Assembly: GCA_009996615.1 (NCBI GenBank)
Contig: JAACZU010000005.1
Span: forward strand, 124,001-188,000
Source of the DNA: Rhodanobacteraceae bacterium
GTDB taxonomy: Bacteria; Pseudomonadota; Gammaproteobacteria; Xanthomonadales; Rhodanobacteraceae
Length of the DNA: 64,000 bases
Direction: 5' to 3'
Made by a program: the position numbers and the translations under genes. This document shows, one piece after another, positions 1-64,000 of this stretch; positions within the stretch are counted from its first letter, which is position 1; the number at the start of each line of letters is the position of its first letter. The notes below the pieces were generated by a model that made no database searches, was not told the origin of the DNA, and worked only from the letters and a program-made list of their open reading frames with translations.

Positions 1-693
<693 letters not shown>

Positions 694-784
694 GCGCACA
701 GGGATGTGCGCGTTGGACTATCACGAAGAATCGAGGGCGTCCGCTGCAAAGGAGCCACTCGAAACAGCTCGCACGGATGCGAGC
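694..784 (+). repeat. Repeat with two GGA-loop hairpins
   Basis: Two perfect 7-bp stem hairpins occur here. One is GCGCACA/TGTGCGC with loop GGGA (694-711). The other is GCTCGCA/TGCGAGC with loop CGGA (767-784). Both present CANGGATG on the plus strand, as do the hairpins at 52.2 and 55.0-55.3 kb. Frames across this stretch are open but look non-coding. It lies between pip and tRNA-Pro. Confidence 0.65.
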
Positions 785-792
785 AAAAACAT

Positions 793-869
793 TGGTCGGG
801 GCGGCGGGATTCGAACCCACGACCCCCTGCCCCCCAGGCAGGTGCGCTACCAGGCTGCGCTACGCCCCG
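793..869 (-). tRNA. tRNA-Pro (GGG)
   Basis: A cloverleaf folds on the minus strand: a 7-bp acceptor stem CGGGGCG/CGCCCCG, the D-arm sequence AGCGCAGCCTGGTAGCGC, an anticodon stem CCTGC/GCAGG with loop CTGGGGG (anticodon GGG), and a T-arm with GGTTCGAATCC. The discriminator A and the 3' CCA are encoded (CCA at 793-795). A possible -10 TACACT lies at 901-906 with no clear -35. The gene follows the merR-type gene in the same direction. Confidence 0.97.
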
Positions 870-933
870 ACGTGTTGCGGTCCCCTCGAAAGGGCCGCGA
901 AGTGTAGCAGATTGGTGCGGTGATTCGCGAAAT

Positions 934-960
934 GCATCGCGCCTCCCGGCGCTCCCACAG
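934..960. repeat. REP-like unit
   Basis: A single copy of the motif GCATCGCGCC...GGCGCTCCCACAG, which recurs as inverted pairs at 8.94, 41.16, 43.13 and 44.85 kb. It sits between tRNA-Pro and the MerR-type gene. Confidence 0.55.
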
Positions 961-977
961 GCGCCGCGCCGACGCGC

Positions 978-1334
978 TCAGCGCCGCAGGATCTGCAGCA
1001 CTTCCTCCAGCTCCATGCGCACCTGGCGCACGATCTGGCTGGAGATGCTCGACTCGACGCGCGCCTGCGCGCCTTCCAGGCGCTGGCGCGCGCCGGTGAT
1101 CGTGAAGCCCTGGTCGTACAGCAGCGAGCGGATCTGCCGGATCATCAGCACGTCGTGGCGCTGGTAATAACGACGGTTGCCGCGGCGCTTGACCGGCTTG
1201 AGGTTCGGGAACTCCTGCTCCCAGTAGCGCAGCACATGCGGCTTCACGCCGCACAGCTCGCTGACCTCGCCGATCGTGAAATAACGCTTGGCCGGGATGA
1301 CCGGCAGTTCGTTATTGCTGCCCTGATCCAGCAT
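978..1334 (-). CDS. MerR-family transcriptional regulator
   Basis: A 118-residue protein with an N-terminal winged-helix MerR domain: [22 protein letters not shown] at about residues 18-39, then the wing motif RRGNRRYY. The C-terminal helix (about 75-118) is the dimerisation coiled coil. No metal-binding cysteine pair is visible, so the effector is unknown. The start ATG at 1334 overlaps the last 23 bp of ihfA, implying translational coupling in the ihfA operon. A MerR-type gene directly after ihfA and before tRNA-Pro is a common arrangement in this order of bacteria. Its targets cannot be read from the sequence. Confidence 0.9.
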
Positions 1335-1614
1335 AGGCTTCGACCCGGACCTTAAGTTTCTGGCCCGGACGGAACGTCACGACCCGTCGCGCGGAGATCG
1401 GAATCTCCACGCCGGTCTTGGGATTGCGTCCGGGTCGCTGGTTCTTGAATCGCAGGTCGAAATTGCCGAAACCCGACAGCTTCACCTGCTCCCCTTTCTC
1501 GAGCGCATCGCGCACGACTTCGAAGAACGCGTCGACGAATTCCTTGGCTTCCCGCTTGTTCAGGCCGACATCCAGGAACAGACGCTCGGCCATTTCCGCC
1601 TTGGTCAACGCCAT
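1312..1614 (-). CDS. ihfA: Integration host factor subunit alpha
   Basis: A 100-residue nucleoid protein that forms the DNA-bending IHF heterodimer with IhfB. The protein starts [13 protein letters not shown] and carries the HU/IHF signature [21 protein letters not shown], with the Pro-containing beta arm (RPGRNPKTG) that intercalates into the minor groove. The length equals that of other IhfA proteins. The ATG lies one base after the pheT stop, and its ribosome-binding site (GAGGA) lies inside the end of pheT, so translation is probably coupled. This matches the enterobacterial pheST-ihfA arrangement. Confidence 0.98.
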
Positions 1615-1615
1615 C

Positions 1616-3994
1616 CTATCCTCGCAACTTTGCCTTGCATCCAGACTCCAGGGCAGCGACCGCGAGGGCCATGCAGCGATCCGCGTCCTGATCCGTTAGC
1701 GTGCGGTAACGGTCCTGCAAAATCAAGCCCATAGCGAGACTTTTGACGCCCGCCCCGAGATTGGCACCGGCGTAGCGGTCGAACAGCACCACGTCCGTGA
1801 GCGTCTCGCCGACCGCGGCGCGGACCGCCGCCTCGACCTGCGCGTACGGCACGTCCTCGGGCAGCTCGAACGACAGGTCGCGGCGCACCGACGGGAAGCG
1901 CGACAGCGGCGCGGCCTTCGGCAGCGGCCGCGGCGCGATCGCCGCGACCTCCAGTTCGAACGCGAACACGTCCTCGTCGAGGCCCAGTGCCGCGAGCAGG
2001 TCCGGATGCAGCGCGCCGACGTGGCCGACGACGCGGTCGCCGCGGCGCACCTGCGCCGCGTGGCCCGGATGCAGCCAGGCCGGCGCGGCCGGCACGCAGG
2101 CGAACTCGTGGCCGGCGTTGGTCAGTGCGAACAGCGATTCGATGTCGCCCTTGACGTCGAAGAAGTCGACCGCGCGCGCCGCCTCGCCCCACTGCTCGGC
2201 CACCGCCGCGCCGCAGGCGACGCCGGCGATGCGCAGCGTCTCGACCGGGCCGTCCGGCCCGGCGCGGAAGACGTTGCCGACCTCGAACAGGCGCACGCGC
2301 GCCTGCTGCCGTCGACGGTTCGTCGCCAGCGCGTCGACGAGACCGGGCAGCAGCGCGGTGCGCATCACGCCGAGCTCGGCCGACAGCGGATTGGCCAGCG
2401 CGATCGCACCATCGGCCTGCGACCACTTCGCCAGCAGCTCGGCCCCGACGAACGCATAGCAGAGCGCCTCGGTGTAGTCGCGTGCGGCCAGCTGCGTGCG
2501 CAGGCGGCCGGTTTCGAGCAGCGCCTCAGGCAGCGCCGGCGCGCGCAGGTCGCCGCGCGGCGCACGCGTCGGCACGCGCTCGTAGCCGTACACGCGCACG
2601 ACCTCCTCGATCAGGTCCTCCTCGATCGCGAGGTCGAAGCGCCAGCTCGGCGGCGTCGCGCGCCAGCCGTCGGCGGTGCGCTCGACCACGAGGCCGAGGC
2701 CAGCCAGGATGCGCTCGACCTCGGCATCGGCGACGTCGAGCGCGAGCAGGCGCGCCAGGCGCGCGCGGCGCAGCACGATGGGCGCGCGCACGGGCAGGTC
2801 GTCCGCGCGCACGGCTTCGGTGACCGGGCCGGCCTGGCCGCCGGCGATCTCGACCAGCAGCGCGCTGGCGCGCTCGAGCGCGCGGCGTGGCAGGTCCGGA
2901 TCGACGCCGCGCTCGAAGCGGTGCGAGGCGTCGGTGTGCAGGCCGAGCTTGCGCGCGCGGCCGGTGATCGCGGCCGGCGCGAAATGCGCGCTTTCGAGGA
3001 ACACGTTGCGCGTGGTGTCGGTCACGCGCGAGTCGAAGCCGCCCATCACGCCGGCGATCGCGAGCGGGCGCGCCGCGTCGGCGATCATCAGGAAATCCGG
3101 GCCGAGCGTCGCCTCGCTGCCGTCGAGCAGCTTCAGCGTCTCGCCGTCGCGGCCGCGGCGCACGACCATTCCGCCGTCGAGCGTGTCGTGGTCGAACGCG
3201 TGCAGCGGCTGGCCGAGCTCGAGCATGACGTAGTTGGTCACGTCGACGACCGCGCTGATCGGGCGCAAGCCACTGCGGCGCAGGCGCTCGGCCAGCCACA
3301 GCGGCGTCGGCGCGCTCGCGTCGATGCCTTCAATGACGCGGCCGAGGTAGCGCGGGCAGTCGGCGCCGGCGTCCAGGCGCACGTCGCGCGCGGCGCTGCC
3401 GGTGACGTCCACTGCCGGCTGCGCCGGCGCCTCGAACGCGCCGCCGAACAGCGCCGCGGTGTCGCGCGCCAGGCCGTGCACGCTGAGGCAGTCCGGCCGG
3501 TTCGGCGTCAGCTTGATCTCGATGCTCGCGTCGGGCAGGCCGAGGTAGGTCGCCAGCGCCTGGCCGACCGGCGCATCGGGCGGCAGCTCCATCAGGCCGG
3601 ACGCGTCGGCATCGATGCCGAGCTCCCTGGCCGAGCACAGCATGCCGTTCGACTCGACGCCGCGCAGCGCGGCCTTCTTGATCTGCAGGCCGTTCGGCAT
3701 CGTCGTGCCGATCGTCGCCAGCGGCGCCTTCAGGCCGAGGCGCGCGTTCGGCGCGCCGCAGACGATCGTCAGTGCCTCGCCGGCGCCGATGGCGACCTGG
3801 CACACGCGCAGCTTGTCGGCGTTCGGATGCGGCTCGCAGCCGACGATCTCGCCGACGACGACGCCGTCGAGCGCGGCGCCGAGCGCCTCGACGCCCTCGA
3901 CCTCCAGGCCGGCCATGGTCAGCCGGTGCATGAGTTCGTCGCGGCCGACCGGGATGTCGACGAGTTCGCGCAGCCAGTTTTCGGAGAATTTCAT
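1616..3994 (-). CDS. pheT: Phenylalanine--tRNA ligase beta subunit
   Basis: The beta subunit of the alpha2beta2 PheRS, which charges tRNA-Phe and edits Tyr-tRNA-Phe. At 792 residues it is full length. In order it has an N-terminal [15 protein letters not shown] segment, the EMAP/OB tRNA-binding domain (about 40-150, with [13 protein letters not shown]), the B3/4 editing domain (about 210-390), the B5 domain (about 400-475), the core region (about 490-690) and the C-terminal FDX-ACB anticodon-binding domain (about 700-792, [18 protein letters not shown]). It lies 125 bp after pheS instead of the usual few bases, because a repeat element occupies the spacer, and it ends one base before ihfA. 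Confidence 0.98.
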
Positions 3995-3995
3995 G

Positions 3996-4119
3996 GGAAG
4001 AGCCGGGAATCGGGATTGGAGAATCGGGAATGGTCAGAGCAGGCAACGAGGGCCGGGAGCGCAGGATTCGCTGAAAGGTTTTCAACGATTCCCTATTCCC
4101 GATTCCCCATTCCCGTTCC
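3996..4119. repeat. Inverted-repeat element between pheS and pheT
   Basis: The pheS-pheT spacer is filled by an element with inverted arms made of GGGAATCGGGATT-like units: 4009-4036 on the plus strand and 4086-4117 as the complement, with a unique middle of about 50 bp. The same GGGATTCGGGATTGGGGATT pattern recurs downstream of thiD (47194-47222). This looks like a small mobile or REP-type insertion inside an essential operon. Confidence 0.7.
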
Positions 4120-5142
<1,023 letters not shown>

Positions 5143-5251
5143 TCATCATTCCGGCGAGCGCCGGAGTGGCAACCTGGTCGTCATCCCGGCGCAGGCCGGG
5201 ATCCAGCTCTTCTACCGTTGAAACAGCTGGATCGTGACCTGCGCGGGTTCC

Positions 5252-5288
5252 AAAAACGAAAACGGGGAGGAGGCCAGGCCTCCTCCCC
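5252..5288 (-). terminator. Terminator/attenuator hairpin before pheS
   Basis: On the minus strand a 12-bp perfect stem GGGGAGGAGGCC/GGCCTCCTCCCC with a 1-nt apex is followed by GTTTTCGTTTTT, a typical intrinsic terminator. It lies between rplT and pheS inside the operon, so it should either reduce or condition read-through into pheST. Confidence 0.82.
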
Positions 5289-5297
5289 GCGTGTCCC

Positions 5298-5349
5298 GAT
5301 TCCTGCCACGACGCGGCACAGGAATCCTTGCGATCACGGATGATCGCAA
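5298..5349 (-). promoter_or_regulatory. Two consecutive leader hairpins upstream of the pheS terminator
   Basis: Directly after the rplT stop, the minus-strand transcript folds TTGCGATCA-TCCG-TGATCGCAA (9 bp, 5328-5349), then GATTCCTG...CAGGAATC (8 bp, 5298-5326), and then the terminator at 5252-5288. No AUG-initiated Phe-rich leader peptide lies in this 230-nt spacer, so a pheM-like mechanism is not supported. The hairpins may instead bind L20 or PheRS, or protect the upstream mRNA. Confidence 0.6.
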
Positions 5350-5356
5350 CAACACC

Positions 5357-5710
5357 TTACAGGCTGGCCTTGGCCTTTTCCGCCAACGCGCCGAACGCCT
5401 TGATGTCGTGCACGGCGATGTCCGCCAGCACCTTGCGATCGAGCGTGATGCCGGCCTTCTTCAGGCCGTTCATCAGGCGGCTGTAGGACAGGCCGAACTG
5501 GCGCGCACCGGCGTTGATGCGGACGATCCACAGCGCACGGAAATTGCGCTTCTTCTGCTTGCGGCCGATGTACGCATACTGGTGCGCCTTGGTGACCGCC
5601 TGCTTGGCGACGCGGAAAACCTTGCGGCGCGCGTTGTAGTAACCCTTGGCCTTGCCGAGGATCTTCTTGTGACGACGGTGGGCGATGACGCCACGCTTGA
5701 CTCGTGCCAT
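5357..5710 (-). CDS. rplT: 50S ribosomal protein L20
   Basis: A 117-residue basic protein starting [29 protein letters not shown]. It binds 23S rRNA early in 50S assembly, and in E. coli it represses rpmI-rplT translation. The highly basic N-terminal extension and the globular C-terminal part ([26 protein letters not shown]) are intact. A strong AAGGAGG ribosome-binding site sits 7 nt upstream and overlaps the rpmI stop, so the two genes are translationally coupled. Confidence 0.99.
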
Positions 5711-5722
5711 GTCTCGTCCTCC

Positions 5723-5920
5723 TTAGATGTACGGCAGCATGCGCGCGACGCGGCCAGCGTCTTCCTTGCGCACGTGATTGGTGGCACGCAGGCCGCGCTT
5801 GCGCTTGGTGGCCTTCTTCGTGAGGATGTGGCTCTTGAACGCGTGGCCGCACTTGAACTTGCCGGACGCGGTCTTGCGGAACCGCTTCGCGGCGGCCCGG
5901 TTGGTCTTCATCTTGGGCAT
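5723..5920 (-). CDS. rpmI: 50S ribosomal protein L35
   Basis: A 65-residue ribosomal protein, [22 protein letters not shown]..., rich in Lys and Arg, with the family motif [13 protein letters not shown] and C-terminal [10 protein letters not shown]. The start at 5920 is set by homology and a good AAAGGAG site upstream; the frame is open further upstream but that part does not look coding. infC lies about 290 bp upstream and rplT follows 12 bp after the stop. Confidence 0.98.
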
Positions 5921-6208
5921 GACCCAACTCCTTTCGGTGGTTTTCGTTACTAGCGCGAGCGGTGGGCAGGGCCCACGCTTTCCGTCCTGCTCGTTCCGGT
6001 TTGTTGGCCCGAATCCCGGGCCTGCTCCTGGTCTTACTTGTCCGTTCATCCCGAACGCGAAAATCAACAAGCGGCCGTCCTGGCCGCACCTTCAACGACA
6101 GCAAGAACTGCCGCGCCCCCTCCCGCCGTCAGGGAGAGGGAAACATGCCGCGCCGTGCGGGTTTCCTCCGCCTGGAGGTCGCCGCGATCCGTTGCTGCCA
6201 GCTTCGGA

Positions 6209-6733
6209 TCAGGCCTTCTTCTTCGGGGCGACCATCATGACCATCAGGCGCCCTTCCATCCGCGGGTACTGCTCGATCACCGCCTCTTCGGCGATGTCGG
6301 CGGAGATCTTGTCGACCATCGCGCGACCGAGCTCCTGATGGGTCATCTCGCGGCCGCGGAAGCGGATCGTGATCTTGACCTTGTCGCCCTCCTCGAGGAA
6401 GCGGCGCAGGTTGCGCAGCTTGATCGTGTAGTCGCCGATATCGGTGACCGGACGGAACTTCAGTTCCTTGATCTCGACCTGCTTCTGCTTCTTCTTGGCC
6501 GCGTGCGCCTTTTTCTGGTTCTCGAACTTGAACTTGCCGTAATCCATGATCCGGCAGACCGGCGGGTCGCCGTTCGGCTGGATCTCGACCAGATCAAGGC
6601 CCGCATCCTGGGCCATGGCCAGCGCTTCGTCGCGGGACAGGATACCGACCTGCTCCCCTTCGGCGCCAATCACACGTACGCGCGGAACGCGGATTTCCAG
6701 GTTCCTGCGGTTCGCTTTGCTGTCGGTGGCGAT
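6209..6733 (-). CDS. infC: Translation initiation factor IF-3, AUC start codon
   Basis: IF3 binds the 30S subunit, blocks 50S joining and rejects non-AUG initiation. From 6733 the protein is 174 residues (E. coli 180): (M)[22 protein letters not shown], then the N-domain [26 protein letters not shown], linker [19 protein letters not shown], and C-domain [42 protein letters not shown]. An in-frame TGA lies two codons before residue 1, and the first plausible codon after it is ATC, 8 nt after a GGAGG site. The usual IF3 N terminus can only be produced from this AUC. A GTG at 6673 would remove 20 conserved residues. AUU or AUC starts underlie IF3 autocontrol in other bacteria. The stop of thrS is 41 bp upstream. 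Confidence 0.93.
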
Positions 6734-6774
6734 ACGTCAATCCTCCAAGGGAAAATGTTTCCGGGCGCGGTCCG

Positions 6775-8679
6775 TCAGGACTTCACGCTCTCGGAGCCGA
6801 GCCGTTCGGCGAAGCTGGCGACCGGCATCGATCCCAGGTCCTCGCCCGAACGGGTACGCACGGCGACGGCTCCTGATTCCTTCTCGCGGTCGCCCACGAC
6901 GAGGAGATAGGGAACCTTGGCCAGCGTATGCTCGCGGATTTTATAGCCGATTTTCTCGTTGCGCAAATCCGCCTCGACACGGAAGCCTTGGGCTACAAGG
7001 GCTTGCGCCACGTCGGCAACGTAGTCGGCCTGCGCATCGGTGATGTTCATGACCATCGCCTGCACCGGCGCCAGCCAGGCCGGGAACGCGCCGGCGTGGT
7101 GCTCGATCAGGATGCCGATGAAGCGCTCCATCGAACCGACGATCGCGCGATGCAACATGACCGGATGGCGGCGCTGGCTGTGCTCGTCGACGTACTCGGC
7201 GCCGAGGCGTCCCGGCATCATGAAATCGACCTGCATCGTGCCGAGCTGCCAGGTGCGGCCGATCGCATCGCGCAGGTGGTATTCGATCTTCGGGCCGTAG
7301 AACGCGCCCTCGCCCGGCAATTCCTCCCACGCCACGCCGGCTGCGGTCAGCGCCGAACGCAACGCGCCCTCGGCCTTGTCCCAGGTCGCGTCGTCGCCGA
7401 GGCGCGGTTCCGGCCGCAGCGCGATCTTCAGCTGCACGTCGGTGAAGCCGAAATCGGCGTAGACCTGCATCGCCTGGCGGTGGAACGCGGTCACCTCGGC
7501 CTCGATCTGGTCCTCGGTGCAGAAGATGTGGCCATCGTCCTGCGTGAAGCCGCGCACGCGCAGGATGCCGTGCAGCGCGCCGGACGGTTCGTTGCGATGG
7601 CAGCCGCCGAACTCGCCATAGCGGATCGGCAGGTCGCGGTAGCTGTGCAGGCCGTGGTTGTAGATCTGCACGTGGCCGGGACAGTTCATCGGCTTCACCG
7701 CATAGGTCCGCTTCTCGGACTCGGTGAAGAACATGTTGTCCTTGTAGTTGTCCCAGTGGCCGGACTTCTTCCACAGCGACACGTCGAGGATCTGCGGGCC
7801 GCGCACTTCCTGGTAGCCGGAGGCGCGATAGACCTTGCGCATGTACTGCTCGACCGCCTGCCAGATGGCCCAGCCCTTCGGGTGCCAGAACACCAGGCCC
7901 GGCGCCTCCTCCTGCATGTGGAACAGGTCCTGCTGGCGCGCGATCTTGCGGTGGTCGCGCTTCTCGGCTTCCTCCAGCTGGTGCAGGTAGGCGGCCAGAT
8001 CCTTGTCGTTGAGCCAGGCCGTGCCGTAGATGCGCGACAGCATCTCGTTGTTCGAATCGCCGCGCCAGTAAGCGCCGGCGACCTTCATCAGCTTGAAGCT
8101 CTTCAGGCGGCTCGTGTTCGGCACGTGTGGGCCGCGGCACAGGTCGGTGAACTCGCCCTGCGTGTACAGCGACAGTTCCTCGTTGGCCGGGATCGACTCG
8201 ATGATCTGCGCCTTGTATTCCTCGCCCTTGGCGCGGAAGTAGGCGACCGCCTCGTCACGCGGCATCACCGAGCGCGACACCGGCAGCGCCTCGGCCGCGA
8301 TCTTCTTCATCTCGGCCTCGATCGCGGCGAGGTCCTCGGGCGTGAACTGGCGCTCGAACGCGAAGTCGTAATAGAAGCCGTTGTCGATCACCGGGCCGAT
8401 CGTGACCTGCGCCTTCGGGAACAGCCGCTGCACGGCCTGCGCGAGCAGGTGCGCGGTCGAGTGGCGGATGATCTCGAGCGCCTCGGGGCTCTTCTCGGTG
8501 ACGATCTCGAGCCTGGCGTCGCGGTCGATGACGCGGCTCGCGTCGACCAGCTGGCCGTCGACCTTCGCCGCCAGCGTGGCCTTGGCCAGGCCGGCGCCGA
8601 TCGAGGCGGCGACGTCGTGCGCGGTGACCGGATGATCGAACGGCCGCTGGCTGCCGTCAGGGAGCGTGATCGTAAGCAT
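6775..8679 (-). CDS. thrS: Threonine--tRNA ligase
   Basis: A class II synthetase of 634 residues that charges tRNA-Thr and edits Ser-tRNA-Thr. In order: TGS domain (about 1-62, [20 protein letters not shown]), SAD/editing domain (about 65-240, [15 protein letters not shown], with the zinc-type HxxxH), catalytic core (about 245-530, with the zinc-binding MNCPGH and motif 2 [25 protein letters not shown]) and anticodon-binding domain (about 535-630). The ATG at 8679 follows an AGGAAGA site. Its leader holds an intrinsic terminator and a possible eight-codon peptide, suggesting attenuation. It is the first gene of the operon. Confidence 0.98.
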
Positions 8680-8732
8680 GGATGTCTTCCTGGATGAGCG
8701 TGCGCCGTCGGCGGGACGGCCAAGGCGCAGAC

Positions 8733-8760
8733 AACAAAAAAGGGCGCAAGCGCCCTCTCT
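8733..8760 (-). terminator. Intrinsic terminator in the thrS leader (candidate attenuator)
   Basis: The minus-strand transcript reads AGGGCG-CTTG-CGCCCT followed by TTTTTTG, a compact terminator placed about 55 nt before the thrS start. An outer pair, GCGCAGAC and GTCTGCGC, flanks the hairpin (about 8767-8774 and 8724-8731) and could form an enclosing stem. Its position inside the 5' leader, not after a gene, argues for conditional termination. Confidence 0.75.
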
Positions 8761-8781
8761 CGCGGCGTCTGCGCGGGACTG

Positions 8782-8808
8782 TCAGCGGTTGGGCGTTCGG
8801 GTGTCCAT
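8782..8808 (-). CDS. Possible thrS leader peptide, MDTRTPNR
   Basis: An eight-codon open frame, ATG GAC ACC CGA ACG CCC AAC CGC TGA, ends 22 nt before the attenuator-like terminator of thrS. It includes two Thr codons. A ribosome stalled at Thr codons could in principle alter folding downstream, as in amino-acid leader attenuation. Only two of eight codons are Thr, and the upstream GAGTG is a weak ribosome-binding site, so this is a suggestion and not a firm gene. Confidence 0.3.
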   Translation of the reverse strand: MDTRTPNR

Positions 8809-8939
8809 GTCGCACACTCGACCGGCGGTTACCCGCGGGCCACCTTGTCGTCGTCTGGCACGGTCGGCAAACCTAGAACAGCGTGCCGGGCGTGTCAACG
8901 CCACGACCGCCGCAGGGCGGCGCAAGCAACGAAGGCGCC

Positions 8940-9006
8940 TGTGGAAGCGCCGGCAGGCGCGATGCCGTTTCCCGCAGGAGCATCGCGGCTTCCGCCGCTC
9001 CCACAC
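8940..9006. repeat. REP-type inverted pair
   Basis: Two oppositely oriented units, GTGGAAGCGCCGGCAGGCGCGATGC and GCATCGCGGCTTCCGCCGCTCCCAC in abbreviated form, lie 10-15 bp apart just after the TonB receptor stop. The 350-bp gap 8680-9030 otherwise holds only the thrS leader. Confidence 0.7.
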
Positions 9007-9030
9007 CGCCGACGCCTCGCTGGCCTGGCT

Positions 9031-11139
9031 CTAGAAGCGCCAATCCAGCGTCAGCACCGCATTGCGGCCGACCTCGTCGACGCCCGAGCCGTGCTCGCGG
9101 TAGCGGCGGTCACCGAGATTCTCCAGCCGCAGCGCGAGCGACGCATCGGGGCGGAAGTCCCAGCCCAGGCGCAGGTTCCAGGTGTTCCAGCCGGCGGTGC
9201 CGGCCGGGTTCACGCGCGGGTCGATGCGGTCGCGCGGGCTGAGCCGGTCCTGCCGCGCCGCGTAGGAAGCCCACGCATCGAGGCGCCAATCCGGCGCGAA
9301 GCCCCACTCGAGACCGAGACGACCGTTCAGCGGCGGAATGCGGTCGGCGTCGTAGTCGGCGCCGGCGTACTGCTCGCGTCCGCGCGTCAGGTTAAGCGTG
9401 CCGTGCAACGTCAGCGCGGGGTCGAGCGTCCAGCGCGCGCCGAGTTCGGCGCCCCACAACTCCAGTTCGGTCACGTTGCGGTTCTGTACCAGGATGCGGT
9501 TCGCCTCGTCATGGCCGATGTCGACCGCGGTGATCTTGTCGCGGTAGCGCGAGCGCCACAGGAACGCCTCGGCCTGCCAGCCGGGCTGGTCGAGCTTGAC
9601 GCCGACATCCCAGGTCACGACGGTTTCGGGTTTCAGGTCCGGATTCGGGATCGCGAAGCGGCCGCCGGGGCGGTCGCCGAACACGCCGAGATCGAAGATG
9701 TTCGGCGCGCGGAAACCGCGGCCGAGGTTGGTCACCAGATGCACGCTGTCGCTGGCCTTGAAGGTCAGGCCGGCGTTGCCGGTGATGTCGTCCGGCGTCA
9801 GCTTCACGCCGATGCCGGTCGCGCCGGCCGGCAGCGCGATGTCGAAGCGGCTGTAGCGCGCACCGAGGTCGAGTTGCCAGCGCGGTGCGAGTTCGATGCT
9901 GTCGTCGAGGTACAGCGCGTAGCTGTCCATCGTCGAGCCGTCGGGGAAGCGCGGCGCGCGCGGCGACACGGCGCCGCTGTTGACGTTGACGCGGGTGCGC
10001 CGGCTGTCGACGCGGTCCTGGTAGGCCTCGAAGCCGTACACCAGCGCATGCGCGCCGAGCTGCTTGCTGAAGCTGCCGGTGAACCCACGCAGGGTGTCGC
10101 GGTTCTGCTCGAGGTCGCGGTTCGTGCTGCCGTTGTCGCGACTGCGGCGGTCGTCGTTGATCGCCTGCCAGCCCAGGTGCAGCTCGGCGGTGTCGAACGC
10201 CACATTGACCGCATTCCAATGCCAGCGCGCCTGCGCGAACGCGCGGTCGTTCGGCTCGAAGAAGAATTCGGCCGAGTTCGCGCGCGTCTGGCCATAGCCG
10301 GCCACCAGCTCGTCGAAGCGCGGCGTCTTCGGCTGTTTCAAGTACTGCGCGCTGAGCATCAGTTCGTGTTCGGGCGCCGGCGTCCACAGCAGCTTGGCGT
10401 CGGCCGCCCAGGCGCGGAAATCGGTGTACGGCAGGCGCGGCCCGCCGCCTGGCCGGCGTTCGCCGACGTCCTGGTACGTCACGCCGCCGGCGAGCGAGAC
10501 ACCCTCGCGCCCGGCCGCGCCGCCCAGGCGCGTCACGTTCGACAGGTCGCCACTGGCGAGCTGCGTACGGAAATGTCCGCGCGTGCCCCACTGCGCGCCG
10601 TCGAAATGCTCTTCCGGCGTCAGCACGTGCACGACGCCGCCCATCGCGTCGGAGCCGTACAAGGTCGACGACGGCCCGCGCACGACCTCGACGCGCTCGA
10701 CGTTCTGCGCATCGACCAGCGCGAAATACTGGTTCGGCGCGTTGCGGAAGAACGCCGTGTTGAGACGGAAGCCGTCGACCAGGTGCAGCACCTCCGAGCC
10801 CTTCAGGCCGCGCACGATCGGGATGGCCTGGCCCGGCGTAGTCGACTGCACGAACGCGCCGGGCTGGCCGCGCAGGTAGTCGGCGATCGTCTGCGGCGCG
10901 CGCTCGGCGACCTCGTCCGCGCCGACCACGCTCACCGCGGTCGCGACGTCGAAGCTGTCCTCGGCCCGCCGCGTCGCGGTGACCTGGACCGCGCCGAGCG
11001 ACACTGTGCCACCGCCTTCGCTACGGCGCTCGTCCGATCCCGTGCTTTCGGCCGCCGTCGCCTCGCCGAGTATGATGTCCTCGGCCCCGGCCGGTGCGGC
11101 CACGGCTGCCAGCAGGCAGGCCACCAACGTACGACGCAT
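9031..11139 (-). CDS. TonB-dependent outer-membrane receptor
   Basis: A 702-residue 22-strand barrel transporter taking up a large ligand with energy from TonB-ExbBD. A signal peptide (MRRTLVACLLAAVAAPAGA, about 1-19) precedes a low-complexity stretch, a TonB-box-like segment near GAVQVTATRRAEDSF (about 50-63), the plug domain (about 65-175; RGLKGSEVLHLVDGFRLN, VERVEVVRGPSSTLYGSDAMGGVVHV) and the barrel, ending in the aromatic C terminus LTLDWRF. Sequence motifs alone do not identify the ligand; iron-siderophore, haem or cobalamin are all possible. No riboswitch core was recognised upstream. It stands alone, 158 bp from galE. Confidence 0.93.
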   Translation of the reverse strand: MRRTLVACLLAAVAAPAGAEDIILGEATAAESTGSDERRSEGGGTVSLGAVQVTATRRAEDSFDVATAVSVVGADEVAERAPQTIADYLRGQPGAFVQSTTPGQAIPIVRGLKGSEVLHLVDGFRLNTAFFRNAPNQYFALVDAQNVERVEVVRGPSSTLYGSDAMGGVVHVLTPEEHFDGAQWGTRGHFRTQLASGDLSNVTRLGGAAGREGVSLAGGVTYQDVGERRPGGGPRLPYTDFRAWAADAKLLWTPAPEHELMLSAQYLKQPKTPRFDELVAGYGQTRANSAEFFFEPNDRAFAQARWHWNAVNVAFDTAELHLGWQAINDDRRSRDNGSTNRDLEQNRDTLRGFTGSFSKQLGAHALVYGFEAYQDRVDSRRTRVNVNSGAVSPRAPRFPDGSTMDSYALYLDDSIELAPRWQLDLGARYSRFDIALPAGATGIGVKLTPDDITGNAGLTFKASDSVHLVTNLGRGFRAPNIFDLGVFGDRPGGRFAIPNPDLKPETVVTWDVGVKLDQPGWQAEAFLWRSRYRDKITAVDIGHDEANRILVQNRNVTELELWGAELGARWTLDPALTLHGTLNLTRGREQYAGADYDADRIPPLNGRLGLEWGFAPDWRLDAWASYAARQDRLSPRDRIDPRVNPAGTAGWNTWNLRLGWDFRPDASLALRLENLGDRRYREHGSGVDEVGRNAVLTLDWRF

Positions 11140-11297
11140 CGCGCTCCCCTTCCCCGTATCGACAAGGGCCGGAGTATGCGTTCACGCGCAGGAGCCGCCT
11201 TCCGTCTGCAGGCGGAATCGCGCTGTCGTGCACGATCCAGCTGCGCCGAAGCGCGGCGGCATCGACCTGGTCGACGCACGTCGAAAGGCCCGTGGAC

Positions 11298-12305
11298 TCA
11301 GGGTCCGAAGCCGTCCGGATGCGTGCTTTGCCAGCGCCAGGCGTCGGTGCACATGCGCTGCAGGTCGTGGCGCGCGCGCCAGCCGAGGACCGCCTGCGCG
11401 CGCGTCGGATCGGCCCACAGCTCGGCTATGTCGCCGGGCCGGCGCGCCACGATCCGGTACGGCACCGGCCGGCCCGACGCCTGCTCGAACGCAGCGACCA
11501 GTTCCAGCACGCTGCAGCCTCGGCCGGTGCCGAGGTTCAGCGCGAGGCAGCCGCCGGAATGCGGCAGCTCGACGGCCTTCACGTGGGCCTCGGCGAGGTC
11601 GGTGACGTGGATGTAGTCGCGCACGCCGGTGCCGTCGCGGGTCGGATAGTCGCCGCCGAACACGCTCAGGAATTCGCGCCGGCCGACCGCGACCTGGGCG
11701 ACGTACGGCATCAGGTTGTTCGGCTCGCCGCGCGGATCCTCGCCAATGCGCCCGCTCGAATGCGCGCCGACCGGATTGAAGTAGCGCAGCAGCACCGCGG
11801 CGAACGACGGATCGGCCGCGCACGCATCGCCGATCAGCTGCTCCATGACCAGCTTGGTGCGACCGTAAGGATTGGTCACCGACAGCGGCGCGTCCTCCGC
11901 GACCGGCACGCGCCGCTGCGCGCCGTACACGGTCGCCGACGAGCTGAACACGAGGTGCGCCACGCCGGTCGCGGCCATCGCCTGCAGCAGCGTGATCGTG
12001 CCGCCGATGTTGTTGTCGAAATAGCGCAACGGCTGCGCGCAGCTCTCACCAACCGCCTTCAGCGCGGCGAAATGGATCACTGCCTCGATGTCGTGCGCGA
12101 GCACCCGCTCGAGCAGCACGCGGTCACGTACGTCGCCCTCGACCAGCGCGACCGGCCGCCCGGCCAGTTCGGCGATCCGCTCCACCGCCACGCGCGAGCT
12201 GTTGGCGAAGTTGTCGAGCACGACCACGTCATGGCCGCGCTCGAGCAGCGCCACGCAGGTATGGCTGCCGATGTAGCCAGCGCCGCCAGTCACGAGGATC
12301 TTCAT
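11298..12305 (-). CDS. galE: UDP-glucose 4-epimerase
   Basis: An NAD-dependent short-chain dehydrogenase that interconverts UDP-glucose and UDP-galactose for surface polysaccharides. It has 335 residues (E. coli 338). The Rossmann motif TGGAGYIGSH is at residues 7-16, the catalytic Ser/Thr region is FSSSATVYG (about 122-130), and the Tyr/Lys pair is in PYGRTKLVME. An upstream open extension is not conserved, so the start is ATG 12305, before MKILVTGG. No neighbour belongs to a gal or polysaccharide cluster. Confidence 0.97.
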   Translation of the reverse strand: MKILVTGGAGYIGSHTCVALLERGHDVVVLDNFANSSRVAVERIAELAGRPVALVEGDVRDRVLLERVLAHDIEAVIHFAALKAVGESCAQPLRYFDNNIGGTITLLQAMAATGVAHLVFSSSATVYGAQRRVPVAEDAPLSVTNPYGRTKLVMEQLIGDACAADPSFAAVLLRYFNPVGAHSSGRIGEDPRGEPNNLMPYVAQVAVGRREFLSVFGGDYPTRDGTGVRDYIHVTDLAEAHVKAVELPHSGGCLALNLGTGRGCSVLELVAAFEQASGRPVPYRIVARRPGDIAELWADPTRAQAVLGWRARHDLQRMCTDAWRWQSTHPDGFGP

Positions 12306-12449
12306 GACATCGCTCTCCCGAGCAGCCATGCATCGACATCGCGGCCGACACGATAGCGCGCGGCGGAGCGGCTGGCGAATGACCACCTACGGGAGGGCCG
12401 GGAGGACGGCCCGGCACGAGCCGTACGGCGGTCGCGCCGGACGCGCAAA

Positions 12450-12482
12450 CGAAAACGGCGCGACCGGTGAAGGTCGCGCCGT
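12450..12482 (-). terminator. Terminator after tRNA-Val(GAC)
   Basis: The minus strand shows an 11-bp stem ACGGCGCGACC/GGTCGCGCCGT with a 6-nt loop followed by TTTCG, 12 nt beyond the tRNA 3' end. Confidence 0.8.
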
Positions 12483-12493
12483 CTTGTCGGTAT

Positions 12494-12568
12494 TGGTGGG
12501 CGGTACAAGGATCGAACTTGTGACCCCTACCATGTCAAGGTAGTGCTCTACCGCTGAGCTAACCGCCC
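12494..12568 (-). tRNA. tRNA-Val (GAC)
   Basis: A 75-nt cloverleaf with acceptor GGGCGGT/ACCGCCC, D-arm AGCTCAGCGGTAGAGC, anticodon stem CTACC/GGTAG with loop TTGACAT (anticodon GAC), T-arm GTTCGATCC, discriminator A and encoded CCA at 12494-12496. It is almost identical in its arms to tRNA-Val(CAC) at 29.45 kb. Confidence 0.97.
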
Positions 12569-12602
12569 GTCTCGTCGCTGCTGCCAGCTGCGAGGGGCGC
12601 GA

Positions 12603-12631
12603 AAGATAGCACGCGTTCCCGGGGTCGACAA
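12603..12631 (-). promoter_or_regulatory. Sigma70-type promoter of tRNA-Val(GAC)
   Basis: On the minus strand, TTGTCG, 17 bp, TATCTT lies about 35 bp before the tRNA. The same -35 hexamer and spacing occur before tRNA-Thr. Confidence 0.7.
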
Positions 12632-12656
12632 CCTTTTTCTCGACAAATTTTCGACC

Positions 12657-13601
12657 TCAGGCGATGCGCGCGACGGCGGCCTCGCGGAGGCGGCGCCAGG
12701 CCTGCAGCAGGCGGCCGGAGACGCTCGGGATCTGCGCGCGCGGCGCATCGACGGCATGACGGCGCAGCAGGCTCGCGGACGCGCGCAGCTCGGCATGGCG
12801 CTCGAGCGCCGCGACCAGTGCGCGGCGCAGCAGCTCGCGCGGCGGCGGCTGCAGCAGGAAGCGGAAGATCTGCCCCTCGTTGATCAGCCCGATCACCAGC
12901 CGGCTGTCGCGCAGCGGCGATACGACGACCGCCAGCGTCGCCGGACGCAACTGTTTCAATTGCTTGATCGCGTCGGCGATGTCGCCGCCGCTGCTGGCGA
13001 GCTGCGCGATCACGACCGCAACGTCGTGCTCGGCGAAATGCTCGAGCGCGTCCTCGAGCGTGCGCGCCGGATCGACCTGCACCGCCGGCGGCAGCAGCTC
13101 GCGGACCTGCTCGGCGAGGTCGCCGTCCTCGTCGAGCACGACGACGCGCGCGGCGACCGCCGCTGGCCGCGGCGTGTCCGGCGAGGCGGGCGTGGCGGCA
13201 CGCTCGGCGGCCAGCGCGAATTCGCGCTGGGCCACCTGCGCGGCCTGCTCGACCGCCTCGATCAGATACGTTGCATCCCACGGTTTCTCGATGAAGCGGT
13301 AGATCTCGCCGTCATTGACCGAGGCGGTGACCGCGTCGAGGTCGGCGTAGCCGGTCAGCAGGATGCGCATCGTCGCCGGCGAATGCTCCGCGACCGCGCG
13401 CAGCACCTCGACGCCGCCGATCTCCGGCATGCGCTGGTCGCTGACCACCACGTGCACCGGCCGCTGGCGCACCCACTCGATCGCCTCGCGGCCCGAGGTC
13501 GTGGTCAGGATCTCGCAGCGGCCGCGGAACAGCATGCGCAGCGAGCGCAGGATGCGCTCCTCGTCGTCGACGAACAGCACGCACGGCAGCGGTGCGCTCA
13601 T
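12657..13601 (-). CDS. Response regulator with two receiver domains
   Basis: A 314-residue protein without a DNA-binding domain. Receiver 1 (about 6-125) has the acidic pocket VDDEE, the phospho-acceptor Asp at about residue 55 in VVVSDQRMPE, the switch Thr in LLTGYAD and the Lys in FIEKPW. Receiver 2 (about 150-265) keeps the fold (ARVVVLDEDGDLAEQV) but has AQLA where the acceptor Asp belongs, so it is probably a pseudo-receiver. The C terminus (about 270-314) is unrecognised. The gene overlaps the upstream kinase by 4 bp, so they form one two-component pair. The output may be protein-protein interaction. Confidence 0.88.
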   Translation of the reverse strand: MSAPLPCVLFVDDEERILRSLRMLFRGRCEILTTTSGREAIEWVRQRPVHVVVSDQRMPEIGGVEVLRAVAEHSPATMRILLTGYADLDAVTASVNDGEIYRFIEKPWDATYLIEAVEQAAQVAQREFALAAERAATPASPDTPRPAAVAARVVVLDEDGDLAEQVRELLPPAVQVDPARTLEDALEHFAEHDVAVVIAQLASSGGDIADAIKQLKQLRPATLAVVVSPLRDSRLVIGLINEGQIFRFLLQPPPRELLRRALVAALERHAELRASASLLRRHAVDAPRAQIPSVSGRLLQAWRRLREAAVARIA

Positions 13602-14938
13602 GCCGTGCCTCCGCGCGCTTCAATCGGCAATGCGACCAGGAAGCGCGTGCCGGCGCCGGGCCTGGAGGCGACGCGGATCGCACCGCCGTGCGCGCCGACG
13701 ATCTGGTGCGAGATCGCCAGGCCCATGCCGGTGCCCTGCCCGACCGGCTTGGTCGTGAAGAACGGATCGAAGATGCGCGGCAGCACGTCGGCGGCGATGC
13801 CCTTGCCGTTGTCCTCGACCACGATCAGCACGCGCTGGTCCAGCGCCTGCGTGCGCACGACGATGCGGCCGCGCTCGTGCTCGATCGCCTGCGCCGCATT
13901 GCCGATCAGATTCAGCAGCACCTGGTTGATCTGCGCCGGTGCGCAATCGATCGGCGGCACGTCGCCGGCCTCGTGCACGACCGTGATGCCGCGCTTGCGC
14001 ACGATGTGCTGCGTGATCTTCAGCGCGCTCTCGACCAGCCGGTTGACGTCGGCCTTCTGCAGGCCGGCCTGGTCGAGCCGGCTGAAGTCCTTCAGGTTCG
14101 CCACGAGGTCGCCGATCTGGCCGACACCGTGCAGCGTGTCGTCGAGCAGCGCGCCAAGGTCATCGAGCGCGGCCGCGTCGATGCTCGTGCGCCGCTCGTC
14201 GACCTGCGCGAGCAGTTGCTCGACGTCGTCGCCGGGCTCGGCCGTGCCGGTCAGCGCGCCGATCAGCGCTTCCTGCGCGGCGAGCAGTCGGGCGGCGTCG
14301 CCGAGTGCGGCGCGCGTCATCTCGACGTTGTTGCGCACGTAGCCGAGCGGCGTGTTGATCTCGTGCACCAGGCCCGCGACCATCTGGCCGAGCGAGGCCA
14401 TCTTCTCCGACTGCACCAGCTGCAGCTGCGAAGACTTCAAGTGCGCATAGGCGCGCTCGAGTTCGCGGCCACGTTCGCCGAGGCGGTCCTCGACCGCGCG
14501 CAGCACGTCGAGCACGAGGCCGGTGCCAGCGTAGCCGCGCTCGTCGACCAGCACGAAGTCGTCGGTGATCGGGCTGGCGATCTTCGCCGCGATCGCGCGC
14601 GCGGCCTCGTCGATCGGCGTCGTCAGGGACAGCACCAGCGGATCGGGATTCATCAACGCGCTGATCGGGCGGCGCCCGAACAGCTCGCGCCCGAACGGCT
14701 GCAGGAACACGCTCATCAATTCGTAGCGGCTGATCACGCCGAGCGGTCGTGCATCGGCGTCGACCACCGGCAGGCTCAGCAGGCCGGCGTGGCGCGCTTC
14801 GAGGAAGCGCTGCGCGACGTCGAGGACGGTGGTGTCGGGCGTCAGCGGCTCGGTGGCCAGCCGCAGCCGGACGAGGTCGGCCGGCGCCGTGGCCGGAGCG
14901 CTCGACGCGAGTGCGGGCGCTGCTTCTGGTCGGTTCAT
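13598..14938 (-). CDS. Soluble sensor histidine kinase with paired CBS domains
   Basis: A 446-residue kinase with no membrane segment. Two CBS motifs (about 25-85 and 90-150) form a Bateman module that usually senses adenosyl nucleotides. A short coiled coil (about 150-180) leads to the HisKA dimerisation helix with phospho-acceptor His192 in GLVHEINTPLGY. The ATP-binding domain shows N-box NLIGNAAQAIE, G1 DNGKGI, F-box FDPFFTTK and G2 GTGMGLAI. The long insert between the two HisKA helices (about 205-270) is characteristic of this kinase class. It is translationally coupled to the response regulator downstream. The input signal is unknown. Confidence 0.92.
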   Translation of the reverse strand: MNRPEAAPALASSAPATAPADLVRLRLATEPLTPDTTVLDVAQRFLEARHAGLLSLPVVDADARPLGVISRYELMSVFLQPFGRELFGRRPISALMNPDPLVLSLTTPIDEAARAIAAKIASPITDDFVLVDERGYAGTGLVLDVLRAVEDRLGERGRELERAYAHLKSSQLQLVQSEKMASLGQMVAGLVHEINTPLGYVRNNVEMTRAALGDAARLLAAQEALIGALTGTAEPGDDVEQLLAQVDERRTSIDAAALDDLGALLDDTLHGVGQIGDLVANLKDFSRLDQAGLQKADVNRLVESALKITQHIVRKRGITVVHEAGDVPPIDCAPAQINQVLLNLIGNAAQAIEHERGRIVVRTQALDQRVLIVVEDNGKGIAADVLPRIFDPFFTTKPVGQGTGMGLAISHQIVGAHGGAIRVASRPGAGTRFLVALPIEARGGTA

Positions 14939-15109
14939 CGGTACGGGAGTTCGTCGGCAGGATCGCGCGGGCGCGGATGCGCGCGCAGCTCCCGGCGACG
15001 CGCAGGCTAATGGTCGATGGCGACAATCCCGTGACGGCGGTCACGGTGGCGCGAATGCGCTTCCCGGTCGTCGCGCGAGCTGCCGTCCCTGGAGTGCGCT
15101 CCGGCCGGA

Positions 15110-15214
15110 AATCGCGTCACCATGCGAGCGGAACACAGGGACGCGTGTCGGTTCTTCCGAGGGACATGCGGCAGCAACACCATGCCCACCCAACCCTCCC
15201 CTTGAAGGGGAGGG
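15110..15214 (+). repeat. Partial copy of the GGA-hairpin repeat, ending in a hairpin
   Basis: This shares the order of the 55-kb element: ATGCGAGCGGAA, then ACAGGGACGCG, GTCGGTT, ACACCATCCCCACCC-like sequence and a terminal hairpin CCCTCCCC-TTGAA-GGGGAGGG (15194-15214). The well-paired stems seen at 55 kb are mostly degraded here. The 294-bp gap 14939-15232 holds nothing else recognisable. Like the 55-kb copy, it abuts the 3' end of an oppositely oriented gene (uvrB). Confidence 0.65.
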
Positions 15215-15232
15215 CTTGAACGCACACGCGTG

Positions 15233-17251
<2,019 letters not shown>

Positions 17252-17272
17252 GGCGGACTCCTCGAACCGGCC

Positions 17273-17278
17273 ATTATA
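17273..17278 (-). promoter_or_regulatory. Probable -10 element of uvrB
   Basis: A perfect TATAAT on the minus strand, 22 bp before the uvrB start codon. No good -35 was found 16-18 bp upstream, so the promoter call rests on the -10 and its position. Confidence 0.5.
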
Positions 17279-17429
17279 GGCGCGTCACCAGGGCAGGCCG
17301 CCGACGCGTGACTTGCACGCTTCGCGCGCCGCCGCGGGCGGATTTCCTACGTCACGCGCCGCCACGCGGCCATCGTGCGTGCGCGGCGCGGTTCCTAGCA
17401 TGGCGTCGTCGTCCACCGGAGTGTCCGCC

Positions 17430-17990
17430 ATGCCTGCCGATGCCCGCCGCACCCGCGGTTTCACCCTGATCGAACTGCTGATGAGCGTGGCGATCCTCGC
17501 CGTGCTGCTCACGCTGGCCGCGCCCGCCTATGGCAGGTTGACCGGCCGCACCAAGGCCCAAGCCGCGCAGCAGCAGCTCGGCACGGCGTTGAACCAGGCA
17601 CGCCTCGCCGCCGTCGCGCGCGCAGCACACGTGATCGCCTGCCCAAGCGCGGACGGTGAGCGCTGCGACCGCACCACGCAGTGGCATCACGGCTGGCTGG
17701 TGTTCGCCGACCTCGACCACGACGGTGCGCGCTCTGCCACCGAGCCGGTCATTGCCGTTACCCAGGCACAACCGGCCGGCGTCGCGATCGTCGGCACGAC
17801 CGGCCGCCTGCGCGTGGACTACAAGCCGGACGGTTACGCGTCCGGCACCAACCTGACGCTGACGATCTGCGACCGCATGGCCGGCGTCGCGGCCGCGACC
17901 ACGCTGGTCGTCAACCAGGCTGGTCGCGTCCGCAGCGGCAAACCGGGCGCGGATGCCGCCGCGGCCTGCGTACGCGTGGCGGGCGGCTGA
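17430..17990 (+). CDS. Orphan FimT/GspH-family pseudopilin
   Basis: A 186-residue prepilin-like protein. The type III signal is [32 protein letters not shown], with the prepilin-peptidase site after Gly and Glu at +5. The C-terminal globular domain has GspH-like features (ACPSADGERC, WHHGWLVFADLDHDG, a Cys near the C terminus). The start at 17430 has a GGAG site 9 nt upstream; a longer open frame lacks one. It lies 20 kb from the other fimT-like gene in the pil cluster and has no pilus neighbours, so it may be a spare minor pilin or a type II secretion pseudopilin. Confidence 0.88.
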   Translation: MPADARRTRGFTLIELLMSVAILAVLLTLAAPAYGRLTGRTKAQAAQQQLGTALNQARLAAVARAAHVIACPSADGERCDRTTQWHHGWLVFADLDHDGARSATEPVIAVTQAQPAGVAIVGTTGRLRVDYKPDGYASGTNLTLTICDRMAGVAAATTLVVNQAGRVRSGKPGADAAAACVRVAGG

Positions 17991-18056
17991 CGACCCTCCA
18001 CGCGCCAGGCGCGTTCGGCGGCCCTGCACCAGCCAAGAAGACGAAGAAGAAGAAGA

Positions 18057-18086
18057 AGCAAGAAAACCCCGGGATTGCCCCCGGGG
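18057..18086 (-). terminator. Terminator of the nuclease gene
   Basis: On the minus strand CCCCGGG-GGCAAT-CCCGGGG is followed by TTTTCTTG and a long pyrimidine run (complement of the AAGAAG tract at 18036-18066). It lies about 60 bp after the stop at 18145. Confidence 0.8.
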
Positions 18087-18144
18087 TTCGATTGGCGGAG
18101 CGCAGACCGTCAAGGCCGCTCCCCGACTGCTGCCCAGCGCCGGC

Positions 18145-21100
18145 TCAGTTCGGTGCCAGCGTCAGCCACGGCAGCTCGTCGCGCACGGCGATGTGCAGGC
18201 GCACCAGGCGGGCACTGTCGGCGCGCGCGCTGGACTGCAGCACGGCGCTGCCGAGCGCGAGGCGCAGGTAGCCGTCCTGCTGGCCGGCGGCGGCCGACTG
18301 CCAGGCGAAGTCGAGCGGGCCGGCGGCGAGCTCGACCGCACGCCACTCGCTGCGCGCGCTGCCGCCCTGCACATCACGCGTGGTCAGACGCATGACGTAC
18401 TGGCTGTTGAAGCGCGCCAGCTCGAGCGTGAACGCGGTGCGGCCGTCGGCGGTTTCGCCGCGGGCGACGCCGACCGGCATGCTGCCGAGCGTGCCGAGCA
18501 GCGCGCGGTCGACCACGAGCTGCGCGCTGACGAAGCCGGCCTGGTCGGCGAACCCGTCGAGCGCGCGCGTCACGCCTGCGCTCTCGAAGCCGTCGCGGAA
18601 CACCACGACGACGGTGGCCGGCGTGTCGCTGGCGCTGTTGTTGGCGGGGTTCAGATCGACCACCGGCGCGGCCACGCTCGCGCTGGCCGCGTTGACGATG
18701 CGCTCGTTGGCGTGGCCGGCCTGCACGGTCGCCGAGTAGACGTAGGTCGCCTGCGTGCCGGCCGGCAGCACGGCGACGTCGCTGAGCACGTTGCCGCTGC
18801 CGTTGGCGCAGGTCGCCGCGCCGGTCGGCACGCAGGTCCAGGCGCCGTCGCCGAGCTCGGCCGGCAGCGCGTCGCCGACCGTCGCGGTCGCGGCGTCCGG
18901 GCCGGCGTTGCTGACGGTGATGACATAGTTCAGCGTCTCGCCGACCTGCACGAACTCGCGGCCGTCGGTGATCGTGACGGCGACGTCGGCCTGCGGCACG
19001 GTGCCCATGCCCGATAGCGCGATCGTGCCACTGCCCGGCGTGTTCGCGGTGACGGTGAGGGTCTGGCTGGCCGGACCGGTCGCGCTCGGCGTGAACGCGT
19101 AGCTCAGCGTGCAGTTCGCGCCGGCCGCAAGCGTGATCGGCAGCGTCGTCGTGCAGGTGCCGCCGACGCGCGCGAACGGCGCATTGGCCACGGTCAGCGC
19201 GGTGACGTCGAGCGCGGCGGTGCCGCTGTTGGCGAGCGTCACCGAGGCCGGCGCGCTGGTCGTGCCGAGCACCTGGTTGCCGAACGCGAGGCTGGTCGGC
19301 GTGATCGTCAGGTTGCCCTGTGGCGCGGCCAGCACGTTGGTCGTCACGTTCGCGCTGTTGTTGGCCGGCACCGGATCGGTGGTCGTCGCCGACACGCTGG
19401 CGCTGTTGGTCAGCACGCTGCCGCCGGCGACGCCGCTGTCGACCTTGACCACCAGTGTGAACGCCGCGTTGCCGGTCGGCGCCTCGGCGTGGGTGCAGGT
19501 GACCGTGCCGGTCGCGCCGACGGCCGGCGTGTTGCAGCTCCAGCCGGCCGCGCTGGCCAGCGAGACGAACGTCGTGCCGCTCGGCAGCGTGTCGGTCAGC
19601 GTCGCCGAGGCGGCGTTGCTGGGGCCGGCATTGGCGACGGTCAGCGCATAGGTCAGGTTGGTGCCGGCCGTGACCGGGTTCGGCGTGCCGCCCAGCGTCA
19701 GCGACAGGTCGGCCGAGGCCGCGACCGTGGTCATCGCGATCGCGCTGTTGTTGGCCGGGGTCGGGTCGCTCAGGGCGGACGACACCTTGACGACATTGCC
19801 CAGCACGGTGCCGGCGGCGACCGACGGAGCGACTGCGACGGTCAGCGTGAACGCGGCATTGCCGACCGCGAACGTGGCGGCGTCGCAGGTGATGGTGCCA
19901 CCGGCGCCGACCGCCGGCGTCGTGCAGGTCCAGCCGGCCGCGTTGCTCAGCGACACGAAGCTCATGCCGGGCGGCAGCGTGTCGGTCCAGCTCGCCGCAC
20001 TGGCGGCGACCGGGCCGTTGTTCGACGCGGTGATCGTGTAGGTCAGGTTGGTGCCGGCGGTGACCGGATCGGGCGAGGCGGTGACGGTCACGGCCAGGTC
20101 GGTGCTGTCGAACAGGCCGACCAGCACCGGATCGTGGTCGGACGCGCGGTACGGCGTGCCCGATTCGTACACCACGCGCGGCGGCATCAGGTTGGAGCCG
20201 TCCGGCTTCTCTTCCTGCGCGGCTTCGCCGACATCACGGATCTCGTCGTTGTAGTCGAACAGCGGCACCTCGTCGGCGTTGATGTGCCAGGCGCCGATGC
20301 CGGTGACCTTGCCGGCCAGGCTGGCGCTGGCGAACGCGTAGTCGAGATGGCCGAGCTGGCCGTCGAACAGGTAGGAATACGCGGCCGGGCCGAGCAGGCT
20401 GGTCTCGAGGTCGACGTAGCCGCCGCCGGTCAGCGCGACGACCGGCGGTTCCTTCGCGTAGGCGTTGAAGTCGCCCAGCAGCAGCACGTCGGCATTGCCG
20501 GCGGCCGGGATCACGGTGCCGTTGAGCCAGGTCAGCAGGCGGTTCGCCTGCGCGGTGCGCTTGGACGAATAGCAGCCCTGGCCGTCGTTCTGGTCGAGGT
20601 CCGCGCCGGTCGCGCTGCCGCAGCCCTTCGACTTGAAGTGGTTGGCGACGACGGTGAAGCGCTTGCCGAACGCGACATTCGTCGCGTCGACGACCTCGAA
20701 CGTCTGCGCGGTCGGCGGACGGCTGTGCACGGAATCCATGTCGACCTTCGCCGTGCCGACCGTGCCGAGCACGCCGGTGCGGTAGATCAGCATGACGCGG
20801 ATCGCGTCGCTGCCGAGCGTGCCGCCGGTGTTAACGAACGTGTACGGATGCGTGCCGCCGCAGCGCGCGTTGACCGCGCCGAGCAGGTCGTTGATCGTGT
20901 CGGTCGGCGTGGTGTTCTCCAGCTCCATCAGGCCGGCCACGTCCGGGTTCAGGCTGCACAGCACGAGCGAGGCGCGCTCGCGCTGGCGCGCGAGTTCGGC
21001 CGGATTGTCGGCACCGCGGCAGTCCTGGCCACCGGTCGGCCCGCACGGCCCCGAGCTCGAGCTGGAGGTCGTGTCGATCGTGGTGAAGTAGTTCAGCAGG

Positions 21101-23433
21101 TTCATGCTGACCGCCTTGATCGCGCCACCGACCTGCGGCACCTGCGTCGGGCGCGGGTTCGCGACGGTGAACGTGACCGGCCGCGTCGTGGTCGGGCGGA
21201 TGCGCCAGGCGTCGGTGCCCGACAGGCCGGCAAACGACCAGTGCAGCACGCCGGTCAGGTCGTGCACCTGGTCGCCGCCGCGGAAGAAGTCCACGCCCTG
21301 CGTGCCGACCCCGAAACCGCCGTTCGCATGCGGGTGGTAGGCGTACTGGCTGCCGTCGGTCAGCGTCAGCGGCCAGTTCTGCGTGTTGTTCTCGTCGTCG
21401 AGGATCACCTGCCGGCGCGCGATCGCATCCAGGTGCGCGGCGTAGCCGCTCGCGCTCGGTGTGTTGTCGGCGGTGTACTGGCGCGGGCGCTCGCCCTGCA
21501 CCAGCAGGATCTGGCCGTAGCGGGCCAGCTCGAAGTACTCCGACACGGTCAGCGTGTCGGAGTAGGTCACCAGCATGCCTTCGCGCGCCTCGTAGAACGC
21601 GTCGACGTCGCCGGCGATCGGCAGCGCGACCGGCGTCGGCGTGACCTCATTGAGGTGGTTGCCGGTATCGGTTACGACCACCGCCGCGGCGGTGGTCGCG
21701 TTGATCTGCGTCATGCCGAAGTATTCGGTCACGGTGCCGGTCACGCGCACGCGCTGGCCCTCGGTGACCGCGACCGGGCAGGCCGAACAGAACACGAAGA
21801 TGCCCTCGGAGGTGGCCGGGTCGGCGTCGGCGTCGGTGTCCTCTTCCTGCAGGAAGAAGCCGGACAGCTTGCCGGAGCCCTGGTAGCTGGCGGTGACCAC
21901 GCCCTCGACGGCGACCAGCGCGCCGGCCGCGATCGGCGTCGTGGCGCCGCTGCCCTGCACGTCGTGGATCTTCAGCATGTCGTCGTTGAGGATCATGCCG
22001 GTGCCCTGCCCCTTCACGACGATCGCGCCGTCGACGTTGGTGACGTTGACGAAGAACGTCTCGTCCGGCTCCACCGTGGTGTCGCCGTTCACGAGCACGT
22101 CGAAGGTGTAGCTGCTGGTGCCGGCCGGAATGACCTGGCCGGTCAGCGACTTCGCCGCGTAGTCCGACGGCGCGGTCGCGCTGCTGTCGGCCGTGGCGAT
22201 GTCGAAGCTGACGCCACCCGGCGGCGCCGGCACGTCGAGGCTGACGGTGAACGTGAACGCGGTGGTGCCGCTGTTGCCTTCGCTCTGCGCGACGTCGGCG
22301 ATCGACAGCTTCGGCGCGGCGTCGTCGTTGACGATCGTCCCGGTGCCCTGCGCCCGGACCACGCGCGCACCGTTGACGTTGGCGACGTTGACGAGGAACG
22401 TCTCGTCCGGCTCCGGCAGCGTGTCGCCGTTGACCAGCACGGTGAACGTGTAGCTGCTGCTGCCGGCAGGAATCGTCTGCCCGGTCAGCGACTTGGCCGC
22501 GTAGTCGGATGGCGCGGTCGCGCTGCCGTCGGCGGTAGCGATGTCGAACTGCACGCCGCCAGCCGGCGCCGGCGCATCCAGATTGACCGTGAACGTGAAC
22601 GCCGTCGTGCCGCTGTTGCCTTCCTCGTGCGACACGTCGTCGATGCTGAGACCCGGCAGCGCGGCATCGGTGTGCGGGGTGACCGAGAAGTCGTCGATCG
22701 ACAGGCCGTGGTCCGTGCCCGGGTGGTCGGGGTCCGACCAGCGCAGCATCACTTCGGCGCCGACTGGAATGTCGAGCCCGGTAATGGTGAATGTCTTGAC
22801 CGTGCGATTCGCAGCCAGGTTGCCGTTCAACGGACCCGCGGTGCCGCCGGTAATCGGGCTGGTGAAGTCCAGCGCCGTGACCGACACGCCGCTGGCCTGG
22901 AACTCGGCCAGCGCGCCGGTAACGGCAGGGGTGCCGACGAGGTACGAGAACGCGATGGTCTGCGCGGCCGCGGCGCCGTTGCGCCACTGCTCGCCGGTGT
23001 AGGCGACGTCGAGAGAGTTGATCGGCGAGCCGGTGTTGTTCTGCAGGCGCACGCCCCAGAAGAAGCTGCCGGCGGCCGCGTTGCCGGAGCCGAGCGAACC
23101 GATCGCGCGGTCGCTGTTGCCGCTTGCGCCGTAGCTGTACAGGTTGCCGCCCGTACCGGCGCCGGTATCGGCCACGATCGTGGTGCCGCTGCCGGTGCGC
23201 ACCGCATACCAGCCCGCGATCGTGCTGTTGTCGCTCCACGTCGCCGAACCGCTCGACGGCAGCGTGTCGAAGTTCTGCGTATACGACACATCGAGCGCGG
23301 TCAGCGAGACCTGCGCCATCGCCGGCATCGCGGCGGATGCGAGCAACGCGACGAGGGCGGCGCGGCCGAGCACGGCGCTGCCACGACGAGCGGCCCGCAC
23401 GAACGGCGAGCCCACGAAATGGAACGAAATCAC
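18145..23433 (-). CDS. Secreted multi-domain ExeM/NucH-type nuclease
   Basis: A 1,762-residue exported protein, probably an extracellular or surface DNase. In order: signal peptide (1-40, LVALLASAAMPAMAQ); an N-terminal beta region (41-258); two near-identical Calx-beta repeats (about 261-372 and 375-485); an OB-fold ExeM region (about 486-600); an endonuclease/exonuclease/phosphatase domain (about 771-1107) with Glu838 (LMELEN), His932 (VANHFKSKG), GDFN at 987-990 and SDHDP at 1098-1102; two DUF11-type repeats (about 1110-1365); an anchor-D/ASPM-like repeat (about 1373-1475); a third DUF11 repeat (about 1482-1600); the motif FRDGFE (1612-1617) and a final region of about 145 residues. The start is a GTG at 23433 with AGGGGA upstream; an upstream ATG would bury the signal peptide. 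Confidence 0.9.
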   Translation of the reverse strand: MISFHFVGSPFVRAARRGSAVLGRAALVALLASAAMPAMAQVSLTALDVSYTQNFDTLPSSGSATWSDNSTIAGWYAVRTGSGTTIVADTGAGTGGNLYSYGASGNSDRAIGSLGSGNAAAGSFFWGVRLQNNTGSPINSLDVAYTGEQWRNGAAAAQTIAFSYLVGTPAVTGALAEFQASGVSVTALDFTSPITGGTAGPLNGNLAANRTVKTFTITGLDIPVGAEVMLRWSDPDHPGTDHGLSIDDFSVTPHTDAALPGLSIDDVSHEEGNSGTTAFTFTVNLDAPAPAGGVQFDIATADGSATAPSDYAAKSLTGQTIPAGSSSYTFTVLVNGDTLPEPDETFLVNVANVNGARVVRAQGTGTIVNDDAAPKLSIADVAQSEGNSGTTAFTFTVSLDVPAPPGGVSFDIATADSSATAPSDYAAKSLTGQVIPAGTSSYTFDVLVNGDTTVEPDETFFVNVTNVDGAIVVKGQGTGMILNDDMLKIHDVQGSGATTPIAAGALVAVEGVVTASYQGSGKLSGFFLQEEDTDADADPATSEGIFVFCSACPVAVTEGQRVRVTGTVTEYFGMTQINATTAAAVVVTDTGNHLNEVTPTPVALPIAGDVDAFYEAREGMLVTYSDTLTVSEYFELARYGQILLVQGERPRQYTADNTPSASGYAAHLDAIARRQVILDDENNTQNWPLTLTDGSQYAYHPHANGGFGVGTQGVDFFRGGDQVHDLTGVLHWSFAGLSGTDAWRIRPTTTRPVTFTVANPRPTQVPQVGGAIKAVSMNLLNYFTTIDTTSSSSSGPCGPTGGQDCRGADNPAELARQRERASLVLCSLNPDVAGLMELENTTPTDTINDLLGAVNARCGGTHPYTFVNTGGTLGSDAIRVMLIYRTGVLGTVGTAKVDMDSVHSRPPTAQTFEVVDATNVAFGKRFTVVANHFKSKGCGSATGADLDQNDGQGCYSSKRTAQANRLLTWLNGTVIPAAGNADVLLLGDFNAYAKEPPVVALTGGGYVDLETSLLGPAAYSYLFDGQLGHLDYAFASASLAGKVTGIGAWHINADEVPLFDYNDEIRDVGEAAQEEKPDGSNLMPPRVVYESGTPYRASDHDPVLVGLFDSTDLAVTVTASPDPVTAGTNLTYTITASNNGPVAASAASWTDTLPPGMSFVSLSNAAGWTCTTPAVGAGGTITCDAATFAVGNAAFTLTVAVAPSVAAGTVLGNVVKVSSALSDPTPANNSAIAMTTVAASADLSLTLGGTPNPVTAGTNLTYALTVANAGPSNAASATLTDTLPSGTTFVSLASAAGWSCNTPAVGATGTVTCTHAEAPTGNAAFTLVVKVDSGVAGGSVLTNSASVSATTTDPVPANNSANVTTNVLAAPQGNLTITPTSLAFGNQVLGTTSAPASVTLANSGTAALDVTALTVANAPFARVGGTCTTTLPITLAAGANCTLSYAFTPSATGPASQTLTVTANTPGSGTIALSGMGTVPQADVAVTITDGREFVQVGETLNYVITVSNAGPDAATATVGDALPAELGDGAWTCVPTGAATCANGSGNVLSDVAVLPAGTQATYVYSATVQAGHANERIVNAASASVAAPVVDLNPANNSASDTPATVVVVFRDGFESAGVTRALDGFADQAGFVSAQLVVDRALLGTLGSMPVGVARGETADGRTAFTLELARFNSQYVMRLTTRDVQGGSARSEWRAVELAAGPLDFAWQSAAAGQQDGYLRLALGSAVLQSSARADSARLVRLHIAVRDELPWLTLAPN

Positions 23434-23603
23434 GAGTTTTCCCCTGGGATGCTGGCGACGGAATTGGCGCAGCGCGCGCAGTCTACAACGGAGTCGACCC
23501 GCCGCCGCACTGCTGCAACGCACCAGCCTCCAGCATGCCGGGCCGATGCGACAACGCCGTGACACGGCCGGCGTCGCGGCAAGACCCGTGCGTCCCGCCT
23601 TCG

Positions 23604-23652
23604 CAGGCCGGGTAGGACGCGCCGCGGCGCGGCTGCGTCCCACCCTGCCCGA
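23604..23652. repeat. GGGTGGGAC-family repeat fragment
   Basis: GCCGGGTAGGACGCGCC...GGCTGCGTCCCACCCTGCCC matches the ends of the palindromic element at 43.04 kb. It lies in the gap between the nuclease and the sortilin-like gene. Confidence 0.5.
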
Positions 23653-23670
23653 TGCACTTACACGACCTCG

Positions 23671-26600
23671 TCAGTCACGCTCCCACGGCGCGCGCATGGC
23701 CTCGCCCTGCCCGCCCGCGCCACCACCGGCATCGGCCGGGGCGCCGGCCGGCACCACGATCGCAGGCAGCTGGCGCGCGCCGAGGCTGGCGTTGGCCTTG
23801 GCCAAGTCGCCGGCCTGCAGGTCGGCGAACTGCTTGTCGACGTCGCCGAGCTCGCGCTGGAGCGTATCGATGCGCGCGAGCTGGTAGTCGGTCGGGCGGC
23901 CCTCGTAGAACATGATCGAGCCGTACAGCGTGTCCATGTGCTCGCGCAGGCGCTCCTCGCCGGTGATCGCGCCGCCCTCCTTGGTTGCGACGATCTGCTT
24001 GCGGATGTCGTCGGCCTTGCCCGACAGCGCGGCGAGCTGCGCGCGCAGCGCGTCCTTCGCCGGCAGCTTGGCGGCCGTGGCATCGGCCTGGCTGCGCACG
24101 GCGTTGATCTTGTGCACGAGGTCGCTCATCTCGCCGAACAGCTCGCGCACGTGCATCGCGGCGTCGAACTGCGCCTTGCGGTCGGCCACCGTGTAGGTCA
24201 CGCGGCGGTCGAGGCCGACGTCGACCTTCGTCTCGTACACGTCCTTGCCCTTGGTCAGGCGGACGGTGTAGGTGCCGGGCGGCACGCGCGGGCCCTGGGT
24301 CGAGTTGAACGCGACCTGCGCGGCCGGCGGCACGCGCGGCGGCTTCATGCGCATCGACCACGTCACGCGGTTGATGCCGCGGCGCACGCTGGCCGGGATC
24401 GTGTCGATCAGCGCGCCCTTGTCGTCGAGCACCTCGATCTTGAGCTTGCCGAACAGGTGGCGGCTCTTCTGGTAGTAGGTGATCTCGGCGCCGTTGGGCG
24501 GATTCGGGCCGCTGAAGCTCGCATCGCCCTCGGACCAGCCACCGAACGCGTTGATGCGCTGCTGCACCGGCCGCGTCGACAGGAATGCGGCCTCGCTTTC
24601 CAGCGTGTTCGCGTCGAGCGCGCGCAGCGGCGTCAGGTCGTCGACGATCCAGATGCCGCGGCCATGGGTGGCCAGCGCGAGCGAGGCGTCACGGTGCTGG
24701 AACGCTATGTCGCGCACCGCCACCGCCGGCAGGTCACCGCCCTTGAACGACGCCCAGGTGCGGCCGCCGTCGGGCGAGATCCACAGGCCGAACTCGGTGC
24801 CGGCGTAGAGCAGGCCGGCCTTGAGCGGATCCTCGCGGATCACGTGCACGTAGCCGCGCAGGCCCTTGCTGTCCTTCGGCGTGACCAGCGCGGTCCAGCT
24901 CTTGCCGTAGTCGCGCGTGACGTAGAGGTACGGCGCCATGTCGCCGAAGGTGTGACGGTCGAACGCGACGAACGCGGTGCCGGCATCGAAACTGCCGGCC
25001 TGCACCCACGACACCCAGGCATGCTCGGGCACGCCGCGCACGTTCCTGATGACGTTGGTCCAGCTGCCGCCGCCGTCGCGCGTGAGCTGCAGGTTGCCGT
25101 CGTCGGTGCCGACCCAGATCGTGCCGGCCGCCTTGGGCGATTCGCTGATCGAGTAGATCGTCGTGTGCATCTCGGCGGCGGAGTTGTCGACCGTGATGCC
25201 GCCGGACTCCTCCTGCTTCTGCTTGGCCGGATCGTTCGTGGTCAGGTCGGGCGAGATGCGGTCCCAGCTCTGGCCGTGGTCGCGCGAACGGAACAGGAAC
25301 TGCGAACCGATGTAGAGCGTGCCCTTCTCATGCGGGCTCAGCGCGATCGGCGTGTTCCAGTTGAAGCGCAGCTTCTCGTTGTAGCCGGCGGTCGGCTGGA
25401 TGCTGCGGATCTCGTGCGTGTGGCGGTTGATGCGGCCGATCGTGCCGCCCTGGTATTCGGCGTAGATGTAGTCCGGATCGGCCGGGTCTTCGAACATCCA
25501 GAAACCGTCGCCGCCGTACATGTTCTCCCAGCGCTGGTTCGTGACGCCGCCAGGATAGGCGCTGTCGCCGACCCAGGAGCTGTTGTCCTGCAGGCCGCCG
25601 TAGACGTGGAACGGATCGGAGTTGTCCAGGCTCACGTGGTAGAACTGCGACACCGGCAGGTTGTTCTGCTTCCACCACTTGTTGCCGCCGTCGTAGGACT
25701 GCCACAGGCCGCCGTCGTCGCCGGTGATCACGTGCTGGGTGTCGGTCGGATCGATCCAGATGTCGTGGTGGTCGCCGTGCGTGCCGCCGCTGACGTTGGC
25801 GAAGCTCTTGCCGCCGTCCAGGCTCTGGATCAGCGAGAGGTCCGGCTTGAACACGCGGTCCGGATTCTTCGGGTCGACCACGAGGTTGGCGAAGTAGAAC
25901 GGCCGCCAGACCATCATCTGGCTCTTGTCGCGCGGGCTCCAGGTCTTGCCGCCGTCGTCGGAGCGGTACAGCGCCGATGCGGTCGACTCGACGAACGCGT
26001 AGACGATGTTCGGCGCCGACGGCGCGACCGCGACCGCGATGCGGCCGAACGGCTTCTTCGGAAAGCCCTGGTTGGCCGCTTCGGTGATCTCGCTCCACGA
26101 GCGGCCGCCGTCGGCCGAGCGGAACAGGCCGCTGCCGGATGGCTTGTCCGGCCCCTCGCCGCCGGAGCGGAACGTCCAGCCCTTGCGGCGGAAGTCCCAC
26201 AGGCCGGCGAACAGCACGCCGGGGTTCTGCGGATCGAGGCTGATCGAGGCGCAGCCGGTGGAGAGGTTGGCGCCCTTCAGCACCAGGTTCCAGCTCTTGC
26301 CGCCGTCGCTCGTCTTGTACAGGCCACGGTCGGCCGAGTCGCTCCACAGCTTGCCCGGCACGCAGGCGTAGACCGTGTTGCCGTCGCGCGGGTCGACGAG
26401 GATCTTCGCGATGCGCTCGGAGTTCGGCAGGCCCATGTTCGTCCAGGTCTCGCCGCCGTCGGTCGACTTGTAGATGCCGTCGCCGACCGACACCGAGTTG
26501 CGCGTCCACGACTCGCCGGTGCCGACCCAGATCGTCTCGTGCTGCGACGGGTCGATCGCGATCGCGCCGATCGACTGCGCGCTTTGCTTGTCGAACACCG

Positions 26601-26868
26601 GTTTGAACGTGGTGCCGCCGTCGGTCGACTTCCACACGCCGCCGGAGGCGGCGCCGACGAACAGCGTGGTCTTGCCGTCCTTGCCCGGCACCGCGGCGAG
26701 CGCGGCGATGCGGCCGCTCATCGCGGCCGAGCCGATGTTGCGCGCGCCGAGGCCGGAGATCGCGCCGGCGTCGAAGCGCGGCGTCGGCGTGCCGGCCGCG
26801 TTGGCGAGGCCGGCCAGCGAGAGTGTGGCCAGCGCCAGCAGCGAGGTGTTGCGTACGGATGCGGTCAT
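23671..26868 (-). CDS. Secreted sortilin/BNR-repeat beta-propeller protein
   Basis: A 1,065-residue exported protein with a signal peptide (MTASVRNTSLLALATLSLAG, cleaved near LANA|AG). Residues about 40-760 are built of repeated BNR/Asp-box blades (GGVWKSTDGGTTF, GIYKSTDGGETW, GLYKTSDGGKSW, ALYRSDDGGKTW, LTRDGGGSW, LWISPDGGRTW), as in VPS10/sortilin propellers and BNR glycosyl hydrolases. The C-terminal third (about 800-1040) is a beta-sandwich plus a helical region. Such proteins are often annotated as glycosyl hydrolases, but no catalytic set is evident. The start at 26868 follows AAGGGGG. It is 10 bp after the LolA-like gene, so the two are co-transcribed. Confidence 0.86.
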   Translation of the reverse strand: MTASVRNTSLLALATLSLAGLANAAGTPTPRFDAGAISGLGARNIGSAAMSGRIAALAAVPGKDGKTTLFVGAASGGVWKSTDGGTTFKPVFDKQSAQSIGAIAIDPSQHETIWVGTGESWTRNSVSVGDGIYKSTDGGETWTNMGLPNSERIAKILVDPRDGNTVYACVPGKLWSDSADRGLYKTSDGGKSWNLVLKGANLSTGCASISLDPQNPGVLFAGLWDFRRKGWTFRSGGEGPDKPSGSGLFRSADGGRSWSEITEAANQGFPKKPFGRIAVAVAPSAPNIVYAFVESTASALYRSDDGGKTWSPRDKSQMMVWRPFYFANLVVDPKNPDRVFKPDLSLIQSLDGGKSFANVSGGTHGDHHDIWIDPTDTQHVITGDDGGLWQSYDGGNKWWKQNNLPVSQFYHVSLDNSDPFHVYGGLQDNSSWVGDSAYPGGVTNQRWENMYGGDGFWMFEDPADPDYIYAEYQGGTIGRINRHTHEIRSIQPTAGYNEKLRFNWNTPIALSPHEKGTLYIGSQFLFRSRDHGQSWDRISPDLTTNDPAKQKQEESGGITVDNSAAEMHTTIYSISESPKAAGTIWVGTDDGNLQLTRDGGGSWTNVIRNVRGVPEHAWVSWVQAGSFDAGTAFVAFDRHTFGDMAPYLYVTRDYGKSWTALVTPKDSKGLRGYVHVIREDPLKAGLLYAGTEFGLWISPDGGRTWASFKGGDLPAVAVRDIAFQHRDASLALATHGRGIWIVDDLTPLRALDANTLESEAAFLSTRPVQQRINAFGGWSEGDASFSGPNPPNGAEITYYQKSRHLFGKLKIEVLDDKGALIDTIPASVRRGINRVTWSMRMKPPRVPPAAQVAFNSTQGPRVPPGTYTVRLTKGKDVYETKVDVGLDRRVTYTVADRKAQFDAAMHVRELFGEMSDLVHKINAVRSQADATAAKLPAKDALRAQLAALSGKADDIRKQIVATKEGGAITGEERLREHMDTLYGSIMFYEGRPTDYQLARIDTLQRELGDVDKQFADLQAGDLAKANASLGARQLPAIVVPAGAPADAGGGAGGQGEAMRAPWERD

Positions 26869-26878
26869 GTCGTCCCCC

Positions 26879-27625
26879 TTACTTGCCGGCGCCGGCATGC
26901 GCTGCCGGGAACGCGAACAGGCTGTCGTCGATCGGCACGTTGGCCTCGGCGCGTTCGATCGTGGTCTGCGATTGCTGGCCGCCCGCCCGGCTCTGGGTGG
27001 CGATCGAGAACGGGAAGTACACGCCGGCGACCTGCTCGTAGTCGCCGTAGTCGGTCGTGCTCTCGACCCGCGTGCCGCGCACGAGGCGCTGCGCAACCAT
27101 TCGGATTTCGAGGAAGTGGTCCGGGTCGAGGTAGACGTACTCGATGTCGCCGTTCTTCAGCGTCACCTTGAGCTTGTACGCGTCGGTGCCGTCGACGTCT
27201 TCGGTGCCGAGGTACTCGAGCGTGGCGCCGCGCTCGCGCGCGCCGATCAGCGAGCCGGCGATCGGCGCGGCATCGGCGAGCTCGCGCGCGTCGTCGGCGC
27301 TCATCCGCTCGGGATCCTTGCGCCCTTCGAACGGCGAGATCTGCCAGGCCTCGTGGCCGTCCCACGCCTGCACCAGCGTCAGGCCCTGCAGGCTCGCCTC
27401 CATGCGCAGCGAGTCGGGCGCCCTCTGGTACTGCGTCAGGCCCAGCTCGAACTGGCCGCCGAAGCGCAGCTTGCCCTCGGCTTTCAGCGTCCTGATCGCC
27501 TCGACCTTCGCCAGGCCACCGCGCGCCTCGGCGTTCCTGGCGACCAGCTCATCCACCGTCATCGCCTGTGCGCCCGCGCATGACAGCACGAGGACGACGG
27601 CGGCCCACTTCGGTCGAACACGCAT
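26879..27625 (-). CDS. Outer-membrane lipoprotein-sorting (LolA-like) protein
   Basis: A 248-residue exported protein with signal peptide MRVRPKWAAVVLVLSCAGAQA. It then has the LolA/LolB-fold pattern: VDELVARNAEARGGLAKVEAIRTLKAEGKLRFGG, LRMEASLQGLTLVQAWDGHEAWQISPFEG and a C-terminal beta part (EYVYLDPDHFLEIRMVAQ, YFPFSIATQSRAG). It resembles the outer-membrane lipoprotein-sorting-protein family more than true LolA, and may carry lipids or act as a chaperone for the propeller protein encoded next. The start at 27625 has a GGGAGA site; the open frame upstream overlaps the acyltransferase. Confidence 0.75.
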   Translation of the reverse strand: MRVRPKWAAVVLVLSCAGAQAMTVDELVARNAEARGGLAKVEAIRTLKAEGKLRFGGQFELGLTQYQRAPDSLRMEASLQGLTLVQAWDGHEAWQISPFEGRKDPERMSADDARELADAAPIAGSLIGARERGATLEYLGTEDVDGTDAYKLKVTLKNGDIEYVYLDPDHFLEIRMVAQRLVRGTRVESTTDYGDYEQVAGVYFPFSIATQSRAGGQQSQTTIERAEANVPIDDSLFAFPAAHAGAGK

Positions 27626-28964
27626 GCGATATCTCCCGGCTGGTCCCCGCCACGCCGCGCCCCACGGCGACCTGTGCGACAGGGGGTTTACTGCAAACCC
27701 GGCGGCGCATGCCGCCCAGGATTCCGGGGGAGAGTAGCCAATCACTCCGCCCCCATGGATGGGACACAAGTAATGCCGCGGACGGAGCAGGCTCGTCCCT
27801 CCGGTGGACCTGCGCTGCATCCATGCCGGACGAGCGCGCGCGCCAGCGCGCCCAGCGCGCGGCGCACTGCTGGCCGAGGCGGATGCCCGGCGCCTCGATC
27901 CAACGGTGGATCAGCGCAGCCAGCGCGATCGTCAGCACTGCATTGACGAGCAGGTAGGCGCCCAGATGCTGGCTGCGCCACCATGCGCCCTCCGGCTGGC
28001 GCAGCAGCCACCACAGCAGCGCCTGGAACACGACCGGATGGAACAGGTACAGCGAGTAGCTGATGCGGCCGAGGAAATCGCCGAGGCGCGTCGCCACGCG
28101 CACGCCGCTGACGCCGCCGATGAACAGCAGCAGGCCGAGCGCGTAGGAAATCGCGGCGTTGCGCTCAAGGCCGATCGCACTCGCAGTGGCGACCGGAAAC
28201 ACGATGAGGTAGTAGGCCAGCAGCCCGTACATGCCCAGGCGCAGCACCCGGTCGTGCCGGGCAGCGCCCTCGACCACGCATCCGCGGTACAGCGCACCGC
28301 ACAGCATGAACGACAGGTTCAGGCACCAGAACGCCAGCGACGAATCCAGCACGGGTGCATCCAGCCAGCGCATCAACATCGCCAGCGAATGAACGAAGCC
28401 GAGCACGATCGCCAGCACGCACAACCGGCGCGGTCGGTCCAGGCTGCGCGCCAGCAGCAAGCCGACGCACAGGCCGTAGAACACCAATTCGACCAGCAAG
28501 GTCCAGTACAGGCCTTCGGCCGGCCGGGCGCCGAACAGGTCCTGCAGCAGGGTAAGGTTCAGCGCGAAGTCGACGGCGCCGAACGGCCGGCCCCAGATCC
28601 AGTAGGTCGTCAGGGCGCCGAGCGGCACCGACAACCAGTAGGCCGGATAGATGCGGAACAGGCGCTTGACCAGGAACGTGCCGATCGCCGCGGGGCGGTC
28701 GGGACGGATGCTGTACGGAATCACGAAGCCGCTGATCAGGAAGAACGCGACCACGCCGATGCGGCCGACGTCGACCGCCTGCGCCGACTCGAACAGCCAG
28801 CGGCCGCCGATGGCGTGCCCGCCCCCGAGCGTCACGTAGCGTTCGGCGACATGCATCCACAACACCAGCAGCGCCGCGATTCCGCGCAACGCGTCGATGT
28901 GGCGCAGGCGCTGCGCGGGCGCCGTGGGCATCGTCGACGGCGGGAGCTCGGAGGGCACGCTCAC
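27549..28964 (-). CDS. Acyltransferase-3 family membrane protein, unusual C-terminal tail
   Basis: A 471-residue inner-membrane O-acyltransferase that probably acetylates a surface glycan. Residues about 20-365 hold the family core: RHIDALRGIAALLVLWMHV with the conserved Arg and His, FFLISGFVIPYS, KRLFRIYPAYWLSV, and about ten membrane helices, ending in HRWIEAPGIRLG. Residues about 371-471 are Arg/Ala/Ser-rich, contain no membrane helix and look like translated non-coding DNA. They overlap the start of the LolA-like gene by 77 bp. A frameshift near 27,850 or loss of the normal stop could explain this. The frame opens with GTG 28964, 4 bp after the Mpo1-like gene; ATG 28931 is another possible start. 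Confidence 0.8.
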   Translation of the reverse strand: MSVPSELPPSTMPTAPAQRLRHIDALRGIAALLVLWMHVAERYVTLGGGHAIGGRWLFESAQAVDVGRIGVVAFFLISGFVIPYSIRPDRPAAIGTFLVKRLFRIYPAYWLSVPLGALTTYWIWGRPFGAVDFALNLTLLQDLFGARPAEGLYWTLLVELVFYGLCVGLLLARSLDRPRRLCVLAIVLGFVHSLAMLMRWLDAPVLDSSLAFWCLNLSFMLCGALYRGCVVEGAARHDRVLRLGMYGLLAYYLIVFPVATASAIGLERNAAISYALGLLLFIGGVSGVRVATRLGDFLGRISYSLYLFHPVVFQALLWWLLRQPEGAWWRSQHLGAYLLVNAVLTIALAALIHRWIEAPGIRLGQQCAARWARWRARSSGMDAAQVHRRDEPAPSAALLVSHPWGRSDWLLSPGILGGMRRRVCSKPPVAQVAVGRGVAGTSREISHACSTEVGRRRPRAVMRGRTGDDGG

Positions 28965-28968
28965 GCGC

Positions 28969-29271
28969 TCACAGCCGCACGCGCCCGCGCAGGATGTCGA
29001 CGTACATCACCCAGTCGCCGGCGAAGCTGTAGAACGGGTGACGGAACGTGGCCGGGCGGTTCTTCTCGAACAGGAAATGGCCGATCCAGGCGAAGCCGTA
29101 GCCGAATACCGGCGCCAGCCACAGCCAGCGCACCTGCGCGGTGATCAGCGCGACCACGACCGTCGCCAGCACCAGCGAACTGCCGACGAAGTGCAGCCGC
29201 CGGCAATGCCGGTTCGCATGCTCGGACAGGTAGAACGGGTAGAACTCGCGAAAACTGGCGTATTCGGACAT
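28969..29271 (-). CDS. Mpo1-like (DUF962) membrane protein
   Basis: A 100-residue protein starting MSEYASFREFYPFYLSEHAN, with the family His residues in HANRHCRRLHFVG and GHFLFEKNRPATFRHPFYS, and two hydrophobic helices (about 29-46 and 48-66). Yeast Mpo1 is a dioxygenase of fatty-acid alpha-oxidation; the bacterial role is unknown. The start is assigned by family length; the open frame upstream crosses tRNA-Val and is not coding. Confidence 0.85.
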   Translation of the reverse strand: MSEYASFREFYPFYLSEHANRHCRRLHFVGSSLVLATVVVALITAQVRWLWLAPVFGYGFAWIGHFLFEKNRPATFRHPFYSFAGDWVMYVDILRGRVRL

Positions 29272-29411
29272 GGCGGACCCCACGCGCTGCGTTCGATCAT
29301 GCCATCGTCCGTGCCCCGCGTGTAGGAACGCCTGTGGCAGGGCGGCGGCCAAAGGCTGCGGCCGGAGCCGCGTTGCGATGCCGCGGCACCGGCCGCCGGA
29401 ACGCGCGCAAG

Positions 29412-29435
29412 AAAAAGGCCGGACGAGCCGGCCTT
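29412..29435 (-). terminator. Terminator after the tRNA-Thr/tRNA-Val pair
   Basis: On the minus strand AAGGCCGG-CTCGT-CCGGCCTT is followed by TTTC. It lies about 16 nt beyond the tRNA-Val(CAC) 3' end. Confidence 0.82.
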
Positions 29436-29450
29436 GATCCTTGTTCGAGG

Positions 29451-29525
29451 TGGTGGGCGGTACAGGGCTTGAACCTGTGACCCCTGCCGTGTGAAAGCAG
29501 TGCTCTACCGCTGAGCTAACCGCCC
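29451..29525 (-). tRNA. tRNA-Val (CAC)
   Basis: A 75-nt cloverleaf with acceptor GGGCGGT/ACCGCCC, anticodon stem CTGCT/GGCAG with loop TTCACAC (anticodon CAC), T-arm GGTTCAAGCC, and discriminator A plus encoded CCA at 29451-29453. It is co-transcribed with tRNA-Thr, 31 bp upstream. Confidence 0.97.
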
Positions 29526-29556
29526 GCCTGGTCCGCACCCCGAAGGGTTTGGAAGA

Positions 29557-29632
29557 TGGTGCCGGAGAAGGGAGTCGAACCCCCGACCTACGCATTACGA
29601 ATGCGCCGCTCTACCAACTGAGCTACTCCGGC
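29557..29632 (-). tRNA. tRNA-Thr (CGT)
   Basis: A 76-nt cloverleaf with acceptor GCCGGAG/CTCCGGC, D-arm AGCTCAGTTGGTAGAGC, anticodon loop TTCGTAA (anticodon CGT), T-arm GGTTCGACTCC, discriminator A and encoded CCA at 29557-29559. Confidence 0.97.
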
Positions 29633-29642
29633 GGGGGCGCGA

Positions 29643-29671
29643 AGTATAGATGGAGCTGGCTCCGTCGACAA
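29643..29671 (-). promoter_or_regulatory. Sigma70-type promoter of tRNA-Thr/tRNA-Val
   Basis: On the minus strand, TTGTCG, 17 bp, TATACT ends 10 bp before the tRNA-Thr 5' end, placing transcription initiation almost at the mature 5' end. Confidence 0.78.
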
Positions 29672-29736
29672 GCATGAAGCATCGAAGATAAGACGTTGCT
29701 CGACTGAACCCCGCGTAAGCCCGCGAGCCGCCACGT

Positions 29737-30141
29737 TCACCAGCAGCCAGCGGCTCCCTGCGATCCGCTCGCAGTCTTCTGTCCGAGCTGGTCGATGGTG
29801 AGCGTTCCGCAGCGTGTGTCACTCGTCTGTGTGCCCTGTGGTGCCGCTGTGATCGTGTAGGTCGTGGCCGCACACGCGGTCGTGAGCGTGTAGTACGCGG
29901 TGCCCGTCGCCGGAGAATTCAGGTCCACGCCACAAATCGATGTCGCCGCGGTGTACTTCCGGTCTGTCGTGTAGGTCCGCTCGAGGCGCTGGGTGAGTTC
30001 GAGCATGTCGGCTTTTCCTTGTGCACGGCGCGTCTTGCGCACGTGCTCCTGATAGCTCGGGTACGCAATGGTCGCGAGGATCGCGACGATCGCCACGACG
30101 ATCATGAGCTCGATCAGCGTGAATCCTCTGGTTGTCTTCAC
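29737..30141 (-). CDS. pilE: Type IV pilin PilE-like minor pilin
   Basis: A 134-residue prepilin. The very short leader VKTTRG precedes [41 protein letters not shown], with peptidase cleavage after Gly6 and Glu5 of the mature protein. The globular part contains the Cys pairs typical of PilE (TSIC, TTAC, TRC, GCW) and the motif [11 protein letters not shown]. The start is GTG 30141 with GGGGTGA upstream. It is the last gene of the cluster fimT-pilV-pilW-pilX-pilY1-pilE, 93 bp after pilY1, and should be part of the pilus-tip priming complex. Confidence 0.93.
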
Positions 30142-30234
30142 GTTTTCACCCCAGTTGGAAAAATTGCCCCGCCGGCGTGATCGCGCACGCCGGCAGGGTG
30201 CCTTCATCGGGCAGCCCGAGAGCCCCATTGCCGG

Positions 30235-33200
30235 TCAGCGCAGCTGCTTCCAGGAAATCCTTCCGCACGGAATGAGCTTTCCGGCCGGACGCCCCGCGGC
30301 GTTCGGCGAACGCCAGCTGCACGTCTTCACCGGCGCCTCGCAGGAAGGATCTTCGGGATCGCAGGGCGGTACCGGCTCGCAACTGCCCGGGTCGTCGGGA
30401 TTGCAGAGTGGCGGCAGGGACACCTGCTTCGGCGTGATAATCACGATCGGTGGTTCACCGGGTGGCGGCCCCTTGCCGGTGTCGGTACCCACCACACCTG
30501 GGGGCGGTTCCTGGCCAGACGGCCAACCGGCCGGAGGCGCGATCGGGACATAGCTGGCCGCACCTGTCAGTGCGTCAAACACCAGTGTCGCGTTGCGGCT
30601 TCCAGGTTCGCAACTATCGCCCTCTGGACGCAGGGTGTTGAACAGCACATCGCTCAGCACACCCTGTGGCGTAGCGGTGACACGCGCCCCCGCCAGTGGA
30701 TCGGCGCCGCTGCAACCGGTACACGCCAAGTCGATATACCAACCCATCTTTCCTGGTCCGCCGGATGTTGTCCTGAAATCCACCGGATTGCGCGTTGCCT
30801 GCCAATAGCCACCCGTGCCATCGCTCGCCAACGGCGTGTAGCCGGTGATCGATTGCTTCTCCAGGTCCACGTAGTTGGCACCGCTGCGCGCGGCGATCGG
30901 CATTGCATCGAGCCAGACATTGTTCTCGTTGTCCCACATGCGGCTGTCCCAGATGCCGTAGACGCTGTCCACGGACGCGCGCGTGCCTTGACCGATACGT
31001 GTCTCGTCGGCGTCATCGGCATTGAGATAACGGCCGGTGCCGAAAACGACCATCGTTCCGCCCAGCGGATTGGCAACCGTATAGACACCGCTCGTGATCG
31101 CCTGCGGCTTGCCGCCTGGATCCGTGGCCTTGAAGATCGGCACACCGCTGTTGCCAATACTCCAGGAGCCTGCGACGTACTCGAATCGCCACACGTTGCC
31201 CAGATAGTCGCCCGCGTAGATCGTGTCGCCGGCGCCGTTGCCGTCGTTGTCGACGATGACGGCTGTTGCAAGCCCATTCGGACCCGTCGTGCAGCCGCGC
31301 TCGGTACTCGGGCATCCGACGCCGGTGTCGAGTTTTGCAATTTCGGCTCCGGTCGCCAGATTGCGGATGAACAGGACGGCACTGTGACGGTCGCTGTTGT
31401 AGCCATTGCCGAATGCTGCGACCCAATTGCCGTCCTCGGTCAGCCCCATATACGGACGTCCAACGAACTGGCCCATGTCGGCGTCATCGCTGCTGCTGAA
31501 TTCCCACAGCACCTTGCTTGTGCCGAAGTTGTACGGATCAGTGATATCGAGCGCATAGATACCTCGCCCACCGGCACCGACCGAGCCCACCAGCACGGTT
31601 TTCCAGGCGCCCAGGTACGCATCCCCCACGCCCGGCGAGCCGTCGACGAAGTAGCGATGGGTATAACCGGGAGTCGCGAGTTCGTGCAGGTTGTCGAGCA
31701 CGGCATTCGGAATGTACGCGAACAGCTCCTTTCCACCGGTGTTGCCGTCGCTGCCATCGATCGCGTGGAGCATGCCATCGTTCGCGCCGACGAAAATCAC
31801 CGGATTCTGCGAGGTATTGCCGTACACCGACTTCTTCGATTGCACGAAATCCGCATAGCTTGCGGCCGCCGTCGGCGCGACCGTGGCGAGGATGCTGCCA
31901 TAACCAAAGCTGCTCACGCCCACGACGGCCGGCGTGGAGTTGAGCACATCGCCCATCTTCGAGCCGCGTTTGCGGAACGGGCAGTCGGTCGTGGTGATGC
32001 AGCCGCTCGCGCCCTGCTCCTTGCTTTGATCGCCCCGGAGATAAGCGATGAGGTCGTCGTTGGCGTAAACGCTCGAATCCAGCCCCCCCTGCACGCGGGT
32101 CTTGAGGCTGCTGTCGAGATCGGTGGTCGTGAAGGCGACGCCAGTGAAGCCGCTACCCTGCGGCTTGCCCGTGAACACCTTGCGAACGGTCGAGGCGGGA
32201 ATTTTGCTGCTCGCGCTCCAGACCGGCGGCGCCCCCGTGTAGGTGGCATCCGTGCGCAGTGAGTAGGCCTTCAGATCGCCGGACCAGTCCTCCGACGTGT
32301 ATGACGCCTCATAGGCCAGCGTTGCACCATCCACATAGCGGGGTGTACTGGTCGCCACGCTGGCAGTCGGCTGCGAGTTCGCAATGATGTTCGCGAACGC
32401 GTTGTCGAGCTGCGACTTCAGGTTGTTCGCATTCGTCACCAGGAAGTAGTTGAGCGGATTGCCCTGCGCGTCCGTGCTCGGGATACCGGCCGGAACACCG
32501 TATTTGGCTGCGTACCAGAGCGGATCCTTCAGCAGTCCCGCGCCAGCGGTGGCGCCGGCGGTGAAGGCACGATTGGCCGTGGGTGGAAGACCCTTGCACT
32601 CGCTGTTGGCGAGATTGGTGACGCACCAGCCGGAAGGACGGCCAGGCGGCGTATTGAGCTTGTAGGCCGTCTGCGCCTGGCAGCTGCTGCGCGTGCCGTC
32701 GTTGGTCTTGTTATCCCCGAGATCGCAGACCTCGAGATAGATGCCGTCCTGGGTCGTGCCGGAAACGACGTAGCCCATATGCTGCTCGATACTGCCCGCC
32801 GCATACTCGGACTTGATCTCGACATTGAGCTTGCCGGCAATATCGACACTGAGTGTGTACAAGGCGATCGCATCCATGTCGTGGTCGGCGCCCTGCTCCA
32901 CGTCCTCGTAGTTGATGCGAAACTCCGCATACGGCCGGCCACCGTTGACGGTCACGTCCGTGTTGCCGGCGCCGGTATTGGCGATCTTCTGGACGTAGAA
33001 GTCGACGATCTGGTTGGTCGGCTGGAAGTTGGCCGTCGGAGAAATGTTGAAGGCCCCGCCCACCGACTTGGCGAACGGCACGAGCGTGACACGACCGTTT
33101 CCGACCGGGAAATCGATGCGCGGCAGCGGCGAAGCCAGCGCGACCGAATAGGTCTGTGCCTCCTTGTCACCGCCGATCTTGTGCGTGGCACCGAAGCGCG

Positions 33201-35427
33201 CCACACCCGCCGAATAATAGGTGCCTTGCTTGCTCGGCTCCTCCGGCGCGAGTCCCCGCACCGTGGACAGATTGCTGACGGTCTTTGCGGTGGGCGCGCT
33301 GTCCGCGACGCCGTTCGATTCGCCGACAAAGACCGTGCGCGAGCCTCCGCCCTCCGCATTCCATATCGCGTCGACCTCGGTGGACACGTTCAGTGCCGTG
33401 AGCGGCGCTGGATCGCTGCTGCCGCTGAAACTTCCCCACTTGGTGCCCGGCACCGAGAAATCGTAGGAGGGATTGATGTCGCTGACGACCGTCATCACCG
33501 GCACCGAGCAGGCCAGATGGCCGCCGCCCCCGTTGGCCACGGACTTGAATGGCGGCTTCCAGGCCGGCTTCGCCAAGCTGAGTGGGGCGTTCGCATCCTT
33601 CGCCCCAGTTCCGATATCGAACTCCGGGCGCGGCGCCGTCGCGCCGGCAAAGTAGCGCAACGTCTCGTACATCATCTCCGAGATCGGATTGCCCCACATG
33701 CTGCACTCGCCATCATTGACCGGTCGATCGCCGATCCAGCCGCACGAGTATGTGTAATCAGTTCCAAACTCGATCGTGCGCAGGTGATTGATCGTGTAGA
33801 CGATGCCGTCGGTTACCGTCGGCTTGTAAATTCCGGTAGCCGCGTCGATCTCACGCGCGAAGCTCGCAATATTGCTACGCAAGGTACCGCCCTGCGTGTT
33901 CTTGGCATAGCTGCCGGTCAGCAGGCCGAAGAACATGCGGTCGGTTTCACCGTAGTCATGCAAGATACCGGTGGGCTTGTACTTGCCGTTCGGGTACTCC
34001 TTGCAGTTCGCCTCGTAGGTCGGCGCCTTGCAGACCTCCGTACGCACCCGGAAATCCGTCATCGTTGATGCATTCGGGTCCGGCGGCGTCAGATTGTAGA
34101 AGCGCAGCGACACATCGCCGGCATAGCCGCCATTGCTGTTTGCTCCCGGGTCAGAGCCGTCCTTGAGTAGGACACGCCAATCGAAGTTGGGATTCGCGGT
34201 GCCACCACCTCCATCCGCATTCTTTGTGCGCCGCCAGTCCAGCTTGTATCCATCACCGCCGGTGCCGTCCTCCTGCCGCAGCTTGAATGTGTAGGTGCCG
34301 GCTGCCAGGTTATTGGCGGTGGCAATCTCCGCACCGCTACACGCGCCGAATCCGCGTGAGCCATAGCAACCCGACGAGGCGACCAGCGTCCCCGCCGCGT
34401 TGTAAAGCGCAAAATCCACCGCGTCGTCACCATTGATTCGAAATTGGTAGTTGCCCGCATTCTTGATTTTGATGCTGCCGGTGATGATGGTCAGGTAGTT
34501 GTCCTGGTTCGCGCTGCCGAGATTGCAACTGGACGAATTGCAGTCGATCCTGTCCTTAGTGAAGGTTCCACCGTATTGATTGGCCGCAATCGCATACGTC
34601 GTTTCCAGCGTATCGAAGGCCGCGCGATTCGCGGGATGTCCGGGATGGGGCAAGCTCGCCCCGTTACCCACGCACAACGGCCCGTTTGCGCCGTGTTGGC
34701 ACTTGTCGCCGGCGACGGGCCGTTCGATCGAGACCCACTCCCAGATGCGATAGGGCGAATTCTGGAGCACGCGCAACCGCGGCCCCCAAGCTTCGTCGGA
34801 GCGAACACTGGTGTTGGCGAATAGGATGCGCTTGCCCGAAGCGGGTGCGGCCAATGGCGCGTATTGCGTGATGTCGTAGCCGTTGACCGCAGCACTCGTA
34901 TATTCCTTGCCCCAGCTGTGCGCATCCTGCGGGACATGCGAGCGCTCAAGCACGGTCTTGGAGCTGTCGTCAACCGCACGATAGCCGCCGTACAGCACCT
35001 TGCGCAGCGCATCCATGCGCGACGTGGTCAGGTAATTCAGGAAGTCGCCGCTCCAGGCGCCCGAGCACTTCTTGTTCGCGGTGACCGCGGCCGGCGTGAA
35101 CTCCTTGTCGCCACTCGAATACGTATAGCAGCGATGCGAGTCGAAGTAACCGTAATAGTCGATCTTGTCGGGCTTGTACGTGGTGTCGACGACGCCGTCG
35201 CCATCAAGATCGGACGCGTCGTTGTACGCTTCGTAGTAAAGCTTGTGGTCGCGCCCCATCACGAGCATGTTGAGCGGCGGCTGCCCTGTCGCAGTGAACA
35301 GCGGCTGCTGCGAGACGTCGATGCCACCCGCGGCGGCTTGCGCCTGCGCCGGGCTCACATGCCCCACTCCCGCGACGAAACAAAGCGCTCCCAGCAGCGT
35401 TGCCAATTTCATGTCCAAAAGCCTCAT
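30235..35427 (-). CDS. pilY1: PilY1-type pilus tip adhesin with a PA14-like insertion
   Basis: A 1,730-residue exported protein. It has a signal peptide after MRLLDMKLATLLGALCFVAG and an N-terminal variable part (residues about 30-1120) that includes a PA14-like module (about 275-400: YGGTFTKDRIDC, GNYQFRINGDDAVDFALYNAAGTLVAS, GGDGYKLDWRR). The conserved PilY1 beta-propeller (about 1180-1590) has FVGANDGMLHAIDG, VDGSPGVGDAYLG and GIYALDITDP, with a calcium-loop-like DNDGNGAGD. The Pro-rich Cys-containing tail is about 1640-1730. PilY1 primes type IV pilus assembly and controls retraction through calcium. The start at 35427 has a GGGAGGA site. Base usage is visibly less GC-biased than the flanking genes. 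Confidence 0.93.
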   Translation of the reverse strand: MRLLDMKLATLLGALCFVAGVGHVSPAQAQAAAGGIDVSQQPLFTATGQPPLNMLVMGRDHKLYYEAYNDASDLDGDGVVDTTYKPDKIDYYGYFDSHRCYTYSSGDKEFTPAAVTANKKCSGAWSGDFLNYLTTSRMDALRKVLYGGYRAVDDSSKTVLERSHVPQDAHSWGKEYTSAAVNGYDITQYAPLAAPASGKRILFANTSVRSDEAWGPRLRVLQNSPYRIWEWVSIERPVAGDKCQHGANGPLCVGNGASLPHPGHPANRAAFDTLETTYAIAANQYGGTFTKDRIDCNSSSCNLGSANQDNYLTIITGSIKIKNAGNYQFRINGDDAVDFALYNAAGTLVASSGCYGSRGFGACSGAEIATANNLAAGTYTFKLRQEDGTGGDGYKLDWRRTKNADGGGGTANPNFDWRVLLKDGSDPGANSNGGYAGDVSLRFYNLTPPDPNASTMTDFRVRTEVCKAPTYEANCKEYPNGKYKPTGILHDYGETDRMFFGLLTGSYAKNTQGGTLRSNIASFAREIDAATGIYKPTVTDGIVYTINHLRTIEFGTDYTYSCGWIGDRPVNDGECSMWGNPISEMMYETLRYFAGATAPRPEFDIGTGAKDANAPLSLAKPAWKPPFKSVANGGGGHLACSVPVMTVVSDINPSYDFSVPGTKWGSFSGSSDPAPLTALNVSTEVDAIWNAEGGGSRTVFVGESNGVADSAPTAKTVSNLSTVRGLAPEEPSKQGTYYSAGVARFGATHKIGGDKEAQTYSVALASPLPRIDFPVGNGRVTLVPFAKSVGGAFNISPTANFQPTNQIVDFYVQKIANTGAGNTDVTVNGGRPYAEFRINYEDVEQGADHDMDAIALYTLSVDIAGKLNVEIKSEYAAGSIEQHMGYVVSGTTQDGIYLEVCDLGDNKTNDGTRSSCQAQTAYKLNTPPGRPSGWCVTNLANSECKGLPPTANRAFTAGATAGAGLLKDPLWYAAKYGVPAGIPSTDAQGNPLNYFLVTNANNLKSQLDNAFANIIANSQPTASVATSTPRYVDGATLAYEASYTSEDWSGDLKAYSLRTDATYTGAPPVWSASSKIPASTVRKVFTGKPQGSGFTGVAFTTTDLDSSLKTRVQGGLDSSVYANDDLIAYLRGDQSKEQGASGCITTTDCPFRKRGSKMGDVLNSTPAVVGVSSFGYGSILATVAPTAAASYADFVQSKKSVYGNTSQNPVIFVGANDGMLHAIDGSDGNTGGKELFAYIPNAVLDNLHELATPGYTHRYFVDGSPGVGDAYLGAWKTVLVGSVGAGGRGIYALDITDPYNFGTSKVLWEFSSSDDADMGQFVGRPYMGLTEDGNWVAAFGNGYNSDRHSAVLFIRNLATGAEIAKLDTGVGCPSTERGCTTGPNGLATAVIVDNDGNGAGDTIYAGDYLGNVWRFEYVAGSWSIGNSGVPIFKATDPGGKPQAITSGVYTVANPLGGTMVVFGTGRYLNADDADETRIGQGTRASVDSVYGIWDSRMWDNENNVWLDAMPIAARSGANYVDLEKQSITGYTPLASDGTGGYWQATRNPVDFRTTSGGPGKMGWYIDLACTGCSGADPLAGARVTATPQGVLSDVLFNTLRPEGDSCEPGSRNATLVFDALTGAASYVPIAPPAGWPSGQEPPPGVVGTDTGKGPPPGEPPIVIITPKQVSLPPLCNPDDPGSCEPVPPCDPEDPSCEAPVKTCSWRSPNAAGRPAGKLIPCGRISWKQLR

Positions 35428-35449
35428 GGGATCCTCCCGTCCGCGGAGA

Positions 35450-35941
35450 TCAGAAAACATAGATGGTCTGCACGGTCGCCCATGCGGCATTGGCAGATTC
35501 GCTCGACGGATCCTTTTCCTGTGCCGAGATCACATAGAACCTCGGCTTCTTGTTGGGATCGTCGCCGATGATTCCACCGCGGCGCTCGGGGCAGGAACCG
35601 CCGCATGCGCGCACGCTCTGTGCGAACTGCTGGTCAGGGGGAAATGTGGTCAGCCATGCATCCCACGGCGTCGCATTCGAGTTACTCAGCGCAACGGGTG
35701 TATCGGGAATGTGGTCGTAGGCCCACAACGGATCACTGACCTTGCTGCGTCCTTCGGCCATGCGCCCTTCGGAACGCTCGAAGGCCTGTTGTTGCGCGCG
35801 GAAGTTGCCGGACATGCGCTCCTGCAGCAAGGTCACCTGCATGGCAGTGACGCCGAGAATGGTCAGAAGAAGCAGCATGATCAGCGCGATGAAAAGCACG
35901 GCGCCGCGGCTGCGCGGAAATCCTGGTCGGCTGTAACGCAT
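35450..35941 (-). CDS. pilX: Minor pilin PilX
   Basis: A 163-residue pilus assembly protein. The PilX N-terminal pattern RSRGAVLFIALIMLLLLTILGVTAMQ (about 11-36) replaces the usual FTLIE; Gly-Ala-Val is typical of PilX. The globular part contains two paired Cys (ACGGSC) and MSGNFRAQQQAFERSE. It lies 8 bp after pilW and 22 bp before pilY1, consistent with one transcript. PilX links PilY1 to the other minor pilins. Confidence 0.92.
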   Translation of the reverse strand: MRYSRPGFPRSRGAVLFIALIMLLLLTILGVTAMQVTLLQERMSGNFRAQQQAFERSEGRMAEGRSKVSDPLWAYDHIPDTPVALSNSNATPWDAWLTTFPPDQQFAQSVRACGGSCPERRGGIIGDDPNKKPRFYVISAQEKDPSSESANAAWATVQTIYVF

Positions 35942-35949
35942 GATGCCCC

Positions 35950-37149
35950 TCAGGTGTTGAACAGTCGGTTGCGCAACGCGATCGTCGTCTCGTAGACCTG
36001 ACGTATCGAGCCATCGGTCGGCGGCGTCACGGTGACGCCCAGCAACGAGAACTGGCGCGTCTCCGTTCCTACCGCAGCGCGATCCGGGCTGCGGATCAGC
36101 AGCGCCACACGCACACTGAGCACGCGCCGCCAGTTCGCATCCAGGGCCGAGGGGTTCGCCGCGCCGGCGGCGACAGCCGCCGCAGTACGGTACTCGTCGA
36201 TCGTGCCGTCGCCATTCGCTCCGGCGCTGGTGTCGTAACCGAAGCGCAGCTGCATGTTCTCGACACCCTCGACGAGTTCCTCCGCATCAGCCAACGCGGT
36301 CCCATCGCGCTTGAAACGCGTCAGGTACAGGCCTGGAATCGATGTCCCGGGACGATTGCGAACATACAGCGCGAGGTATTCGGCGCGATGCACTTCCGCG
36401 TTGAGCAGGCTCGGACCGCCGATCAGCGGCTTGGAATTGAGCGTTGCGTTGGAGATGCGGAAATCCCAGGGGCAGGCGCTGCTGCCGCATGCGGTGACGG
36501 TCGGGTCCAGATAGACGTTCGGCGACACGTTGCCGCGCACGTTCAGCGTCGTGCCCGTCAGCGTGCCCGCGAACACGTCGGCCGACCGACAATTTTGCAG
36601 CGCGAACAGCGTGGTGCTGCCTGAAGGAGGAAGAAACGATGGCGCGGAGCTGGCGATGTCAATGTCGAGATTCATCGCATCGCGCGCGATGCTGATGACT
36701 GGCACGCTCTCATCGCCGAAAACCCGCAGGATCAACACATCACTGTTGGCGACGAAGGGAACCGCAGCCAGTTCGGCGGGTGGCGTCGCGGCTCCTGCTG
36801 TAAACGCCTCGATCGGCCGTTGAAACCGGTACCGCGATCCGCCGGGGACACTGCCGTCGAAGAGCGCGAGATGGTTGACGAAGCTCGTCTGCGCAATCCG
36901 CCCCGTATCCGCACCGCAGCCCATGTAGCCGACCATGCGCAGTTGTCGCTGCAGGAACTGGGTCGCAAAGCGTCCGTTCTCCTGCACCCGCGAGAGCCCC
37001 TCCTGCATCTGCAACGTCACCCGTGAAGCGGAGAAAATCTGCAGGAGTCCCAGCGTCAGCAATGCGCCGATCGCCAGTCCGACCATCAATTCGATCAGGG
37101 AAAGACCGGCCTGTTTGTTAGCGACGCGAAATGGAGTGTGGGCGATCAC
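35950..37149 (-). CDS. pilW: Minor pilin PilW
   Basis: A 399-residue prepilin with cleavage site KQAG|LSLIELMVGLAIGALLTLGLLQIF (about 12-38). It then has the PilW segment EGLSRVQENGRFATQFLQRQLRMVGYMGCG and a large beta-rich domain, ending AALRNRLFNT. It fits the PilW family in length and order. It follows pilV by 9 bp. Confidence 0.92.
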   Translation of the reverse strand: MIAHTPFRVANKQAGLSLIELMVGLAIGALLTLGLLQIFSASRVTLQMQEGLSRVQENGRFATQFLQRQLRMVGYMGCGADTGRIAQTSFVNHLALFDGSVPGGSRYRFQRPIEAFTAGAATPPAELAAVPFVANSDVLILRVFGDESVPVISIARDAMNLDIDIASSAPSFLPPSGSTTLFALQNCRSADVFAGTLTGTTLNVRGNVSPNVYLDPTVTACGSSACPWDFRISNATLNSKPLIGGPSLLNAEVHRAEYLALYVRNRPGTSIPGLYLTRFKRDGTALADAEELVEGVENMQLRFGYDTSAGANGDGTIDEYRTAAAVAAGAANPSALDANWRRVLSVRVALLIRSPDRAAVGTETRQFSLLGVTVTPPTDGSIRQVYETTIALRNRLFNT

Positions 37150-37158
37150 GGCTTCATC

Positions 37159-37692
37159 CTAAAAGCGGCTGGATACGACGAACACGCTGAACTGACCATC
37201 CGTGCCTGCGCCGGGACCGTCTGCTTCCAGCCCCGCACCGAATGTCGCCGCGTCCTCTGCACAGCTAGTCTCAGCGCTTCCGTCGGCGCTTTCCCAGCGC
37301 GCATCGCTCCAACGGATGCAGACTGCAAGCTCGTTCGCACTGATCGGCGCGACCGCACCGCGCCCCTGCGGGAGTGCGCAGTTGACCTGCTGCTTCCAAA
37401 ACTCCAGATCATGCTGCGCGGGCGGAGACGCGGCAGGCGCTGTTCCGCAATCGAACTCGACGTACTGGTTCGCGTAATAATGGCCCACGTTCTGCCGGTT
37501 GGCCCGAATGCTGTCCATCATCATGTTGGCCAAGGCGGTCGCCTGCGAGCGGAGATGAGCGCTCTGATTTGTCTTGACCGAATAGGCCTGCAAGGCCGCA
37601 AGGCCCAGCATGCCGACGCTGAAGATGAGAAGCGCGATCAGGACTTCGAGCAACGTAAAGCCGCGACGGAATGCGACCGTTTTCATGATCAT
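37159..37692 (-). CDS. pilV: Minor pilin PilV
   Basis: A 177-residue prepilin: MIMKTVAFRRG|FTLLEVLIALLIFSVGMLGLAALQ, followed by the PilV pattern SQATALANMMMDSIRANR and a C-terminal domain with Cys pairs. A second ATG two codons in (MKTVAF, 37686) is equally possible. It is 10 bp after fimT. Confidence 0.92.
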   Translation of the reverse strand: MIMKTVAFRRGFTLLEVLIALLIFSVGMLGLAALQAYSVKTNQSAHLRSQATALANMMMDSIRANRQNVGHYYANQYVEFDCGTAPAASPPAQHDLEFWKQQVNCALPQGRGAVAPISANELAVCIRWSDARWESADGSAETSCAEDAATFGAGLEADGPGAGTDGQFSVFVVSSRF

Positions 37693-37702
37693 CGTCCCTT
37701 GC

Positions 37703-38278
37703 TCACTCGCAATCGACCGCCGTGGAACTGGAACGCCCCAAGGGCGTCACGAGAATCGTTCGTTGCTGCTTGTTGGTACAGGCATCGCTCGGCTTCAAGG
37801 TCAACGTCATGTCCCCGGTCAGCTGCGCTTCGCCACGTGCCTTGAAACGGATGAAGGCCACGTCCGAGGCAGGCGCAAGGCTGTTGCGCTCGTTGCCGAC
37901 CCAGCTTCGCAAGATATTGGCCGATGGAATCGGGCTGTCCGGATCGCCGCTCACCTTGTCGTCGACGAACACGATCCAGCCGTGCTTCCAGTCGCCGGCG
38001 GTGCCACAAGCATCAGGCACGCCGGAACGCGTATCCGCGGCGCAGATGGTGACACCGCGACTGCGCGTGATGGCTTCATTGCGCGCAAGATTGAATGCGC
38101 TGAGAAGATCGTTGGCCGCTGCGCTTACTCGATTGCTGCGCAACACGTAAGCGAAACTCGGAAAAGCGATGGCGGCGAGAATCGCAACGATCGATATCGT
38201 CACGACGAGTTCAATGAGGCCAAAGCCGGCATTGCGCGTAAGCGCTGCCTCTTTGGACCGACGCCGCGCGACCGACAT
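37703..38278 (-). CDS. fimT: Minor pilin FimT/GspH
   Basis: A 191-residue prepilin and first gene of the pilus cluster. The cleavage site is TRNAG|FGLIELVVTISIVAILAAIAFPSFAYVLRSNR; Gly replaces the usual Thr at +2. The GspH-type globular domain shows LARNEAITRSRGVTICAADTRSG and WKHGWIVFVDDK and ends STAVDCE. The upstream 38279-38434 gap has a GGGGGC/GTCCCC hairpin but no convincing promoter by eye. Confidence 0.92.
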   Translation of the reverse strand: MSVARRRSKEAALTRNAGFGLIELVVTISIVAILAAIAFPSFAYVLRSNRVSAAANDLLSAFNLARNEAITRSRGVTICAADTRSGVPDACGTAGDWKHGWIVFVDDKVSGDPDSPIPSANILRSWVGNERNSLAPASDVAFIRFKARGEAQLTGDMTLTLKPSDACTNKQQRTILVTPLGRSSSTAVDCE

Positions 38279-38434
38279 GCTCGTCTCCCCAGGTTAGAAC
38301 CGCCTTAGGGGACGCTAGTGCCCCCGCGGATTTCCAGCAAGACCCTATCGGCGTGGTAGGTAGCAAACGGCGGACGAGCGGTCGCTTCCGGATGCCCGTT
38401 CATCCACATGCGTCTGGAGCAGTAAGGCTCGTGG

Positions 38435-39382
38435 TCAGCCCACCACGCGCAACCTGAGCCCCTTCGGCAGCGCAAACGTCACGTCCTCCGGCTCCCCTTC
38501 CAGCTCGCGCACGCCAGCCGCACCGGCGGTGCGCAGCGCGGCGATGACGTCCTGGACCAGGCTTTCCGGGGCCGAGGCGCCGGCGGTGACGCCGACGCGG
38601 CTGCGGCCTTCGAGCCATTGCGGCTGGATGTCGGCGGCGCCGTCGATCAGGTAGGCCGGTACGCCCTGCTTCTCGGCCAGTTCGCGCAGGCGGTTGGAGT
38701 TGGAACTGTTCGGCGAGCCGACCACGAGCACGAGGTCGCACTGCTGGCCGAGCTTGCGCACCGCGTCCTGGCGGTTCTGCGTGGCGTAGCAGATGTCGTC
38801 GTGGCGCGGGCCGGCGATGGCCGGGAAACGCTGCTGCAACGCAGTGATGACTGCGCGCGTGTCGTCGATCGACAGCGTGGTCTGGGTCGCGAACGCGATG
38901 TGTTCCGGATTGCGCGGCGCCAGGCGCGCGACGCACTCAGGCGTCTCGACAAGGTGGATCGCGCCGGCAAAGGCCGGATCCCACTGCCCCATCGTGCCCT
39001 CGACTTCCGGATGGCCGGCATGGCCGATCAGCACGACGTCGCGGCCGGCCTTGCCGTGCCGCATGACTTCCATGTGCACCTTGGTGACCAGCGGACAGGT
39101 CGCGTCGAACACGGTCAGCCCGCGCTCGGCCGCCTCGCTGCGCACGGACTGCGAGACGCCGTGCGCGCTGAAGATCACGGTGGCGCCGTCGGGCACCTCG
39201 TGCAGTTCGTCGACGAACACCGCGCCTTGCGCGCGCAGCTTGTCGACGACGAAGCGGTTGTGCACGACTTCGTGGCGCACGTAGATCGGCGCGCCGAAGG
39301 TTTCGAGCGCACGTTCGACGATTTCGATCGCGCGGTCGACGCCGGCGCAGAATCCGCGGGGGTTGGCGAGCAGGACGTCCAT
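38435..39382 (-). CDS. ispH: 4-hydroxy-3-methylbut-2-enyl diphosphate reductase
   Basis: The last enzyme of the MEP isoprenoid pathway, with 315 residues and an iron-sulfur cluster. The three cluster cysteines are Cys12 (PRGFCAGV), Cys96 (DATCPLV) and Cys198 ([10 protein letters not shown]), at the positions found in E. coli. His41 (HEVVHN) and His74 (SAHG) and the [12 protein letters not shown] diphosphate-binding loop are present. The start at 39382 is set by the conserved [12 protein letters not shown]; the frame upstream runs through repeat sequence. Confidence 0.98.
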
Positions 39383-39399
39383 CCGCGCATTGTAACCCG

Positions 39400-39560
39400 G
39401 TGCCGAGAGCGGCGCGGCGGTCGGTTGCGCGCGGCGGCGGGACTCGCCGGGGCGGCTCCATCCGTGCGGCACCGCGCGGATGGTGGGACTCGCCGTGGCA
39501 GTCCAGCGCGCCACCCGGCGCCGTCACGCGGCTGCGTCCCACCCTACGAACGACTTGCCC
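39400..39560. repeat. GGGTGGGAC-family repeats upstream of ispH
   Basis: Repeated GGCGGGACTCGCCG and GGTGGGACTCGCCG units and an end GGCTGCGTCCCACCCTACGAA match the termini of the 43.04-kb palindromic element. The 237-bp gap 39383-39619 shows no gene. Confidence 0.55.
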
Positions 39561-39619
39561 CGGTCACGCGCCGCCGGCGCACGTCCCCCCGTTTCGCGGG
39601 ACGTTGCCGCACGGTGCGA

Positions 39620-40297
39620 TCAACCGTCCAGCCGCGCCCGCAGCTCGGCCAGCTCGCCGCGCAGCTCCGCCAGCTCGGCTTCGAGCCGCTCGACGCGCTC
39701 CGCCAGTTCCGCGCGCGGAACCGCGGCGGTCGCGCTGGCCGCGGCGGCGGCATACGCCTCGGCATCGACCGGGCCGCTCAGCAAATGCATGTAGCGGTCC
39801 TCGCGCTGGCCCGGCGCGCGGCCGAGGCAGGTCACCAGCGCCGGCTCGCGCTGGACCAGGCGCTCGAGCGTGTCGCGCACGTCGTCGAGGCCCGGGAACG
39901 CGCCGAGGCGCTCGGTGCGCGTCATCAGTTCGCCGACCGTCTGCGGGCCGCGCAGCAGCATCACGCACAGCACCGCACGCTGGCGCGCGGTGGTGCCGTA
40001 GACCGCATCGAAGCGATGCTCGTAGCGCAGCGCGCGCTGCGAGGAAGGTGCGACCTTGACCAGGCCGCGACCTTCCATCGCGCGCAGCGCATGCGCGACC
40101 TTGCCGGGTTCGAGCTGCATGAGCGGCTCGCGGCTCGTCTTCTGGTTGCACGCGGCGACCAGCGCGTTCTCGGTCAGCGGATAGACCTCCGGCGTCAACG
40201 CCGCCTTCTCGACCAGGCAGCCGAGGATGCGCGCCTCGATCGCGTCGAGCTGCGGCGCGACGGTGGCGGTCGCGGGCGATGGGGTTTCGTCGTGCAT
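39620..40297 (-). CDS. yceH: YceH-family (DUF480) protein
   Basis: A 225-residue cytoplasmic protein. It has the family winged-helix pair: DAIEARILGCLVEKAALTPEVYPLTENALVAACNQKTSREP at about 18-58, and QRAVLCVMLLRGPQTVGELMTRTERLG at about 105-132, then REDRYMHLLSG. A Leu-heptad coiled coil forms the C terminus (RAELAERVERLEAELAELRGELAELRARL, about 195-224). Function is unknown; in enterobacteria it lies near mviM/murJ, which is not the case here. Confidence 0.92.
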   Translation of the reverse strand: MHDETPSPATATVAPQLDAIEARILGCLVEKAALTPEVYPLTENALVAACNQKTSREPLMQLEPGKVAHALRAMEGRGLVKVAPSSQRALRYEHRFDAVYGTTARQRAVLCVMLLRGPQTVGELMTRTERLGAFPGLDDVRDTLERLVQREPALVTCLGRAPGQREDRYMHLLSGPVDAEAYAAAAASATAAVPRAELAERVERLEAELAELRGELAELRARLDG

Positions 40298-40404
40298 GCA
40301 CTGGCCGGCTATCGGAGGGGCCGGCGAGTGTAGCGCCGCACGCGCGGCGCGACGATGCGCTGCCCATGTCGCACGACTGGCCTAGACTGCACGCCCTGCC
40401 CCTG

Positions 40405-40426
40405 CCCGCCGCCGCCGCCGCCGCCG
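40405..40426. repeat. CCG trinucleotide microsatellite
   Basis: About seven uninterrupted CCG/GCC units end directly at the ATG of the HAD hydrolase, in the place where a ribosome-binding site would be expected. Confidence 0.7.
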
Positions 40427-41107
40427 ATGAAGACTCCGCCGCAAACCGCCTTCGTGTTCGACCTCGACGGCACGCTGGTCGACAGCGTCTACCAGCACGT
40501 GCTGGCCTGGCAGGAGGCGCTCGAATCGGAGGGCATCGTGCTGTCGGTGTGGCGCATCCATCGGCGCATCGGCATGAGCGGCAGCCTGATGATGAACATC
40601 CTGCTGCGCGAAAGCGGCGTGGCGATCGACGATGCGCGCGCCGAGCGCATGCGCCAGCGCCATGCCGAGGCCTACACCCGTCGCGCGGCGACGATTCGCC
40701 CGCTGCCCGGTGCACGCGAGCTGGTCGCCTACTTGTCCGAGGCGGGCATTCCGTGGGCGATCGCGACCAGCGGCCGCATGGAAACCGCCGGCCCCGTGAT
40801 CGAGTCGCTCGGCGTCGACCTCGCCGGCGTGCCGGTCGTCACGCGCGACCAGGTGCGCTACGCCAAGCCCGACCCGGACCTGTTCCTCGCCGCCGCCGAA
40901 CGGCTCGGTGCCCGAATCGAGAACGTCACCGTAGTCGGCGATGCGGTGTGGGACATGCTTGCCGCGCGCCGCGCCCACGCGCTCGGCATCGGCCTGCTGT
41001 CGGGCGGCTATGCGCGGGACGAGCTCGAACGCGCCGGTGCCTACCGCGTATTCGACGACCCGGCCGACCTGCTGTGGCACATCGACGAGGTCGGCGGGCG
41101 GTGCTGA
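40427..41107 (+). CDS. HAD-superfamily phosphatase
   Basis: A 226-residue hydrolase of the phosphoglycolate-phosphatase/beta-phosphoglucomutase type. Motif I is VFDLDGTLVDS with the nucleophile Asp, motif II is in IATSGR, motif III is the Lys of AKPDPDLF, and motif IV is VVGDAVWDM; the cap domain is about 20-90. The substrate is undetermined. The ATG at 40427 has no visible ribosome-binding site because a CCG repeat precedes it. An in-frame start at 40355 would add seven consecutive prolines. It is divergent from yceH. Confidence 0.88.
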   Translation: MKTPPQTAFVFDLDGTLVDSVYQHVLAWQEALESEGIVLSVWRIHRRIGMSGSLMMNILLRESGVAIDDARAERMRQRHAEAYTRRAATIRPLPGARELVAYLSEAGIPWAIATSGRMETAGPVIESLGVDLAGVPVVTRDQVRYAKPDPDLFLAAAERLGARIENVTVVGDAVWDMLAARRAHALGIGLLSGGYARDELERAGAYRVFDDPADLLWHIDEVGGRC

Positions 41108-41157
41108 GGCACGCACCGACAACGGCATCGCGCACACCCGGCAGCGCCTGGAGGGCT

Positions 41158-41223
41158 GTGGGAGGGACTTCAGTCCCGATGCCTTGCCGGTCAAGAAGCA
41201 TCGCGGCCGAGGCCGCTCCCGCA
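41158..41223. repeat. REP-type inverted pair
   Basis: GTGGGAGGGACTTCAGTCCCGATGC is paired with the inverted unit AGCATCGCGGCCGAGGCCGCTCCC, between two convergent genes, where it may act as a bidirectional transcription barrier. Confidence 0.7.
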
Positions 41224-41233
41224 TCGACGCGCG

Positions 41234-42952
41234 TCAGGGATCGCCGCTGGTGTCGTCCTCGCCGCCCGGCGCCGGCACGCAGCCGGGCACGATCGCGTCG
41301 GCGCCGGCCAGCCACCACTCGCGGCGGTTGGCATGGCCGACATGGACCGCCTTGGCCCGGTCGACGCAGTCGCCCATCGCATCCTGCAGGATGAACAGGC
41401 GCCGCGCCGCCGGATCGGCCGCCAGCCAGACTGTCGCCTCGGCGTATTGCCGGTCCCAGGCGAGGTTGAATCCGAACTCGCGCACCGGCCCGCTCGCCAT
41501 CAGCAGGTTCTGCTCCTTCCACGCGACCAGGCCGAGTTCGGTATTGGCGCCGGCCAGTTCGCGCGCCTTGCGCATGAGACCGCGCGCCGAGCTGGAGTCG
41601 TTGAGCAGCGGATACAGGCCCAGGCTGACGATCAGCCAGGTCGCGGCGAAGCCGCCGAGCAGCGCATGCACGCCGCGGCGCGGCCGGAACACCAGCGCGC
41701 TGGCGACGAACGCGAGGCCGATCGCGAGCACCAGCGCCCACAGCAGCGAACCGGCGTCGCCGAGCTCGCGCTGCTCGACGAAGCGCTGCACCGCGGCCGA
41801 GTGGCCGAACCAGGCCCAGACGCCGGCCGCAGCGATCATCAGGCCGCCGCCGAGCGCGAGCACGAACGCGGTCAGGCGCAGCCAGCGTGCCTGCTCGAGC
41901 TCGGCCAGGTACGGCGCCATCGCCAGCGCGACCATCGGCATCGCCGGCATCAGGTAGACCTCGCGCTTGCCCGACGGGATGCTGAAGAACACGGCCACGA
42001 GCAGCGCCCACGCCAGCGGCAGCAGCACGCGCGCCTCGCCGGCGCGCAGGTCGCGCCACCAGCGCGGCGCCGCGCCGAGGTAGCCGAGCGACAGCGGCAG
42101 CCAGCCGAACAGCACCACCGGCACGAAGTACCAGAACGGCTGCGCGTGGTGCCAGGAATGCGCGTAGCGCGTGGCGGTCTGGCGGAAGAACAGGTCGTCG
42201 ACGTAGGCCGCGTACTCGGGCGTACCGTACGCCTGCGCCGCCAGCAGCACCGCCCCGCCCCACCCCAGCACCGGCGCGGCGAACGCGAGCGCACCGCCGA
42301 GCCAGCGCCACGCGTCGCCAGTGGTGCGCGTCACGCCGGCCCAGCCGCGCCAGCGCGCGAACAGGTACGGCACGAACAGCAGCAGCGCGAGCACGCCGAC
42401 GCCCTTGGTGATCACGCCCAGGCCCGCCGCGAAGCAGCCGAGCCAGTATTTGCGCCAGTCCGGTCCGCGCAGGAAATGCAGCAGCAGGCCCCAGTTCGCC
42501 AGCGTGATCCAGGCCATGACCAGCGGATCGATCTGCGCACGCTTGACCTGGAACAGGAACTGCGTGGTGAAGAGCAGCGCGATCGCCGCATACAGACCGG
42601 CACGCGCGTTCCACAGGCGCCGGCCGAGGTCATACGTCAGGCCCAGCGTCAGCAGGCCAGCCAGCAGCGAGGGCAGCAAAAACGCGATGCGCCAGTTGCG
42701 CACCAGCTCGAACGCGGCCGCCTGCAGCCAGAACAGCATCGGCGGCTTGTCCGAGTACAGCTCACGGCCGCGATGCGGGAACAGCCAGTCGCCCGACTCG
42801 ACCATCTGCTTGGCGGCGAGCACGAAGCGCGGCTCGTCGGACGGCCACGGATCGCGCAGGCCGATGCCGGCGGCGAGCAGCACGAACGCGAACAGCATGA
42901 ACAGCCAGAAGTCGCGGCGCTCGCGCGCGGCGTCGGACACGGAAACGGTCAT
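41234..42952 (-). CDS. ArnT/PMT-type glycosyltransferase
   Basis: An integral inner-membrane GT-C glycosyltransferase of about 572 residues that uses a polyprenyl-phosphate sugar. The first luminal loop carries the acidic motif GLRDPWPSDEPRF and GDWLFPHRGRELYSDKPPMLFWLQ, as in ArnT, which moves aminoarabinose to lipid A. About 11-12 hydrophobic helices follow and the C-terminal soluble domain begins near residue 460. No arn genes are adjacent, so the sugar and target are uncertain. ATG 42952 was chosen; GTG 42979 adds nine residues. Confidence 0.85.
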   Translation of the reverse strand: MTVSVSDAARERRDFWLFMLFAFVLLAAGIGLRDPWPSDEPRFVLAAKQMVESGDWLFPHRGRELYSDKPPMLFWLQAAAFELVRNWRIAFLLPSLLAGLLTLGLTYDLGRRLWNARAGLYAAIALLFTTQFLFQVKRAQIDPLVMAWITLANWGLLLHFLRGPDWRKYWLGCFAAGLGVITKGVGVLALLLFVPYLFARWRGWAGVTRTTGDAWRWLGGALAFAAPVLGWGGAVLLAAQAYGTPEYAAYVDDLFFRQTATRYAHSWHHAQPFWYFVPVVLFGWLPLSLGYLGAAPRWWRDLRAGEARVLLPLAWALLVAVFFSIPSGKREVYLMPAMPMVALAMAPYLAELEQARWLRLTAFVLALGGGLMIAAAGVWAWFGHSAAVQRFVEQRELGDAGSLLWALVLAIGLAFVASALVFRPRRGVHALLGGFAATWLIVSLGLYPLLNDSSSARGLMRKARELAGANTELGLVAWKEQNLLMASGPVREFGFNLAWDRQYAEATVWLAADPAARRLFILQDAMGDCVDRAKAVHVGHANRREWWLAGADAIVPGCVPAPGGEDDTSGDP

Positions 42953-43040
42953 CGTGGAATCGGGCGGCGGGGACCGCACCTATCCTAGCAGCGCGGTGTC
43001 GTCAGAGCCGATCTGGCGCATGGGGCGCGGCGCCGAAGAC

Positions 43041-43128
43041 CGTAGGGTGGGCCGCAGCCGCGTAGCGGCGGGTCCCACCGGGCGCTTCGGTGGGACTCGC
43101 GCCTTCCGGCGCTGCGGCCCACCCTACG
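43041..43128. repeat. 88-bp palindromic element with perfect 18-bp termini
   Basis: The ends CGTAGGGTGGGCCGCAGC (43041-43058) and its exact complement (43111-43128) flank internal smaller inverted repeats. Related ends occur at 23.6, 39.5, 47.2 and 52.1-52.3 kb. It looks like a non-autonomous MITE or BIME; no transposase is in the window. Confidence 0.8.
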
Positions 43129-43131
43129 AAC

Positions 43132-43197
43132 TGTGGGAGCGCTTCAGCCGCGATGCTTTTTCACCCAAGGCATCGGGACTGTGAAGTCCCTCCCACC
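43132..43197. repeat. REP-type inverted pair
   Basis: GTGGGAGCGCTTCAGCCGCGATGC and the inverted GGCATCGGGACTGTGAAGTCCCTCCCAC directly follow the 88-bp palindrome and end at the stop of the lipoprotein gene. Confidence 0.7.
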
Positions 43198-43198
43198 G

Positions 43199-43624
43199 CT
43201 ACTTCGCCTGCTCCTGCGCGGCCTTGAGCCGGCGCGCATCGAGCTGCTCGATGCGCTGGATGCGGCAGCGTTCGCCGCGCACCAGCACCGCGTCGGCGTC
43301 GGCGCGCACGAACGTGCGCCCGGTCAGCGCGATCGTCGGCGCGCCGTTCAACTCGTAGCACGGGCCGAACAGGGTCAGCAGGTAGGCCCGGTTCGGCGTA
43401 CTCCACAGCACCACGTGCTCGGGGTCGGGCGAATCCCAGTCGTCGAGGCGGCTGAAATCGGCCGACAGCGCGACGCCGGTCGTGTACTCGCGGTAGTCCA
43501 GCTTCGGCTTGGCGGCGCCGCGCGTCGCGGACGCCCCGGACGCCTGCGCGCCGGCCGGGCCGTTCACGGTCTGCATGCAACCGGCGAGGGCCAGCAGCAG
43601 TGCGGCGACGAGGGATCGGCTCAT
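43199..43624 (-). CDS. Small DUF6491-like lipoprotein
   Basis: A 141-residue exported lipoprotein. MSRSLVAALLLALAGC has a lipobox LALAGC with Cys16 as the lipidation site, and a Gly/Ala-rich linker follows. The conserved domain (about 43-140) shows TGVALSADFSRLDDWDSPDPEHVVLWSTPNRAYLLTLFGPCYEL and GERCRIQRIEQLDARRL, a pattern found in short lipoproteins of this bacterial order. Function is unknown. It is divergent from the Rieske oxygenase, separated by 88 bp. Confidence 0.82.
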   Translation of the reverse strand: MSRSLVAALLLALAGCMQTVNGPAGAQASGASATRGAAKPKLDYREYTTGVALSADFSRLDDWDSPDPEHVVLWSTPNRAYLLTLFGPCYELNGAPTIALTGRTFVRADADAVLVRGERCRIQRIEQLDARRLKAAQEQAK

Positions 43625-43712
43625 GGGACATTCTCCTTGGTTGAGGGCCCACCGCTTGTCCGCGGCGGACCCGCTATCGATACTGCATGCGTCGCACTAC
43701 GGCCACAAGACG

Positions 43713-44795
43713 ATGCCCCTGCACGCCGACCTCGCCAGCCAGCCGCTCGCCCACGCGACCGCGCTGCCGGCCCGCTACTACCTCGGCGAGGAGGCCGCGC
43801 GGCGCGATCGCGACACGGTGTTCGCGCGCAGCTGGCAACTCGTCGCGCATGCGTCTCAGGTGGACGGTGCGGGGGATCATGTCGTCGCAACGGTCGCCGG
43901 CGTGCCGCTGCTGATCGTGCGCGACGCCGACGGCACGCTGCGCGCGCTGCACAATGTCTGTCGCCATCGCGCCGGGCCGCTGGCGACCTGCGACGGCCGC
44001 GGCGCGAAGCGCCTGCGCTGCCACTACCACGGCTGGACCTATGCGCTGGACGGCCAGCTGACGAGCGCGCCGGAGATGGCCTGCGCGGCCGGCTTCGACA
44101 CGGCTGCGGTGCGGCTGCCGCAGGCGCGCGTCGCCGAGTGGCGCGGGCTGGTGTTCGTCGCGCTCGACGCGGCGCCGCCGCTGGCCGAGATACTCGACGG
44201 CATCGATGCACGCCTCGGCACCGACGCGCTCGCCGGCTACGTGTTCGACCGCCGCGTCGGCTACGACATCGACTGCGACTGGAAGGTCTATGTCGACAAC
44301 TACCTCGAGGGCTACCACGTCCCGCACATCCATCCGGAGCTGAACCGGATGCTCGACTACCGCAGCTACCTGACCGAGCCGGCGCGCTGGCACTCGCTGC
44401 AATGGAGTCCGCTCGAGAGCGCCGGCGAGCTGTACGGCAACGGCGAGGCGCTGTACTACTGGATCTGGCCGAACACGATGCTGAACATCCTGCCCGACCG
44501 GCTGCAGACCAACCGCGTGTTGCCGCTCGGCAGCGGCCGCTGCCGCGTCGAGTTCGACTTCTACTATCCGGCCGGCGGCGACGCCACGCGGCGCGAGCGC
44601 GACCACGCGTTCAGCGACGTCGTGCAGCACGAGGACGTCGTGATCTGCGAGCACGTGCAGCGCGGCCTCGCCTCGGGCTCCTACGTCGCCGGGCGCCTGA
44701 ACCCGCTGCGCGAGAGCGGCGTACACCACTTCCACGAACTGCTGCGCGCGGCCTATCGCGCCGGGATCATGGACGGGAACGCCGGCGCCGCTTGA
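43713..44795 (+). CDS. Rieske non-haem iron oxygenase, alpha subunit
   Basis: A 360-residue ring-hydroxylating-type oxygenase. The N-terminal Rieske [2Fe-2S] domain has Cys83-x-His85 (VCRHRAG) and Cys103-x2-His106 (CHYHGW). The catalytic domain binds mononuclear iron through His202 and His207 in VDNYLEGYHVPHIHPEL, with a later Asp likely as third ligand (near FSDVVQHED). It is most like the choline/carnitine monooxygenase and phenylpropionate dioxygenase groups. No ferredoxin reductase or beta subunit is next to it, so electrons must come from elsewhere. The start at 43713 is set by family alignment; no strong ribosome-binding site is visible. Confidence 0.9.
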   Translation: MPLHADLASQPLAHATALPARYYLGEEAARRDRDTVFARSWQLVAHASQVDGAGDHVVATVAGVPLLIVRDADGTLRALHNVCRHRAGPLATCDGRGAKRLRCHYHGWTYALDGQLTSAPEMACAAGFDTAAVRLPQARVAEWRGLVFVALDAAPPLAEILDGIDARLGTDALAGYVFDRRVGYDIDCDWKVYVDNYLEGYHVPHIHPELNRMLDYRSYLTEPARWHSLQWSPLESAGELYGNGEALYYWIWPNTMLNILPDRLQTNRVLPLGSGRCRVEFDFYYPAGGDATRRERDHAFSDVVQHEDVVICEHVQRGLASGSYVAGRLNPLRESGVHHFHELLRAAYRAGIMDGNAGAA

Positions 44796-44849
44796 TCCGG
44801 CCCTCGAACACGCTGCCGCAAGGCAACGCGACCCTGCTGGGCAGGCACG

Positions 44850-45012
44850 GCGGAAGCCGCGATGCTTTTCCCGGCAGAAAGTACAGGTCCCGGCACAAAG
44901 CACAAGCATCGCGCCTGCCGGCGCTCCCACAGAAGCGCGACGCGTGCGGAGCGGCGGAAGCCGCGATGCTCTGCTGGGCGGGCGGGAACACGACATCGCG
45001 CCTGCCGGCGCG
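44850..45012. repeat. Two consecutive REP-type inverted pairs
   Basis: GGAAGCCGCGATGCTTTTCCCGGC and ACAAGCATCGCGCCTGCCGGCGCTCCCACA form one pair; GGCGGAAGCCGCGATGCTC and ACATCGCGCCTGCCGGCGC form the second. They fill the convergent gap between the Rieske gene and the barrel protein. Confidence 0.7.
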
Positions 45013-45017
45013 GCGCA

Positions 45018-46220
45018 TCAGAACCGCACCGACCAGAGCGCCTCGAACTCGAACTGGCTGGCGGTCGCGTTCGCGCGCGGCAGGTAGCCTGGCATCAGCA
45101 GGTAGTACGGCGATGTGGCGTAGCTGGCCAGGAAGCTCAGGTTGGCGCCGTTGCTGAAGCCGCGCGACCAGCCGAGCGAGATCGTGTCGTTCGCCGCCAC
45201 CTCGGCGAGCGCGTCGGCGAGCAGCCTGGAGGTCGGCACCGGCTGCTGGCGCGTGGTGTAGCGCAACTGCAGGTTGCCGAGCGTGTCGTCGTGCCAGGTT
45301 CCGCCGATGCTGTAGACGTTCAGGTCGCGCCAGGCGAAGACCGGGCTGGAGCCGTCGCCGAGCAGGGCAAGGAAACGGGTCGGCAGGTTCGAACTGGTGA
45401 ACGGCGTGATCGCGCTGTACATCACGCGCTGCAGGCCGAGCTCGACGCCGAGCTGCGGCGTCACGGCGTAGCTGAGCTGCGCGGTCGCGCTGGCCGGGAT
45501 GTCGAAGTCGCCTGGATCAGCGAACACGCCGCGGTAGTTCACGAACGCGCCCATGCCGACGCGCGACTGGTAGCCGAGGTTCCAGCGCAGGCTCTCGCCG
45601 AGCGAGTCGCCGACGTCGATGCGCGCACCGGCGCCGTACGAACTGTCACCGTACCAGGTCGGCAGCGGCGCATGCGCGGCGTCGCCGGTGGTGCCGAGGC
45701 CAATGCTGGCGAAACGCTGGTAGGCCAGCACGCCGGTCAGGCGGACGCTGCCGTGCTCGCCCCAGTCACGCGACAGCGAAGGCGCGACGACGGTGCGCTG
45801 CAGGCCGACCGATGGCAGGCCCGCCAGTTGCATGCCCTGGCGCGGCAGCACGGCCGGCGTGTCGGCGACCGTACCGGTCGCGACCGAGACTGCGAAGGAA
45901 GTGGCCGGCGCCGGCTGCGCACCGAACAGCGGCGCACCTTCGACGACACCGGAATAGTTGTCGAGAACGCGCGGCGCAGTCAGCGCCTGCGGCTGCAGCG
46001 CCCACGAGAATTGCGGGGTGATGCTGGCAAGCGCGTAATCGCGCCAGCGCGCGAGCGCGCGAGCGCCGCCTGCCGCATCTTCGGCCGCCGCGACGGTCGC
46101 GGCCGGAACCTCCGGCACGCGGTCCAACGGCGCCGCCTGCGCGAGCAAAGTGAATGGGAGCGCCAGCCCTGCGCTTAGCGCCCCCATCCAACGCCCTGTG
46201 TTTGCTGTTGCCCGCTGCAT
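45018..46220 (-). CDS. Outer-membrane beta-barrel protein, FadL/OmpP1-like
   Basis: A 400-residue exported protein with signal peptide [20 protein letters not shown]...LAQA (about 1-29). It is followed by many amphipathic strands (LNYSG..., [63 protein letters not shown]) and a C-terminal Phe (FEALWSVRF), the signature recognised by the Bam machinery. The GYQSRVGM and VELGLQRV patterns resemble the FadL hydrocarbon-transport family, but the N-terminal hatch is not clear. The start at 46220 has a GAAGGGG site. It is divergent from thiD. Confidence 0.7.
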
Positions 46221-46333
46221 CGCCCCTTCTGCTGCGGTAGTGGATCGGCTGTGATCTAATCGGCGGCGATTTTGGCGAAAATGCAACAGAAGTCAAGCGC
46301 GGCGCGCGCGACCTGACCGAAAGTCCTTGTGAA

Positions 46334-46373
46334 ACGTGGCATTCCGGCGCAAAACCGGCCCTTTGCCACGTTG
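46334..46373. promoter_or_regulatory. Nested inverted repeat upstream of thiD
   Basis: AACGTGGCA (46334-46342) and TGCCACGTT (46365-46373) are exact inverted repeats around a smaller CCGG...CCGG palindrome, ending 14 bp before the thiD start. It may be an operator or an mRNA hairpin. No TPP riboswitch core (THI box) was recognised. Confidence 0.5.
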
Positions 46374-46387
46374 CTGAAAAACAACAT

Positions 46388-47188
<801 letters not shown>

Positions 47189-47193
47189 AAGAG

Positions 47194-47362
47194 CCGGGAT
47201 TGGGGATTCGGGATTGGGGATTGGTGCGGCGGCATACCGCGGCACGTAGGGTGGGACACAGCGCCGAAGGCGCGAGTCCCACCCGCTCTTGCACGAGCGC
47301 CGCAGGCCGCGACCAAGTGTCGCCCCTGCAAGCGCCTCGTCGCGGCTACGCCGCTCCTACAA
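47194..47362. repeat. Cluster of three repeat types after thiD
   Basis: Between convergent genes lie a GGGATTCGGGATTGGGGATT tract (47194-47222, as in the pheS-pheT spacer), a CGTAGGGTGGGACACAGCGCC...GAGTCCCACCC unit (47244-47284), and a TCGCGGCTACGCCGCTCCTACAA REP unit (about 47303-47362) that overlaps the 3' end of the dehydrogenase gene. Confidence 0.65.
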
Positions 47363-48361
47363 CCGCGCGATCAACGCATCGGCGAACGACTGCGTGGTGC
47401 CGCTGCCGCCGAGGTCCGGCGTGACGCGGTCGCCGGCCGCCAGCGTGGCGCGGATCGCGCCGCGCAGGCGGTTGGCCTCGTCGACGCGGCCGAGGTGGTC
47501 GAGCATCTGCGCCGCGCCGAGCAGCAGCGCGCACGGATTGGCCACGCCCCTGCCGGCGATGTCCGGCGCCGAGCCGTGCACGGCCTCGAAGATCGCCGCG
47601 TCGGCACCGATGTTCGCGCCCGGCGCGAGGCCGAGGCCGCCGACCAGTCCGGCGCACAGGTCGGAAATGATGTCGCCGAACAGGTTCGTGGTTACGATCA
47701 CGTCGAACTGCTCGGGCTTCATCACCAGCTGCATGCAGGTGTTGTCCACGATCATCTCGTTGCACTCGATGTCGGGGTATTCGGCGGCGACGCCGCGCGC
47801 GGTCTTGAGGAACAGGCCCGAGGTCGACTTCAGGATGTTCGCCTTGTGCACGATCGTGACCTTCTTGCGGCCGGTGCGGCGGGCCAGGTCGAACGCATAG
47901 CGCACGATGCGCTCGGAGCCGCGGCGCGTCGTGCGCGTGACCGAGGTGGCGGTCTCGCCGTCTTCCGACAGCGCCTGGCCTTCGGCGCTGTAGGCGCCCT
48001 CGGTGTTCTCGCGCACGGTGATCAGGTCGATGTCCTGGTAGCGCGAGCGCGTGTTCGGGAAGCTGATCGCCGGACGCACGTTGGCGTACAGGTCGAAGCG
48101 CCGGCGCAGCTCGACGTTGATCGAGCTGAAGCCCTCGCCGACCGGCGTCGTCAGCGGGCTCTTCAGCGCGATGCGGTGCCTGGCGATCGCATCCAGCGTG
48201 GCCTGCGGCAGCAGTTCGCCGCACTTCTCGTACGCGGCGAGGCCGGCCTCGACGAACTCGTAGTTGAGGTCGAGGTTCAGCGCTTCGAGGACGCGCAGGG
48301 TCGCGTCCATGATCTCCGGGCCGATGCCGTCGCCGCGGATCACCGCAATCGTTGTGCTCAT
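47357..48361 (-). CDS. NAD-dependent isocitrate dehydrogenase
   Basis: A beta-decarboxylating dehydrogenase of 334 residues, similar in size to mitochondrial IDH3 and bacterial NAD-IDH. Motifs are VIRGDGIGPEIMDATLRVLEAL, LKSPLTTPVGEGFSSINVELRR (isocitrate site), VRENTEGAYSAEG, KVTIVHKANILKSTSGLF (catalytic Lys) and metal-binding NLFGDIISDLCAGLVGGLGLAPGANIG, ending in HGSAPDIAG. ENTEGAYS and the S/N-rich substrate loop favour isocitrate over 3-isopropylmalate, and no leu genes are adjacent. The start at 48361 has a GGAG site; ATG 48376 is an alternative. Confidence 0.88.
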   Translation of the reverse strand: MSTTIAVIRGDGIGPEIMDATLRVLEALNLDLNYEFVEAGLAAYEKCGELLPQATLDAIARHRIALKSPLTTPVGEGFSSINVELRRRFDLYANVRPAISFPNTRSRYQDIDLITVRENTEGAYSAEGQALSEDGETATSVTRTTRRGSERIVRYAFDLARRTGRKKVTIVHKANILKSTSGLFLKTARGVAAEYPDIECNEMIVDNTCMQLVMKPEQFDVIVTTNLFGDIISDLCAGLVGGLGLAPGANIGADAAIFEAVHGSAPDIAGRGVANPCALLLGAAQMLDHLGRVDEANRLRGAIRATLAAGDRVTPDLGGSGTTQSFADALIARL

Positions 48362-48559
48362 CAGGGGGAACTCCATGCTGCGCGGGCGGACTTCCGCGCT
48401 CGAAAAGGACCGCTTCAAGGGTGGCTGGGGCCGCGCCAGCGCGAGGTGGTGGCTGCGCCCGGACCGGGGCGGAGGAGCGGGAGGCGGGAGCGGCGCACGT
48501 GCGGCAGGCGCCTCGGCGCCCGGCTTGCCCGGACCGGCGAGGGCGCGCATTATCGGCGA

Positions 48560-49693
48560 ATGTCACGCTGTCGTACAACAAAACGCGTCAATCGCGCGCG
48601 GTGGACGCTGGCCGCCAGCCTCGGCACGCTGCTGTTCGCGGGCACCGTCCACGCGGTCGACAATGCCCCGAGCGATCTGCGCGTGAGCCTGCTGGCGACG
48701 TCTGCCGACGGCGCGGGCTGGACGCCGCCGCGCCTGCGCCTGGACGGTGCCGCGCCCGAACGCTGCCTGCCCCTGTTGGGTCCGGCGACGCTCGATGGCG
48801 TCGATCTCAGCCTTACCCTGACCACACCGGCCAGCGGCTGCACCAGCGAACGCAAGACCACATTCAACCTGTTCGTCGATCCGGCATTGGGCACCGGCTT
48901 GCCGCTGCTGCCCGGTCAGGTCTACCGCGTGCGCGTGTACGCCGCCAACCCCGGTGGCCGTGCCTCGCTGGTCGCATTCGACCTGCTCTACACGAGCAGC
49001 CCCGGCAACGCACCGACACCGGAAAACGGCTTCTGGTGGTCCGAGGCGAGCGCCGGCAACCAGGCCTCCCCCGGCACCGGCATCGCCCTCGAGGCGCAGG
49101 GCAGCCAGCTCGCGATCAGCCTGTTCGGCTTCGCCAACTCCGGCACGGCGACGTGGGCGTTCGGCAGCGCGCAGCGCAAGGGGCGCATCGCCGACGTGCC
49201 GCTGGTGCAGCTGGCGAACGGCGATCCGCCGTTCGCGCCGGCCGGCACCCAGCCGCAAGCCACGGCCGGCCCGCGCCTGGCGCTCGAATTCGTGTCGCCG
49301 ACGCGCGCACGCGCCTGGCTCGTGCACAGCGAGGACGGCCGCGACGTCGAGGTGCGCGCGCTGACGCTGGCGCGCTCGCGCTTCACCGACGGCCAGGCCG
49401 CCACCGCCTGGAGCGGCACCTGGGTACTGGTGCCGGAGGACGGCGGGACGCCGCGCACGTTCGATTTCGCCGCGCCGGGCAGCCGCGACGCCGAAACCTT
49501 CCACCTCGCCGACACGCTGCAGGGCGCGCAACTGGATTGCCGGCTGGCCACCGGCACGCGCCATCCGGACCTGTGCACGCTGTCGGCCGCCGGCAGCGTG
49601 CTGGCCGACTTCGACCAAGTCGGGCTCGACCGCCTCAGCGGCCGCAGCAGCGCCGGCACGCGCGTGCAGCTGCTGCGCGTGCCGCGCTCCTGA
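48560..49693 (+). CDS. Secreted protein of unknown function
   Basis: A 377-residue exported protein. The signal peptide is MSRCRTTKRVNRARWTLAASLGTLLFAGTVHA (about 1-32). The mature part is beta-rich with two Cys pairs (ERCLPLL, ASGCTS; LDCRLATGTRHPDLC) and a region PENGFWWSEASAGNQASPGTGIALEAQGSQLAISLFGF that resembles extracellular WW-containing repeats in other proteins of this order. I do not recognise the family. It is divergent from the isocitrate dehydrogenase gene (198 bp apart). Confidence 0.75.
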   Translation: MSRCRTTKRVNRARWTLAASLGTLLFAGTVHAVDNAPSDLRVSLLATSADGAGWTPPRLRLDGAAPERCLPLLGPATLDGVDLSLTLTTPASGCTSERKTTFNLFVDPALGTGLPLLPGQVYRVRVYAANPGGRASLVAFDLLYTSSPGNAPTPENGFWWSEASAGNQASPGTGIALEAQGSQLAISLFGFANSGTATWAFGSAQRKGRIADVPLVQLANGDPPFAPAGTQPQATAGPRLALEFVSPTRARAWLVHSEDGRDVEVRALTLARSRFTDGQAATAWSGTWVLVPEDGGTPRTFDFAAPGSRDAETFHLADTLQGAQLDCRLATGTRHPDLCTLSAAGSVLADFDQVGLDRLSGRSSAGTRVQLLRVPRS

Positions 49694-49745
49694 AACATCA
49701 CCCTGGAGACGCGACGGCTGGACTCGGTCGCGCGGGACTCGTGCC

Positions 49746-50126
49746 TTACGCCGCCTGCTTCGGGATCGAGCGGTTCGTGTGCGTCATCTTGTTGTGGCGG
49801 TCAACGTAGACGAGCTGCGGCTGGTGCTGCTCGGCCTCGGCCTCGCTGTAGCCGCCGTAGGCGCAAATGATGATGAGGTCGCCCGGCGTGGCGCGGTGCG
49901 CGGCGGCGCCGTTGATCGAGATGATGCCCGAGCCTTCGTCGGCGCGGATCGCGTAGGTCGAGAAGCGCTCGCCGTTGTTGACGTTGTAGATGTGGATCTG
50001 CTCGTACTCGCGGATGCCGGAGATGTCGAGCAGGTCGCCGTCGATGGCGCAGGAGCCTTCGTAGTGCAGTTCGGCGTGCGTCACGGTCGCACGGTGGATC
50101 TTTGCCTTGAGAAGGTTGAGCTGCAT
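49746..50126 (-). CDS. panD: Aspartate 1-decarboxylase
   Basis: A pyruvoyl enzyme that makes beta-alanine for pantothenate. It has 126 residues. The precursor self-cleaves between Gly24 and Ser25 ([14 protein letters not shown]), generating the pyruvoyl group. Lys9 ([10 protein letters not shown]), Arg54 in [10 protein letters not shown], Tyr58 and the [20 protein letters not shown] segment are conserved. An extended -10 promoter (TGGTATAAT) lies about 45 bp upstream and a terminator separates it from panC. Confidence 0.98.
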
Positions 50127-50170
50127 GGAGGGCCTCTGTCGTATCCGCGCAACAGGCGCGGCACATCCGC

Positions 50171-50199
50171 ATTATACCAGCCGATGTGCGCTTGCAGCA
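50171..50199 (-). promoter_or_regulatory. Promoter of panD
   Basis: On the minus strand a TATAAT (50171-50176) preceded by TGG makes an extended -10; CTGCAA 15 bp upstream is a weak -35. It is 45 bp before the panD start codon. Confidence 0.7.
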
Positions 50200-50259
50200 T
50201 GGCGCTGCCCGCCAGCGCCAGCACATCGGCGCGATGCACTCACACGAAGCATGCGGACA

Positions 50260-50296
50260 AAAAAAACCCTCGCGCGGTGATCGCTGCGAGGGTTTC
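50260..50296 (-). terminator. Terminator between panC and panD
   Basis: On the minus strand AAACCCTCGC...GCGAGGGTTT forms a 10-bp stem with a 12-nt loop, followed by TTTTT. It closes the pcnB-folK-panB-panC transcript before panD. Confidence 0.85.
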
Positions 50297-50407
50297 AATC
50301 TGAAGTGACGACTACCTAAACGCGCCCTGCGTATCTTCGGGGAGGCAACGAGTGTTGCGAAAACCCCCAAGACGGTGGGGAGAATACCACACCTTTCGGC
50401 AAAAGTG

Positions 50408-51253
50408 CTACGGAGTCAGCAAAATGTTGTCGATCAGCCGCGTGGTGCCCAGGCGCGCCGCGATCAGCGCGACCAGCGGCTCGTCGGTCCGCCCCGGCGA
50501 ACCGAGGTCCTCGGCGCGACGGATCACCGCGTAGTCCGGCACCAGCCCGGCCTGTTGCAGGCGCGCGACGGCTTCGGCCTCGACCATGGCCAGCGGCGCC
50601 ACGGCGGCGACGCGGTCGCGCATCCACTCGAGCGTGGCGTGGATCGCGCCGGCCTGCGCGCGCTGCGCCGGATCGAGGTACTGGTTGCGCGAACTCATCG
50701 CCAGGCCGTTCGCCTCGCGCACGATCGGCGCGCCGACGATCTCGATCGGGTAGCCGAGGTCGCGCACCAGGCGCCGGATCACCAGCAGCTGCTGGTAATC
50801 CTTCTGGCCGAACACGGCGAGATCCGGGCGCACGAGGTTGAACAGCTTGCTCACCACCGTCGCGACGCCGTCGAAATGGCCGGGGCGGATCGCGCCTTCG
50901 AGCAGGTCCGGCAGCTCCGGCACGCTGACCCGCACCGAGCGCTCGGCGCCGTATGGGTAGAGCACATCCACCGTGGGCAGGAACATCACGTCGCAGCCGT
51001 GCTCGGCCAGCCCCGCCGCGTCCGCCTCGGGCGTGCGCGGGTAGCGCGCGAAGTCCTCGTTCGGGCCAAACTGGGTCGGGTTGACGAACACGCTGGCGAC
51101 GACGAGGTCGGCACGCGCGCGCGCGGCCTCGACCAGCGAGTAATGGCCGCGGTGCAGGTTGCCCATGGTCGGCACCAGCGCGATGCGCTGGCCGGCGCGC
51201 GCGGCCGCGGCGACGCGCGCCTGCAGCTCGGCGGTCTGCTGGATGGTCTGCAT
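50408..51253 (-). CDS. panC: Pantothenate synthetase
   Basis: Joins pantoate and beta-alanine with ATP. It has 281 residues and a HIGH-like motif VPTMGNLHRGHYSLVEAA (about 27-44), then VNPTQFGPNEDFARYPRT, the substrate loop PELPDLLEGAIRPGHFDGVATVV, VFGQKDYQQLLVIRRL and RNQYLDP (KMSKS-like role). The start has a GGTT-type weak site, 6 bp after panB. It is the last gene before the terminator. Confidence 0.98.
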   Translation of the reverse strand: MQTIQQTAELQARVAAAARAGQRIALVPTMGNLHRGHYSLVEAARARADLVVASVFVNPTQFGPNEDFARYPRTPEADAAGLAEHGCDVMFLPTVDVLYPYGAERSVRVSVPELPDLLEGAIRPGHFDGVATVVSKLFNLVRPDLAVFGQKDYQQLLVIRRLVRDLGYPIEIVGAPIVREANGLAMSSRNQYLDPAQRAQAGAIHATLEWMRDRVAAVAPLAMVEAEAVARLQQAGLVPDYAVIRRAEDLGSPGRTDEPLVALIAARLGTTRLIDNILLTP

Positions 51254-51259
51254 GGTTCT

Positions 51260-52075
51260 TCAGTAGCTGTGTTCGGGGCCGGGGAACGCGCCGCTGCGCA
51301 CCGCATCGGCGTAGGCGGCGATCGCGCCGAGAACCGAATTGGTGCCCGCGAGGAAGTCCTTGCTGAAGCGCGGCCGCTTGCCCGGCGTAATGCCGAGCAG
51401 GTCGTGCACGACCAGCACCTGGCCGTCGCAGGCCGCGCCGGCACCGATGCCGATGGTCGGGATGTGCAACTCCCGCGTGATCTCGGCCGCCAGTGCCGCC
51501 GGCACGCATTCGAGCACGAGCAGGTCGGCGCCGGCGTCCTGCACCGCGCGCGCGTCGGCCTTCAGGCGCTGCGCGGCCGCATCGCCCTTGCCTTGCACGC
51601 GGTAGCCGCCGAGCGCATGCACCGACTGCGGCGTCAGGCCCAGGTGCGCGCAGACCGGCACGTCGTGTCGCCGCAGCGTCTCGATGGCCGCGCAGACCCA
51701 GTCGGCCCCCTCGAGCTTGACCATCGCCGCGCCGCCCTCGCCCATCAGGCGCGCGGCGTTGGCCAGCGCCAGCGACGGCTCGCGGAAGCTCATGAACGGC
51801 AGGTCGGCAACCAGCAGCGCGCGCCTGAGGCCGCGCGCGACGCAGGCGGTGTGGTAGACCATCGCGTCCATCGTGACCGGCAGCGTGCTCGCATGGCCCT
51901 GCACGACCATGCCGAGCGAATCGCCGACCAGCACGAGGTCGACGCCGGCCTCGTCGGCGCGCGCCGCGATGCTCGCCTCGTAGGCGGTGATCGAGACGAT
52001 CTTCTCGCCGCGGCGCTTGCGGTCGAGCAGGCCGGGCACGGTGACCGGAGTGCCGGCCGCAGGATTTGCGTACAT
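51260..52075 (-). CDS. panB: 3-methyl-2-oxobutanoate hydroxymethyltransferase
   Basis: Makes ketopantoate from ketoisovalerate and methylene-THF. It has 271 residues and a TIM barrel with the motifs [33 protein letters not shown] (Mg site), [52 protein letters not shown] and [24 protein letters not shown]. The start at 52075 is set by family length. The 304-bp gap upstream is repeat-filled, so panB may have its own promoter. It is followed 6 bp later by panC. Confidence 0.98.
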
Positions 52076-52138
52076 CGGCGCATTATTCCCCGCGCGGCCG
52101 GGCAAGCTCAACTGCATGAGGCGGGAGACGGCAGATCT

Positions 52139-52372
52139 TCGTAGGGCGGGACGCCGCCGCACAGCGGTCGAAACGGCCCTCCGGCCGCTGAGGTCGAAGC
52201 CGCCACGAGCGGCTGAGAGGGGAGGCACGGATGCCGACCGGAGCGCGTTCCATGGATGGATTTCCGGATAGCCATTGCACAGATGCCGACCGGAATATCG
52301 CTCCAGGAATGGATGCCTGGCGGGACTCGCGCCTTCGGCGCTGCGTCCCATCCTGCGTCCACGCCGGACGCC
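52139..52372 (+). repeat. GGA-hairpin repeat copy between folK and panB
   Basis: The left part (GTAGGGCGGGACGCC, 52139-52153) and the right part (GGCGGGACTCGCGCC...GCGTCCCATCC, 52320-52352) belong to the GGGTGGGAC family. Between them lies a copy of the 55-kb element: GTCGAAGCCGCC...GGCGGCTGAG, then hairpins GGCA-CGGA-TGCC (52224-52235) and TCCA-TGGA-TGGA (52249-52260), and an imperfect second repeat of the GATGCCGACCGGA block. This fills the gap 52076-52379; no gene was seen. Confidence 0.7.
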
Positions 52373-52379
52373 ACCACCT

Positions 52380-52883
52380 TCAGTCGATCGGCACGCAGCC
52401 GCGCGCATCGATGCGCGCGAGCAGCTCGCGCACGCTGCCGGCGCCGGCGATGTCGAGATCGGGCGCGAGCTCGGCCAGCGGCACCAGCACGAACGCGCGC
52501 TCGGCGATGCGCGGATGCGGCAGTTCCAGGCCGGGCGCGTGCAGGCGCAGGTCGTCCCAGGTCAGCAGGTCGAGGTCGAGCGTGCGCGGCCCCCAGCGTT
52601 CGCCGTCGCGGCGGCGCCCGTGCGCACGCTCGATCGCGAGCAGCGCGTCGAGCAGCGCACGCGCTTCGAGCGTGGTCTCGACTTCGGCGACCGCGTTGAC
52701 GAAGGCCGGCTGCGCTTCCAGCCCCCACGGCGCGGTGCGGTAGCGGCGCGAATGGCGCAGCAGGCGCGTGTGCGGGAGCGCCGCCAGTGTGGCCAGCGCG
52801 CGCTGCACTTGCGCGGCCGGATCGTCGAGGTTGCTGCCCAGGCCGACGAACGCACGCACGGGCGGTGCGTCAGTCGCCGCCAT
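52380..52883 (-). CDS. folK: 2-amino-4-hydroxy-6-hydroxymethyldihydropteridine diphosphokinase
   Basis: A folate-pathway pyrophosphokinase of 167 residues. The signature is [22 protein letters not shown] (about 12-33), then [23 protein letters not shown] and the strict family motif [16 protein letters not shown], with the two Asp residues that bind Mg-ATP, followed by [16 protein letters not shown]. The start ATG 52883 overlaps the end of pcnB by 14 bp, so the genes are coupled. Larger frames upstream are non-coding. Confidence 0.97.
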
Positions 52884-54246
52884 GGCCGGCCGCCGGCGCT
52901 CCCGCGCCGCGCTTGCGCCGACGGCGGCGTGGCCGCTTGCGCTTGGCCGGCGCCTCCCCCTCTTCCGGCGTGGACGGCGGCGGCGCGCTCGCCAGCCGTT
53001 CGGCCAGCGCCTCGCGTTCGAGCTCCTGCGCCTCGGTCCACCACGTCGCCAGTTCGGCCAGCGCCGCGCTTTCGCTGGCGCGCAGCACAAGGAAGTCGTA
53101 GGCGGCGCGGAAGCGCGGATGCTCGAGCAGGCGCAGCGCACGCTTCTTCGAGCGCTGCGCGAAGCGCGGCTGCATGCCCCAGATTTCCTCGATCGCGATC
53201 GTGAAGCGGCGCGGCACCGCGACGCGGTGCGTCTGTTCGCGCAGCACGCGCTCGCCGGCATGCGACCACGCCAGCGTCGGCTCGGTGCCCTCGTCGATCA
53301 GCGCCTGCGCGAGGCGCCGCGCCGGCTCCCACAACAGCGCGGCGAACAGGAACGCCGGCGTGACCGGCTTGTCTTCGCGCACGCGCGCATCGGTGTTCGC
53401 CAGCGTGCGCTCGATCAGTTCGCGCACGTGCGTCGCCGCGCCGGCCTGCAGCACGCGCGCGGTCGCCGGGAAAACGTGCTCGAGCAGGCCGTAGCGCTCG
53501 AGCGCACGGAAGCTGGCCAGGCCATAGCCACTCAGGAACAGCTTGAGCGCCTCGTCGAACAGCCGCGCCGGCGCCGCCTCGGCGAGCAGCGGGCCGAGCG
53601 TGGCGAACGGCGCGGCGGTGTCGGGCGCGATCTCGAAGCCGAGCTTGGCGGCCAGGCGCGCGGCGCGCAGCATGCGTACCGGATCTTCGTGGTAGCGCTG
53701 GTCGGGATCGCCGATCAGGCGCAGCACGCGGTGTTCGAGGTCGGCCATGCCGCCGACCGCGTCGCGCACGCTGAAGTCGGCGATGTTGTAGTACAGCGCG
53801 TTGACCGTGAAGTCGCGGCGCACCGCATCCTCCTCGATCGTGCCGTAGACGTTGTCGCGCACGAGGCGGCCGTCGACCAGGTGGCGGTCGCCGCTGCCGT
53901 CGTCGCTGCTGCCGCGGAACGTGGCGACCTCGACGATCTCGCGCCCGAACACGACATGGGCGAGGCGGAAGCGGCGACCGATCAGGCGGCAGTTGCGGAA
54001 CAGCGCGCGCACCTCCTCCGGCGTCGCGTCGGTGGCGACGTCGAAGTCCTTCGGATGGCCGCCGAGCAGCAGGTCGCGCACGGCGCCGCCGACCAGGAAG
54101 GCCTGGTAGCCGGCCTCGTGCAGCCGGTACAGCACGCGCAGCGCACCGTTGGAAATGCTCTTGCGCGAGATCGCATGCTCTGCACGCGGGATGATGCGGA
54201 AGGCGCCGGTGTCCGACGTGTTCCGTGCGCTGTGTTCCGGATTCAT
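52870..54246 (-). CDS. pcnB: Poly(A) polymerase I
   Basis: Adds poly(A) tails that speed RNA decay. It has 458 residues. The nucleotidyltransferase domain has GALRVLYRLHEAGYQAFLVGGAVRDLLLGGHPKDFDVATDATPEEV with the catalytic Asp pair (DFDVATD, about 68-74). It is followed by RRFRLAHVVFGREIVEVATFRG, the RNA-binding domain EDPVRMLRAARLAAKLGFEI, and a highly basic tail (KRKRPRRRRRKRG, about 434-446) that may bind RNA. PcnB proteins differ from CCA-adding enzymes by this longer C terminus, which supports the call. It starts the transcript pcnB-folK-panB-panC. Confidence 0.95.
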   Translation of the reverse strand: MNPEHSARNTSDTGAFRIIPRAEHAISRKSISNGALRVLYRLHEAGYQAFLVGGAVRDLLLGGHPKDFDVATDATPEEVRALFRNCRLIGRRFRLAHVVFGREIVEVATFRGSSDDGSGDRHLVDGRLVRDNVYGTIEEDAVRRDFTVNALYYNIADFSVRDAVGGMADLEHRVLRLIGDPDQRYHEDPVRMLRAARLAAKLGFEIAPDTAAPFATLGPLLAEAAPARLFDEALKLFLSGYGLASFRALERYGLLEHVFPATARVLQAGAATHVRELIERTLANTDARVREDKPVTPAFLFAALLWEPARRLAQALIDEGTEPTLAWSHAGERVLREQTHRVAVPRRFTIAIEEIWGMQPRFAQRSKKRALRLLEHPRFRAAYDFLVLRASESAALAELATWWTEAQELEREALAERLASAPPPSTPEEGEAPAKRKRPRRRRRKRGAGAPAAGHGGD

Positions 54247-54268
54247 CCGCAGAAAACGCTCCAGGTAG

Positions 54269-54296
54269 TTGCCGCCCCTTATTCGTTTGTTATACT
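54269..54296 (+). promoter_or_regulatory. Sigma70-type promoter of tRNA-Glu
   Basis: TTGCCG, 16 bp, TATACT, with the -10 ending 27 bp before the tRNA 5' end, within the divergent gap with pcnB. Confidence 0.75.
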
Positions 54297-54323
54297 ACGC
54301 GGCTCCGCAGTTCCAAAAAAGAC

Positions 54324-54399
54324 GCTCCCTTCGTCTAGTGGTCCAGGACACCGCCCTCTCAAGGCGGGAACACGAGTTCGAACCTCGTAGGGAGCGCCA
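54324..54399 (+). tRNA. tRNA-Glu (CTC)
   Basis: A 76-nt cloverleaf with acceptor GCTCCCT/AGGGAGC, D-arm TCTAGTGGTCCAGGAC, anticodon stem CCGCC/GGCGG with loop CTCTCAA (anticodon CTC), T-arm GAGTTCGAACCTC, discriminator G and encoded CCA at 54397-54399. Confidence 0.97.
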
Positions 54400-54530
54400 T
54401 TTGTTTTTGCGATCGTCCGTGATCGCTGCGGGCCGAGAGTCTGAACAAGACCTCTGCCCTTTGCTCCGGACAGGATCCAGAAGCGGCCATCCATGGCCGC
54501 ACTCCTCGACAGAAGCACTCCAGTCCTGCC

Positions 54531-54854
54531 ATGCCCTTCGTCGTCACCGAGAACTGCATCAAGTGCAAGTACACGGACTGCGTCGAGGTCTGTCCGGTCG
54601 ACTGCTTCCACGAAGGCCCGAACTTCCTCGTCATCGATCCGGAAGAGTGCATCGACTGCACGCTGTGCGAGCCGGAGTGCCCGGCCAGCGCGATCTTCCC
54701 GGAAGACGACGTGCCGGCTGGCCAGGAAGCCTTCATCGCGCTCAACGCCGAACTCGCCAAGGCGTGGCCGGTGCTGACCGAACGCAAGGACGCCCCGGCC
54801 GACGCCAAGGAATGGGACGGCAAGCCGGACAAGCTCAAGCTGCTCGAACGCTGA
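54531..54854 (+). CDS. fdxA: Seven-iron ferredoxin
   Basis: A 107-residue electron carrier. Eight or more cysteines form the [3Fe-4S] and [4Fe-4S] sites: [20 protein letters not shown] (about 7-26) and [19 protein letters not shown] (about 38-56). The C-terminal extension (about 75-107, [19 protein letters not shown]) is typical of FdxA. The start at 54531 begins the conserved MPFVVTENC. It stands alone, about 130 bp after tRNA-Glu. Confidence 0.97.
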
Positions 54855-54860
54855 GCACGT

Positions 54861-54884
54861 AGAGCCGCGCATCCGCGCGCTCTT
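54861..54884 (+). terminator. Weak terminator-like hairpin after fdxA
   Basis: AGAGC-CGCG-CATC-CGCG-C-GCTCT forms an imperfect stem followed by TTCATCC. It is 7 nt after the fdxA stop, but has no proper T-run. Confidence 0.35.
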
Positions 54885-55041
54885 CATCCAACTATCTACT
54901 CTTCGCGAAAGCGACAACAGCAGTGGCTCAGGCGAGGCGCCGCTACGCTACGCTTCGCTTCAGCTTCTGCGCGCAGGAGCGCGCCGCTTTTCCGGGCCCC
55001 CGTTCAGCGGCGGTGGGCGCCGGACGGATCAGCCCGCAGGG

Positions 55042-55385
55042 GCGCGCGCAGGATGCGCGCGCGTTCGCCGTCGGCACACGGATGTGCCGTCGGCGAACCC
55101 CGGCCGGCGACCACGCACCCGCAGGGCAGGATGCCCGGAGGGCGCCGCTGTTGGGGTCGAAGCCGCCCTCGGGCGGCTGAGGGCGAGACATGGATGTCGA
55201 GCGGCAGGCGCCCCAGGGATGGATACTTGTGCCGACCAATCGACTGTGCGCTGGACAAGCAAGAGAAAGTAACCCGCTCGCAGGGATGCGAGCGGAAAAC
55301 GCAGGGACGCGGGTCGGTTTTCGCGGAAGCGGTGACGCGAAAGCCGAACACCATCCCCACCCAACCCTCCCATTGAAGGGGAGGG
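55042..55385 (+). repeat. Element of GGA-loop hairpins with a terminal hairpin
   Basis: Five hairpins present CA(N)GGATG with GGA in the loop. GCGCGCGCA/TGCGCGCGC, loop GGA (55042-55062); CGGCACA/TGTGCCG, loop CGGA (55072-55089); GGGCA/TGCCC, loop GGA (55124-55136); GACA/TGTC, loop TGGA (55187-55198); CCGCTCGCA/TGCGAGCGG, loop GGGA (55274-55295). A separate hairpin AGCCGCCC/GGGCGGCT sits at 55161-55178. The block ends with CCCTCCC-ATTGAAG-GGGAGGG (55365-55385) and CTTTA. No coding signal is convincing in the 556-bp gap 54855-55410. Confidence 0.75.
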
Positions 55386-55410
55386 CTTTAGGCGTGCCAC
55401 GCAAGAATCG

Positions 55411-56028
55411 TCAGGACAAGCGCTCGCGCAGCGCCGCCAGCAGCGTACGCGCGGCGTCCTGCGAGGCGGCGTCGGAACCGCCCTCGACGTTGACCGTGCT
55501 CTTGTCGGCGCCGTCCGCGCTGACGCGCACGGTCAGCTGCACCTTGGCCGTGGTCTTGCCGCCGGCGCGGCCGAGCGTGATCGCGCGCTTGAACCAGCCC
55601 GCTTCGCTCGCCGCCTGACCGGTGGTCTCGACGGTGTAGGCGTGCGCCGCCTCGTCGCGCCCCAAGATTGTCGCCGCGCCGGAGCGCTCGAGCGCAAGGC
55701 CGACGCGCGTCCAGGTGCTGTCGACGGTATCGGCGACCTGCAAGCCCGCGCCGGCGAGCGCGACGCCCGGTGCCGGCGGCGGCAGCGCGGACGGGGTGGC
55801 GTCGGCTGGCGCCGTGCCGGCCGTCGCGGCCGGGGCGGTCGTCGCACCAACCGCCGGGATCGTCAGCGCGGCGCTGCTGTTCGGCATGGTCAGGTCCGGC
55901 GGTACCTCGAGCGGGCGCTCCTGGACCGACTTGAGGTATCCGGTGTCCTGGCGCTTGTGCAACAGCGAACCGCAGCCGGCCAGCAACGAAGCGGTCACGG
56001 CCAGCAACGCGAAGATAGTGCGTTTCAC
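55411..56028 (-). CDS. bamC: Outer-membrane assembly factor BamC
   Basis: A lipoprotein subunit of the beta-barrel assembly machine, 205 residues and therefore shorter than the 344 of E. coli. The signal MKRTIFALLAVTASLLAGC has lipobox LLAGC (Cys19). An unstructured N-terminal part with Pro-Ala repeats contains the BamC-like segment YLKSVQERPLEVPPDLTMP. One helix-grip domain (about 95-200) shows DSTWTRVGLALERSGAATILGRDEA and VTVRV-type strands. The second helix-grip domain of E. coli BamC appears to be absent. It follows dapA, as in enterobacteria. Confidence 0.85.
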   Translation of the reverse strand: MKRTIFALLAVTASLLAGCGSLLHKRQDTGYLKSVQERPLEVPPDLTMPNSSAALTIPAVGATTAPAATAGTAPADATPSALPPPAPGVALAGAGLQVADTVDSTWTRVGLALERSGAATILGRDEAAHAYTVETTGQAASEAGWFKRAITLGRAGGKTTAKVQLTVRVSADGADKSTVNVEGGSDAASQDAARTLLAALRERLS

Positions 56029-56061
56029 AGATCCATCCCGTTCTTCAATGAATGAACTAGT

Positions 56062-56955
56062 CTAACCGACCGCAGGCAGCGTCTCGACCAGCTCGAGCCG
56101 ACTCAACACCTCGATCCCCGCCGCGTGGTGCGCCGCACTCAGCGGCAGCAGCGGCAGGCGCAGGTGCGCCTCGCCGAAGCCGAGTTGCGCCAGGCACCAC
56201 TTGAGCGGGATCGGGTTCGGCTCGGCGCCGAGCAGGTCGTACAGCGCGCGCAGGCGCTGGTCGATCGCCTCGGCATCGACGCTGGCCGGCGCCGCGCACA
56301 GGCGCGCGAACAGGCGCGGCGCGACGTTGGCGGCGACCGAGATCACGCCGTCGGCGCCGGCGCGCAGCGCGCGCAGCGCGGTCGGGTCGTCGCCGGAGTA
56401 GATGCGGAACTCCGCCGTCTCCAGCGCGAGCAGCGCGAGCATGCGCTCGGCGTCGGCCACCGCTTCCTTGATGCCGACAATGTTGCCGTGCCGCGCCAGC
56501 CGCGCGACCGTCTCCGGCAGCAGGTCGCAGGCGGTGCGCGTGGGCACGTTGTACAGCACGACCGGCAGGCCGCCGTGCTCGGCGACCTCGCAGTAGTGCC
56601 GGTACATGCCTTCCTGGGTCGGCCGCACGTACGGCGGCGCGACGACCAGCGCGTAACCGACGCCGGCATCGCGCGCGCGGCGCGTCTGCGCGATCGTCCG
56701 GCGCGTGCCGGACTGGCCCGTGCCGGCCAGCAGCGGCACGCGGCCGCCGACGCGTGCGACCGCGAACTCAAGCAACGCCATGTATTCGGCCTCGTCGAGC
56801 GCGGCCGCCTCGCCGGTCGAGCCGGCGATCGCCAGCGCGTGCGTGCCGCCGGCCAGCTGGTAGTCGATCAGGCGGCCGCAGGCGTCGAGGTCGAGCGCGT
56901 CGTCGACCGCGCGCAACGGCGTGGCGAGGGCACAGATGCTGCCGGAAAGGGCCAA
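56062..56955 (-). CDS. dapA: 4-hydroxy-tetrahydrodipicolinate synthase
   Basis: Condenses aspartate semialdehyde with pyruvate on the way to lysine and diaminopimelate. It has 297 residues and a TIM barrel. The Schiff-base Lys163 is in NIVGIKEAVAD and the proton-relay Tyr135 is in VVLYNVPTRT, as in the E. coli enzyme. The substrate loop reads AGSTGEAAAL where most DapA have GTTGES, a mild deviation near the active site. It is divergent from gcvR and followed by bamC, the E. coli order. Confidence 0.94.
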   Translation of the reverse strand: MALSGSICALATPLRAVDDALDLDACGRLIDYQLAGGTHALAIAGSTGEAAALDEAEYMALLEFAVARVGGRVPLLAGTGQSGTRRTIAQTRRARDAGVGYALVVAPPYVRPTQEGMYRHYCEVAEHGGLPVVLYNVPTRTACDLLPETVARLARHGNIVGIKEAVADAERMLALLALETAEFRIYSGDDPTALRALRAGADGVISVAANVAPRLFARLCAAPASVDAEAIDQRLRALYDLLGAEPNPIPLKWCLAQLGFGEAHLRLPLLPLSAAHHAAGIEVLSRLELVETLPAVG

Positions 56956-57113
56956 GGCGTCGGCTCGTGCGAAAGAAGGCGCTGGATGGTAGCGAGGAAG
57001 CTCCGCGCGCGTCCATCGGCCGTTGGCGGCCGTTCATGAACCTTGCGACCCCCGAAGCGCGCCAGTATTCTCGAAGCCATACGCACCGACTCCCGGTGCC
57101 CGCCTCCGCAGGA

Positions 57114-57710
57114 ATGCGACGCATCGTGAAGCAGGCAGGAAAGCAGGGTTCGGCCGACACCGCGCCGCGTCCCGCGTCGAACGAGAACTATCTGCTGATC
57201 AGCGCCTTCGGCGCGCCGGCGAATTCGCCCTTGGTGGCGATCAGCAAGCGCATCTCCGAATGCGGCTGCAACCTGGCCGAGGCGCGCGTGGCCACGCTCG
57301 GCAACGAGCTCAGCGTGCTGGCGCTGGCGCAGGGCGCATGGGACGCGATCGCCAAGCTCGAGAACGCGCTCGGCCGGCTGGACCGCGACGGAGAGCTGCG
57401 CCTGACGCATTTCCGCACCGGCGCGCGCCAGCCGCAATCGAACCTGCTGCCGTACGTGGTCGAGGTGATCGCGGCGGACAAGCCCGGCGTGCTGTTCCAG
57501 CTCGCCGAGTTCTTCGCCGAACAGGGCATCACGATCGAGCAGCTGCACTCGACGCGCTACCGCGCGATGCAGACCGGCGCGGACATGTTCTCCGCGCAGA
57601 TCACGATCGGCATCCCGAACACGACCCACATCGCCGCGCTGCGCGACGACTTCCTCGAGTTCTGCGACGGGCTCAACCTCGACGCGATCATGGATCCGAT
57701 GAAGTTCTGA
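57114..57710 (+). CDS. gcvR: Glycine cleavage system regulator GcvR
   Basis: A 198-residue protein with two ACT domains (about 25-98: NYLLISAFGAPANSPLVAISKRISECGCNLAEARVATLGNELSVLALAQG, and about 112-190: VVEVIAADKPGVLFQLAEFFAEQGITIEQLHSTRYR). In E. coli GcvR binds GcvA and represses the gcv operon when glycine is low. It is co-directional with bcp, 5 bp apart. ATG 57114 was chosen; GTG 57126 is an alternative. Confidence 0.9.
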   Translation: MRRIVKQAGKQGSADTAPRPASNENYLLISAFGAPANSPLVAISKRISECGCNLAEARVATLGNELSVLALAQGAWDAIAKLENALGRLDRDGELRLTHFRTGARQPQSNLLPYVVEVIAADKPGVLFQLAEFFAEQGITIEQLHSTRYRAMQTGADMFSAQITIGIPNTTHIAALRDDFLEFCDGLNLDAIMDPMKF

Positions 57711-57715
57711 CGACG

Positions 57716-58177
57716 ATGCTCGAGATCGGCCAGACGGTTCCCCCGCTCACCGGCGTCCTGCAGGACGGCGGCTCGCTCGCGCTGGCGGACCTGCGCGGCC
57801 ATCCGGTCGTCGTCTACTTCTATCCGAAGGACCACACGCCCGGCTGCACGCGCGAGGCGCAGGACTTCCGCGACCTGTACCCGCAGTTCCGCCAGCGCGG
57901 CTGCGAGATCGTCGGCGTCTCGCGCGATTCGGCCGCCTCGCACGGCAAGTTCCGCGACAAGCATGCGCTGCCGTTCCCGCTCGTCGCCGACACGGACGAG
58001 ACCTGGTGCAACGCGTTCGGCGTGCTCGGCGAGAAGACGCTGTACGGGCGCCGCTTCGTAGGCGTCATCCGCAGCACGTTCCTGCTCGACGCCGACGGCG
58101 TGCTGGTCGCCGCCTGGCGCGGCGTCAAGGTACCCGGCCACGCCGCCGCGGTGCTGGAACGGCTCCCGCCGGCGTGA
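57716..58177 (+). CDS. bcp: Thioredoxin-dependent peroxiredoxin, Bcp/PrxQ type
   Basis: Reduces hydroperoxides. It has 153 residues, with the thioredoxin fold and peroxidatic Cys44 in PKDHTPGCTREAQDF, plus the catalytic Arg in VIRSTFLLD. The usual Bcp resolving Cys five residues after the peroxidatic one is replaced (TPGCTREAQ has Gln at that position), so a 1-Cys mechanism or the use of Cys63 or Cys98 is implied. It is translated with gcvR. The start ATG has no strong site because it overlaps the coupling region. Confidence 0.94.
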   Translation: MLEIGQTVPPLTGVLQDGGSLALADLRGHPVVVYFYPKDHTPGCTREAQDFRDLYPQFRQRGCEIVGVSRDSAASHGKFRDKHALPFPLVADTDETWCNAFGVLGEKTLYGRRFVGVIRSTFLLDADGVLVAAWRGVKVPGHAAAVLERLPPA

Positions 58178-58259
58178 CGGCGGCCCCTTCCCTGCTCCTT
58201 CCGTCCGGCCGCGCCGGACCTCCGCGCGGCGCCCCTCCCCTCCTTCTTCGAGAGTCCCC

Positions 58260-59660
58260 ATGACCCGAGGCAAGCGCATCTACGTGCTCGACACGAACGT
58301 GCTGATGCACGACCCGACCGCGTTGTTCCGCTTCGAGGAACACGACGTGTTCATCCCGATGACCGTGCTGGAGGAACTGGACGCGGCCAAGAAGGGCACC
58401 TCGGAGACCTCGCGCAACGCGCGCCAGGTCAGCCGTTTCCTCAACGAGCTGGTCGTCGCCGCGAACGGTCGCGCCATCGAGGACGGCGTCGACCTGCGCC
58501 TGCCGCAGGGCCTGCAGCTCGACCGCCGCCTGCGCCGCGCCGGCCGCCTGTACTTCCAGACCAGCCTGCAGCCGGCGCCGGCCAAGGGCGCCGCGCGCAC
58601 GTTGCCGGACAACCTGATCCTCGCCGCGGTCGTCAGCCTGCGCGAGCGCCGCCCGAAGGAGGCGGTGGTGCTGGTGTCCAAGGACATCAACCTGCGCATC
58701 AAGGCCAAGATCCACGGCATCACCGCCGAGGACTACGAGAACGACCGCGCGCTGGACGATTTCAACCTGCTCTACACCGGCCTGGCCGAGCTGCCGGCGG
58801 ACTTCTGGGACCGCCACGGCGAGCTGCGCTCGTGGTCCGAGCGCGGCCGCACCTACTACGAGGTCAAGCGGCGCAAGGGCGAGGACTGGCACCCGAACCA
58901 GAACCTGTACCTGCCCGGTGACGACGAGCTCGACCTGCGCGTGGCGCGCCTGGACGGCAACAAGGCCGTGCTGCAGATCGTCGACGACTACCGCAGCGGC
59001 TCGCACACGGTATGGGGCATCGCCGCGCGCAACCGCGAGCAGAACTTCGCGCTGAACGTGCTGATGGACCCGGAAGTCGACTTCGTGACGCTGATGGGCA
59101 CGGCCGGCACCGGCAAGACCCTGCTCGCGCTCGCCGCGGGCCTGGCGCAGGTGATGGACCAGCAGCGCTACCGCGAGATCATCATGACGCGCGCGACCGT
59201 CTCGGTCGGCGAGGACATCGGCTTCCTGCCCGGCACCGAGGAGGAGAAGATGACGCCGTGGATGGGTGCGCTGACCGACAACCTCGAGGTGCTGACCAAC
59301 CCGCAGGAAGGCGGCGCCTGGGGCCGCGCCGCGACCAACGACCTGCTCGCCTCGCGCATCAAGATCCGCGCGATGAACTTCATGCGCGGGCGCACCTTCC
59401 TCAACCGCTACGTCATCATCGACGAGGCGCAGAACCTGACGCCCAAGCAGATGAAGACGCTGCTCACGCGCGCCGGCCCCGGCAGCAAGATGGTGTGCCT
59501 GGGCAACGTCGAGCAGATCGACACGCCATACCTGACCGAGACGACCTCGGGCCTGACCTACGCGGTCGACCGCTTCAAGGACTGGCAGCACGCCGCGCAT
59601 CTGACGCTGCGCCGCGGCGAGCGCTCGCGGCTGGCCGACTACGCCTCGGACGTGCTGTAG
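58260..59660 (+). CDS. PIN-domain PhoH-family ATPase (PhoH2)
   Basis: A 466-residue fusion. The N-terminal PIN ribonuclease domain (about 5-160) has acidic residues in YVLDTNVLMHDP, VLEELDAAKKG and VVLVSKDINLR. The C-terminal PhoH domain (about 235-455) has Walker A GTAGTGKTLLALAA, Walker B YVIIDEAQNLTP and sensor motif RAGPGSKMVCLGNVEQID. Such PhoH2 proteins couple an RNA helicase to a PIN nuclease. It is co-directional with bcp but after an 82-bp gap. Confidence 0.95.
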   Translation: MTRGKRIYVLDTNVLMHDPTALFRFEEHDVFIPMTVLEELDAAKKGTSETSRNARQVSRFLNELVVAANGRAIEDGVDLRLPQGLQLDRRLRRAGRLYFQTSLQPAPAKGAARTLPDNLILAAVVSLRERRPKEAVVLVSKDINLRIKAKIHGITAEDYENDRALDDFNLLYTGLAELPADFWDRHGELRSWSERGRTYYEVKRRKGEDWHPNQNLYLPGDDELDLRVARLDGNKAVLQIVDDYRSGSHTVWGIAARNREQNFALNVLMDPEVDFVTLMGTAGTGKTLLALAAGLAQVMDQQRYREIIMTRATVSVGEDIGFLPGTEEEKMTPWMGALTDNLEVLTNPQEGGAWGRAATNDLLASRIKIRAMNFMRGRTFLNRYVIIDEAQNLTPKQMKTLLTRAGPGSKMVCLGNVEQIDTPYLTETTSGLTYAVDRFKDWQHAAHLTLRRGERSRLADYASDVL

Positions 59661-59787
59661 CCGCGGCCCCGACGAATCGGCAGGCCGCCCGCGGCCGGCC
59701 TCCGCCGGCCCGGATTCCGCCATTAACCTGCCTGCAACACCGCGTTAACTGCACGCTCACTGGCGCCGGCTAACCTGCCCGGGCCCT

Positions 59788-59852
59788 GGCCATCCACCCT
59801 GTCATCGGATGGCCGCGGCCCGGTCCACCGTCCTGGCTCGCGGGACGGTGGA
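59788..59852 (+). promoter_or_regulatory. Two adjacent hairpins before the 72-residue ORF
   Basis: GGCCATCC...GGATGGCC (59788-59815) is followed by a stem GTCCACCGTCC/GGGACGGTGGAC (59822-59852). Neither is followed by a T-run. They precede the start by 43 nt and may form the mRNA leader. Confidence 0.5.
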
Positions 59853-59894
59853 CATGACGCCAGAGGTTCACCCCTTCCCTGAGGAGAGAGCGAC

Positions 59895-60113
59895 ATGCAG
59901 GCACAACGTCATTGCGAAGTGAACGTGCTCGGCTACCGCATCGAGCGCGTGCGCAGGTTCGACCAGCACGGCTACATCGCTGCGCAGTGGTACGAAGTCA
60001 TGGGGCCCGAATCCGACCACCTGCTGGGCAGCTTCGCCCAGCGTGCCGAGGCCGAGCGCGAGATCATCGCGCGCGAACTCGCCGCGCTGCCGCGCGCCGG
60101 CGCGGCCTATTGA
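59895..60113 (+). CDS. Small conserved-looking protein of unknown function
   Basis: A 72-residue cytoplasmic protein, MQAQRHCEVNVLGYRIERVRRFDQHGYIAAQWYEVMGPESDHLLGSFAQRAEAEREIIARELAALPRAGAAY. There is no signal or membrane segment; one beta hairpin and a C-terminal helix are likely. A very good ribosome-binding site (GAGGAGAGAG) 8 nt upstream and a sharp codon bias support translation. The family is not recognised. Confidence 0.7.
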   Translation: MQAQRHCEVNVLGYRIERVRRFDQHGYIAAQWYEVMGPESDHLLGSFAQRAEAEREIIARELAALPRAGAAY

Positions 60114-60172
60114 TTGCGACCGCGCCTGGCTTCACCAACAATCGACGTCCCTTCTCGCCCCGGACCGAGCCG

Positions 60173-60523
60173 ATGGATGACGTCGTGATCCTGCACAACC
60201 CGCGCTGCTCGAAGTCGCGCGAAACCCTGGCCCTGCTCGAGGCGCGCGGCATCGCGCCGCGCGTCGTCGAGTACCTCGCCACGCCGCCATCGGTCGAGGA
60301 GCTCGGACGCATCCTTGACCGCCTCGGCCTCGAACCGCGCGCGCTGATGCGCCGCGACGAACCCGAATACGCCGAACTCGGCGTCGCCGATCCGGCCAGG
60401 AGCCGCGACGAACTGATCGCGGCGATGCACGCGCATCCGCGCCTGATCCAGCGCCCGATCGTGCTCGCCAACGGCAAGGCCGCGCTCGGGCGGCCACCGG
60501 AGAACGTGCTGGCGATTTTGTAG
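60173..60523 (+). CDS. ArsC/YfgD-family glutaredoxin-dependent reductase
   Basis: A 116-residue thioredoxin-fold protein with the active-site Cys12 in HNPRCSKSRETLALL and the LIQRPIVLANGKAALGRPPENVL segment with conserved Arg residues. ArsC reduces arsenate with glutaredoxin; the YfgD branch, to which this short form belongs, has unproven activity. No ars operon is near. The start at 60173 is by homology; a longer open frame overlaps the 72-residue gene. Confidence 0.9.
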   Translation: MDDVVILHNPRCSKSRETLALLEARGIAPRVVEYLATPPSVEELGRILDRLGLEPRALMRRDEPEYAELGVADPARSRDELIAAMHAHPRLIQRPIVLANGKAALGRPPENVLAIL

Positions 60524-60598
60524 GAGCGCCGCAGGCGCGGCCGGGATTGCACGCATCGTTGCGCGACAGGGGTCGCGGCTACGCCGCTCCTGCAACGG
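60521..60598. repeat. REP-type inverted pair
   Basis: GTAGGAGCGCCGCAGGCGCGGCC is paired with GGTCGCGGCTACGCCGCTCCTGCAA, convergent between the ArsC-like and omega-amidase genes; it is related to the unit at 47.3 kb. Confidence 0.65.
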
Positions 60599-60608
60599 CT
60601 GCGCCGCT

Positions 60609-61415
60609 CTACGCGAGCGTGAAGTCGTCCGCGTCCATCCACGCCGGGAAACGCTCGCGGTGCGCGGCGAGCGCGGCCGGATCGAGTGTGACCGTGACGA
60701 CCTGCTCCTGCGCGCCGAGGTCGACCAGCGGCTGGCCGAGGAAGTCGAGCGCGCCGCTGTCGCCGGCGTAGTGCAGTTCGTTGCCGTCGACGCCGACGCG
60801 GTTGACGCCGACCACGTAGCTGAGGTTCTCGATCGCGCGCGCACGCAGCAGCGTGCGCCAGGCGTGCCGGCGCGCGGCCGGCCAGTTCGCGACGACAACG
60901 AGCAGGTCGTAGTCGAAGCGGTTCGCGTCGCGGTCGTAGCGGTTGCGCAGCCAGACCGGGAAGCGCAGGTCGTAGCAGACCTCGGCGCGGATGCGCCAGC
61001 CGTTCAGCTCGACGATCAGCCGCTCGCTGCCGGCGGCGTAGCGCTCGTGCTCCTTCGCCATGCGGAACAGGTGGCGCTTGTCGTACTGCGCGTGGCTGCC
61101 GTCCGGGCGCATCCAGAGCAGGCGGTTCACGCAGCACTCGCCGTCGCGCACGACGAGGCTGCCGGTGACGGTCGTGCCGGTTTCCTGCGCGAGCGCGCGC
61201 AGCCAGCGCAGGCCCTCGCCGTCCATCGGCTCGGCATTGCCGAGCGTGTCGTTGGTGAAGCCGGACAGGAACGTCTCCGGCAGCACCACCAGGTCGCTGC
61301 GCGCGGCGACGCCGCGCACGAACTCGCCGTAGTAGGCGCGGTTGGCAGCCGCGTCGTGCCAGCGCGTGGCGCCCTGCACCAGCGAGATGCGCAGCGGCTG
61401 CATCGTCGCGGCCAT
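60609..61415 (-). CDS. Omega-amidase (nitrilase superfamily, YafV/MtnU type)
   Basis: A 268-residue C-N hydrolase with the catalytic triad Glu in LPETF (about 48), Lys in YDKRHLF (about 112) and Cys in EVCYDLRFPVWLRN (about 145). The motifs HLFRMAKEHERYAAG and VGVNRVG fit the YafV omega-amidases, which hydrolyse 2-oxosuccinamate and 2-oxoglutaramate. It overlaps or abuts the aminotransferase gene upstream (1 bp apart), which supports a joint role in the transamidation route of methionine salvage. Alternative: an uncharacterised carbon-nitrogen hydrolase. Confidence 0.88.
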   Translation of the reverse strand: MAATMQPLRISLVQGATRWHDAAANRAYYGEFVRGVAARSDLVVLPETFLSGFTNDTLGNAEPMDGEGLRWLRALAQETGTTVTGSLVVRDGECCVNRLLWMRPDGSHAQYDKRHLFRMAKEHERYAAGSERLIVELNGWRIRAEVCYDLRFPVWLRNRYDRDANRFDYDLLVVVANWPAARRHAWRTLLRARAIENLSYVVGVNRVGVDGNELHYAGDSGALDFLGQPLVDLGAQEQVVTVTLDPAALAAHRERFPAWMDADDFTLA

Positions 61416-61416
61416 C

Positions 61417-62565
61417 TCAGAGCACCTTCAGGCGCGAGGCCGCGTGCTGCAGCGTCGCGTCGGACTTGGCGAAGCAGAAGCGGATCAGGCGCTGCCCCGG
61501 CGGCGGCGACTCGTAGAACGCCGACAGCGGGATCGCCGCGACGCCGCCCTCGCGCGCCAGCCACTCGCAGAACGCGAGGTCGTCGACGTCGCTGAGCGCG
61601 GAATAGTCGGCGACCTGGAAGTACGCGCCGCCGACCGGCAGCAGCTTGAATTTCGAACCTTCGAGCAGCGTGCGGAAATGGTCGCGCTTGGCCTGGTAGA
61701 ACGCGGGCAGGTCGAGGTAATGCTGCGGATCGTGCTCGAGCACGTCGGCCAGCGCCCACTGCGCCGGCGTGAACGTGCAGAAGGTCAGGTACTGGTGCAC
61801 CTTGCGGAACTCGTCCGACAGCGCGCGCGGCGCGATGCAGTAACCGACCTTCCAGCCGGTGCAGTGGTAGGTCTTGCCGAACGAGCTGACCACGAAGCTG
61901 CGCGTGGCCAGTTCGGCATGGCGCAGCACGCTCTGGTGTGCGGCGCCGTCGAACACGATGTGCTCGTAGACCTCGTCGGACAGCACGATCAGGTCGTGCG
62001 CGCGCGCCAGTTCGGCCAGCTCGTCGAGGTCGGCCGCGCTGAACACCGAGCCGCACGGGTTGTGCGGCGTGTTGACCAGGATCATGCGCGTCTTCGGCGT
62101 CACCGCGTCGCGGATGCGCTGCCAGTCCGGCGTGAAGCCGACCGGATCGAGCGGCACGTGCACCGCGCGGCCGCCGTTGAGCTCGATCGCCGGATCGTAG
62201 CTGTCGTAGCATGGATCGAGCACGATGACCTCGTCGCCGCTGCGCACGACCGCGGCGATCGCCGCGAACAGCGCCTCGGTCGCGCCGGAGGTCACCGTGA
62301 TCTCGGTGCCCGGATCGACCTTGCGTCCGTACAGCCGCTCGGTCTTGCGCGCGATCTGCTCGCGCAGCGCCGGCACGCCGGGCATCGGCGCGTACTGGTT
62401 CTGGCCTTCGGCCATCGCGCGCACGAGCGCGTTGCGCAGCTCCGGCGGGCCATCGAAGTCCGGGAAGCCCTGGCCGAGGTTGATCGCCCGGTGCTCCGCC
62501 GCGAGCTGGCTCATCACGGAAAAGATCGTGGTGCCGACCTTCGGCAGCTTGCTGTCGATGCGCAT
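61417..62565 (-). CDS. Methionine/KMTB aminotransferase (fold type I)
   Basis: A 382-residue PLP enzyme of the YbdL/MtnE type. The start MRIDSKLPKVGTTIFSVMSQLA is followed by AINLGQGFPDFDGP, NQYAPMPGVPALREQIA, TVTSGATEALFAAIAA, DPCYDSYDPAIELNGG, NTPHNPCGSVFSA, DEVYEHIVFDG and the PLP-binding Lys in SSFGKTYHCTGWKVGY, ending in FCFAKSD. It regenerates methionine from its keto acid using glutamine. The next gene, the omega-amidase, removes the resulting 2-oxoglutaramate. The start at 62565 was chosen by homology. Confidence 0.92.
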   Translation of the reverse strand: MRIDSKLPKVGTTIFSVMSQLAAEHRAINLGQGFPDFDGPPELRNALVRAMAEGQNQYAPMPGVPALREQIARKTERLYGRKVDPGTEITVTSGATEALFAAIAAVVRSGDEVIVLDPCYDSYDPAIELNGGRAVHVPLDPVGFTPDWQRIRDAVTPKTRMILVNTPHNPCGSVFSAADLDELAELARAHDLIVLSDEVYEHIVFDGAAHQSVLRHAELATRSFVVSSFGKTYHCTGWKVGYCIAPRALSDEFRKVHQYLTFCTFTPAQWALADVLEHDPQHYLDLPAFYQAKRDHFRTLLEGSKFKLLPVGGAYFQVADYSALSDVDDLAFCEWLAREGGVAAIPLSAFYESPPPGQRLIRFCFAKSDATLQHAASRLKVL

Positions 62566-62582
62566 GTGGCTCGCTCGTTTGG

Positions 62583-62608
62583 ACGGCCAAATGGCCCTGA
62601 ACGGCCAA
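62583..62608 (-). promoter_or_regulatory. Direct repeat upstream of the aminotransferase gene
   Basis: Two exact TTGGCCGT units (complement of ACGGCCAA, 62583-62590 and 62601-62608) are spaced 18 bp apart around a GGCCAAATGGCC palindrome, 18-43 bp before the start codon. It may be an operator. No known Met regulator consensus was recognised. Confidence 0.4.
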
Positions 62609-62830
62609 TGGTAGCACGCGCGCGACGCGCGCCCTGCCGGCCCGGCACCGGTGGCGTACGGCGCCGGCGACGACGCGGACCGAGAACCAGCGCACGCTTC
62701 GCCCGCCGACGCCGGCGTATCGTGCCCGCCGCAAGACCCATGCATGATCCGCCCGTGGACGTAGCCGGAGAGGGCCGGCGAGCGCCGTGGACGGTCTGGC
62801 CTGTCTTCGACGACTCCGGGGAGGGAGAGG

Positions 62831-63682
62831 ATGAGGACGCTGGTACTCGCCGCAGCGCTGACGGCGCTGCCTGGTTGTGCGCACGTCGCTGCCGGCGGAG
62901 CGTCCCCGGTGCACGCGGTCGCCGCGCTGCCCGCTGCGCCCACGCCGGAGCGGCACGACTTCAGCGCCACGCTGGCCGAGGGCCAGCCGGTGGCGATCGA
63001 CAATCCGTACGGCGACGTGCGCCTGCGCTTCGGCGGCTACGCGCACGCGGTCGAGCTCCACGTCGTTCTGCAACAGCCGGTAACGGCGGCCCCGATCACG
63101 CTGGCGCCCGTCCACGACGCGGCCCACTTCCGGTTCGCCCCGCGCCTTCCGGCCGGCGCGACCGTCGCCGCGGGGCAGCGCGTCGACGTGGTCGCGTTCA
63201 TTCCGGTCGGCCATGCGGTCAGCGTGCGCACCGAGCAGGGCCTGATCGAGAGCCATGGCGTGCGCGGCGACATCGACCTGCGCAGCGTCTCCGGCGCCAT
63301 CGCGATCCGCGGCACGCAAGGCCGCGTGCAGGCGCAGACCGGCGCCGGTGCGATCGAGGCGTCGTTCGCCACGGCGCCGCAGGGCTCACAGCAGCGCCTG
63401 GCGACCAGCACCGGCAACATCGTGCTGGCCATCGACGACCACCTAGACGCCACGCTCGACCTGGCCACCTCCGGCGTGTTCGCCACCGAGTTTTCGCTCG
63501 AGGTGGAACGCCTCGCCGGGCAGGAGCCGAACAAGCGCGCGCGCGCCGTCGTCGGCGAGGACCGCGCGCGCATCACGCTGGAGAGCCGGCGCGGCGAGAT
63601 CCGCCTGCTGCGCCGCAGTGCATTCATCCCGCTGGGCGGCAAGCCGGCGGAGCAGGAGTACGAGGACAACGACAGCGACTGA
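62831..63682 (+). CDS. DUF4097-like lipoprotein
   Basis: A 283-residue exported protein. MRTLVLAAALTALPGC has a lipobox LPGC with Cys16. The rest is a right-handed beta-helix-like adhesin region: EGQPVAIDNPYGDVRLRFGGYAHAVELHVVLQQP, then repeated strands GLIESHGVRGDIDLRSVSGAIAIRGTQGRVQAQTGAGAIEASF, in the pattern of DUF4097 putative adhesins. The C terminus is acidic (EYEDNDSD). The start at 62831 has GAGGGAGAGG directly upstream. Function is unknown. Confidence 0.8.
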   Translation: MRTLVLAAALTALPGCAHVAAGGASPVHAVAALPAAPTPERHDFSATLAEGQPVAIDNPYGDVRLRFGGYAHAVELHVVLQQPVTAAPITLAPVHDAAHFRFAPRLPAGATVAAGQRVDVVAFIPVGHAVSVRTEQGLIESHGVRGDIDLRSVSGAIAIRGTQGRVQAQTGAGAIEASFATAPQGSQQRLATSTGNIVLAIDDHLDATLDLATSGVFATEFSLEVERLAGQEPNKRARAVVGEDRARITLESRRGEIRLLRRSAFIPLGGKPAEQEYEDNDSD

Positions 63683-63769
63683 CGCGGCGCCCGCGGGCGC
63701 GGCGTCGAAAGGACGTCGGCAAAAAAGTCCCTTGGCCAGACAGCCAACCTTACTGCTGGAGGATCCCGA

Positions 63770-64000
63770 ATGAACCGTTTGAGGAACGTCTTCGCCGGCG
63801 CAGCGATGTCGATGCTGCTTTGCGGCGGAGCATTTGCAGCCGCTCCGATCACGCTGCCACCCACGCCGGTCGAACTTGGCGAGCCGGTCACGCCGATCAG
63901 CATCGACGTCGACCTGCGCACGTTGCCGGTCGTGCCGCAATGGCAGGCCGGCATGCCGATCAAGGAAGCGCACAAACGCCAGTTCTTCCCGCCCGAGCGG
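63770..64000 (+). CDS. Secreted protein, truncated by the window edge
   Basis: 77 residues, with no stop before the right edge. The signal peptide is MNRLRNVFAGAAMSMLLCGGAFAAAPITLP (cleavage near AFA|AAP). The mature part begins with a Pro-rich stretch ITLPPTPVELGEPVTPISIDVDLRTLPVVPQWQAGMPIKEAHKRQFFPP. The GGAGGA ribosome-binding site is 7 nt upstream. The family cannot be judged from this part. Confidence 0.7.
   Translation, partial: MNRLRNVFAGAAMSMLLCGGAFAAAPITLPPTPVELGEPVTPISIDVDLRTLPVVPQWQAGMPIKEAHKRQFFPPER

Follow-up and report, generated by a model that had tools for sequence, protein, structure and literature searches.

Known CsrA antagonists are small RNAs for which a genome has a single dedicated gene or a handful of them. 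TwoAYGGAY (Rfam RF01731) figures in a published table as a probable RNA, with gamma-proteobacteria, Clostridiales and the human gut given as its sources (PMC2864571), and a later text gives it as predicted to bind CsrA, with validation pending (PMC4333381). In Xanthomonas campestris, RsmU is described as an RsmA-binding RNA cut from a 3' untranslated region; as its description states, RsmA binding survives the alteration of four predicted GGA motifs (PMC7694677), so that GGA content alone proves little. The motif ANGGA is the CsrA site motif used by CSRA_TARGET, according to the text cited for it (PMC9788540).

Here we compare with these systems a hairpin-rich intergenic element found in a stretch of 64,000 nucleotides, the whole of the DNA analysed and hereafter called the window, from a Rhodanobacteraceae bacterium. 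The window has a GC content of 69% and the host genome a size of 3.9 Mb.

Results

The element is flanked by a ferredoxin gene (54531-54854, + strand) and a bamC-like lipoprotein gene (55411-56028, - strand). These names, together with dapA and pcnB, were read by eye from translations and are presumed to be correct. The nearest named relatives of the ferredoxin belong to one Rhodanobacteraceae MAG and one Dokdonella sp. A preliminary description, made from the sequence alone, had delimited a 344-nt interval, 55042..55385; the true span is wider, at 54962-55388. The parts of the element and its relatives in the window are as follows.

54962..55388, + strand: whole element, one copy of a dispersed structured repeat (own-genome BLAST, 36-sequence alignment)
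54999..55156, + strand: structured core, in which hairpins 1, 2 and 3 are enclosed by helices P1 and P2 (RNAalifold consensus, model R1)
54969..54984, + strand: hairpin 0, GCGCGC-AGGA-GCGCGC (hairpin scan)
55042..55062, + strand: hairpin 1, with a GGA loop here and CGA in most sister copies (hairpin scan)
55063..55098, + strand: hairpin 2 and its outer stem, loop ACGGAT (aligned sequences, own copies)
55124..55136, + strand: hairpin 3, GGGC-AGGAT-GCCC (hairpin scan)
55158..55261, + strand: alternative middle module, common to few copies (alignment)
55187..55198, + strand: hairpin 4, GACA-TGGA-TGTC, within the middle module (hairpins, alignment)
55274..55295, + strand: hairpin 5, CCGCTCGC-AGGGAT-GCGAGCGG (own copies)
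55300..55311, + strand: hairpin 6, CGC-AGGGAC-GCG, with a 3-bp stem (own copies)
55365..55385, + strand: terminal CCCTCCC/GGGAGGG hairpin, no T-run (sequence, alignment)
15122..15217, + strand: partial copy of the element's 3' part (within-window BLAST, 82% over 103 columns)
52166..52261, + strand: diverged relative of the middle module (within-window BLAST, sequence)

The five same-strand hairpins of the preliminary description are present on the + strand where it had placed them, four with the loops AGGAT (55050), ACGGAT (55078), AGGAT (55128) and AGGGAT (55282), and the fourth in its list as a 4-bp stem round TGGA at 55188-55197 (ACATGGATGT). Two further hairpins extend this series, at 54969-54984 (an AGGA tetraloop) and 55300-55311 (ANGGAN), and the long-range helices enclosing hairpins 1-3 are likewise additions to that account.

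A BLAST search of the host's own genome returned 60 matched places, which were merged by hand into at least about 40 copies (best 40 of 420 candidates). With a covariance model, 29 full-length structured cores were recovered from the same genome at 130-150 bits, and among the best 150 of 9766 candidates nothing weaker passes an E-value of 0.001; with model R1, described below, the window core (54999-55156) reaches 147.6 bits. The remaining copies, at least about 11, are truncated. The suspicion that the locus belongs to a dispersed repeat family was thus right; of the related copies reported elsewhere in the window, those that could be located are fragments, at 15122-15217 and 52166-52261. The 36-sequence alignment consists of the window copy and L101-L135, with L136-L140 left out.

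The middle module (55158-55261) represents a minority type, most copies carrying a long GGTTACTTTCTCTT/AAGAGAAAGTAACC stem in its place. Four copies (L107, L109, L110 and L111) hold an extra hairpin-rich insert of about 70 bp within the loop of the GGTTACTT stem, and in L108 this insert is inverted and stands beside that stem.

None of the 38 own copies examined falls within a called gene. The tolerance for overlap was set at 60 nt, and in two copies 1-2 nt are shared with a gene. A coding explanation was discarded, no called gene running over any of the 38. Genes were called by a simple codon-usage script trained on the host genome from six seed genes chosen by eye.

The CCCTCCC/GGGAGGG end had been called terminator-like. 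Its hairpin stands, at 55365-55385, and can be made out in most of the 36 aligned copies; its reading as an intrinsic terminator was rejected, since none was found on the + strand of the element, a T-run is missing, and the bases 3' of the hairpin vary and are not T-rich (CTTTA here; CTAAA, CTCAA and CTGGA in others). A consensus scan yielded 0 sigma-70-like promoter sites, which says little in a GC-rich genome. Given 29 full cores, no + strand terminator and no sigma-70-like promoter seen, the idea of a single CsrB-like sponge gene with a terminator is not supported.

Conservation of the fold was assessed in an alignment (A1) of the window copy and 43 of the 78 nhmmer hits from 40 loci in relatives. 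These loci were placed by hand on BLAST matches, some of them so as to span visible pairs, and selection retained 44 near-full-length hits with E <1e-6, of which one with an insert was left out. The resulting 44 sequences, aligned by sequence alone, have a mean column identity of 61%. In the domain predicted by RNAalifold, P1 encloses P2 and hairpin 3, and inside P2 stand hairpins 1 and 2 together with another, small hairpin. Changes on both sides occur in 44 of the domain's 50 base pairs, and by a separate count paired cells make up 95.2%. Covariation scores 0.577, as against 0.171 in shuffles (0/500 as high) and 0.052-0.128 with the partners slid; having been derived from the same sequences, the structure is favoured over its slid versions, though the margin is very large. 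By the measure of this covariation, the core is an RNA-type fold kept by selection. Model R1 was built from 35 of the 44 sequences and holds 43 pairs, the stem of hairpin 1 being left out.

Folding energy alone cannot name the RNA strand: the GGA strand is unusually stable (z-score -5.1; 0/100 shuffles as stable), but good folding is seen on the opposite strand as well (z -4.3), as with inverted-repeat DNA. In DNA, G-T and A-C departures from a stem are expected about equally often, and RNA tolerates G-U. Among the 44 sequences, which are related and whose fold was chosen on that same strand, the GGA-strand stems hold 45 G-T against 18 A-C departures (p 0.0009), or 25 against 9 in the best-paired columns, and by columns there are 20 pairs with G-T and 9 with A-C. 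The own copies hold 16 G-T against 6 A-C (p 0.05; hairpin 1 pairs left out), with 9 of the 16 at one pair. This G-T excess favours the GGA strand as the source of the RNA.

In different copies and in different species the loops conform to A-N-GGA-N, the rule for CsrA sites, most clearly in hairpins 2 and 6, and to this extent the preliminary interpretation is supported. Among the 44 aligned sequences, hairpin 2 keeps GGA in 44 and the preceding A in 43, with varied N positions (G21 C10 T5 A2 gap 6; T25 C8 G6 A4 gap 1); it exists in 33 versions, every one with GGA, which is also present in 29/29 own copies. Hairpin 6 of the own copies has A in 35/35, GGA in 36/36 and A(N)GGA in 35/35, and all four bases occur at its N positions (N1 G23 C8 T3 A1; N2 T18 C16 G1 A1). 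Variability in the N columns of these two hairpins ranks 3rd, 4th, 7th and 35th among 315 columns, and entropy is zero wherever GGA stands in hairpins 2, 5 and 6. Hairpin 5 shows A(N)GGA in 35/35 own copies, though its N positions hardly vary (ranks 106 and 148 of 315). Hairpin 2 also has A(N)GGA in 51/53 model matches from 39 loci, among them all 21 matches of the 19 class-wide loci L206-L224 (1 in the same order, 18 beyond it), counts which are weaker evidence because model R1 rewards the loop.

Hairpins 0, 1 and 3 differ from hairpin 2 in how far GGA is kept, and the constraint is thus not equal across loops. Hairpin 0 has A(N)GGA in 29/30 own copies and GGA in 36 of the 44 aligned sequences (absent in 8); hairpin 3 has A(N)GGA in 28/32 own rows, two of which are misaligned truncated copies, and GGA in 32/44 (absent in 12). 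In hairpin 1, GGA is found in 34/44 aligned sequences (absent in 10) and in 3/29 own copies, the other 26 mostly reading ACGAT. Free variation of the GGA between copies, named in the preliminary description as a refutation, is accordingly not seen in hairpins 2, 5 and 6, and for the most part not in 0 and 3; the exception is hairpin 1.

A strict scan, requiring a perfect stem of at least 4 bp and a loop of AnGGAn or AGGAn (and thus passing over hairpin 6, with its 3-bp stem), counts 4 hairpins in the 344-nt interval. Dinucleotide-preserving shuffles of the interval gave 0 in 1945 and 1 in 55 of 2000 cases, none reaching 2, and 30 shuffles of the whole window gave at most 2 per 344-nt stretch on either strand. 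An unbiased loop-class count over 80 ferredoxin loci revealed no clear enrichment of AnGGAn: with stems of at least 5 it ranks 65 in L009-L050 and 209 in L051-L088, and with stems of at least 6 it ranks 23 and 119. Away from the element, therefore, hairpins of this type are not in general excess.

Other ANGGAN hairpins were noticed in the window. Two lie at 680-785 (gcgcac-AGGGAT-gtgcgc and gctcgc-ACGGAT-gcgagc), intergenic by a tRNA gene and outside the repeat. Two more, on the - strand at 54410-54500, lie between a tRNA gene and the ferredoxin gene, and the first of these (gcgatc-ACGGAC-gatcgc) was found again upstream of the ferredoxin gene in relative L009 (2343).

A search of related genomes for the element, which the preliminary description had proposed, located the fold well beyond its host. 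Model matches occur in at least 40 of 200 genomes of the order, in at least 20 of 274 of the class (18 of these belonging to other orders) and in at least 7 of 398 of the phylum, all within the class; each count includes the own genome and is a lower bound, strict filters and few scored candidates per genome having been used, and with E-values computed per genome (cut 0.001) a chance match is possible among the weakest. A csrA gene (PF02599) was detected in 37/41 genomes, own included. Among the 36 that are at least 90% complete, it accompanies the element (as found by BLAST) in 23/23 and is also present in 11 of the 13 others, so that co-occurrence does not discriminate.

In the host genome, cores are single in the regions fetched. 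Among the fetched loci of relatives, two or three cores are held by 25 of the 38 with a match (40 loci given, some placed to span pairs), and of the 28 neighbouring pairs 24 are divergent, with their 5' ends toward each other, and 4 are tandem, none being convergent. The genome-scan loci, a less selected set sharing some genomes, hold two cores in 14/39, 13 divergent and 1 tandem. Arms within one unit are 55-88% identical (eight comparisons), whereas the same arm is 87-97% identical across two copies (eight comparisons, four genomes); identity being higher between copies than between arms, the divergent pair is duplicated as one unit, within which the arms have diverged. At the centres of some divergent units (L160, L176, L179 and L180, for example) lie hexanucleotide runs such as (GCCAAA)n or imperfect repeats like GAGCAA, which recall the traces left by slippage or by end repeats.

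Discussion

The results establish the array of hairpins and its dispersal, the covariation of the fold, the ANGGAN signature of the loops and the presence of csrA in the host genome. We consider it rather probable that the copies jointly serve as a distributed CsrA sponge and as local docking sites, by way of read-through RNA folding into CsrA-binding loops. The predicted binding of CsrA by the loops we regard as likely; sponge action may be the best reading of these sequences. The repeat to which the element belongs would be mobile, or have been so once, and selection would act on its RNA. Its GGA strand would be transcribed, most likely by read-through from the upstream gene (26/37 own copies follow a co-directional one), and the transcript would fold into a multi-branched domain showing five to seven A(N)GGA(N)-loop hairpins, to which CsrA/RsmA dimers would bind. 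Spread over many transcription units, the 29 full copies could together titrate CsrA, and locally each could act as a CsrA docking site in 3' untranslated RNA.

The main rival holds that the element is a selfish DNA repeat of the MITE or REP/BIME kind, in which a transposase reads single-stranded DNA hairpins and the GGA loops are unrelated to CsrA. We think this unlikely, yet several observations agree with it. The copies are dispersed and intergenic, and the nearest relatives have an empty orthologous fdx-bamC locus, where the matched genes stand about 40 bp (L009) and about 60 bp (L010) apart, versus 556 bp here; to judge by this spacing, the window copy is an insertion missing from those relatives. 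At an E-value of 0.1 the model has no match in the 80 ferredoxin loci (616 kb), which double as a negative control. The inverted pairs of relatives resemble REP pairs, genes for Y1 (RAYT-like) transposases occur in 29/41 genomes (2 such genes in the own genome), and an imperfect repeat like AGAGGGTGTCTACAAA lies at the 5' side of 8 own copies and, inverted, 3' of another 4. However, within 4 mismatches no own copy has the repeat at both ends, and the window copy has it at neither; the pattern occurs 3 times in the own genome and 0 times in 40 relatives. On these grounds a MITE with defined ends seems unlikely, the inverted repeat being one-ended, variable and of a pattern unique to the host genome. 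Against a selfish repeat more generally speak the excess of G-T over A-C in the stems, as for a one-strand RNA, loops that fit the CsrA rule with N left free, and a multi-branched core of about 160 nt, far beyond a REP palindrome. Moreover, four core-bearing genomes (G003, G011, G018 and G022; two 99-100% complete, two below 90%) gave no Y1 hit.

It has also to be asked whether the element acts at the 3' end of the upstream gene, protecting or trimming its mRNA, with CsrA as a bound helper and no global titration. Gene context lends this some weight. The context count covers 38 copies (L137, L139 and L140 left out), one of which has no upstream gene; in 26 of the other 37 the upstream neighbour is co-directional and reads toward the element (13 convergent, 13 tandem; two-sided p 0.02). 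The 20 paired units examined in relatives, at loci picked for having pairs, are all intergenic; the genes on either side are tandem in 13 cases, convergent in 7 and divergent in none, and RsmU offers a precedent of an RsmA-binding RNA cut from a 3' untranslated region (PMC7694677). Yet the upstream gene points away in 11/37 own copies (7 tandem, 4 divergent), and the frequent divergent pairs of relatives are left unexplained, which makes the proposal improbable in our estimation. The same facts qualify the distributed sponge: with 11/37 upstream genes pointing away, read-through cannot serve every copy, and in the divergent arrangement of relatives one of the two arms would be transcribed antisense if a neighbouring gene were read through.

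Chance, whereby GC-rich hairpins would hold GGA loops by coincidence, can be dismissed: the region is GC-rich, lone GGA hairpins lie elsewhere in the window and the 80 ferredoxin loci lack a general excess of them, but the shuffle counts rule out such an origin of the loops, the fold stability (z -5.1) opposes it and the covariation test refutes it.

A bolder form of the distributed sponge, which we put forward tentatively and hold to be possible, is that of a 'sponge transposon', a unit able to transpose and carrying as cargo a diverging pair of CsrA-binding RNAs that have evolved differently; its tens of copies would exert a distributed titration in place of a single CsrB/RsmZ gene. If true, the amount of free CsrA would be set by copy number and by the host transcription units that are active, and post-transcriptional regulation would be tied to a mobile element. 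A CsrA-type recognition unit here sits in a repeat with 29 full copies and with relatives in many Gammaproteobacteria. It would offer a candidate for the CsrA antagonist of a group where an RsmZ-type RNA scores over the cut-off in 0/41 genomes. The fold and the loop rule also make predictions at the level of single hairpins: hairpin 2 should bind CsrA, and hairpin 1 should not in 26/29 own copies.

Comparison with known systems

A search of the open-access literature found no description of a multi-copy form in divergent pairs, which is a weak negative. On the window, tRNAs alone reach an Rfam gathering threshold, and a canonical Rfam member was thereby ruled out; RsmW matches below threshold (26.1 bits against a gathering value of 52, E 0.024).

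TwoAYGGAY (RF01731, of the CsrA-binding clan CL00106) shares with the element adjacent hairpins with loops of, or close to, the AYGGAY type, its occurrence in Gammaproteobacteria and its place in the fold, positions of about 43-117 of RF01731 falling inside the R1 core in L222, L231, L236 and L160 (above gathering in L222; weaker, below gathering, in the other three). The two neighbouring loops concerned are those of hairpin 2 (ACGGAT) and hairpin 1 (AGGAT here, ACGAT in most sisters), and many relatives have GGA in both. The cut-off of RF01731, 43 bits, is reached in L222 and in 2/41 genomes (G028 and G031), while the own genome gives 0 matches at an E-value of 0.1 and the window none. The element further differs in its five to seven loops, the extra helices P1 and P2, its tens of copies and, in relatives, the divergent pairs; and as against the two loops of TwoAYGGAY, its first loop is without GGA in 26/29 own copies. 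Given the overlap with the core in relatives and the lack of an own match, we take it for a relative of TwoAYGGAY with a different build, not a member, and as such it would give this little-studied family a wider, testable setting. In G031, contig 12 holds five RF01731 matches on both strands, partly close together, which suggests that the Rfam family is itself multi-copy there.

With CsrB/RsmZ the element has in common serial GGA-loop hairpins whose loops lie on one strand, as well as GGA kept while stems covary, hairpin 1 of the own copies excepted; in length, too, these sponge RNAs are presumably similar to it. Unlike them, with their one or few genes, it occurs in many dispersed copies, and no intrinsic terminator was found in it. 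PrrB_RsmZ reaches its cut-off in 0/41 genomes and has weak matches in 3.

RsmU, to which the element is likened by description, is an RsmA-binding 3'-UTR RNA of the same bacterial order that had no Rfam homologue when described; it differs in being a single locus, said in that text to be limited to Xanthomonas, with three or four GGA motifs (PMC7694677).

Like REP/BIME sequences, lastly, the copies are dispersed, intergenic and palindromic, and in relatives form inverted pairs. REP repeats have a GTAG-type guide, and none was noticed here; the element, in contrast to REP/BIME, extends over hundreds of nucleotides, with a multi-branched fold and ANGGA loops.
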